Below, one piece after another: positions 1 to 34,055 of a stretch of 34,055 nucleotides of DNA (the first letter of the stretch is position 1; each line of letters begins with the position of its first letter). The notes beneath the pieces were generated by a model. The model made no database searches, had not been told where the DNA came from, and was given only the letters and a program-made list of their open reading frames with translations. Location of the stretch: assembly GCA_020631455.1 (NCBI GenBank), contig JAHDHF010000013.1, positions 1-34,055 of the forward strand, in the 5' to 3' direction. A program made the translations under genes and the position numbers. Source of the stretch: Saprospiraceae bacterium. GTDB lineage: Bacteria; Bacteroidota; Bacteroidia; Chitinophagales; Saprospiraceae.

Positions 1-16
1 TAGTGTCTAAAGGCAT
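1..16 (-). CDS. possible 5' end of a gene running off the left edge
   Basis: Reading leftward, an ATG at 16-14 begins a frame (MPLDT) that leaves the window after five codons. The reason to suspect a gene is the box TACCTTCG at 49-42 on the same strand. It is followed by CGCC, just like the boxes in front of the genes at 29758 and 30520. Five codons say nothing about function, and the start may be chance. Confidence 0.25.
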
Positions 17-41
17 TCGTGGGATCTTCTGGAGTGTGGCG

Positions 42-49
42 CGAAGGTA
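42..49 (-). promoter_or_regulatory. candidate -7 box of a leftward gene
   Basis: On the minus strand this reads TACCTTCG followed by CGCC, matching the TAnnTTYG boxes next to other starts in this window. I see no clear TTG at the -33 position. Transcription would run toward the ATG at 16 and off the window. Confidence 0.3.
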
Positions 50-123
50 CGATTTTGAATGGTTGAGAATGAGGAAGTTTTTGTGTTTGATCTAATGAAT
101 GTGAAGAACATGTGAATGGCAAA

Positions 124-262
124 AGGATGGAAGTAGTGGCTCTGCCAGCCGCGAACATCGTGAGCGGCCAAGCGAGCCCGCGTGAGACGCCACAGGCGGC
201 TGTCCGCGGTATTTGCGAGCGCGCTACGGATCAGCCTGACTCACGAACGAATGTGAGTGAGT
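124..262. repeat. diverged intergenic repeat, B-like
   Basis: GC-rich stretch without a credible gene, rich in short inverted repeats, including CTCAC...GTGAG at its right end. The fragments GGATGGAAG, GGCGGCT and GGAT-CAGCC-GAC occur in the same order as in the better B copy at 10744-10852, so this may be an old B element. The match is patchy. The rest of bases 1-281 shows nothing else beyond the two promoter candidates. Confidence 0.4.
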
Positions 263-276
263 TGCTCCAAAAAAAG

Positions 277-284
277 TACATTTG
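277..284 (+). promoter_or_regulatory. Bacteroidota-type -7 box before the MDR gene
   Basis: TACATTTG is a perfect match to the TAnnTTTG -7 consensus of the Bacteroidota primary sigma factor. It ends six bases before the ATG at 291, so the transcript would be leaderless or nearly so. A TTG at 262-264 could be the -33 element, but its 12-nt spacer is shorter than usual. Confidence 0.5.
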
Positions 285-290
285 CCTTCG

Positions 291-1262
291 ATGAAAGCAC
301 TTGTATTGACTCGCGAAAAATCGCCGCTCGAATATATCGATCGTCCTGATCCTGTCGCGAATGCGGCTGAGGGCGAAGTCATTGTCCATTTGCGTCATGC
401 AGCGCTCAATCGACGAGATTATTACATCACGAAAGGAATGTATCCTGGTGTAGAGCCGCCTGTGATCCTCGGGAGCGATGGAGCTGGTCTGACAGAAGGT
501 GGTCGCGAAGTCATCATCAATCCGAGTATGAACTGGGGGCCAGATCCGCGTGCACAACAGCGCAAATTTGCGATCATAGGGATGCCGAGTGATGGCACAT
601 TTGCAGAGCAAATCATCGTAGATAAAGCTCAGCTTTTTGATAAACCAAGTCATCTCTCCTCGGCAGAAGCAGCTGCTTTGCCGCTGGCTGGATTGACTGC
701 GTATCGTGCGCTCATGAGCAAGTGTCAAGTGCGTAGAGGCGAGCGCGTGCTTGTGACAGGCGCGGGTGGCGGAGTGGCACAATTTGCAACGCAGTTTGCA
801 CGGGCGGCTGGCGCTGAAGTGTGGGTGACGAGTAGCTCTGACTCCAAAATACAACAAGCCGTTTCACTCGGAGCAAATGGCGGCGCAAACTACACAAAAG
901 ACGGTTGGGCGAAGTCGCTTAAAGCTGATGCTGAGGCATTTGATGTCATCATCGACAGTGCTGGCGGAGATGGTTTCAAGGATTTAGTCAGTCTGGCTGC
1001 TCCTGCTGCGCGTATTTGTTTTTATGGCGGCACACGCGGTAAAATCAATGGTCTCAGCCCTCAAATAATCTTTTGGAAGCAGCTCACGATCATGGGCAGC
1101 ACGATGGGCACAGCTGATGAGTTTGAGCAAATGTTGCGATTTGTTCGCGAGCAAGGGATTCATCCGCAGATCGATCGTGTCGTGCCGCTTGCAGACGGAG
1201 CTGCGGCGGTCGAGAGCATGGGCACAAGCAGCCAATTTGGTAAAATCGTTCTCGAAGTGTAA
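291..1262 (+). CDS. zinc-independent MDR oxidoreductase (quinone reductase-like)
   Basis: Medium-chain dehydrogenase/reductase of 323 residues, the usual size for NAD(P)H-dependent quinone or enone reductases. The N-terminal GroES-like domain contains the ALNRRDYYITKG segment (residues 38-49). The Rossmann fold is marked by VTGAGGGVAQFA (about 155-166) followed by an AGAEVWVTSSS strand. The cysteine-rich structural zinc loop of alcohol dehydrogenases is missing, which argues for the quinone-reductase branch. Substrate cannot be told from sequence. I chose the ATG at 291 over an in-frame TTG at 282 because the TTG lies inside the -7 box. The gene stands alone, followed by a repeat. Confidence 0.9.
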   Translation: MKALVLTREKSPLEYIDRPDPVANAAEGEVIVHLRHAALNRRDYYITKGMYPGVEPPVILGSDGAGLTEGGREVIINPSMNWGPDPRAQQRKFAIIGMPSDGTFAEQIIVDKAQLFDKPSHLSSAEAAALPLAGLTAYRALMSKCQVRRGERVLVTGAGGGVAQFATQFARAAGAEVWVTSSSDSKIQQAVSLGANGGANYTKDGWAKSLKADAEAFDVIIDSAGGDGFKDLVSLAAPAARICFYGGTRGKINGLSPQIIFWKQLTIMGSTMGTADEFEQMLRFVREQGIHPQIDRVVPLADGAAAVESMGTSSQFGKIVLEV

Positions 1263-1270
1263 TTGAATTT

Positions 1271-1373
1271 GGGGCATCCGCTCATAAATATGAGCGGCGG
1301 GATATTCGGCAGCTCGCTGATCGCTCGGCCAGCCTTCGGCTGTCTGCTGCGCACTGCCTACTATCCCTATGCC
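1271..1373 (-). repeat. intergenic repeat family B (subtype 2), reverse copy
   Basis: Read on the minus strand, this has the same anchors as the copy at 31644-31747: GGGATAGTAGGCAGTG, then GGCCGAGCGA, AGCGAGCTGCCGAATA, CCCG and finally GCCCCAAA. The segment near its left end is a perfect hairpin, CCGCTCATA-AA-TATGAGCGG (1278-1297). The 31644 copy has unrelated sequence at that place. It lies between the MDR gene and the next lipoprotein gene. Confidence 0.8.
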
Positions 1374-1431
1374 GAAACATTGGCAAACAACTCTAGGTTG
1401 TTCGTCTAGTTTACAGCTCGATAGTTTGAGC

Positions 1432-1439
1432 GATATTCG
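1432..1439 (+). promoter_or_regulatory. candidate -7-like box before the lipoprotein gene
   Basis: GATATTCG ends four bases before the ATG at 1444. The same octamer precedes the sugar kinase gene (22681-22688), and it differs from TAnnTTYG only in its first base. An alternative is TAGTTTG at 1422-1428 with a TTG near 1398. Either would give a very short leader. Confidence 0.3.
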
Positions 1440-1443
1440 TGAT

Positions 1444-2244
1444 ATGAAGAACGCTGCTTGGAATTGTATTGTAGGTCTATGCTTGATCATCGGGATTATG
1501 AGCTGTGGAGAGACTGGAAACGATGCTGCTGCGCTCCATACTGGACTTGATGCTTACTATTACGATCTCGATGCCTTGTCAAAAGGTGGCTTAGTCTATC
1601 GGTATGATGCAGTCGGGACGGATACAGTACCATCCGAGTTTTGGCATTTGACGAGTGTTGAGTCAGAAGGCAATCGATTTATGATTTCCTCTGGATATGA
1701 TCAATTTTTTCGACCAAGTTTTTTGATATATGAACGACTCGTGCCCGGCGGTACAGTCATACATGACTATCAGATGAATATGTATGACACTGCAAATGTC
1801 TTGCAGCCAATAAAGCCTGTGATTGATGGCTTTGCAGCCTATCCATTTGAGATTGAATCCGATGAAACAGTTTTTGTCTTTGAAATGTCTTGGGCTTTAC
1901 CAAGTGATCCTAACCAAACGTATACGTTTATTCGAAATCGCCGTTTTGTAGGCATACAAGACTGCATGGTACAAGGCAAAGAATCCTCTTGTGCCGAATT
2001 CGAGATCCGAGAGAAAACAATACTCGACGATAAGAAGGAAGGCGGCATGGAGCTGGAGTCGATCAATACAGAACGCTATGCAAAAGATATCGGTCTCGTC
2101 TATTTTGACAAGCGATCAAATGGCGTGACGTTGCGTGCATTTCAGCTGGGCGCAGTGATGACGACAGCTGATTTTGAAGCCATCGCGCAGAAACAAGGCG
2201 TAGAGAAGCTGCTGATCACGGAGATACAAAACGCGCCGAAATAA
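1444..2244 (+). CDS. secreted lipoprotein of unknown function
   Basis: Protein of 266 residues with a lipoprotein signal peptide: MKNAAWN, a hydrophobic core, then a lipobox ending in IGIMSC with the acylated cysteine near residue 20. The start at 1444 makes this a proper signal peptide; an in-frame ATG at 1369 would put 25 residues, partly encoded by the repeat, in front of it. The mature part is rich in aromatic and acidic residues and looks beta-rich (for example FEIESDETVFVFEMSW). It has two further cysteines (CMVQGKESSC). I recognise no family. It abuts comF with no spacing, so the two are probably co-transcribed, though a link in function is not evident. Confidence 0.8.
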   Translation: MKNAAWNCIVGLCLIIGIMSCGETGNDAAALHTGLDAYYYDLDALSKGGLVYRYDAVGTDTVPSEFWHLTSVESEGNRFMISSGYDQFFRPSFLIYERLVPGGTVIHDYQMNMYDTANVLQPIKPVIDGFAAYPFEIESDETVFVFEMSWALPSDPNQTYTFIRNRRFVGIQDCMVQGKESSCAEFEIREKTILDDKKEGGMELESINTERYAKDIGLVYFDKRSNGVTLRAFQLGAVMTTADFEAIAQKQGVEKLLITEIQNAPK

Positions 2245-2934
2245 ATGCTTTGGCTCGATCATCTGGCGGAGCTTGTTTGGCCGCGTATATGTGTGCCGTG
2301 TGGCGGTAATCTGCCTCGCGGATCGGAATTTGTCTGTCCGCGCTGCGAGGTCGAATTGCCGCTGACTGATTTTCACAAATTTGCTGTCAATGAAGTCGCT
2401 GATCGCTTTTGGGGTCGAGTCCGCTTGCGCTCAGGAGCGACCTTATTCCGATTTACTGCTGGCGGTCGAGTGCAGCAGATGATCCACAGCCTCAAGTACG
2501 AAGGCGAGAAAGAAATTGGACTTGCACTTGGGCGTTGGTTTGGTCATCGTCTCAGCACAAGCGAGCATTATCAAGATGTCGATCTCGTGATCCCTGTGCC
2601 GCTGCACCCAAAGCGCGAGTACGAACGCGGTTACAATCAAAGCTCAGTCTTTGGGCGCGGCATAGCCGAGCAGCTTCCAAGAGCTCGCTTTGATGATCAA
2701 AACTTAATCCGCACGACAAAAACCCAGTCTCAAACGGGCAAAGGGCGACTCGAACGCTTCACGAATGTCGAGACTGCTTTTGAAATCAAAAATCCGAAGC
2801 AGCTACAAGGGAAGCATATACTGATCGTCGATGATGTGATCACGACTGGCGCAACCATCGAAGCTTGTGCTCAACACCTTGAGCCAATCAACAATATCAC
2901 GATCAGCGTCGGCGCCATCGCTATGGCTGGCTAA
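2245..2934 (+). CDS. comF: ComF family phosphoribosyltransferase-like protein
   Basis: ComF/GntX-type protein of 229 residues. A four-cysteine zinc finger (C16, C19, C31, C34) opens the protein, and a type I phosphoribosyltransferase fold follows. The PRPP-binding motif HILIVDDVITTGAT is at about 191-204, and the family signature PVPLHPKREYERGYNQS is at about 117-133. ComF proteins are tied to DNA uptake and recombination in competent bacteria, but the biochemical role is poorly defined. The ATG directly follows the stop of the lipoprotein gene, suggesting translational coupling. Confidence 0.93.
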   Translation: MLWLDHLAELVWPRICVPCGGNLPRGSEFVCPRCEVELPLTDFHKFAVNEVADRFWGRVRLRSGATLFRFTAGGRVQQMIHSLKYEGEKEIGLALGRWFGHRLSTSEHYQDVDLVIPVPLHPKREYERGYNQSSVFGRGIAEQLPRARFDDQNLIRTTKTQSQTGKGRLERFTNVETAFEIKNPKQLQGKHILIVDDVITTGATIEACAQHLEPINNITISVGAIAMAG

Positions 2935-2949
2935 ACGGCGTGTGCTCTT

Positions 2950-3052
2950 GGACAAGCGATGGGAAGGGGCGCGAAGCGCTCATGCCGCAAGCGGCATGAT
3001 GAGCGAACAGCGAAACCCTGGATCAGCGCGGTGCTGCGAAGCAGCATGGCCC
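2950..3052 (+). repeat. intergenic repeat family C
   Basis: GGACAAGCGATGGGAAGGGGCG, a variable part with nested inverted repeats (GCGCGAAGCGC, CATGCCGCAAGCGGCATG), then the anchor AGCGAACAGCGAAACCCTGG, then a hairpin (GCTGCGAAGCAGC). The two anchors recur at 22441-22550 with different sequence between them. It fills the gap between the convergent genes comF and the solute-binding protein. Confidence 0.7.
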
Positions 3053-3073
3053 ACACGAATGAGCTGTAAGAAA

Positions 3074-4828
3074 CTACTGCGCTTCTGGCACGAAGTAGGT
3101 GTCGCGGAAATAGCGGTATTCCATCGCATTTTGTGGAAGATTGCGCACATTGCCTTGGAGAAGGCGGACCTCTTCGTTGAAGTAGAGCGGCATGACGACG
3201 GCATCATCGACGATCATCTGCTCGAGATCAGTATAGATCGCTTGGCGCGCTTCTGTATTGACGGTCGCCATCGCTTGGTCGAATTTCTTGTCGTACGCTG
3301 CGTTTGTGTAGCGCACGGTGTTGAGGTATGAGTTTGTCTCCATATCCTTCGGAACGCTCTTGCCATAATAGAGGCGCAAGAAGTTTTCTGGACTGGTGTA
3401 ATCTGCGACCCAGCCAGCTCTCCAAAAGACGGCTTTGCCTGTCTCGCAAGCATCGAGATGCTCAGGGAATGGAAGCTGCGTGAGCTTGATTTCGATGCCG
3501 AGTGTTTGTTCGAGTTGCTTGGCGATGGCCTCTGCAATCAACTCATTGCGACCGCCGCCGCTATTGATCTGTAGCGTGACAGACTCGAGGCCTTTGCCTT
3601 GTGGGTAGCCCGCTTTTTCGAGGTATTCGAGTGCTTTTTCTGGACTGTACTCGTAGCCTTTTACTTTGCTTGCATCGTAGCCGGTGTATTCTTTGAAGAT
3701 TGGCGGCACTGCTCCTCCAAATGCTTGCTGCCCAAGCCCTTTGAGCACAAAGTCGATGACTTTTTTGCGATCGACAGCATAATTGAATGCTTTGCGGAGG
3801 TTGACATCATCAAATGGCGGAATCTTGTGCTGAAATCCATAGTATTGGAATGACATCGTCGGCGAAATCTGTAATTGATATTGCTCATACTTTGGCTTAA
3901 GCTGGCGCTCATTTGTCATGATGTTTTCAACCATTTCGAGAGGCAAGCGATACAGCATGTCGAGGTTACCTTTTTCGAATTCGAGAAGCGCACTTTTCTG
4001 TTCTTTGATAAATCCGACGCGAATACCATCGAGATATGGCAGCTGATTTCCTTGCGCATCTTTGCCCCAGTAGTTTTCGTTTTTGAGCATCGAGACAAAC
4101 TGTCCTTCTTGGAGGCGCTTAACATAAAATGGTCCTGATCCAACTGGGCGTGTGCGCATGCCTTGGCTGCCGTATTGTTCGTAGGCTTCCTTTGGGAAAA
4201 CATAAGTAAATGGCGTCACCAATAATCGAATGAAATCAGGGAATGACTGCTCAAGAGTAATCTGAATGGTGTAATCATCGATGACTTGTACTCCCTCGAC
4301 GCCGCCAGCTGGTTTTTCGCCTTTTTGAGTTGCTGCGTAGTGCGCATTTGCGCCTTTGACTTTGTCTTGAAATACCCAGAAGCCTTGATTGCCATCTACT
4401 TGGCTGCAGAGCAGATCAAAGCAGAATTTAACATCTTGAGCTTTAAGCTCACGGCCTTTACCGCCTTCAAAACATTCGTCATCATGAAACATGACACCTT
4501 GGCGAAGTTTGAATGTATACGTGAGACCGTCTTCGCTCATGTCAAATGATTCTGCTAGAAGCGGCTCTACTTTGAGCTTATCTTGAGATAAAGTGACGAG
4601 ACCTTCGTAGATATTGAGACTCATTCTATGCGCGACAACTTCTGTGATATTGAGTGGAAACAGATCTCGCCATTCGCTTTCTTCATTGTAGCGAAAGATG
4701 TTTCCATAGTACGCATCACCGCTTGTAGCTTTTTGTAGTTTGCTAGCAGGAGCTTCTCCGCCGCCGCCACAAGAGGCGAAAACAAACATGAAACAAGCAA
4801 GGAAAAACAGAATTGAACGTCGTTTCAT
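3074..4828 (-). CDS. ABC transporter substrate-binding lipoprotein, family 5 (peptide type)
   Basis: Protein of 584 residues, typical of the DppA/OppA family (SBP_bac_5). It begins with a lipoprotein signal (MKRRSILFF, then FVFASC with the acylated cysteine at residue 20, followed by a glycine run). The family pattern is clear: EPLLAESFDMSEDGLTYTFKLR near the N-terminus, then VGSGPFYVK, FAFNYAVDR-like AFNYAVDRKKVI and a C-terminal AMATVNTEARQAIYTDLEQ segment. Such proteins bind oligopeptides or similar solutes for an ABC importer. Here the gene is alone: no permease or ATPase gene of that importer lies nearby. It diverges from the PagL-like gene across a 118-bp spacer. Confidence 0.93.
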   Translation of the reverse strand: MKRRSILFFLACFMFVFASCGGGGEAPASKLQKATSGDAYYGNIFRYNEESEWRDLFPLNITEVVAHRMSLNIYEGLVTLSQDKLKVEPLLAESFDMSEDGLTYTFKLRQGVMFHDDECFEGGKGRELKAQDVKFCFDLLCSQVDGNQGFWVFQDKVKGANAHYAATQKGEKPAGGVEGVQVIDDYTIQITLEQSFPDFIRLLVTPFTYVFPKEAYEQYGSQGMRTRPVGSGPFYVKRLQEGQFVSMLKNENYWGKDAQGNQLPYLDGIRVGFIKEQKSALLEFEKGNLDMLYRLPLEMVENIMTNERQLKPKYEQYQLQISPTMSFQYYGFQHKIPPFDDVNLRKAFNYAVDRKKVIDFVLKGLGQQAFGGAVPPIFKEYTGYDASKVKGYEYSPEKALEYLEKAGYPQGKGLESVTLQINSGGGRNELIAEAIAKQLEQTLGIEIKLTQLPFPEHLDACETGKAVFWRAGWVADYTSPENFLRLYYGKSVPKDMETNSYLNTVRYTNAAYDKKFDQAMATVNTEARQAIYTDLEQMIVDDAVVMPLYFNEEVRLLQGNVRNLPQNAMEYRYFRDTYFVPEAQ

Positions 4829-4946
4829 AAATAAGACTATTAAAATCGTTAGTTGTAGAACGAAACGAACAAGACATTTCGTCCATCAAAGAATGAGATT
4901 CTCAAAGGTCAAGTTTTTTTGCCATATTTCAGCAGCGTAAGAATAC
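4829..4946. promoter_or_regulatory. divergent spacer between SBP and PagL-like genes
   Basis: This AT-rich 118-bp spacer must carry the start signals for both flanking genes. On the plus strand TATTTCAG (4923-4930) partly resembles a -7 box, with a T-run just upstream. I found no convincing box on the minus strand. Assignment rests on gene orientation rather than motif quality. Confidence 0.3.
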
Positions 4947-6080
4947 ATGACCCAACGACGTCCCTATATTTCGATTTTGCTGCGAATCATCGCTGTTTGT
5001 GTTTGCTTTTTGATTTGTCTCACAAGCGGAGGTATAAAGGCACAAGTTGGTCACGGCGTCTTTATACATAGCGGCTCAATCATCCCCAATAATGTTGTCT
5101 TCCCAGAAGTCAAATCGCCTTCGCTTGCAGTAGAGTATCGTTACACCAACGAAACGACAGCAAAGAAGATGGTTTGGCCAGCATATTACGGCTATCCGAC
5201 TTTGGGCGTCGGTGTGATCGCTCAGACGATGGGCAATGATGATGTGCTCGGGCGAGCATATGGTGTTATGCCGTCCCTGACATTTCATTTAATACGCAAA
5301 GAGAAATTTTCACTCGGACTAGGAGCTGGACTTGGCGTGGCTGCTTCTGATCGGCCGTATGATAAACTTGATAATCCAACGAATAATATCATCGGCTCGC
5401 CAGTCAACGCCTTTGGGATGTCACATTTGCTTACTCAGTATCAAGTCGCATCGCATTGGCAGCTTCAAGGCGGCATTTCTGTGCATCATTATTCTAATGG
5501 CAATCTCACTTCACCAAATATCGGTGCGAATCTCGCTTCGATCACACTCGGGCTTATATATCAAGCGCAACCAAATGCAAAGCGACAAGAAAAACCAGAT
5601 GATTTGCCTGAAGTCAACAAGCGAATCAAAGCATTTGTACGCGTCGGTTTTGGCTTAACCGAAAAGCAGCTCGACGGACCAAAATATCCAGCGTACATGT
5701 TGAGCGCAGGAGTAAGTCGCCGCATGAGCCGCATTAGCACGCTTTCTACAGGGTTTGAGATTGTCTACAATGAGCAGCAGCGCAGATTTTTAGAACATGT
5801 CGAGCCCACAGCTGACAATGCACGCCGACAAGCGACTCGCTACGTTTGGATCATATCGCATGAATTGGGTTTTGGACATTTGAGCTTACTCACCGAAGGC
5901 GGTCTTTATCTTGGCAAGCACTACGGGCAGCGCAGTCCATTTTCGTCCAAAGTTGGTTTCCTTGCATATCCAGTCAATATCCTCAAGCACAATGGCCCGA
6001 CGCCGTATGCAGGCATAGCCGTGCGAGCATATTTCGGAGAGGCAGAGCTTGTCGAGTGTATGGTTGGCGTTCGCTTTTGA
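4947..6080 (+). CDS. PagL-like acyloxyacyl hydrolase family outer-membrane protein
   Basis: Protein of 377 residues with an N-terminal signal peptide (hydrophobic IAVCVCFLICLTS) and alternating beta-strand pattern. The middle part resembles the lipid A 3-O-deacylase/PagL family: LSLGLGAGLG-type strands and the motif HHYSNG, which supplies the His-x-Ser of the PagL active site. In Pseudomonas PagL the third catalytic residue is a Glu 14 residues after the His; here that position is Asn (PNIGAN). The Bacteroidota members may use different chemistry or be structural. A second domain of about 150 residues after KRIKAFVRVGFGLTEKQ also looks barrel-like, making this protein about twice the size of PagL. 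The likely location is the outer membrane; activity on lipid A is inferred. Confidence 0.75.
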   Translation: MTQRRPYISILLRIIAVCVCFLICLTSGGIKAQVGHGVFIHSGSIIPNNVVFPEVKSPSLAVEYRYTNETTAKKMVWPAYYGYPTLGVGVIAQTMGNDDVLGRAYGVMPSLTFHLIRKEKFSLGLGAGLGVAASDRPYDKLDNPTNNIIGSPVNAFGMSHLLTQYQVASHWQLQGGISVHHYSNGNLTSPNIGANLASITLGLIYQAQPNAKRQEKPDDLPEVNKRIKAFVRVGFGLTEKQLDGPKYPAYMLSAGVSRRMSRISTLSTGFEIVYNEQQRRFLEHVEPTADNARRQATRYVWIISHELGFGHLSLLTEGGLYLGKHYGQRSPFSSKVGFLAYPVNILKHNGPTPYAGIAVRAYFGEAELVECMVGVRF

Positions 6081-6090
6081 ATTATTTTTT

Positions 6091-6205
6091 TGGGCCATCC
6101 GCTCCTCACAAGTTCGTCGCGGTCGCTATGCTTCGTGGCTCGCTGTTCGCTCGGCCGCCTGCGGCGTCCGCTCCCTTCGGTCGCGCCACTTCGCAGCGCT
6201 TGTCC
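6091..6205 (+). repeat. intergenic repeat family A, forward copy 1
   Basis: Anchors: TGGGCCATCC, CGGTCGCTATGCTTCGTGG, CTCGCTGTTCGCTCGGCCG and ACTTCGCAGCGCTTGTCC. The segments between the first and second anchors and before the last differ from other A copies. A T-run precedes it (6083-6091). It sits just upstream of the type I secretion operon. Confidence 0.85.
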
Positions 6206-6278
6206 TAAATAAAAAGTGATTTAAAATTGAGTATAGAACTAATTTATTAGCGGTTTGTTGTTTATAAAAACGCTGCAA

Positions 6279-7925
6279 ATGACATTAACCCCTGTTAAAC
6301 GATTTTGGAAAGTATTAAAACCCTACAGAAGTCAAATTCGACAGATCTATACGTTCGCATTGTTTATCGGGATAGTTAACTTAACACTTCCTTTAGGAAT
6401 ACAAGCAATTATCAATTTCCTTCAAGCAGGCGAGTACACGACGACATGGATTATACTAGTCACCTTTGTATTAATCGGTATCGCTCTTTCTGGATTTTTA
6501 CAAGTATTGCAGCTTCGGATAGTTGAAAATATACAACAAGATTTATTTGCAAAATCTGCATTCGAGTTTGCGTATCGCTTACCTAAAATTTCAAATCTAA
6601 AACTCGACAAAATACATTTACCAGAACTTGTCAATCGTTTTTTTGATACGATTACAATTCAAAAAGGATTACCTAAAATATTAATTGATTTTTCGCTTTC
6701 CATATTTCAAATCATATTTGGATTAGCTCTTTTAACTATTTACAGCCCATATTTTATTATTCTGGGTGTTATACTCACTGTAACCCTCTGGGTGACGTTC
6801 AAAATCACTGGCCCTAAGGGATTGAAAACAAGTCTAACAGAGAGTTCAAACAAATATAAACTTGCGCACTGGCTTGAAGAGATTGCACGTGTCAACGGGA
6901 GTTTCAAGGTTTTTGCAAATCACAACCTACACCTCAACAAAACTGACACAATTGCAGAGGAATATATTATATCGAGAGAAAGCCACTTTCAGGTATTACT
7001 CAATCAATTTCGCCTATTTATAGGTTTTAAGGTGATTGTGGCAGCTGGCTTACTTGTGTTAGGCGGCTACTTAGTCTTTCAAGAGCAAATGAATCTAGGG
7101 CAATTTGTTGCTGCTGAAATTATTGTGATTTTAATAATAAACTCAGTAGAAAAAATACTAAGAATCACCGACACCATATATGACGTCTTAACTTCAATTG
7201 ATAAAATCGGATTTGTCGCTGATCTTGATTTGGATGAAGTTGGTGGAGTTGCTCAAGTGCATTCAGAGCAAGGTTTACATATTGAAGTGCAAGAAATGTC
7301 TTTCGGTTTTCCAGATTCAAATAAAAGTATTTTCAACAACTTATCCTTTACAATAGACTCAAATGAAAAACGTGTTCTAAAAGGCAACTCAGGTAGTGGT
7401 AAAACTTTATTACTTAGAATATTATCTGGTACATTACCTCTCGACAATGGTGAAATTTATTTAAACAATACTCCAATTTCATCATATTCTAAAGATGAAA
7501 TTTATAAAAGTATTGGTGTCTCATTTCCTACCAATCAAATTTTTGATGGAACCATTTACGAAAATATTTTACTTGGGCGAAATATATCTGAAGATGTTGT
7601 AACAGATATGATTCGTAATCTCAATTTCAAACAATATGTAATCCAACAGCCGTATGGTATCCATACTCAAATTGACAGCGGCGGAAGGCGCCTTCCGCGC
7701 AGTATAATTCAAAAAATACTCATAGCTCGATTGCTTATTGGAAGCCCGAAATTATTATTAATGGAAGACCCTTTACAGTTCATTAATGATATTGATAAGA
7801 AAAAAATAATTGACTATATAGTGGATGATGAAAGAAACTGGACAGTCCTTGTGATTTCAGATTATTATTACTGGGAAGAAAAATGCTCAAGCACTCTTGA
7901 TTTAAACCTATTAAAAAAAGCCTAA
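6279..7925 (+). CDS. type I secretion ABC transporter (membrane + ATPase) with unusual ATPase motifs
   Basis: Protein of 548 residues: a six-helix exporter membrane domain (about 20-300) fused to an ABC ATPase domain. Walker A is intact (KGNSGSGKT, about 368-376) and the signature region reads SGGRRLPRS (about 467-475). Three other motifs are off: Walker B plus catalytic base is LLLMEDP instead of LLxxDEP (Asp and Glu swapped), the Q-loop position is Pro (about 417), and the H-loop His is Asp in VLVISDYY (about 528). There is no N-terminal C39 peptidase domain. The downstream HlyD and TolC partners mark it as the inner-membrane part of a type I secretion system. The ATG at 6279 is preferred over a TTG at 6255. 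The operon is clearly more AT-rich than its neighbours. Confidence 0.88.
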   Translation: MTLTPVKRFWKVLKPYRSQIRQIYTFALFIGIVNLTLPLGIQAIINFLQAGEYTTTWIILVTFVLIGIALSGFLQVLQLRIVENIQQDLFAKSAFEFAYRLPKISNLKLDKIHLPELVNRFFDTITIQKGLPKILIDFSLSIFQIIFGLALLTIYSPYFIILGVILTVTLWVTFKITGPKGLKTSLTESSNKYKLAHWLEEIARVNGSFKVFANHNLHLNKTDTIAEEYIISRESHFQVLLNQFRLFIGFKVIVAAGLLVLGGYLVFQEQMNLGQFVAAEIIVILIINSVEKILRITDTIYDVLTSIDKIGFVADLDLDEVGGVAQVHSEQGLHIEVQEMSFGFPDSNKSIFNNLSFTIDSNEKRVLKGNSGSGKTLLLRILSGTLPLDNGEIYLNNTPISSYSKDEIYKSIGVSFPTNQIFDGTIYENILLGRNISEDVVTDMIRNLNFKQYVIQQPYGIHTQIDSGGRRLPRSIIQKILIARLLIGSPKLLLMEDPLQFINDIDKKKIIDYIVDDERNWTVLVISDYYYWEEKCSSTLDLNLLKKA

Positions 7926-7926
7926 C

Positions 7927-9303
7927 ATGCTTAATATAACAACCAATAGCATTAGAGGTGCATTTAAGCTAGAGGACTTCAAATCGCATAAACAATTAAA
8001 GCGAAGCAATATCCGTAAACTGCCATTAATAATTATTATAGTACTTATTGGCATTGGGTTTTTCGCCATTTTCCTTCCTTGGACTCAAAATGTAAGAGCA
8101 ACTGGGAAAGTGACAACACGATCTCCTCAACAGCGACCACAAGGAATACAAGCAGTCATTTCTGGTAGGCTTGATAAATGGTATGTACAAGAAGGAGATT
8201 TTGTCAATAGAGGAGATACAATTGTATTTATTTCAGAGGTTTCAAGTGACTACTTTGATCCAAATCTTATTTCACGTACTTCCGAACAGATCGACGCTAA
8301 GCGATTAAGTATATCATCTTATGACCAAAAAGTAGCAGCTATTGAAGATCAGTACGCAGCATTGCTAGAGACAAAAAATCTAAAGTTGAGGCAGCTTGCC
8401 AATAAAATCGAACAAACTAAAGTTAAAATCAGTGCTGACTCTCTAGACCTTGTTGCCACTGAGAGAAATATCCTTCTCGTCAAAAATCAATTACAACGTA
8501 CCCAAGAACTTTATACTAAAGGCTTAAAGACACTTACAGAGCTGCAGGATAAGAAATATAAAGTACAAACTGCTGAAGCAAAATACGCTATTAAGAAAAA
8601 CAAACTATTAAATCTTGAAAACGATATTAATAATTTAGTATTAGAGCAGAAATCAGTTGAAAAAATATACTTAGACAAAATCTCAAAGTCTATATCTGAT
8701 AAGCAATCTGCACTCGCATCAAAATTAGAAAGCGTAGCGTCTACGGCTAAACTCGAAAATCAACTAATCAACTATAGTGCTCGCAGAGATTTTAAATATA
8801 TTACTGCTCCACAATCTGGATATATTACAAAGACAATAACGAAAGGTATCGGAGAGGTAATAAAACAAGGAAACGATGTCGCTACAATTATGCCGATCGA
8901 TTATACTTTGGCAGTTGAGGCATATATCAAACCCAGAGACCTTCCTTTGCTTAGTATTCATAATGAAGTGAAGTTACGTTTTGATGGCTGGCCTGCAATC
9001 GTCATTAGTGGGTGGCCAGAGTCCTCAACAGGTATTTTTACTGGGCGGATTGTAGCAATAGACAAATTTATTAGTGATAATGGTTTATATAGAATTCTAG
9101 TTAGCCCTGATGAAGTTGAGAAAGACTGGCCTGGTAAGCTTAGTATAGGTACAGGGTCTCAAGTTTTCATTCTGTTAAAAGATGTGCCAATCTGGTATGA
9201 AATATGGCGACAACTCAACGGTTTTCCTCAAGAGTATTATGATATACAGGAGCCAGAGAAAGAAAGCATAAAAAGAAAAGCACCACTGAAGTCAGTAAAG
9301 TAA
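7927..9303 (+). CDS. HlyD-family membrane fusion protein
   Basis: Periplasmic adaptor of 458 residues that would join the ABC transporter to the outer-membrane channel. One transmembrane helix (LPLIIIIVLIGIGFFAIF, about 33-50) follows a short cytoplasmic tail. A lipoyl-like half follows (ISGRLDKWYVQEGDFVNRGD), then a long coiled-coil hairpin of about 180 residues, the second lipoyl half (ITAPQSGYITK) and a beta-barrel part with LRFDGWPAIVISGWPE. That last motif I associate with the Bacteroidota version of the family. It starts one base after the transporter stop. Coding sequence is AT-rich like the rest of the operon. Confidence 0.92.
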   Translation: MLNITTNSIRGAFKLEDFKSHKQLKRSNIRKLPLIIIIVLIGIGFFAIFLPWTQNVRATGKVTTRSPQQRPQGIQAVISGRLDKWYVQEGDFVNRGDTIVFISEVSSDYFDPNLISRTSEQIDAKRLSISSYDQKVAAIEDQYAALLETKNLKLRQLANKIEQTKVKISADSLDLVATERNILLVKNQLQRTQELYTKGLKTLTELQDKKYKVQTAEAKYAIKKNKLLNLENDINNLVLEQKSVEKIYLDKISKSISDKQSALASKLESVASTAKLENQLINYSARRDFKYITAPQSGYITKTITKGIGEVIKQGNDVATIMPIDYTLAVEAYIKPRDLPLLSIHNEVKLRFDGWPAIVISGWPESSTGIFTGRIVAIDKFISDNGLYRILVSPDEVEKDWPGKLSIGTGSQVFILLKDVPIWYEIWRQLNGFPQEYYDIQEPEKESIKRKAPLKSVK

Positions 9304-9327
9304 TTTACTATTCACAAAACAGATACA

Positions 9328-10713
9328 ATGCGCTTTGCTTTATTTATTTTTTCGATTTATTTTTTGTCAACATCATTCGTACAATGTCAAACAGCAATTG
9401 ATACGCTCCGGTATTCTGATTTCATACTTAATGTAATGAGATACCATCCTCTCGCATTACAAGCAGATCTCAAAATAGATCAAGCTGAAGCCCAAACATT
9501 AGTAGCAAAAGGGGCTCTTGACCCTAAACTAAAAACAGGGTGGAGCTCAAAAAACTTTGATAACAAATTATACTTTAGAAAGTATGACGCTTCGATTAAA
9601 GTGCCCACTACTACTGGTGTGCAATTTATCGCTGGCTATGAAAACACTTTAGGGCAATTTATAAATCAAGAAAACACTATAACTAATAGAGGTCTTTGGA
9701 ATATTGGCATTGAGGCTGATATACTACAAGGGCTGCTAATGAATGATCGAAAGGTAGCCCTTGAACAAGCGGCATTGTACTCTGAACTAGCGAATTTTGA
9801 AAGACAAATTCTTTTAAATCAATTGATGTATGAAGCGGCTGTTTCTTACGTCTTGTGGCAACAGTTTTCAGAATTTAATGGTATTCTACTTGAAAATGAA
9901 CGTCTTGCTCAATCGTATTTTAACAACACAAAGCAATCATTTACGAGTGGAGAAAAAACAGCAATGGATACTCTAGAGGCAACTATTGCTTTGCAGGATG
10001 CCGGGCTCTTACGATTGAAGTTAAATCAAAAGCTTATTAAAGCAACTGAAAACCTTGAAACGTATTTGTGGCTAGATCAATCACCTGCACAACTTTTGCC
10101 TACTGTTAAGCCTGAGCAGGCGAGGGCTGCTTTTTATACACAAATTACATCCTTGGAGAATATTGTGATCGACCAGCATCCTATAATCCTCTCGTATCAA
10201 AATAAAATAAGCACCTTGAGGCTAGACCTTCGTTTAAAACGGGAGAAACTAAAGCCTAAACTAAAAGTAAAATACAACCCTTTGCTTGCCACATCACAAG
10301 AAAGCATTGCTCCAAATGTTTCTGTAAATGATTTCAAATTTGGATTTAATTTTTCTATGCCACTTTTGTTTCGAGGTGCGCGCGGTCAAGTAGATCTCGG
10401 AAACATCAAAATAAAAGAGACAGAATATTTAGTTGAAAACAAACGTAATGAACTACTTAATAAATTAGAAAGTATATGGCAAGAATATGATGTCAAAAAG
10501 AAACAAGCTGAAGTGATATCAAATAATGTTAATGATTATAAAACGCTACTTGATGGCGAAAATATAAAGTACCAATACGGTGAAAGTTCTTTCTTTCTAT
10601 TAAATAAACGGCAAGAAAAATATATAGAAGGTTTACTAAAAGAAATTGAAGTCGGTGCTGAATTAAAGTTGCTATTACTTGAGTATTTATTTCTTTCGAA
10701 CCAACTAATGTGA
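9328..10713 (+). CDS. TolC-like outer-membrane efflux protein
   Basis: Protein of 461 residues with a signal peptide (MRFALFIFSIYFLSTSF, cleavage near VQCQ) and the long alpha-helical repeats of the OEP family. The MRYHPLALQADLKIDQAEAQ segment near the N-terminus matches the first helix hairpin, and a second copy (QHPIILSYQNKISTLRLDLR) occurs near residue 286, as expected for the internal duplication of TolC. It would trimerise to form the exit duct for the HlyD/ABC pair. It lies 24 bp after hlyD, is the last gene of the operon, and is followed by repeat B. No candidate secreted substrate is encoded in the operon. Confidence 0.9.
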   Translation: MRFALFIFSIYFLSTSFVQCQTAIDTLRYSDFILNVMRYHPLALQADLKIDQAEAQTLVAKGALDPKLKTGWSSKNFDNKLYFRKYDASIKVPTTTGVQFIAGYENTLGQFINQENTITNRGLWNIGIEADILQGLLMNDRKVALEQAALYSELANFERQILLNQLMYEAAVSYVLWQQFSEFNGILLENERLAQSYFNNTKQSFTSGEKTAMDTLEATIALQDAGLLRLKLNQKLIKATENLETYLWLDQSPAQLLPTVKPEQARAAFYTQITSLENIVIDQHPIILSYQNKISTLRLDLRLKREKLKPKLKVKYNPLLATSQESIAPNVSVNDFKFGFNFSMPLLFRGARGQVDLGNIKIKETEYLVENKRNELLNKLESIWQEYDVKKKQAEVISNNVNDYKTLLDGENIKYQYGESSFFLLNKRQEKYIEGLLKEIEVGAELKLLLLEYLFLSNQLM

Positions 10714-10743
10714 CAAATGACTATGTACTTTTTCTGTTTTTTT

Positions 10744-10852
10744 GGCTGAGGGATAGAAGCAGCGCGAGCATACGAGCGGACGCCAAGCGGAGCGCAGGCG
10801 GCTAGGCTACCGTACTGCGGATAGCCCGACCGAGCGGAGCGAGGGCAGCCCC
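10744..10852 (+). repeat. intergenic repeat family B (subtype 1), forward copy
   Basis: Reference copy of family B. It starts GGCTGAGGGATAGAAGCAGC after a T-run, continues with GCGAGCATACGAGCGGACGCC and the anchor GGCTAGGCTACCGTACTGCGG, then ATAGCCCGACC, a short variable part and GGGCAGCCCC. It closes the type I secretion operon on its right side. Confidence 0.85.
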
Positions 10853-10964
10853 AATTTCTACACTGAAAACTCAGAATTGTAAGTTCGGTTTTGGTACTCA
10901 AATGTCGTGTGAGTTTTGCACCAAGTGTGGAGATGATGGTGTGATTTTGGCGATACGATGCGCG

Positions 10965-10972
10965 TATGTTTG
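10965..10972 (+). promoter_or_regulatory. -7 box before scpA
   Basis: TATGTTTG fits TAnnTTTG exactly and ends eight bases before the ATG at 10981. A TTG lies at 10947-10949 with a 15-nt spacer. The box overlaps an upstream in-frame ATG (10966), which therefore is unlikely to be the start. Confidence 0.5.
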
Positions 10973-10980
10973 CGCAACGC

Positions 10981-11742
10981 ATGACGACACAAAGTGCCAT
11001 ATTCCAGATTAAGCTTGCCCAATTTGAAGGGCCGTTTGATCTTCTGCTGTTTTTCATCGAGCGTGATGAATTGGATATTTATAATATCCCGATTTCGCAG
11101 ATTACGACAGATTTTCTTGATTATATCAAGCGGATGGAAGCGCTTAATGTTGACCTGGCGAGTGAATTTATCCTAGTAGCGAGCAAGCTGATGCGTATCA
11201 AGGCAAAAATGCTGCTGCCGCGTAAGGAGCTCGATGAGCAAGGCAATGAGATCGATCCGCGCGAAGAGCTGGTGCAACGCCTGATCGAGTACAAGCGCTA
11301 CAAGGCTGTGCTTGATGATATGCGCAAACTCGAATTGGAACGTGGCTTTATGATGCCGCGTGGCAATGTCTCGAGTGAGCTCAAGCAGATCGCTACGACG
11401 GCACTTGTCGATGTTGAGCTAGAGAGTGTTACGCTCTTCAATCTACTCAAAGCGTATACACGGATCATGGATCGCTATGATCGTAGGAGCAAAATCAAAC
11501 CGCATAAAGTGATGCGGTATAGCTACTCTCTAGAAGGCGAGCGTACAAATTGGGTTTCGAGAGTCAAAGGCGGCAAGAAAATTGCTTTTGCGGAAGTGAT
11601 TAGTCAGCTTGAAAGTCGCATTCATGCGATCTTCAATTTCCTCGCGATGTTGGAGTTGATTCAGATGCAAAAATTGAGAGTCACCGTCGGAATGGGCAAA
11701 AACAATTTTTGGATCGAAGAAGGAGCTGGCGAATCAGATTAA
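10981..11742 (+). CDS. scpA: segregation and condensation protein A
   Basis: Kleisin subunit of the bacterial SMC condensin, 253 residues, normal length. The N-terminus is diagnostic: FQIKLAQFEGPFDLLLFFIERDELDIYNIPI, followed by the TDFLDYIKRME and ASEFILVASKLMRIKAKMLLPR helices. ScpA bridges the SMC heads together with ScpB and helps organise and separate chromosomes. ScpB and SMC are not in the window. The start at 10981 fits both the promoter box and the usual family N-terminus. The flippase-like gene follows after 9 bp and is probably in the same transcript. Confidence 0.95.
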   Translation: MTTQSAIFQIKLAQFEGPFDLLLFFIERDELDIYNIPISQITTDFLDYIKRMEALNVDLASEFILVASKLMRIKAKMLLPRKELDEQGNEIDPREELVQRLIEYKRYKAVLDDMRKLELERGFMMPRGNVSSELKQIATTALVDVELESVTLFNLLKAYTRIMDRYDRRSKIKPHKVMRYSYSLEGERTNWVSRVKGGKKIAFAEVISQLESRIHAIFNFLAMLELIQMQKLRVTVGMGKNNFWIEEGAGESD

Positions 11743-11751
11743 TCTCTGCTC

Positions 11752-12948
11752 GTGCGACTCGAACCTGAACCTCCCAAGGAACTGACAAAACCCCTCGACA
11801 TCGACGATGATGTCGCGATGCTCGATGAGCAAGAGCAAGAAGAGCTGCTCAACTCGATCAAGACAAGTCGCATCGTCGTACCGATACTGATCGGTGTTGG
11901 CGTTGTGTTTTATCTCGCCTTTCGCAATTTTAATGTCGAGGATTTTACGGCGATCAATTGGACGCTGCACACCTTGTTTTTTATCGGTGTTGCCTTGGTT
12001 TTGCAAGTGATTCGGCATTTCATTTATGTATATCGTCTTCGCTTACTCTCTAATGGTCATTTTGCTTGGAAGAAATGTATCGAGTTGATTTTTATTTGGG
12101 AGTTTAGTTCGTCGATCTCACCCACCAGTGTCGGCGGTTCCTTGGTTGCACTATTTGCATTGTCGCAAGAGAATTATGGCGCAGGGCGCACGGCAGCGCT
12201 TGTCGTGTACGTTATGGTGCTTGACACCTTGTTTTTTATTACGACGCTGCCGATTTTGCTTGCTCTACTCGGACCAGACATTGTTTTTGTCGGCAATCCT
12301 GGTATTTTTCATATGAGCTACTGGCAGAATAGTCTTATCATCACCGCTTACTTGACGATGCTTGGCTATGGCAGCTTGCTTTTACTTGGACTTTTCTACA
12401 AACCGCAGCTGATCAATAGCTTCTTAATTGCAGTGACGAGTTTGCCGCTTATCAAAAAGCTTCGACGTGGAGCAGAGCGACTTGGAGCGCAGTTGATTTT
12501 AGCTTCGAGTGAGATGAAATCACGAGGTTGGGCATTTCATGCCAAAGCATTTTTGAGCACAGCAGCAGCGTGGTCGGTACGGTTTCTTGTCCTTCAAGTC
12601 TTGGTGATGGCGTTTATGGTCGAGATCGATATTACGCAGTTTAATCTCTTTGGCCGCCTAGAGGCGATGTATATCGTCATGGCATTCAGCCCGACGCCTG
12701 GCAGCGCAGGCGTAGCCGAAGGCTTGTTCAATAACTTTTTAGGTGATGTCGTTATAACTGATACTGGCAAGTACAACGCAAGCCTCGGCATTATCATCGC
12801 TGTTATTTGGCGACTCCTGAGTTATTATTCCTATTTATTTGCTGGCGCTATCATCGTGCCCAATTGGCTCAAAAATCTCATCAACAATCGCAAGCGAAAA
12901 AATCAAGTCAAAGAGGAAGCGCTTCAAAGCGATAGCCAAGAGCAGTAA
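11752..12948 (+). CDS. YbhN/LPG-synthase-like flippase-domain membrane protein
   Basis: Polytopic membrane protein of 398 residues. An acidic cytoplasmic N-terminus (about 40 residues, rich in D and E) precedes seven or eight hydrophobic segments. The pattern fits the lysylphosphatidylglycerol synthetase transmembrane/UPF0104 family, with the conserved SSISPTSVGGSLVALFAL loop and the late motif PTPGSAGVAEG. Members are thought to move lipids or lipid-linked sugars across the membrane; the substrate here is unknown. The start is GTG, since no suitable ATG precedes the first membrane segment. Its 3' end overlaps the convergent deacetylase gene by 41 bp. Confidence 0.83.
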   Translation: MRLEPEPPKELTKPLDIDDDVAMLDEQEQEELLNSIKTSRIVVPILIGVGVVFYLAFRNFNVEDFTAINWTLHTLFFIGVALVLQVIRHFIYVYRLRLLSNGHFAWKKCIELIFIWEFSSSISPTSVGGSLVALFALSQENYGAGRTAALVVYVMVLDTLFFITTLPILLALLGPDIVFVGNPGIFHMSYWQNSLIITAYLTMLGYGSLLLLGLFYKPQLINSFLIAVTSLPLIKKLRRGAERLGAQLILASSEMKSRGWAFHAKAFLSTAAAWSVRFLVLQVLVMAFMVEIDITQFNLFGRLEAMYIVMAFSPTPGSAGVAEGLFNNFLGDVVITDTGKYNASLGIIIAVIWRLLSYYSYLFAGAIIVPNWLKNLINNRKRKNQVKEEALQSDSQEQ

Positions 12949-13528
12949 AGTGTTCGAGCACGATAGGGAGAGCGACCTGCAATCTAGGAAATGCTTTGAC
13001 ACTATCATGGAAAACCACGATCGAACCCGATCGAGCATATTTGATGACAGATTGAGCACATTTTTCACCTGTGATTGACTCGTCAAAATCACCACTCAAC
13101 ACATCCCACATCACGATTTTGTAGTCGAGTTCCAAGAGCGCTTTACGCTGCCGCCGAGTCATCCGACCATACGGAGGCCGAAACAACGTTGACTTAATGA
13201 CTTCAGCACATAGCAGAACGCCTTCGATATATGTGTTTGTATCAGTTTTCCAACCATTAAGATGCAGTTGAGTATGATTGCCAGTTTGATGACCACGATT
13301 TAAAATCTCATCATAGATGCACTTATATGAGTGCACATTATCTCCTATGCAAAAAAAAGTGCCTTTAGCATTCCATTGATCTAATGAGTCGAGCACCCAT
13401 TTTGTGACATCTGGTGTTGGTCCATCATCAAAGGTTAAGTACAATACCTTTTCTTGAGTCGCGATACTCCATAGCAATTGCGGATAGAGCCGTTGCAGAA
13501 CGCGAGGAATTGTATTTGGATACCACAT
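12908..13528 (-). CDS. polysaccharide deacetylase (NodB domain)
   Basis: NodB-type deacetylase of 206 residues, essentially the bare catalytic domain. All family motifs are present: TFDDGP (32-37, catalytic base and metal Asp), HTQLH (85-89, metal histidines), RPPYG (117-121), WDVLSGD (141-147) and VVFHDS (171-176, catalytic His). Such enzymes remove acetyl groups from peptidoglycan or N-acetylglucosamine polymers. I see no signal peptide, so its location is uncertain; other Bacteroidota relatives are similar. The last 41 bp overlap the end of the convergent flippase-domain gene. Confidence 0.93.
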   Translation of the reverse strand: MWYPNTIPRVLQRLYPQLLWSIATQEKVLYLTFDDGPTPDVTKWVLDSLDQWNAKGTFFCIGDNVHSYKCIYDEILNRGHQTGNHTQLHLNGWKTDTNTYIEGVLLCAEVIKSTLFRPPYGRMTRRQRKALLELDYKIVMWDVLSGDFDESITGEKCAQSVIKYARSGSIVVFHDSVKAFPRLQVALPIVLEHFTALGYRFEALPL

Positions 13529-13557
13529 TAATTACAAAGATGGAGAATAAATTATAT

Positions 13558-13671
13558 GAGCCATCCCTTCGTTCGCAAGCTCACTTCGGGTCGCTATGCT
13601 CCGTGGCTCGCTGTTCGCTCGGCCGCTCCTACGTCGCGTCTGGCTACGCCACCACTTCGCAGCGCTTGTCC
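13558..13671 (+). repeat. intergenic repeat family A, forward copy 2
   Basis: Starts GAGCCATCC, then GGTCGCTATGCTCCGTGG, CTCGCTGTTCGCTCGGCCG, the block GTCGCGTCTGGCTACGCC, and ends ACCACTTCGCAGCGCTTGTCC-like (last base 13671). It lies between the divergent deacetylase gene and the small secreted protein gene. This is the only A copy without an obvious T-run directly before it. Confidence 0.85.
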
Positions 13672-13768
13672 AACAAGAGTTCTAATGGTTAGAGAGTCAA
13701 AACCTATCAATTGAAGCCCAATTCCATAAAAGTTGCACTTTAGGGTAGGTTATTTTTCCACAATCGCC

Positions 13769-13788
13769 TAAAAAAGACCGCTTTTTTA
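13769..13788. terminator. short AT-rich hairpin, possible weak terminator
   Basis: TAAAAAAG-ACCG-CTTTTTTA is a perfect 8-bp inverted repeat with a four-base loop. It is symmetric, so it could act on both strands. The stem is nearly all A-T, and the genes on both sides point away from it, so it may only be part of the promoter region. Confidence 0.25.
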
Positions 13789-13830
13789 TGTTAAATACCA
13801 ATTTTTAAGAAATTGTGACGCCCAAAATTT

Positions 13831-13838
13831 TATATTAG
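13831..13838 (+). promoter_or_regulatory. candidate -7 box for the secreted protein pair
   Basis: TATATTAG matches TAnnTTTG at all but one specified base. A TTG at 13813-13815 lies 15 nt upstream. It would give a leader of about 25 nt before the ATG at 13869. Confidence 0.35.
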
Positions 13839-13868
13839 CACTTTATTCTTAACCTAAACAAAACTCAT

Positions 13869-14207
13869 ATGAAACATATATGCACTTTAGCTTGTGTGTT
13901 AATGCTTCTCTTTGGTATCTCTTCCGTTGGTTTTTCACAAAGTCAAAACAAAAATGGAACAGTAAATCAAGAGATCAAAGCGAAAGCAAGCAAAACGATT
14001 ACTCATCGCACAGGAAATACTGTTGAAAAGCAACATAGGTTAGTCGTAACACCAGTAGAGCAGAATCATGCAACTACAGTAATGGCTTCAATGGCGAAAG
14101 CTCCATTACGTGGCGATTTCAAAGAAGGAAATGCTCCAGTCTTTAAAAAATCTGCTAAAAGCATGAAGCTTAAACTGAAGAAGAAAAAAACTCTTCTTTC
14201 TAAATAA
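13869..14207 (+). CDS. small secreted basic protein of unknown function
   Basis: Protein of 112 residues with a clear signal peptide (MKHICTLACVLMLLFGISSVGFSQ). The mature part is about 88 residues and strongly basic, ending in a lysine cluster (SMKLKLKKKKTLLSK). It has no cysteine after the signal peptide and no recognisable domain. It lies 20 bp before the large T9SS cargo gene, so both are probably made together. I cannot assign a function. Confidence 0.7.
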   Translation: MKHICTLACVLMLLFGISSVGFSQSQNKNGTVNQEIKAKASKTITHRTGNTVEKQHRLVVTPVEQNHATTVMASMAKAPLRGDFKEGNAPVFKKSAKSMKLKLKKKKTLLSK

Positions 14208-14227
14208 TCCAAGCCCAATTATTTTTT

Positions 14228-17200
14228 ATGAAAAAACTACTACTCATTCTATCGAGTTTAAGTTTGTTGTTTGCAACAAACCTCTTTGCTCAACCAGCAG
14301 GAGCACCATTTCTGTGTTCTGATGCTGATGGTATTATTGTCAACGTAAATGGCGGCAATTCTTATACAGGAGTTTGTCCTACAAGTTCTCCAATTACGAT
14401 CTTTTCATCGTTTTCTACGACATTTTCTTTCGAATATAATTCTGATGGATTTCCAGAAGAGCATGTCCTTACATTTGGTTCTGCAGGCACAGCTGGCGGA
14501 GAAGCAGAGATGAATGCTCTTCTTGAAAGTTTGTTTGGTCCACCTATTAGTTCGACTACGGACTATGATGTAGGATTGTTTATTCCATTATGGGCTACAG
14601 GAGATATCACATTTGAAGATATCGCTGGAGATGGATTCTCTTGTGAAGACGGATATTTTGTTCTCTATGATCCAAGTGGGGCTGTAATTGCAACATTTGA
14701 CAACACAAACTTCGATTGTGATGGCGGCACGGGTGCCTGCTCGGGTACTACTTGTGCTCAAGCTACAGGTGCACAGATCATTGGTTCAATGAACAACTAC
14801 CTTGGTGGTACGCTTACATTGACATCTGATATCGATGGAGCGTTAGCTACAGCTACTGCAGGTTCTGCTGAGCAGATTGGTGATGGTTTGTTCCAGTGGA
14901 CGATTGATCCTGCTACACTTTCTCCAGGCACGCACACAATCACTACTGTGCTCTCTGGCTCAGGCATTGGATGCGATGGCTCTACCTCTACTGCTAGCAC
15001 AACATCTAGCATTACTATTGAAGTACTTCCAGCTTCTGATCCATCTTGCGTATTCTGTAGCAATGCAGACAATCCTAATCCTGCTGCTAGCGGTGCAAAC
15101 TGTACTGATCCTGGATGTTTGACTACTGTACAAGCTCCAAATGCAGTTGACGGAACAGATTTTACGTTCCCTACGGATTATCAATTCAATGATGCACCAG
15201 ATCAATTTGCAACACCAATTTCTGCTGAAGTTGAGTATTGCTTTACATACACAGCAACAACAGAAGATGGCTTCTCTATACTTTTAGGTACATCAACTCT
15301 TGAGTCAAATAACACAAACGGTACTCTCGAGTGTGGAGCAGCCATAACAGCTCTATCTATTTTTGATGCATCTGATTGTTCTACTGCTCTAGCCACAAAT
15401 ACAACATTCTTCGGACCAACAACTATAGGCACAACATATACAGTTTGTTACACGGCTGTTGCTTTTGATGCTGATGAAGGAGCAGATGGTATTTATGGTA
15501 CAGCCGATGACGGACCGCCTTCTGATGGAGATTGCTTGCATAATGGAACATACGTTACAGTTGTTCCTTCAGAATGTCTTGCTGATGCAGGTACGATGTC
15601 AGTTGATGCTAATATCCTTTGTATAGGAGCTACTGCTAACTTCCAAGCTGGAGGTGATAATAGCTGGGCTGGCGAATTAGAAGAAGACATGATCTTCGGC
15701 TTGTATTCAGCAGCTCCTGTTGATGGTGTTAATCCACTCACAGATCCTACTTTCCTTGGAGTATTAGGAGGTGGAGATTTCTCCTTATCTGCCACTCTTA
15801 CGAATAATATAGGCAATAATACAATATATTACGTTGCTCCTGTTGCTTCATTTGGTGATGGTGATCCGTTTGCAGACAACTTCTTTGTTTCGATTGATAA
15901 TGATGGTGATGGAGCTGATGATGGACCAGATTGTTTTGATGTTAATGTCGCTGAGACCGAAATGATAGTTTTACTTAACCCTGTTACAGCGGCTCCTGTT
16001 GTGACTTGTGCTACGAGCGATCCATATACTTATGATGTTACGTACACAATCCAAGGAGGTCTTCCTGGTTATGATGCTTCAACATTTACTGTTTCTGATG
16101 ACCAAGGTGGAGCTGGTGATGCTGCTCTTGCTAATGGTGGTACTTATACAGTATCAGGAGTAGCACCAGGTACAACTGTAAATGTGACGGCACTAGACGG
16201 AAATGGCTGCACAGTTACTGTTCCTTTTACCACTCCTGTAGCACCAGTAGCAACGGTTACGGACCCTGACGGAGCTCTTTTTGTATGTGTAGATGATGCA
16301 CCTATTGCAATTAACGGTACTTCACTTCCTGGTGATTTCGGCTCTGTCTCAGTCACAATTGAAGGTGACGACTGGTCAAACTCTGAGCAAGTAGTCGAGG
16401 TATATGATGTAAATGGAGTACTGGTTGCCACTGCTGCGGCAGGTACATTCACAAGTAATGGCACATCGACATGGACATCACCAGCACTTGCATTAGCTGA
16501 CGGTCCGTTCGAGATTCGTGTCATTGATACATATGGTGATGGTATTACTATTCCTGGTACTTGTGGTGGTAGCGGTGATCCAGCTGATAATGGTTCAGTT
16601 ACAGTCGTTGATGGACAGGGAAATGTTCTTGTCGGACCAACGACTCTTGTAGATGATGGACTAAACCCAGACGTTGTTGGTCCAGGAGACGGATGTACAG
16701 GTGCATTTGATGGTTCGGCTCCTGCATATGTTACAGTAACAGCCACTCCAGCACTAGATTTTTCTACTACTGGTGTCTTTGGTGGCCCTGGTGCTCAAGA
16801 CGGCGCTACAACCAATGATGGAGCAGGCGTATTTGATCCTGCTGCTGCTGCTGCTGCTATGGGAGGACCTGGTACTACAACGATTTCTTACACATTCACT
16901 GATCAGTTTGGTTGTGTTGCTGTAGCCGAGCAAACAGTAGTCGTTGATGATGCATCTACTAATCCTGCATGTACTACGCTTCCTATCGAGTTGACTAGTT
17001 TCGAAGGCCTAATTGATGGTTCACGTAATCTCCTCAAGTGGGTGACTTCTACAGAGGTGAATACACGTGAATTTGTGATCGAGCGTTCTGCTAATGGTGT
17101 ATCAGATTGGACGACAGTCGGTACACAAGCTGCAGCGGGCAACAGCTCTACAGCTCAGTACTATCAAATGCATGACAACAATCCAATGACAGTAAGCTAC

Positions 17201-17539
17201 TACCGTTTACGTTCGATTGATCTTGATGATTCATACGAGCTATCAAATGTTGTACGACTTGAGCGCACGACTGGCGGCTTCAGTATAGGATCTGTATTCC
17301 CAGTACCAGCACAAAGTGTGATGAACATCGACTTTGAGGTTACGAGCCTCGATGCAGTTCAAGTAAACGTTGTAGACGCTCTTGGCCGCAGAGTCATCAA
17401 CGATGTCATCAATCCTTCGGATGTTGGAATCAATACACACGCGCTAAACATCGATCAGCTTGCTGATGGTGTGTACATCCTCGTACTCGAGAATGGTAGC
17501 GATCGTGTAGCTCACAAATTTGTGAAAGCACGTCCTTAA
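14228..17539 (+). CDS. large secreted protein with type IX secretion C-terminal sorting domain
   Basis: Protein of 1103 residues with a signal peptide (MKKLLLILSSLSLLFATNLFA). The long middle part is rich in Gly, Ala, Thr and Asp with many cysteines and beta-rich, Ig-like stretches. A segment near 920-1010 starts LPIELTSFEG and continues LLKWVTSTEVNTREFVIERS; this is the fibronectin-like module often found just before the T9SS tail. The last about 80 residues are a type A sorting domain: FPVPAQSVMNIDFEV, VNVVDALGRRV, LADGVYILVLENG and HKFVKARP. It should be exported by Sec, then T9SS, and anchored or released at the surface. No catalytic domain is visible; adhesion or a matrix role is a guess. 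A strong terminator follows. Confidence 0.88.
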   Translation: MKKLLLILSSLSLLFATNLFAQPAGAPFLCSDADGIIVNVNGGNSYTGVCPTSSPITIFSSFSTTFSFEYNSDGFPEEHVLTFGSAGTAGGEAEMNALLESLFGPPISSTTDYDVGLFIPLWATGDITFEDIAGDGFSCEDGYFVLYDPSGAVIATFDNTNFDCDGGTGACSGTTCAQATGAQIIGSMNNYLGGTLTLTSDIDGALATATAGSAEQIGDGLFQWTIDPATLSPGTHTITTVLSGSGIGCDGSTSTASTTSSITIEVLPASDPSCVFCSNADNPNPAASGANCTDPGCLTTVQAPNAVDGTDFTFPTDYQFNDAPDQFATPISAEVEYCFTYTATTEDGFSILLGTSTLESNNTNGTLECGAAITALSIFDASDCSTALATNTTFFGPTTIGTTYTVCYTAVAFDADEGADGIYGTADDGPPSDGDCLHNGTYVTVVPSECLADAGTMSVDANILCIGATANFQAGGDNSWAGELEEDMIFGLYSAAPVDGVNPLTDPTFLGVLGGGDFSLSATLTNNIGNNTIYYVAPVASFGDGDPFADNFFVSIDNDGDGADDGPDCFDVNVAETEMIVLLNPVTAAPVVTCATSDPYTYDVTYTIQGGLPGYDASTFTVSDDQGGAGDAALANGGTYTVSGVAPGTTVNVTALDGNGCTVTVPFTTPVAPVATVTDPDGALFVCVDDAPIAINGTSLPGDFGSVSVTIEGDDWSNSEQVVEVYDVNGVLVATAAAGTFTSNGTSTWTSPALALADGPFEIRVIDTYGDGITIPGTCGGSGDPADNGSVTVVDGQGNVLVGPTTLVDDGLNPDVVGPGDGCTGAFDGSAPAYVTVTATPALDFSTTGVFGGPGAQDGATTNDGAGVFDPAAAAAAMGGPGTTTISYTFTDQFGCVAVAEQTVVVDDASTNPACTTLPIELTSFEGLIDGSRNLLKWVTSTEVNTREFVIERSANGVSDWTTVGTQAAAGNSSTAQYYQMHDNNPMTVSYYRLRSIDLDDSYELSNVVRLERTTGGFSIGSVFPVPAQSVMNIDFEVTSLDAVQVNVVDALGRRVINDVINPSDVGINTHALNIDQLADGVYILVLENGSDRVAHKFVKARP

Positions 17540-17567
17540 TCAGGACACATTGAATCATTAGATTCAG

Positions 17568-17597
17568 AGGCGTCTCCTTTGGGAGACGCCTTTTTTT
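17568..17597 (+). terminator. strong Rho-independent terminator
   Basis: AGGCGTCTCC-TTTG-GGAGACGCCT is a perfect 10-bp GC-rich stem followed directly by a run of seven T. It begins 28 bp after the stop of the T9SS cargo gene and should end that transcript. Confidence 0.95.
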
Positions 17598-17636
17598 GTG
17601 TCTTTGGGTTAGATAAGTCGTCCAAAATCAAAAGCG

Positions 17637-17644
17637 TAATTTCG
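17637..17644 (+). promoter_or_regulatory. candidate -7 box before terC
   Basis: TAATTTCG fits TAnnTTYG and is followed by C, like the other boxes in the window. It lies 22 bases before the ATG at 17667. No TTG is found at a normal -33 distance. Confidence 0.4.
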
Positions 17645-17666
17645 CAACTACGAAAATCTATAGACC

Positions 17667-18524
17667 ATGATGCAGCTTTTACTTGTAATGCCAGATTTTG
17701 CAGATCCAAGCGTTTGGATGAGTTTGCTGACGTTGACATTTCTTGAAATCGTCCTTGGTATTGATAATATCATCTTCATATCAATAGCAGCATCTCGCTT
17801 ACCAGAAAAATTACAGAAAAAAGCAGCCAATATCGGCCTTGTACTCGCGATGATTTTACGTGTAGCACTCTTGTTTGGCATTAATATTTTAATCCAAATG
17901 AATGAGCCTATTTCATGGTTGACAAAGCATACCGAAAACTTTAGCTTCGGCTTTACGGGTCAAAGCCTCATTATGATAGCAGGTGGAATCTTCCTATTGT
18001 ACAAAGCAACCTCTGAGATTCATCACAAGCTCGAAGGCAGCCACGAAGACGAGATTGTAAATCGAAAAGTCTCAACCCTTGGAGCAGTCATCTTTGAGAT
18101 TACAATCATCAATATTGTTTTCTCATTTGACAGTATACTCACAGCAGTAGGTATGACCAATGGCATCACAGGTGCACTCCTCATCATGATTATCGCTGTT
18201 GTTTTGTCAGTGATTATCATGATGGTTTTTGCTGTACCAGTCGGTCGCTTTATCAACAAACATCCAACTTTACAAATGCTTGGACTCGCATTTTTGATTT
18301 TGATTGGAGTTATGCTGCTCGCCGAAGGCGCGCACATGGCACATCTATCTGTATTCGGCAGCGAGACAGGCGCAATACCAAAAGGTTACTTGTACTTTGC
18401 GATTGCCTTTTCACTCGGAGTCGAAATGCTCAATATGCGCCTCCGCAAAAAAGGCAAAACCGTCAAAGTCAATGATGCATTTGATCAAGCAGAAAAAGAA
18501 GGCGTCATTCAAGAAAAAGCCTAA
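17667..18524 (+). CDS. TerC family integral membrane protein
   Basis: Protein of 285 residues with about seven membrane helices. The two TerC hallmarks are present: [15 protein letters not shown] near the N-terminus and [15 protein letters not shown] in the middle, each with a membrane-buried Asp. Many TerC proteins are implicated in metal handling, such as manganese export to protect or load exported enzymes; tellurite resistance is only the historical name. Specificity cannot be read here. The charged loop [14 protein letters not shown] separates the two halves. The last four bases overlap the convergent dUTPase gene. Confidence 0.92.
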
Positions 18525-18952
18525 ACGCCAGTGCTTCCAAATCCTCCAGCGCCGCGTTCCGTTTCATCGAGCGAGTCTACCAGCTGCCATGTTATTTGCT
18601 CATATTTTGCAATGACAAGCTGCGCGATGCGTTCTCCATTTTCGATCGTTTGAGGCTGGGTGTCGAGGTTGATCATAATGATTTTGACCTCACCACGATA
18701 GTCGCTGTCGATTGTACCAGGCGTATTGACGAGCGTCAAGCCACGCTTGAGAGTCAGACCGCTCCTTGGTCTCACTTGAGCCTCATAGCCTACGGGCAAT
18801 GCAAAAGACAAACCCGTCGGTATCAGCGCGCGCTCCATTGGCTGCAAGGTGAGAGGCGCTTTGAGATCTGCGCGTATATCCAAGCCAGCACTTCCGATCG
18901 TTTCGTAATGCGGCAATTGTTGAGAGCCAGTATTCGTGACAGGTACGTTCAT
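18521..18952 (-). CDS. dut: dUTP diphosphatase
   Basis: Trimeric dUTPase of 143 residues, normal length. It hydrolyses dUTP to dUMP and pyrophosphate, keeping uracil out of DNA and supplying dTMP synthesis. Motifs in order: [10 protein letters not shown] (21-30), PRSGLTLK (62-69), [14 protein letters not shown] (76-89, with the catalytic Asp), GERIAQLVI (106-114) and the C-terminal [10 protein letters not shown] (133-142) that closes over the nucleotide. It is convergent with terC. An A+B repeat composite lies just upstream. Confidence 0.97.
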
Positions 18953-18988
18953 GCTTCAAGGATTTTGATGTACAAAGAAACACTTTTT

Positions 18989-19100
18989 TGGGCCATCCCT
19001 CACTCATACTTCGTTCGGGTCGCTATGCTCCGTGGCTCGCTGTTCGCTCGGCCGCTCCTTCGTCGCGTCTGGCTGCGCCACCACTTCGCAGCGCTTGTCC
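18989..19100 (+). repeat. intergenic repeat family A, forward copy 3 (part of A+B composite)
   Basis: TGGGCCATCC after a T-run, then GGTCGCTATGCTCCGTGG, CTCGCTGTTCGCTCGGCCG, GTCGCGTCTGGCTGCGCC and ACTTCGCAGCGCTTGTCC. It is nearly identical to copy 2 in the centre, but the part after CCATCC is unrelated. A B element starts 15 bp downstream. Confidence 0.88.
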
Positions 19101-19115
19101 ACTAGAGTATTTTTT

Positions 19116-19353
19116 GGCTGAGGGATAGAAGCAGCGCGAGCGAATGTAATGAGCGAAGTGGATTTTTTTGCTTGTTTTTTAATTGAAATAAATCTACCCC
19201 CAGCGTGCTTCGCACGCCTTCCCCAGCCAGCGAGGGAATGTATTGGAAAGCAAAAAAAGCTAGGTTACCGTACTGCGCATAGCCCGACCCGAAAAATAAA
19301 ATGTCTCCTAGATATTTTTCTAGGAGACATTTTATTTGAGGGGCAGCCCCAAA
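19116..19353 (+). repeat. intergenic repeat family B (subtype 1), expanded copy
   Basis: The B anchors are kept: GGCTGAGGGATAGAAGCAGC, GCTAGGTTACCGTACTGCG, ATAGCCCGACC and GGGCAGCCCCAA. The spaces between them are much larger than at 10744 and filled with unrelated sequence, including GCGTGCTTCGCACGC and a 19-bp hairpin. A T-run precedes it. This copy best shows that the variable parts are replaced as units. Confidence 0.8.
19296..19339. repeat. perfect 19-bp hairpin inside the expanded B repeat
   Basis: Arms AAATAAAATGTCTCCTAGA and TCTAGGAGACATTTTATTT are perfectly complementary around the loop TATTTT. The hairpin sits between CCCGACC and GGGCAGCCCC, where other B copies carry short unrelated sequence. 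It is AT-rich within a GC-rich element. It could act as a terminator for either strand, although the gene next to it (19371-20702) reads toward it from the right. Confidence 0.85.
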
Positions 19354-19370
19354 GTATTTTTTAATAATAA

Positions 19371-20702
19371 CTACAAGCGAATATTTGCTCCGAGTCGTAC
19401 ATTAAAATTGCGATTATCGTAGGGTTGAAAAACAGTCAAAACATTATCAGTCATAGTATAAATTTGTACCGGGCCAAGATTGAGCATAACATTCACGCCA
19501 AGATTATCATAGGTTTTATTGCGGACAGAATACACAAGTCCAAGTGCAGCAATTTTACCAAACTTTTTACGTCCACTCAAGGCAACCGATGAGCGCGTAC
19601 GACCTCTAAATGACTCAATATAACCTAAAGCACCGACCGTAAATCCAGCAGGCAAATCATAGCTACCCTGCAACGAATACTGCGCTGGCAATCCAGTTGT
19701 GTATCCATCTGGATTATTGACACTCTGTATATCAAAAATCACTTCTAATGTATCGCGTATTCCATTAAAATTAACTGTGTCATTAATAACAGTCGCATCA
19801 AGATCTATACCTTGATATGTAATTGAATTATTAGAAAGATATTGATTTGCGCCATCTTTCCAGCGAATAAAACCAAGATTTGTAGCTGATGCTGAAATCT
19901 CTAATTTATCTATTGGTTTAATGACGACACCAAGATCAATTGCTGTGCCGTGATTTCCAGTAAGAATAGATTCGACACCAATACCAGTTGCAGATGAAGA
20001 ATTAAAAAATGCACCGTCAATATTTGTAGTGTTGTATTGATAATCTGTGGCTACAGTAATATCATACAAGTCGCTATCAGTAAATAAATTGATCTCGTTT
20101 CTATCTTCAGATGTTGAGACATCAAGCGTACCATTTAAATATTTTAATCGACCACCGATCGTAATTTTTTCTTTTAATGTAAATGATGCACCAAGAGCAA
20201 GCTCTTGGTAAACGAGTCCTTGAAATTCAGGAGCAACATTAATCGTTTCTCCGACATATTGTCCATTACCTTCTACAATTAATCTTGGTAATTCTTCGGG
20301 ATAAATAAATGTGAGAGCGCCTTTGGTAGAAATTGTTGCAGTTATACCAATGCCTTTAATTTTTGCAGCCACACCGATCCATTGTAGCTCACTATTAAAA
20401 CCAAGTGAATTTGATGGATCTAAATTTGCTACGAGATTTTGACCGCTCAAAATTAAATCATTATTTGCATCAATTTGAGCAACATCGTCAAGTGCAAAAG
20501 CACTATTTTCTAAATTAAAATAAGCACTAGGCAAGGCGATCGTAATATTTTTGTCTGGGACATGAGCAGGATTCATAAAATGCTGCTGATACAAGCCGTC
20601 CATAAAATATGTACTCAGCTCTTGCTGCGACCAGGCGCTGCTCGCCAGAAGCAAACAACAAACAGCAAGTATTATTTTTTTAGAATACTTCATAATAAAC
20701 AC
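19371..20702 (-). CDS. DUF5723-like outer-membrane beta-barrel protein
   Basis: Protein of 443 residues. A signal peptide (KKIILAVCCLLLASSAWSQ) is followed by ELSTYFMDGLYQQHFMNPAHVPDKNITIALPS, the typical opening of a Bacteroidota barrel family (DUF5723, distantly PorV/FadL-like). Strands with alternating hydrophobic residues continue to the C-terminal NFNVRLGANIRL. The family has no established function; location in the outer membrane is inferred. The start could be the ATG at 20693 instead (MKYSKK). It follows the lipoprotein gene by 10 bp in one operon; the pairing suggests they act together at the cell surface. Confidence 0.8.
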   Translation of the reverse strand: MFIMKYSKKIILAVCCLLLASSAWSQQELSTYFMDGLYQQHFMNPAHVPDKNITIALPSAYFNLENSAFALDDVAQIDANNDLILSGQNLVANLDPSNSLGFNSELQWIGVAAKIKGIGITATISTKGALTFIYPEELPRLIVEGNGQYVGETINVAPEFQGLVYQELALGASFTLKEKITIGGRLKYLNGTLDVSTSEDRNEINLFTDSDLYDITVATDYQYNTTNIDGAFFNSSSATGIGVESILTGNHGTAIDLGVVIKPIDKLEISASATNLGFIRWKDGANQYLSNNSITYQGIDLDATVINDTVNFNGIRDTLEVIFDIQSVNNPDGYTTGLPAQYSLQGSYDLPAGFTVGALGYIESFRGRTRSSVALSGRKKFGKIAALGLVYSVRNKTYDNLGVNVMLNLGPVQIYTMTDNVLTVFQPYDNRNFNVRLGANIRL

Positions 20703-20712
20703 TTGTCTGTTT

Positions 20713-22242
20713 TTAATTTAAACGAACTGTTCCTCTAAATGAAAGGCGTGTATCGAGTTGATAATCATTGTAGATTTTGACTGACTCGCTACCATTATTC
20801 AGCGTTGTTAATTTTCCAGCAATTACAATATCAACCGTCGAATTTTTAATAATTGCCCAACGTGATTCATCAATAGCTGAGCGCGTGTCTTTGACAGCTG
20901 GAGATGTAACACGATCATCAGCACCAACAGGTGCAGCAGCAATTACTCGTTGATCACTTGTCAATAACGAATCAATGACATTGCCGCTTGCATCTCGGAA
21001 ATAAATCTGTAAATCAGCATCTATCGGAAAACCATTTGTCGTGCGTGATACAAACTCGCCTTCGATCACATCATCAAATTCTGATAAATCAATTGCAATT
21101 GTATCTCTCGCCGAAAATCCAGTTGAATAACCCCATAGCGGTAATTCAACAGTTGCTTTTAAGCTAAAGAAACTATTTTCATCAAAGAAGCCAACGATCG
21201 ATGGATCAGCATCAGGATTTGCTAATGGTACAATTTGATAATCAATTAATTCAGCTTGGGCAGCCAAGACCGCAGGCAAGTCAGAATTCGTTTGATCTAC
21301 AATGACTTGAGTTTGCTTTGATTGACCGACTTCACTTAATAATGGATAATTGATATTGACACCAGACGCAAGCGTCGGACTATTGATTGGCACGACACTT
21401 CCATCAATAGTGATGACTTCCGCAGTTGGTAAAGCAATCCGTACAGGAAAACCAAAGGCATTATCAATGTCAATAATGATTCGAGGATCTTCGAAATAAA
21501 AATTACCATCGACGACAGAATTATAAAAATCAATTTCAATAGTATCACGCTCAATATCAAATGAGCCTGGCCCGAGATAACCCTCTGCATACAAATAGGT
21601 AAAGTCCGAAAAACTCCAAATCACCGGAGGGCCGCCGCCACTCGCAGGCTGCAATGTATACGGCGTGCTTGTGCCAGATAAAACAGCACGATGACGCAAG
21701 AAAAGAGTATCCTGATTTGGCGTCAAGGTATAATTACTGACATCAAATGTTTTGACTGCGCCAAAGGTCGAAACAGGAAATGTCTCTTCGAACATAACGC
21801 CATTGAACGAAAGCTCCGGGATATAAACGGTCACATCAGCATTGACAGTTTGCGGCACAACGGCGACCGAAACAAAACCACTGCGCACATCAATAAATGA
21901 AATGTCGATACCATTTGGCAGATCGTACGGAAATGCAAAAACTGAATCAGGAAATGTCACCGGTACTTGAAAATCAGGAATCAACTCAAACAGCGAATCA
22001 CTATCGATATAATATTCTTCACCTTCGTAAATGAGTGTCAAGAATTGATCAGCATCGACTTCCAAAGTCGTGTTATCGATATTGCCGAGCAGATCCTCAG
22101 TCGTCAGCGATGTATTGACGAGTGGAGCAGCCAGCTCTGGCGTCCAGTCGCCTACCTGTACCTCATTGACATCGGCGTACTTGCAGCCTGCCACAGCCAA
22201 AAACAGAACAAGCACAAGCAGTTGAATTGTCTTCATATTCAT
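20713..22242 (-). CDS. large lipoprotein of unknown function, paired with the barrel gene
   Basis: Protein of 509 residues with a lipoprotein signal (MKTIQLLVLVLFLAVAGC, acylated cysteine about residue 20). The mature part starts KYADVNEVQVGDWTPELAAPLVNTSLTTEDLL and is beta-rich, with many SFxD/E and DTI(E/A)IDL turns suggesting several Ig- or jelly-roll-like modules. I recognise no named domain. It is the first gene of a two-gene operon with the DUF5723-like barrel. A good promoter precedes it. The first two codons (MNM) give two possible starts six bases apart. Confidence 0.75.
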   Translation of the reverse strand: MNMKTIQLLVLVLFLAVAGCKYADVNEVQVGDWTPELAAPLVNTSLTTEDLLGNIDNTTLEVDADQFLTLIYEGEEYYIDSDSLFELIPDFQVPVTFPDSVFAFPYDLPNGIDISFIDVRSGFVSVAVVPQTVNADVTVYIPELSFNGVMFEETFPVSTFGAVKTFDVSNYTLTPNQDTLFLRHRAVLSGTSTPYTLQPASGGGPPVIWSFSDFTYLYAEGYLGPGSFDIERDTIEIDFYNSVVDGNFYFEDPRIIIDIDNAFGFPVRIALPTAEVITIDGSVVPINSPTLASGVNINYPLLSEVGQSKQTQVIVDQTNSDLPAVLAAQAELIDYQIVPLANPDADPSIVGFFDENSFFSLKATVELPLWGYSTGFSARDTIAIDLSEFDDVIEGEFVSRTTNGFPIDADLQIYFRDASGNVIDSLLTSDQRVIAAAPVGADDRVTSPAVKDTRSAIDESRWAIIKNSTVDIVIAGKLTTLNNGSESVKIYNDYQLDTRLSFRGTVRLN

Positions 22243-22253
22243 ATCAAACGATT

Positions 22254-22286
22254 AAAATGTACGGGAGGCGGTAAGCACACACCAAA
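22254..22286 (-). promoter_or_regulatory. promoter of the lipoprotein-barrel operon
   Basis: On the minus strand, TTTG (286-283 of this kilobase) is followed by a 21-nt spacer and TACATTTT (22261-22254), one base from TAnnTTTG. This is the best two-part Bacteroidota promoter in the window. The -7 box ends 11 bases before the ATG at 22242. Confidence 0.55.
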
Positions 22287-22338
22287 TATCGGGCGCAATT
22301 CACTTAATATTCTTGTTGTGACAGTTTTGATGATGATT

Positions 22339-22440
22339 TTGGGTCATGCTGCCTCACGCCATTCGGCAGCATCGCGCTGTGCAGCAGCTCGCACACTCTA
22401 CCGCAGACAGCCAGCGGCTCAGTCTCGTCCTACGGCATTG
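22339..22440. repeat. diverged A-like repeat in a mosaic gap
   Basis: Begins TTTGGGTCATGCTGCC and holds several inverted pairs (GCTGCC...GGCAGC, GCTGTGCAGC). The opening and the spaced CTCG blocks recall family A, but the central A anchor is not preserved. It is the first part of a gap of about 450 bp (22243-22693) made only of repeat pieces. Confidence 0.4.
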
Positions 22441-22550
22441 GCGTAGGGATGGTAAGGGGCGTCAGCTCACGAGCCTGCGAGTGATGAGCGAATAGCGAAA
22501 CCCTGGACAGCCCGCCGCGACAGAATGAAATGAAGGAGCGGACGCCCCAC
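22441..22550 (+). repeat. intergenic repeat family C, second copy
   Basis: GGGATGGTAAGGGGCG, a variable part, ATGAGCGAATAGCGAAACCC, TGGACAGCCCGCCG and an ending GGACGCCCCAC. The anchors match the copy at 2950-3052; the segment between GGGGCG and ATGAGCGA is a different inverted repeat (CTCACGAGCCTGCGAGTGA). Confidence 0.65.
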
Positions 22551-22571
22551 ATTTTTCAATTCAATCTTTTT

Positions 22572-22660
22572 GTCCTGATCGCCGCTGTCTCATGCGGTTG
22601 TGCTCGGCCCTCGCTCCGCTCGGTCTGCCGCTACGCGGCACTGCTTACCATCGCTTGCCC
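22572..22660 (-). repeat. repeat fragment related to families B and C, reverse
   Basis: On the minus strand it reads GGGCAAGCGATGGTAAGCAG, TGCCGCGTAGCGGCA (a hairpin), then GACCGAGCGGAGCGAGGGC. The opening resembles C (GGACAAGCGATGGGAAGG), while the last block is identical to the variable end of the B copy at 10744. It looks like a hybrid. Confidence 0.5.
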
Positions 22661-22680
22661 ACGGATCGCGCAGCGTGAGC

Positions 22681-22688
22681 GATATTCG
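22681..22688 (+). promoter_or_regulatory. candidate -7-like box before the sugar kinase gene
   Basis: GATATTCG, the same octamer as at 1432-1439, ends five bases before the ATG at 22694 and is followed by CAACG, much like the scpA box (GCGCAACGC). It is one base from TAnnTTYG. Confidence 0.3.
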
Positions 22689-22693
22689 CAACG

Positions 22694-23548
22694 ATGATGT
22701 TGATAGCAGAAAGTGGAAGCACAAAAACGGACTGGCGACTCGTATTGCCAAACGGCGATGTACGCTCGCACATGAGCGAAGGCTTCAATCCTGTGTTGCA
22801 CACGTCTGCGGCTATTGAGACTTCTTTGAAGAGCGTTTTTGCAGAAGGCTGGCGGCATGAAGTGAAGCAGATTTTTTTCTACGGTCCGGCTTGTATCAAT
22901 GGAGCACGCTGTGCGATTGTTCGCCTTGGATTGCAGCCGATTTTTGAGCATGCAGATATTGAGGTCAATCACGACATGCTCGCCGCTTGTCGTGCGACAT
23001 CGCAAAACAAAGCTGGACTCGTCTGCATACTCGGCACAGGCTCAAACAGCTGCTTGTATGACGGTAACAAGATCATCGATCGACCGATTTCGTTAGGCTA
23101 CTTGCTCGGCGACGAAGGCAGTGGATTTGACATTGGCGCGCAGTTGATACGATCGTATTGCTACGATTTGCTTAGCGCTGAGACTTCTGCGGCTGTTTTC
23201 GAGCAGTTTGGCTTTTCGAAGGCTGAGATTGTAGCGGCTGTTTATGCTCAAGATTATCCAAATCGCTATGTTGCGTCGTTTGCTCAATTCGTGATTGAGC
23301 GAGCATTCGAGCATTCGGACTGCCGAGGGATACTCGAAGCGGGATTTGCTGCCTTTGTCAAGCATTTTGTGCTGCGCTATGATTTAAAACCCAGTGATTT
23401 TCCGCCGATTCATCTCGTTGGTTCGGTCGCGCATTATGCGTTTGAGTATCTGCAAGCTGCCTTCCGAAATGTCGGTCTTGATATCGCGTCTTGCACTCAA
23501 TCGCCTGGCGATGGCTTACTCAAGTATCACAAATACGCATCACTATGA
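22694..23548 (+). CDS. BadF/BadG/BcrA-type sugar kinase, N-acetylglucosamine kinase-like
   Basis: Protein of 284 residues with the ASKHA fold. The N-terminal phosphate loop is ESGSTKTDW (6-14), the second phosphate motif is ILGTGSNSCLYD in the middle, and LLGDEGSGFDIG follows, the pattern of the N-acetylglucosamine kinase branch. It would phosphorylate an amino sugar with ATP in the cytoplasm, perhaps recycled from peptidoglycan; the exact sugar is inferred. The gene overlaps the purine nucleoside phosphorylase gene by four bases (ATGA), so the two are translationally coupled. Two ATGs (22694, 22697) are possible starts. Confidence 0.88.
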   Translation: MMLIAESGSTKTDWRLVLPNGDVRSHMSEGFNPVLHTSAAIETSLKSVFAEGWRHEVKQIFFYGPACINGARCAIVRLGLQPIFEHADIEVNHDMLAACRATSQNKAGLVCILGTGSNSCLYDGNKIIDRPISLGYLLGDEGSGFDIGAQLIRSYCYDLLSAETSAAVFEQFGFSKAEIVAAVYAQDYPNRYVASFAQFVIERAFEHSDCRGILEAGFAAFVKHFVLRYDLKPSDFPPIHLVGSVAHYAFEYLQAAFRNVGLDIASCTQSPGDGLLKYHKYASL

Positions 23549-24381
23549 AACTCTATGACAAAGCAGCTCAAGCAGCAGAATACATCCGAGCGCGCGCAAA
23601 TATCAATGATGTGACTTGTGGCGTCATACTCGGTACGGGTTTGAGCGGCTTGCGCGAGATGATTGAGCAGCCGATTGTCATTGCTTATGATGACATTCCG
23701 TATATGCCATCAAGTACAGTCGAGAGCCATGCTGGTCAACTCATCATCGGGACATTGCATGGCGTTCGTGTCGCGGCATTTGCTGGTCGTTTTCATTATT
23801 ACGAAGGCTATTCTGAGGAGGAGATTACATTTGGCGTTCGAGTGCTGGGCCTTCTTGGCGCAGAGGCTCTTTTTGTCGGAAGCGCGGTCGGCGGATTGCA
23901 AGGCGAGCAATCGGCTGGCGACATTGCACTCATCCGCGATCATATCAATTTACTTCCGATCAATCCGCTCCGTGGTGAAAATGATGAGCGTTTTGGGCCG
24001 CGATTTCCTGATATGATGAAAAGCTATGATGAGTTGTTTCGTCAAGCGGCTCATGACATCGCTCAAGAAGAAAACATCAAACTGCATAACGCTGTCTATG
24101 TCGCTACTCAAGGGCCGTCACTCGAGACGCCTGCTGAGTATCAATACATGAATCGAATCGGTGGTGATGTTGTCGGGATGAGTACCGTACCTGAGGTAAT
24201 CGCAGCTCGACATCAAGGTATTCGAGTTTGTGTACTCGGTGTTATTTCAAATGTTTGCTTTCCGCTCGACCGACTTACAAAGACAACAATTGAAGAAGTA
24301 TTAAAAACTGTAGAGGAAGCGGCTCCAAAGATGCAATTGCTCGTTTCGCGTCTTATACAGACTACGAAATTGTTTTTTTGA
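23545..24381 (+). CDS. purine nucleoside phosphorylase
   Basis: Trimeric-type PNP of 278 residues. It splits purine nucleosides with phosphate into base and ribose 1-phosphate. Recognisable parts: ILGTGLSGL (phosphate loop, usually GSGLG), GRFHYYEGY, the GSAVGGLQ region (usually NAAGGL), the signature TQGPSLETPAEY and VVGMSTVPEVIAARH, and the base-pocket Asn in VISNVCF. I start it at the ATG overlapping the kinase stop; an in-frame ATG at 23491 lies deep inside the kinase gene. The last 20 bp overlap the convergent glycosyltransferase gene. Confidence 0.95.
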   Translation: MKLYDKAAQAAEYIRARANINDVTCGVILGTGLSGLREMIEQPIVIAYDDIPYMPSSTVESHAGQLIIGTLHGVRVAAFAGRFHYYEGYSEEEITFGVRVLGLLGAEALFVGSAVGGLQGEQSAGDIALIRDHINLLPINPLRGENDERFGPRFPDMMKSYDELFRQAAHDIAQEENIKLHNAVYVATQGPSLETPAEYQYMNRIGGDVVGMSTVPEVIAARHQGIRVCVLGVISNVCFPLDRLTKTTIEEVLKTVEEAAPKMQLLVSRLIQTTKLFF

Positions 24382-25309
24382 TTTTTCGAAACACTTTTTT
24401 GAAAATTCTTGGAATCGGAAGTTTATTGTACCAAGCTGTATGAATAGGTTGTGATGGTCGATTATATAATTGTTTCCATTCGAGATGATGCATCCATTGG
24501 ACTTCGATATCATATTTTTCAAACAGATTTCCTAGAAAACTATTTTTAACAACGATGTTTTTATTTATTCCGCGAGTCCTCCATTCTTCATTCATCCAAT
24601 GGATTAATGGTGTATTTGGTGTATTTCGAGCTGAATAAATAAGCGGCACAATAGTGTCCCACCAATCTGGTGGTGCAAGTTTGTCGATCGTATATTTTTG
24701 AAGATTTTGCTGCTTGACTTCATCTATTAAAATTTGAATCGGCTTAAACCAATCCGTATTATTTTCATCGACAGTTTCTATTCCTTTTTTGTAGCAATTA
24801 ATCATTAGATCGCACTTAGGCGGCACGTGCATGATGTTGCCGACAAGGGGAAGTTTTGGGTGTTTTCTAAAAACGTAGCCTTTTTCAGAAAACTCTGGCA
24901 GCCGACCCAAACATGTAATGTCCATATCTGTCCACCAGCCGCCATATTCGTATAATAATTTGTAACGAAATAAATCAGAAAAACCAGCAAGGCTGCCTTT
25001 TCCGTGCCCCCATTGATTTGAGTTTTTGTATGAAAAAATCTGTTCTTTTGGAATTATTTCAGCAGCGTTTTTAATAGTTAGACCTTCAGGTAAATCAGTT
25101 TGAATGTCATCATATTTCCAGAGCCAAAAATCGTATCCAAACCGGATGAAGGAATGAATTGTCAGCAATTCAAGCCCAGACAACTCTGAGCCAATCCACA
25201 TGCCATGAACGATATTTGAATGCTTGTACAGTTCGTATGATTTTCCTCTAAGATACAGAGCTTTTATTTCGCTTCTGTGACATTCAAAACTTCTTTGCAG
25301 TCTCGCCAC
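24362..25309 (-). CDS. glycosyltransferase, GT32-like (DxD sugar transferase)
   Basis: Protein of up to 315 residues. The family core is NIVHGMWIGSELSGLELL (about 32-49, like the IPKIIHQIW opening of GT32 enzymes) and LFRYKLLYEYGGWWTDMDI, which holds the metal-binding DxD at D128/D130. It would transfer a sugar from a nucleotide donor, probably to a surface glycan. A GTG at 25309 gives a 46-bp overlap with the upstream glycosyltransferase; the first 30 residues do not look like a domain, and the next ATG (25201) is too late, so the true start is unsure. The C-terminus is basic (KKVFRKIKKTIS). The gene is AT-rich. Confidence 0.82.
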   Translation of the reverse strand: MARLQRSFECHRSEIKALYLRGKSYELYKHSNIVHGMWIGSELSGLELLTIHSFIRFGYDFWLWKYDDIQTDLPEGLTIKNAAEIIPKEQIFSYKNSNQWGHGKGSLAGFSDLFRYKLLYEYGGWWTDMDITCLGRLPEFSEKGYVFRKHPKLPLVGNIMHVPPKCDLMINCYKKGIETVDENNTDWFKPIQILIDEVKQQNLQKYTIDKLAPPDWWDTIVPLIYSARNTPNTPLIHWMNEEWRTRGINKNIVVKNSFLGNLFEKYDIEVQWMHHLEWKQLYNRPSQPIHTAWYNKLPIPRIFKKVFRKIKKTIS

Positions 25310-26784
25310 AACTGCCAGTCATCATCACCCCAATGGTGATAAATGTGCAATAATGAAGGTGTAATACGTTTGTCAAAAACTTCAAATTCAAAATTGCCTT
25401 TGTAGAGAATCTCTTCTTTGTAGTAATCTGCTATAAAATTCCACTCTTGCGGCAGCGTTGGATGGTCTTGTAGTTGATGATCCCAGACAGTTGCTATGAG
25501 TGTTCCTTGATCACGCGTTTTCCAGTTTGGAAATGTGAAAGCGGCAAGACAACGCTGCTTCCAATCATATAAAAATGATTTTGCCGATTTGTCAAAAATA
25601 AAAACACCGCCATTCCAGTGCTGCCAATCTTCAATGTTGATGATGATTTTAAAATCTGTTTCTATTGTTTTTTTAAGTGCAGTTGACTTTTTTACATATT
25701 GAATGATTGTCCCTTCTGCAAGTTTAAAAGATTGGTTTTCGGGGTTATAGATGCACCCTGTTCGTTGATAAATATTCTCTACAAGGGGATAAGATTTCCA
25801 GAATAACGAACCGTCTTTATTGTGCCACGATTCAGATTTTGGATCGTAAGACAAATTGTGACCTTTGACATAATCAGAAAAAGTTATTAGTCTTGAATCG
25901 TCAATGTGTAAGTCGGTTGCTTTATCACGAAAGGAGTTGTTTTTTTGATCCCAAATTATATTATAATTAGTAAAAAAAAATTTCTTGTATTTTAGATCGG
26001 TAGCAGTCCATAGACCATTTCCATCTGTTTCGAATAAATATTGACTATTATTTCTAAAATATTTTTTTAAAAAAAACCGATTAATTTTCCCTCGAATTCT
26101 ATCAATAAGAGAATTCGATTGGAGAAGAGAATTCATTTTCTTGACGCGTAGTATCGGCTTTGTCTTATGGTATTTTTTTTCTTCGAAGTAGCTGTCACGA
26201 GCTTTACGCAGCCGATCGGATGGTTCATTATGAGCAGCCTCTCGCTTATAAGCTTTTGTAATGTCTATAACCTTTAGGTAGGCAGCTTCGTGCTTGAGTT
26301 GGTGTTTACGTTGATCTTCAAAAATGTCTTTTACAGAAGCTTTTATTTCTGCGAAGCGTCTATTCGTCTCTTCAGAGCTTTCTTCATGCACAGCACTTAA
26401 TGCAAACTCCTGCATCGTGCAGTGATCTGGAGCAAAAGTGATTGGAGCTACAAAGTGATCAGCAATATCCTCGACAGGCAGCCGAACAGGTAATATATCT
26501 GTATCTAGATAAACCCAATAATCAGCTAAACTCCAGTCAACGTAATCGTAAAGCCCAGTTTTGAGTAGAATCGCAGCCTCATGATGCGAAAATGAATCAT
26601 CGATGTCGATATCGACGACTCGATTATGATTGATTGGCAGTTCATTTCGTTTTCTATCAGTGACGACGAGAATCGGGCTGCTTGTAGATGATCGCCATAA
26701 AGGAAGAACATCGTGGAGTGTGTCGATATGCAATTTGGCCCCGACTGCGACAAAAACGAACCCTATTTTTTTAGCTTTTTTCAA
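25264..26784 (-). CDS. GT8-like glycosyltransferase with a large repeat-containing insert
   Basis: Protein of 506 residues from a TTG start. The ends form a GT-A fold: KKIGFVFVAVG at the N-terminus, WVYLDTDILP with DxD at D94/D96, then, much later, WQHWNGGVFIFDKS (388-400), RDQGTLIA (424-431) and LLHIYHHWG (478-486), the usual GT8 order. Between about 120 and 385 is an insert. Its first half is charged and helical; its second half holds about four repeats of the type hydrophobic-(W/Y/F)-(D/E/N)-x-x-x-x-(S/L)-(F/W), near 248, 275, 310 and 343. The insert is unusual for GT8 and may bind the acceptor. The gene is AT-rich and is followed, with overlap, by the GT32-like gene. Confidence 0.78.
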   Translation of the reverse strand: MKKAKKIGFVFVAVGAKLHIDTLHDVLPLWRSSTSSPILVVTDRKRNELPINHNRVVDIDIDDSFSHHEAAILLKTGLYDYVDWSLADYWVYLDTDILPVRLPVEDIADHFVAPITFAPDHCTMQEFALSAVHEESSEETNRRFAEIKASVKDIFEDQRKHQLKHEAAYLKVIDITKAYKREAAHNEPSDRLRKARDSYFEEKKYHKTKPILRVKKMNSLLQSNSLIDRIRGKINRFFLKKYFRNNSQYLFETDGNGLWTATDLKYKKFFFTNYNIIWDQKNNSFRDKATDLHIDDSRLITFSDYVKGHNLSYDPKSESWHNKDGSLFWKSYPLVENIYQRTGCIYNPENQSFKLAEGTIIQYVKKSTALKKTIETDFKIIINIEDWQHWNGGVFIFDKSAKSFLYDWKQRCLAAFTFPNWKTRDQGTLIATVWDHQLQDHPTLPQEWNFIADYYKEEILYKGNFEFEVFDKRITPSLLHIYHHWGDDDWQLWRDCKEVLNVTEAK

Positions 26785-26790
26785 AAACGA

Positions 26791-26832
26791 GACATTTTGT
26801 CGCTTGTTTTAAATAAAATGTGTCAAAATGTC
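26791..26832. promoter_or_regulatory. inverted repeat between the glycosyltransferase and hsp20 genes, possible operator
   Basis: GACATTTTG (26791-26799) and CAAAATGTC (26824-26832) are perfect inverted arms around 24 bases. A third half-site AAAATGT lies at 26815-26821. It begins seven bases upstream of the TTG start of the glycosyltransferase and 68 bases upstream of the hsp20 start. The spacing (24-nt loop) makes a protein-binding site more likely than a terminator. It is not CIRCE. Confidence 0.4.
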
Positions 26833-26899
26833 CTGTTTTTACAAACGGCACTTGACTTGATCTATGTGTGGCAACTGTTTAAACCAAAACGAATATACC

Positions 26900-27337
26900 A
26901 TGTACACAACACGTTTTATCAAACCACGCAGAAGCAATTCGATGCCGATCAACACATTGCTCAACTCATTTTTTAATACTGATTTATCAGGAGGCTCGCA
27001 GCTGCAAAGACCGCTCGTCAATATCATAGATAGCGATAAAAACATCACAATGAATGTCGCACTTCCAGGATGGAAGAAAGATCAAATTACGATTGAGGTA
27101 AACGATCATGTTTTAGAAATTGCAGGAGAATTAAACGAAACTGCAAAAACAGATGCAACATCTGAAAACGTCTTGCGCCAAGAATTTTCGCTTCAATCAT
27201 TCAAGAGATCGTTTAATCTCCCAGAGAATATCAATCAAGAGACGATCTCTGCTCAGTACGAAGACGGAATTCTTACTATTGAGTTGACAAAAGAAATTCC
27301 TGCGCAACCAGAGGTGCGCAAGATCGATATCGCCTAA
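26900..27337 (+). CDS. small heat-shock protein (Hsp20/alpha-crystallin)
   Basis: Holdase chaperone of 145 residues. The N-terminal arm (MYTTRFIKPRRSNSMP) precedes the alpha-crystallin domain: RPLVNIIDSDKNITMNVALPGWKKDQITIEV, LEIAGELNE, and SFKRSFNLPENINQETISAQYEDGILTIEL, which includes the conserved GILTI motif. It binds unfolding proteins without ATP. I use the ATG at 26900; an in-frame ATG at 26864 would add 12 residues that do not fit the family. The final segment PEVRKIDIA matches family ends. A strong terminator follows, so it is transcribed alone. Confidence 0.95.
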   Translation: MYTTRFIKPRRSNSMPINTLLNSFFNTDLSGGSQLQRPLVNIIDSDKNITMNVALPGWKKDQITIEVNDHVLEIAGELNETAKTDATSENVLRQEFSLQSFKRSFNLPENINQETISAQYEDGILTIELTKEIPAQPEVRKIDIA

Positions 27338-27394
27338 GGCGATGTTTCATGAGCTGTAGAAATAAGGAAGCTACAGCAAATAGGTAAGTGGGTT

Positions 27395-27434
27395 CAGCCG
27401 CTGCTTCATTGAGTTGAAGTGGCGGCTGTTTTTT
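27395..27434 (+). terminator. Rho-independent terminator after hsp20
   Basis: CAGCCGCTGCTTCA and TGAAGTGGCGGCTG form a 14-bp stem (two G-T pairs) around a six-base loop, followed by six T. It lies 57 bp after the hsp20 stop. Confidence 0.92.
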
Positions 27435-27460
27435 AAATGTGTCTATTGGATAATAAAAGT

Positions 27461-27570
27461 GGGCATCAGCAGCCAATGGCTGCTGCGGGCTGTCCGCAGT
27501 ACGGTAGCCTAGCCGCCTGCGCTACGCTGGGCGTCCGCTCGCAAGCTCGCGCTGCTCCCATCCCTATGCC
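27461..27570 (-). repeat. intergenic repeat family B (subtype 1), reverse copy in A+B composite
   Basis: On the minus strand: GGCATAGGGATGGGAGCAGC, GCGAGC...GCGGACGCC, GGCTAGGCTACCGTACTGCGG, ACAGCCCG and ending ATGCCC. The variable segment before the end is a perfect palindrome, CAGCAGCCAATGGCTGCTG (27467-27485), unlike any other B copy. It is followed on the same strand order by an A copy upstream (27593-27710). Confidence 0.85.
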
Positions 27571-27592
27571 AGCAGCTGTCACGCAATGAGAT

Positions 27593-27710
27593 GGACAAGC
27601 GCTGCGCAGTGGTGCGACGAAGGAGCAGACGCGAAGCGGCCGAGCGAACAGCGAGCCACGCAGCAAAGCGACCCGAAGCACGATATGAAATGAGTGCGAG
27701 GGATGACCCC
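27593..27710 (-). repeat. intergenic repeat family A, reverse copy 4 (part of A+B composite)
   Basis: On the minus strand: a T-run, GGGGTCATCC, a variable part, GGGTCGCTTTGCTGCGTGG, CTCGCTGTTCGCTCGGCCG and ACTGCGCAGCGCTTGTCC. B follows it 22 bp later on that strand, the same A-then-B order as at 18989-19353. It lies between hsp20 and the GH3-like gene. Confidence 0.88.
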
Positions 27711-27744
27711 AAAAAAACAATTCGAACAGAGTGATAAGAATCTG

Positions 27745-27752
27745 TATTTTTG
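27745..27752 (+). promoter_or_regulatory. candidate -7 box for the GH3-OsmC operon
   Basis: TATTTTTG fits TAnnTTTG fully. It lies 27 bases before the ATG at 27780, giving a leader of about 20 nt. I see no TTG at a suitable -33 distance. Confidence 0.4.
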
Positions 27753-27779
27753 GGTTAACCCCAACTGCTCATTTTTAGC

Positions 27780-29306
27780 ATGGCCCTACTCGGATCACTC
27801 CTTAAACGTGGCGTCGCACTGCAAAGCCGATTGGCTCGAAACAATGCTCCTGCGCTTGTATATCAGACTAAGACGCTCCGCAAATTGCTTCGCAAAGCGC
27901 AGCAGACAGCCTTTGGTAAGCATTTCGGATTTGGGGAAATGCTCAACGCACAATCTACAATCAAGGCTTTTCAAGAAGCGGTTCCGATTTATGATTATGA
28001 TTCTTTGTTTGATGCGTGGTGGCATCGCACTCTTGAGCAAGAAGCTGATGTCTGTTGGCCTGGCCGAGTCAGTTATTTTGCACTAAGTAGTGGTACTTCG
28101 GGCTCACCGAGTAAATATATCCCGATCACAAAAGCTCAAATAAAGGCAATCAGACGAGCAGGTGTCAAGTGCTATCTCAATCTTGATCAATTTGATCTTG
28201 GTGCAGATTTTTATACGCGTGGGATGATGATGCTCGGCGGGACGACAGACCTTCAGGATCAAGGCGGCTATTTCACTGGTGATCTGACGGGCATTAATGC
28301 GAGCAAAATCCCGTTTTGGCTACGCGGAGTGAGTAAGCCCGGTCAGCAGATTTCGAATATTGCTGACTGGCAAGAACGAATACACGAAATCGCCAAACAT
28401 GCGCCGAAATGGGATGTCGGATCTATGATGGGAATTCCATCTTGGATTCAATTAATGATTGAGCACATTCTTGCAGAGCATAAGGCTGCTCACATCCATG
28501 AGATCTGGCCAAACCTCAAGATGTTTGTACATGGCGGTGTTGCGTTTGAGCCATATCGCAAAGGCTTTGATCGATTGCTCGGTGAGCCGATCGAATACAT
28601 GGATACATATCTTGCATCGGAGGGATTTATAGCAGCACAAGCTCGACCAGACACGCGCAGCATGCGCATGTTTCTCAATAATCAGATTTTCTTTGAGTTC
28701 ATTCCGTTCAACTCAAGCAATTTTACAGAGCAAGGCGATCTTAAGCCTGATGCTCAAGCTCAAGCAATTCATGAAGTACAGCTCGATCAAGATTACGCAC
28801 TCTTGATGAGTACGCCCGCAGGCGCATGGCGGTATTTGATTGGTGATACGATACGATTTACAGATGTCGAAGCGGCCGAAATCATCATCACTGGTCGTAC
28901 GAAGCATTTTTTAAGCATTTGCGGCGAGCATCTATCTGTAGACAATATGAATCAAGCAGTCGAGATGACAAGCCAGGCATTAGATACTCATATTCAAGAG
29001 TTTACTGTCGTTGGTTTGCCCGATGGAGATTCATTTAAACACCGTTGGTATCTTGGTTGTGATAATACTATTGAACCAGCAAACGTTAAAGCTACGCTTG
29101 ACAAGCATTTACGATCACTCAATGCAGATTACGCAACGGAGCGCGATCACGTCCTCGGTATGGAAGTCGTTATCATACCAGCACGGTTATTTTACGAGTG
29201 GCAAAAACACATCGGCCGCCTCGGCGGGCAAGGCAAAGTGCCGCGCGTTATGAAGCGTGATCGCTTTGTACAATGGGAGTCATTTTTACTGCAAGACAAC
29301 ACATAA
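27780..29306 (+). CDS. GH3-family acyl-adenylate-forming protein
   Basis: Protein of 508 residues related to plant GH3 auxin-responsive enzymes, which activate a carboxylic acid with ATP and join it to an amino acid. The three ATP/AMP motifs are present: SSGTSGSPSK (103-112), YMDTYLASEGFIA in the middle, and YLIGDTIRFTD followed by ITGRTKHFLSICGEHLS. The C-terminal cap includes a Lys-containing GQGKVPRVMKRDRFVQW. Bacteroidota homologues are widespread, but their substrates are unknown to me. OsmC follows after 3 bp, so the two share a transcript. Confidence 0.9.
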   Translation: MALLGSLLKRGVALQSRLARNNAPALVYQTKTLRKLLRKAQQTAFGKHFGFGEMLNAQSTIKAFQEAVPIYDYDSLFDAWWHRTLEQEADVCWPGRVSYFALSSGTSGSPSKYIPITKAQIKAIRRAGVKCYLNLDQFDLGADFYTRGMMMLGGTTDLQDQGGYFTGDLTGINASKIPFWLRGVSKPGQQISNIADWQERIHEIAKHAPKWDVGSMMGIPSWIQLMIEHILAEHKAAHIHEIWPNLKMFVHGGVAFEPYRKGFDRLLGEPIEYMDTYLASEGFIAAQARPDTRSMRMFLNNQIFFEFIPFNSSNFTEQGDLKPDAQAQAIHEVQLDQDYALLMSTPAGAWRYLIGDTIRFTDVEAAEIIITGRTKHFLSICGEHLSVDNMNQAVEMTSQALDTHIQEFTVVGLPDGDSFKHRWYLGCDNTIEPANVKATLDKHLRSLNADYATERDHVLGMEVVIIPARLFYEWQKHIGRLGGQGKVPRVMKRDRFVQWESFLLQDNT

Positions 29307-29309
29307 ATT

Positions 29310-29723
29310 ATGGGCGCAAAAGTCACAATCAAAAATATCCCCGAAGGGTATCAATCATTTATCACCAATGGTCGTCATGCGATCATAGGAGATGAACCGA
29401 TCAAAAGCAAAGGAACAGATCTTGGCTTTGCGCCAACCGAGTTTCTTCTATCGAGTCTAGCTCTTTGCAAAGCAGCAACAGTACGCTACATCGCTCGCAA
29501 AAAAGGCTGGACAATCGGTGATGTACACGCCGAACTCGAAGAAAATGTGCAACGCAACAAAGATCGATCACTCGACACAACGATCACTGTCGCCATCAAA
29601 ATAGAAGGCGATATCACTGACGAGCAGCGTGACGAACTCATTAAAGAAGCGAATGCCTGCTACGTCCATCGCATGATCGAAGGCAATGTAGACATACAAG
29701 CAGCTACTCTTCTTGAAGATTAA
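29310..29723 (+). CDS. OsmC family protein (putative peroxidase)
   Basis: Protein of 137 residues with the OsmC/YhfA fold. The two redox cysteines are in place: C53 in SLALCKAATVRYIARKKGW and C117 in EANACYVHRMI. The family reduces organic hydroperoxides or acts on other thiol-reactive compounds. The gene is 3 bp after the GH3-like gene. A separate promoter box starts 21 bp downstream for the next gene, so the operon probably ends here or continues weakly. Confidence 0.93.
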   Translation: MGAKVTIKNIPEGYQSFITNGRHAIIGDEPIKSKGTDLGFAPTEFLLSSLALCKAATVRYIARKKGWTIGDVHAELEENVQRNKDRSLDTTITVAIKIEGDITDEQRDELIKEANACYVHRMIEGNVDIQAATLLED

Positions 29724-29743
29724 AACAAGTCTATTCTAGCTAC

Positions 29744-29751
29744 TACCTTCG
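29744..29751 (+). promoter_or_regulatory. -7 box before the LysE-family gene
   Basis: TACCTTCG followed by CGCTGC ends six bases before the ATG at 29758. It is the same box as at 42-49 (minus) and nearly that at 30508-30515. No TTG is seen at the -33 distance. Confidence 0.45.
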
Positions 29752-29757
29752 CGCTGC

Positions 29758-30375
29758 ATGGAGTATTTCATACAAGGCGTGGGATTTGGTTTACTACTCT
29801 CGATACTCGTCGGGCCGCTCTTCTTGTCGATACTCCAGACAGCTATTCAGCACAGTGTCAAAGCAGCACTTGTCCTCTGTGCTGGGATTATTACAAGCGA
29901 TATATTTTTTATTCTCTTTACATATTTCGCCTTTGCGCAGATGGACGCCATCACCAAGCTCCAAGGCTTTGAGCGCTATGTTGGCCTAATTGGTGGTATT
30001 GTTTTAATATTTTTTGGAATAGTTACGTATGTCTCAAAATTGCCTGATCCTGATGATGTTAAACCAATCGGCAAACGCACGTTCACAGGAGCTTTTATCC
30101 AAGGATTTTTAATTAATACAATCAATCCATTTACTATTTTTTATTGGGTGACAGTTGCTACGGCAATTGTCGCCAAAAATGACCTCCAAGGCGCAGATGC
30201 AGCTTCTCTGTACGGCGGTATTCTGATTACAATTACGTGCATGGATATCGTAAAAGCTAAGTCCGCCCAATTTCTCAAACGCTTCCTCAAGTCAGGCGGT
30301 ATCGTTTGGGTCAAGCGAATAGCAGGCCTCGGATTAGCGATTTTTGGTGCCATCCTTATTATTCGCACGTTTTAA
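29758..30375 (+). CDS. LysE family translocator
   Basis: Inner-membrane exporter of 205 residues with about six hydrophobic segments. The opening GVGFGLLLSILVGPLFLSILQTAIQ and the mid-protein GFLINTINPFTIFYWV are the two conserved half-motifs of the LysE/RhtB superfamily, with the N-P pair in the second. Members export amino acids; the substrate here is not evident. A promoter box six bases before the ATG suggests its own near-leaderless transcript, although it follows osmC by 34 bp. Repeat A copy 5 follows directly. Confidence 0.9.
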   Translation: MEYFIQGVGFGLLLSILVGPLFLSILQTAIQHSVKAALVLCAGIITSDIFFILFTYFAFAQMDAITKLQGFERYVGLIGGIVLIFFGIVTYVSKLPDPDDVKPIGKRTFTGAFIQGFLINTINPFTIFYWVTVATAIVAKNDLQGADAASLYGGILITITCMDIVKAKSAQFLKRFLKSGGIVWVKRIAGLGLAIFGAILIIRTF

Positions 30376-30384
30376 TTTTTTTAG

Positions 30385-30497
30385 TGGGCCATCCGCCACA
30401 GCTTCGCTCGTGGCGGTCGCTATGCTTCGTGGCTCGCTGATCGCTCGGCCGCTCCTTCGTCACGTCTGGCTACGCCACCACTTCGCAGCGCTTGTCC
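30385..30497 (+). repeat. intergenic repeat family A, forward copy 5
   Basis: TGGGCCATCC, then a hairpin CCACAGCTTCGCTCGTGG, CGGTCGCTATGCTTCGTGG, CTCGCTGATCGCTCGGCCG, GTCACGTCTGGCTACGCC and ACTTCGCAGCGCTTGTCC. A T-run lies just before it. The last bases abut the promoter box of the AAA gene by 10 bp. Confidence 0.88.
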
Positions 30498-30507
30498 GAG
30501 CCGCTTG

Positions 30508-30515
30508 TATCTTCG
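30508..30515 (+). promoter_or_regulatory. -7 box before the AAA ATPase gene
   Basis: TATCTTCG followed by CGCC ends four bases before the ATG at 30520. The TTG of the repeat A end (GCTTGTCC, TTG 30492-30494) lies 13 nt upstream and could serve as -33 element, although the spacer is short. Confidence 0.45.
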
Positions 30516-30519
30516 CGCC

Positions 30520-31632
30520 ATGGAAACAAAACAAAAATTATCATCAGGAAATAATATCATTGATTGTTTTGACTCGTATGGCGATTTTTTGCGCGATAAG
30601 TATTTTATATATGAGTATGGCAGCATTGCATCACGGTATTATATAGAAATACCACTCGTCACCAATAAAAAGAATGTCGAGAAAGCGCTTGCCATGATGC
30701 CATTTGAAGACAAATCTTTTGTAGAGCTATTCCGCACTTGGAAAGCAACAGCATACAAAGTAGGCGAGACAGAAAATCTTGATTTTCCCGATCATATTTT
30801 TATGAGCAGCCAGCAAGCATCGCTTTGCATAGAAATTAAATTTGCCAATAACGAGTTTATGATCACGTTTCTGTATATCAACTCTGATAAAGAAACAGAA
30901 CACTGGGTTTTTGAAACGGCAGATATGCTCCGCAACTCACTCGGCAAAGAAAAAAGTCCAGCATTTAAAGTCTTGACACAAAGTCATGGCAGCTTCTACG
31001 CCGAAGATGTCAATATCGAAAACTTCAGCGTTGATCTCCAAGCAAACTATAATGAAGACTTCTTTGAGATCAATGACATTATTAATTCGTCTATCGAAGA
31101 AGAGTCGTCAGGTTTAATCTTACTGCACGGAAAACCAGGCACAGGAAAAACATCCTACATCAAACACCTGCTCAGCAAGCACAATGAAGTCGATTTCATC
31201 TTCGTGCAAAACGATTTTGTCAACGAACTCATTAAGCCTGACTTCATTACATTTTTAATTAATCATAAAAACTCTATTTTAATAATAGAAGATGCTGAAA
31301 AAGTCATCCTCTCTCGTGAGAAAGAAAATAGCACGTCTGTAGTTTCTACAATCTTGCAGCTGACAGATGGATTGTTTAGTGATTATCTCAATATTAAAAT
31401 CATTTGTACATTTAATACTGACAAGAAGAATATCGACGAGGCATTACTTCGCAAAGGACGCATGGTCGCCTTCTACGAATTTAAAGAACTTGAGCAGCCA
31501 AAAGCTGACGCGCTCCTCACCTCACTAGGAGCAAAACCACAAGGAAAAGAATTGACACTCGCCGAGATTTTTAATATCAAGACAAAAGAATTTGGTGAGA
31601 TTAATTCAACGAAGAAGATCGGATTTAATTAA
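30520..31632 (+). CDS. AAA family ATPase
   Basis: Protein of 370 residues: a novel-looking N-terminal region (1-190) and a C-terminal AAA module. Walker A is GKPGTGKT (204-211), Walker B is SILIIEDAEKV (252-262), sensor 1 is the Asn in CTFNTD (about 299), and LLRKGRM (309-315) holds the arginine finger region, similar to the BCS1/CDC48 type. The N-terminal part is aromatic-rich and matches no domain I know; it may bind the substrate. The start is the ATG at 30520, not an in-frame TTG at 30505, which lies upstream of the -7 box. It has no operon partner; what it remodels is unknown. The gene is AT-rich. Confidence 0.87.
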   Translation: METKQKLSSGNNIIDCFDSYGDFLRDKYFIYEYGSIASRYYIEIPLVTNKKNVEKALAMMPFEDKSFVELFRTWKATAYKVGETENLDFPDHIFMSSQQASLCIEIKFANNEFMITFLYINSDKETEHWVFETADMLRNSLGKEKSPAFKVLTQSHGSFYAEDVNIENFSVDLQANYNEDFFEINDIINSSIEEESSGLILLHGKPGTGKTSYIKHLLSKHNEVDFIFVQNDFVNELIKPDFITFLINHKNSILIIEDAEKVILSREKENSTSVVSTILQLTDGLFSDYLNIKIICTFNTDKKNIDEALLRKGRMVAFYEFKELEQPKADALLTSLGAKPQGKELTLAEIFNIKTKEFGEINSTKKIGFN

Positions 31633-31643
31633 ATCTTTTTTGC

Positions 31644-31747
31644 GGCTGAGGGATAGTAGGCAGTGGCGCGCAGCGCCAGACCGATGGGCCGAGCGAATAG
31701 CGAGCTGCCGAATAGCCCGACCGTGAGCAAAGCGAGCGGGCAGCCCC
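31644..31747 (+). repeat. intergenic repeat family B (subtype 2), forward copy
   Basis: GGCTGAGGGATAGTAGGCAG after a T-run, a small hairpin (GGCGCGCAGCGCC), GGGCCGAGCGAATAGCGAGC, TGCCGAATAGCCCGACC, a variable part and GGGCAGCCCCAAA. The anchors match the reverse copy at 1271-1373. It separates the convergent AAA and rfaE2 genes. Confidence 0.85.
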
Positions 31748-31774
31748 AAATTTTCTATTAAAAAATGAGACGTT

Positions 31775-32272
31775 TTATTCTGCTTGTATTTTTCGAATCA
31801 TTGCTGTCGTACTAAATCCTTCTAAAAACGGAAGGACTTTTACTTCGCCGCCACGGCTTAAAACCTCTTGTGCACCGATGATAGTTTCTATTGAATAATC
31901 GCCGCCCTTGACGAGAATATCAGGTTGAATCCTTGTAATTAATTCAAGCGGTGTTTCTTCTGCAAAGGGCGTCACCAAGCAAACGCACTCGAGCGCAGCG
32001 AGCATGTAGAGTCGCTCGGCGAGTTGTTTAATTGGACGCGAATCGCCTTTGAGTTTTTGAATACTTGTATCAGTATTCACGCCAATAATTAAATGCTGAC
32101 CAAGCAGTCGCGCTTCGTTGAGATAGGCGATATGACCTGCATGTAGCAGGTCAAAGCAGCCATTTGTGAAGACCGTCCGCTCATCGGAAGCCTGCCATTC
32201 GGCAAGTTGAGCGGCAGCTTGCTCCCAAGTGACGATCTTATGTGCGAGCGATGGAATGTGGAGTGCTGACAT
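31775..32272 (-). CDS. rfaE2: D-glycero-beta-D-manno-heptose 1-phosphate adenylyltransferase
   Basis: Stand-alone nucleotidyltransferase of 165 residues, the same length as the C-terminal half of HldE. The signature VFTNGCFDLLHAGHIAYL carries the HxGH motif (44-47), and GDSRPIKQLAERLYMLAAL and VKGGDYSIETIIGAQEV are family-specific. It makes ADP-heptose from the heptose 1-phosphate for lipopolysaccharide core. The sugar kinase half is not next to it. It diverges from glyA across 43 bp. Confidence 0.93.
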   Translation of the reverse strand: MSALHIPSLAHKIVTWEQAAAQLAEWQASDERTVFTNGCFDLLHAGHIAYLNEARLLGQHLIIGVNTDTSIQKLKGDSRPIKQLAERLYMLAALECVCLVTPFAEETPLELITRIQPDILVKGGDYSIETIIGAQEVLSRGGEVKVLPFLEGFSTTAMIRKIQAE

Positions 32273-32315
32273 GGTGTAAATTGCGGCTTATTTTGGTGCT
32301 TTATTTCTATCAAAG

Positions 32316-33599
32316 ATGCAACATACACAAGAACGCGATACGACAGTCTTTAATTTGATCGGCGACGAACTCAAACGCCAGCGTGAAGGCATTGAACTCA
32401 TCGCGAGCGAAAACTTCACATCGCAGCAAGTGATGGACGCGATGGGGAGCTGCCTCACCAATAAATACGCCGAAGGCTATCCAGGCAAGCGCTACTACGG
32501 TGGCTGCCAAGTGGTCGATCAAGTCGAGCAACTTGCCATCGATCGTATCAAAGAACTTTTTGGCGCTGAATACGCCAATGTGCAGCCGCACTCTGGCGCA
32601 CAGGCAAATGCAGCAGTTTTCTTGGCGTGCTTGAAACCAGGTGATACGATCTTGGGCTTTGACTTGTCGCATGGCGGGCATTTGTCGCATGGCTCGACAG
32701 TCAATTTCAGCGGCAAGCATTACAAGCCGACATTCTACGGCGTCGAGAAAGATACTGGTCGCATCAATATGGATGTCGTGGCACATATCGCGCGTCGCGA
32801 GCAGCCAAAACTCATTATTTGTGGAGCAAGTGCGTATTCGCGTGACTGGGATTATGCTCGTTTTCGAGAGATAGCTGATGAAGTCGGTGCGCTCTTGCTT
32901 GCAGATATTGCTCATCCAGCAGGCTTGATTGCGGCGGGATTGCTCAATGATCCGATGCCGCATTGCCATATCGTGACCACGACGACCCACAAGACGCTTC
33001 GCGGGCCGCGCGGCGGCTTGATCATGATGGGCAAAAACTTCAACAATCCGTGGGGACGAAAAACCAAGAAAGGTAACCCGATCAAGATGTCAGCTATTTT
33101 GAATAGCGGCGTATTCCCTGGGATGCAAGGCGGACCGCTAGAGCATGTTATTGCAGCCAAAGCCGTTGCCTTTGGGGAAGCGCTCAAGCCAGAATTTAAA
33201 CAATACGGCAAGCAAGTGATCGCCAATGCGCAAGCAATGGCAGATGAATTTGTCGCGCGTGGCTTTGACATCATTAGCGGCGGAACAGATAATCATCTCA
33301 TGCTGATCGATCTGCGTTCCAAAGGCGTCACAGGCAAAGTCGCTGAAGCAGCACTCGTCGCTGCCGACATCACAGCGAATAAAAACATGGTTCCATTTGA
33401 TACAGAGTCGCCTTTTGTCACTTCTGGCATCCGCATCGGGACTGCTGCCATCACTACGCGCGGACTCAGAGAAGCCGACTGCAAGCAAATCGTCGAGTGG
33501 ATTGATCGCGTGATTCAAAAGCCAGATTGTGACACGACGATAGCTGAAGTCAGAGCAGAGGTTCACAACATGATGCGTAATTTTCCGTTGTACGCATAA
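32316..33599 (+). CDS. glyA: serine hydroxymethyltransferase
   Basis: PLP enzyme of 427 residues, normal length. It converts serine and tetrahydrofolate to glycine and 5,10-methylene-THF. Clear motifs: [13 protein letters not shown] near the start, [17 protein letters not shown] (48-64), [12 protein letters not shown], and the PLP site [16 protein letters not shown] with Lys226. The C-terminal part ([17 protein letters not shown]) is also intact. A TTG and a weak box (TATTTCTA, 32303-32310) upstream, with an 18-nt spacer, may be its promoter. The hemolysin III gene follows 11 bp later. Confidence 0.98.
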
Positions 33600-33610
33600 A
33601 TACATGACCG

Positions 33611-34055
33611 ATGACTGAGCAACTCGAAAAACTCCAAGCGATGTTTTCTCGCTACACGACAAGCGAAGAAAAATTTAATATCATCACACACGGACTTGGT
33701 ATTGTGCTCAGTATCGCCGGTATTATCTATTTGCTTTTCAATCTTGATACACTCGGTAGCCTCGGCATAGTAGCTGTTGTATTATTTGGCTTGAGCATGC
33801 TCAACATGTATTGCGCCTCTACGATTTATCACCTTGCGTGTCTCAAAGAAAAACCAAGCAGCCTCAACTGGCGTGTTTTTGATCACGTCTCTATTTTCTT
33901 TTTAATAGCAGGGACGTACACGCCATTTACGTTGATTGGTCTCAAAGACGGAAATGGTATTTTAATTTGTGCAATTATTTGGCTACTCGCGATTATTGGC
34001 AGCATTTTCAAACTCTATTTTACTGGAAAATATAAAGTCGCAACGGTCATCGTCT
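33611..34055 (+). CDS. hemolysin III/PAQR family membrane protein, cut by the window edge
   Basis: The first 148 codons of a gene that continues past the right edge. From ATG 33611 the frame reads MTEQLEKLQAMFSRYTTSEE, then hydrophobic helices. The family marks are NIITHGLGIVLSIAG, the SxxYH motif (ASTIYHLACL) and FDHVSIFFLIAGTYTPFTL, which contain the conserved His and Asp thought to bind metal. Members (TrhA/YqfA type) are membrane proteins often linked to lipid homeostasis; the hemolysin name is historical. An ATG at 33604 is closed by a stop after four codons, so 33611 is the start. It lies 11 bp after glyA and may be co-transcribed. Confidence 0.9.
   Translation, partial: MTEQLEKLQAMFSRYTTSEEKFNIITHGLGIVLSIAGIIYLLFNLDTLGSLGIVAVVLFGLSMLNMYCASTIYHLACLKEKPSSLNWRVFDHVSIFFLIAGTYTPFTLIGLKDGNGILICAIIWLLAIIGSIFKLYFTGKYKVATVIV

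Follow-up and report, generated by a model that had tools for sequence, protein, structure and literature searches.

The window analysed here, a stretch of 34,055 nucleotides from a Saprospiraceae bacterium, encodes a protein whose glycosyltransferase motifs stand unusually far apart. What fills the space between these motifs, and is it a described trait of GT8 enzymes or the mark of a family of its own? The reading frame at 25264-26784 is open throughout, and its 506-amino-acid product had originally been predicted to be a GT8-like enzyme split by an insert that contains repeats. The features that identify the enzyme are listed here, with residues numbered in the window protein.

25264..26784, (-): GT8-like glycosyltransferase, 506 amino acids, TTG start (open reading frame, model, fold match and relatives)
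26497..26505, (-): DxD motif, D94-T-D96; both Asp in 92 of 92 family members
25594..25623, (-): strand QHWNGGVFIF, residues 388-397, counterpart of the GT8 NxGV strand
25504..25515, (-): RDQG motif, residues 424-427, counterpart of the GT8 DQ motif; R, D and Q in 92 of 92
25345..25347, (-): H480, counterpart of the GT-A C-terminal metal-binding histidine; 92 of 92

Searches with the protein sequence against Pfam, NCBIfam and the PDB returned no match at E values up to 10. The structure predicted for the protein has a GT-A core, mostly with pLDDT over 90, whose best fold match is glycogenin (Z 18.2, 217 residues aligned, rmsd 3.2 Å); LgtC (Z 17.0), WbbM (Z 17.2) and LARGE1 (Z 17.2) are further matches, as are GlyE and UGGT, and Foldseek gives 2.4e-5. 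By prediction, the fold class is GT-A, GT8-like. The motif YLDTD occupies residues 92-96 and QHWNGGVFIFD starts at residue 388. When 92 distinct family members, the window protein included, are aligned, DxD, HxxGG, RDQ and the C-terminal histidine are invariant (D94, D96, D425, Q426 and H480 in window numbering), and H389, G392, G393 and F395 are each found in all 92; the NxG strand is present in ordinary GT8s as well. From the invariant DxD, DQ and C-terminal histidine we argue for an active transferase of GT8 type that depends on metal. The protein is a GT-A glycosyltransferase, and probably a retaining one.

It is the distance from DxD to WNGG that sets the protein apart. About 265 residues had been estimated to lie between the motifs; the length is indeed unusual but the figure was too low, as we count 293, compared with 53-63 residues from DxD to NxG in ordinary Pfam GT8 (PF01501) proteins of related genomes. 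In the structure model a single GT-A core is interrupted between beta6 (residues 115-123) and beta7 (residues 388-397). Taujale et al. (PMC7185993) name the beta6/beta7 position HV2, one of the GT-A hypervariable regions, and report that residues particular to each family, used in recognising the acceptor, lie in these regions. The interruption contains the following elements.

25624..26415, (-): HV2 insert, residues 124-387, between beta6 and beta7 (model; the insert is missing in a Methylomagnum homolog)
26167..26373, (-): helical segment within the insert, residues 138-206 (model helices 138-164, 166-185 and 187-206)
25975..26175, (-): residues 204-270, which the model could not predict (pLDDT under 50), containing an unsupported repeat unit near residue 248
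25903..25959, (-): hairpin unit C, residues 276-294, IIWDQKNNSFRDKATDLHI (matrix; model strands 276-279 and 284-287)
25798..25854, (-): family-wide hairpin unit A, from residue 311 to 329, LSYDPKSESWHNKDGSLFW (matrix; model strands 311-314, 319-322 and 327-330)
25699..25755, (-): family-wide hairpin unit B, from residue 344 to 362, CIYNPENQSFKLAEGTIIQ (matrix; model strands 345-347, 352-354 and 360-362)

Four repeat units with the look of beta hairpins had been proposed within the insert. We scored the window protein with a position matrix derived from hairpin units elsewhere in the family, the window protein itself being excluded. Three units are supported: the one at residue 311 (2e-6 per position; position-restricted p 0.0009), the one at 344 (6e-5 per position; position-restricted p 0.0008) and the one at 276 (5e-4 per position; position-restricted p 0.006). 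They do not overlap and follow one another at intervals of 35 and 33 residues; two such matrix matches were seen in 0 of 500 trials with shuffled sequences. The fourth proposed unit, near residue 248, scores below zero (p 0.12). Structure prediction, which had been put forward as a check, likewise yields the GT-A core and three hairpin units and leaves the fourth in a region (residues 204-270) of very low pLDDT. Each of the three supported units is modelled as a short helix plus a beta hairpin, with pLDDT of roughly 70-91 across residues 271-370; in this respect the hairpin reading of the repeats was right.

The original prediction also proposed to look for the repeat in other proteins, and here, in 295 genomes of the class and in the PDB, nothing convincing emerged beyond the GT8-like hairpin-arm family. 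Strong matches of the repeat profile in the 295 genomes are confined to this family, and the weak matches outside it are to unrelated repeat or adhesin-like proteins. Among PDB entries the best match is PvuII (E 0.016, weak) and the remaining short matches are likewise weak; we rejected all of these. When the insert was scanned by itself against Pfam, all matches stayed below threshold (MADF_DNA_bdg at E 0.026, Kelch_6 at E 0.16).

The insert becomes easier to interpret when the relatives of the window protein are considered. Kinship with this family is supported by a sequence match (E 3.9e-68 to a same-family relative) and by the tree. When a single genome of each bacterial and archaeal species was scanned, at least 79 loci emerged, and the 79 retained carry Bacteroidota names; profile searches found the family in 27 of 395 genomes sampled from the class, and in the phylum sample the one genome to contain it was that of the window. 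Neither Pfam nor NCBIfam has a model that covers this Bacteroidia family, and PF01501 matches 12 of the 92 members weakly (best 4.4e-5). A profile of the whole family gave a weak PDB match to acyl carrier protein over about 50-70 residues, which we judged to be due to chance. A search for phage relatives found none, nor did a search of viral contigs with the compact Methylomagnum query, and the window contains no tRNA and no Rfam matches. At two loci, L027 (5992-8473) and L029 (5983-8473), genes of the GT8-like family occur as tandem pairs that overlap by a few bases.

Across the 92 members the gap between the motifs has a median of 188 residues (interquartile range 186-193, range 177 to 308), and the matrix recognises both unit A and unit B in 85 of them, the window protein among these. 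The insert is thus the norm for this Bacteroidia family, and in the window protein it is longer than usual. Most members have two units, Taishania pollutisoli (L050) among them; the window protein, L002, L018, L020 and L024 have three, and L019 has four. At the low end are L123, with a single unit recognised by eye from the alignment, and the Methylomagnum homolog L171, with none.

A second pattern frames the insert. A C-x-C motif soon after beta6 and a C-x-H motif just before the QHWNGG strand are both found in 82 of the 92 members (C-x-H is replaced by C-x-Y in one of the 82), both halves are missing in the other 10, namely the window protein and nine Saprospiraceae-type relatives, and no member has only one half. 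To judge from the sequences, C-x-C...C-x-H looks like a metal clasp of three cysteines and one histidine at the base of the arm, and we refer to it as a putative clasp. The homolog L171, encoded on a plasmid of the gammaproteobacterium Methylomagnum ishizawai, has a GT8-like domain without the insert: only 73 residues separate its motifs, the two Cys/His halves lie near each other, and it reads CECIGDKGQNCSH. In the Bacteroidia proteins the insert thus separates C-x-C from C-x-H and is a true insertion. This natural insert-less homolog, the fold comparison and the hairpins seen in both sequence and model together uphold the original view of a GT8-like enzyme split by an insert that holds repeats. 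Because the Methylomagnum homolog, our one insert-less example, has ordinary GT8-like spacing, insertion in Bacteroidia is the simpler reading than loss of the insert in the Methylomagnum lineage. The GT8-like domain of L171 is fused to GT4-type domains in a protein of 1095 amino acids that is annotated as hypothetical.

In the Saprospiraceae-type group that includes the window protein, the putative clasp has been lost and the insert has been lengthened; the protein of Phaeodactylibacter xiamenensis (L025) is another clasp-less one. These two changes are separable, since L019 and L024 have long inserts yet keep the Cys motif. We considered a separate origin for the clasp loss and long insert of the window protein, which a first tree placed with L019, and rejected it; the tree that holds the ten clasp-less proteins together is better (p-AU 0.67). 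A single origin for these proteins is thus not rejected, and they can form one clade in sequence trees. The branch of the window protein is long, at 1.57 changes per column.

The GT8-like gene of the window has a partner, which lies immediately downstream on the same strand.

24362..25309, (-): GT32-like glycosyltransferase (Gly_transf_sug; PF04488, 2.8e-7, above cut-off)

This gene adjoins and overlaps the GT8-like gene, and the two encode separate proteins, not one chain. Within 25170-25309, (-), ahead of its first conserved strand, the GT32-like gene has no ATG; the sole listed upstream start is a GTG at 25309, which gives an overlap of 46 bases with the GT8-like gene. Among relatives, 16 of the 92 distinct members carry a GT32-like domain as a C-terminal fusion to the GT8-like protein; counted by locus, 29 of 79 have this domain, 13 as a fusion and 16 close by. 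The model of one fused relative, L006, includes the two-hairpin arm and both domains, with a mean pLDDT of 93.7. Downstream of the GT8-like gene of L020 there are two GT32-like genes in tandem (7513-9136).

Other genes recur around the family. The neighbours in the 79 loci include an AsnB-like amidotransferase (52 loci), a UbiA prenyltransferase (44) and a radical SAM/SPASM cluster (37; labelled from its tested members), and many relatives also have sugar epimerases, GDSL-type proteins and PhyH enzymes nearby. The set of radical SAM, asnB, UbiA and GT8-like genes that is common to Bacteroidia is also found with L171 (NZ_AP019784.1, 3582-13411), and in this Methylomagnum cluster the radical SAM, asnB and UbiA trio adjoins a Wzm/Wzt-type exporter with a Wzt_C domain. 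The AsnB-like enzyme of the relatives has its top score with eps_aminotran_1 (TIGR03108), below the cut-off of that model, and scores above the cut-off of the asparagine synthase model; a WbpS-type AsnB-like enzyme makes a uronamide in the Porphyromonas T9SS anchor glycan (PMC7468200). Judged by their sequences, the relatives' neighbour genes point to a surface or lipid-linked glycan. A gene-by-gene search of the window's genome for pathway homologs showed that its glycosyltransferase pair lies apart from them: the AsnB homolog (56% identity) is on another contig, beside a distant relative of a transglutaminase-like gene, and the UbiA (39%) and radical SAM (40%) homologs are on other contigs as well.

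Several further observations concern the neighbourhoods. At L033 (9186-11999), and similarly in about 22 loci, a large protein near the GT8-like gene has a weakly PMT_2-like N-terminal part and C-terminal TPRs, and might be a membrane glycosyltransferase. The window itself has three consecutive genes at 6255-10713 that, on reading, resemble type I secretion machinery: an ABC exporter, an adaptor of the HlyD type and a TolC-like channel. A link between this set and the GT8-like gene, with which it shares a contig, is unsupported, as the ABC-sized neighbour of the relatives is an asparagine-synthase-like enzyme. Also on reading, the window encodes at 14228-17539 a secreted protein of 1103 amino acids with an apparent type IX secretion C-terminal sorting domain.

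How might such an arm work? We propose, with about an even chance of being right, that this is a GT8-like family in which an HV2 arm of hairpin units positions the acceptor, and which is paired with a GT32-like enzyme in the window and in some relatives. The HV2 loop would have been enlarged by the inserted arm, composed of a helical stem and tandem helix-hairpin units of about 33 residues each, and in most members the flanking C-x-C and C-x-H would form a metal clasp that closes the stem. Projecting from the acceptor side, the arm would help the enzyme to bind the acceptor glycan and hold it in position, its reach being tuned by the number of repeats (0 to 4). In the window and some relatives, the GT8-like and GT32-like enzymes would act one after the other on a single glycan, either lipid-linked or on the surface, the GT32-like partner adding the neighbouring sugar; the donor sugar and the pathway product, like metal binding and the acceptor role, are what we infer rather than observe. 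That the insert binds a glycan or protein acceptor, as first suggested, is plausible because it lies in HV2, an acceptor-specificity region of GT-A enzymes (PMC7185993). Against the proposal count the separation of the window's glycosyltransferase pair from the pathway homologs and the lack of the GT8 lysine motif KPW; moreover, the aromatic side chains of the hairpins may be nothing more than the hairpin cores.

Other explanations must be weighed against this proposal. The arm could instead be a docking module for the GT32-like enzyme, for the AsnB-like or UbiA enzyme or for export machinery, and make no contact with the acceptor. Hairpin repeats are common protein-binding elements, fusion to and adjacency with GT32-like partners recur, and the multi-gene neighbourhood is conserved across Bacteroidia and Methylomagnum; all of this would suit docking, which we nonetheless regard as rather unlikely. 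Fused proteins, which need no GT32 docking, retain the two-hairpin arm, and this argues mildly against docking of the GT32-like partner, as does, for docking in general, the acceptor-side position of HV2. It is improbable, in our judgement, that the arm serves mainly as structural padding, a long-standing stabilising insertion whose repeat number drifts neutrally and whose clasp was lost by relaxed constraint in one group. The units are little conserved among themselves, the length changes greatly and the window protein has its long branch, as padding would predict; however, both hairpins are kept in all but seven members, and drift alone does not readily give a strict all-or-none Cys/His pattern.

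Least credible, and in our view very improbable, is that we are dealing here with an ordinary GT8 enzyme whose insert is a described trait of a GT8 subfamily. The GT8-like fold and the weak PF01501 matches of some members speak for this, but the window protein itself has no Pfam or NCBIfam match, ordinary GT8s have the far shorter gap given above, and we found no description in the literature of the insert as a GT8 subfamily trait. In addition, a KPW motif in HV3 is common to the GT8 clade (PMC7185993), and this motif is absent from the window protein, in which the sequence after H480 is HIYHHWGDDDW. Because it falls outside the Pfam cut-off and lacks the KPW mark, we file the window protein, compared via Pfam and NCBIfam, as a separate GT8-like family within the GT-A fold.

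The feature is therefore more general and more orderly than it was first read to be, in an enzyme class that is already known. New acceptor specificity of GT-A enzymes is thought to depend on hypervariable loops. The acceptor-positioning proposal can be extended, more tentatively, to the possibility that a metal-clasped acceptor-loop site took up 0 to 4 hairpin units and so became an adjustable module for reading the acceptor or holding the chain, the clasp being dropped in one lineage. What the family offers is a natural series of 0, 1, 2, 3 and 4 units at one site, with and without the putative clasp, in an otherwise conserved enzyme; with such a series, comparing members or simply deleting the arm would test what an HV2 arm does. 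The analysis also adds an enzyme family that neither Pfam nor NCBIfam models, together with a conserved and undescribed cluster of glycan genes (AsnB-like, UbiA, radical SAM/SPASM, GT8-like and often GT32-like genes) in Bacteroidia and on a Methylomagnum plasmid.

Comparison with known systems shows what is shared and what is altered. The GT8 enzymes (glycogenin, LgtC and GlyE; PF01501) share the GT-A fold, DxD, an NxGV-type strand, the DQ motif and the C-terminal histidine; they differ in that the window protein is without a Pfam match and in the gap, 293 residues here and 188 at the family median. With the HV2 insertions of GT-A enzymes (PMC7185993) the arm shares its position in the fold, its family-specific character and a proposed role in acceptor specificity, but variable tandem hairpins within C-x-C...C-x-H are not among the features described in the available part of that study. 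The WbpS uronamide pathway, of O-antigen and the T9SS anchor glycan, is similar in that TIGR03108, which the relatives' AsnB-like enzyme matches best, is the family of WbpS and PGN_1234, and in the Wzt_C exporter of the Methylomagnum cluster. In contrast, the TIGR03108 score is below cut-off, UbiA is not mentioned in PMC7468200, and the window's glycosyltransferase pair lies outside the cluster. An amidotransferase clustered with sugar genes is seen in relatives; in the window's genome the homologs are on other contigs. Finally, WbbM of Klebsiella, described as GT111 plus GT8 (PMC12269835), and LARGE1 are two-domain glycan polymerases; what is available of their descriptions includes no large hairpin arm. 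Like them, relatives of the window protein pair a GT8-type domain with a second transferase, but here the partner is GT32-like, lies at the C-terminus where it is fused, and in the window is encoded by a separate gene.
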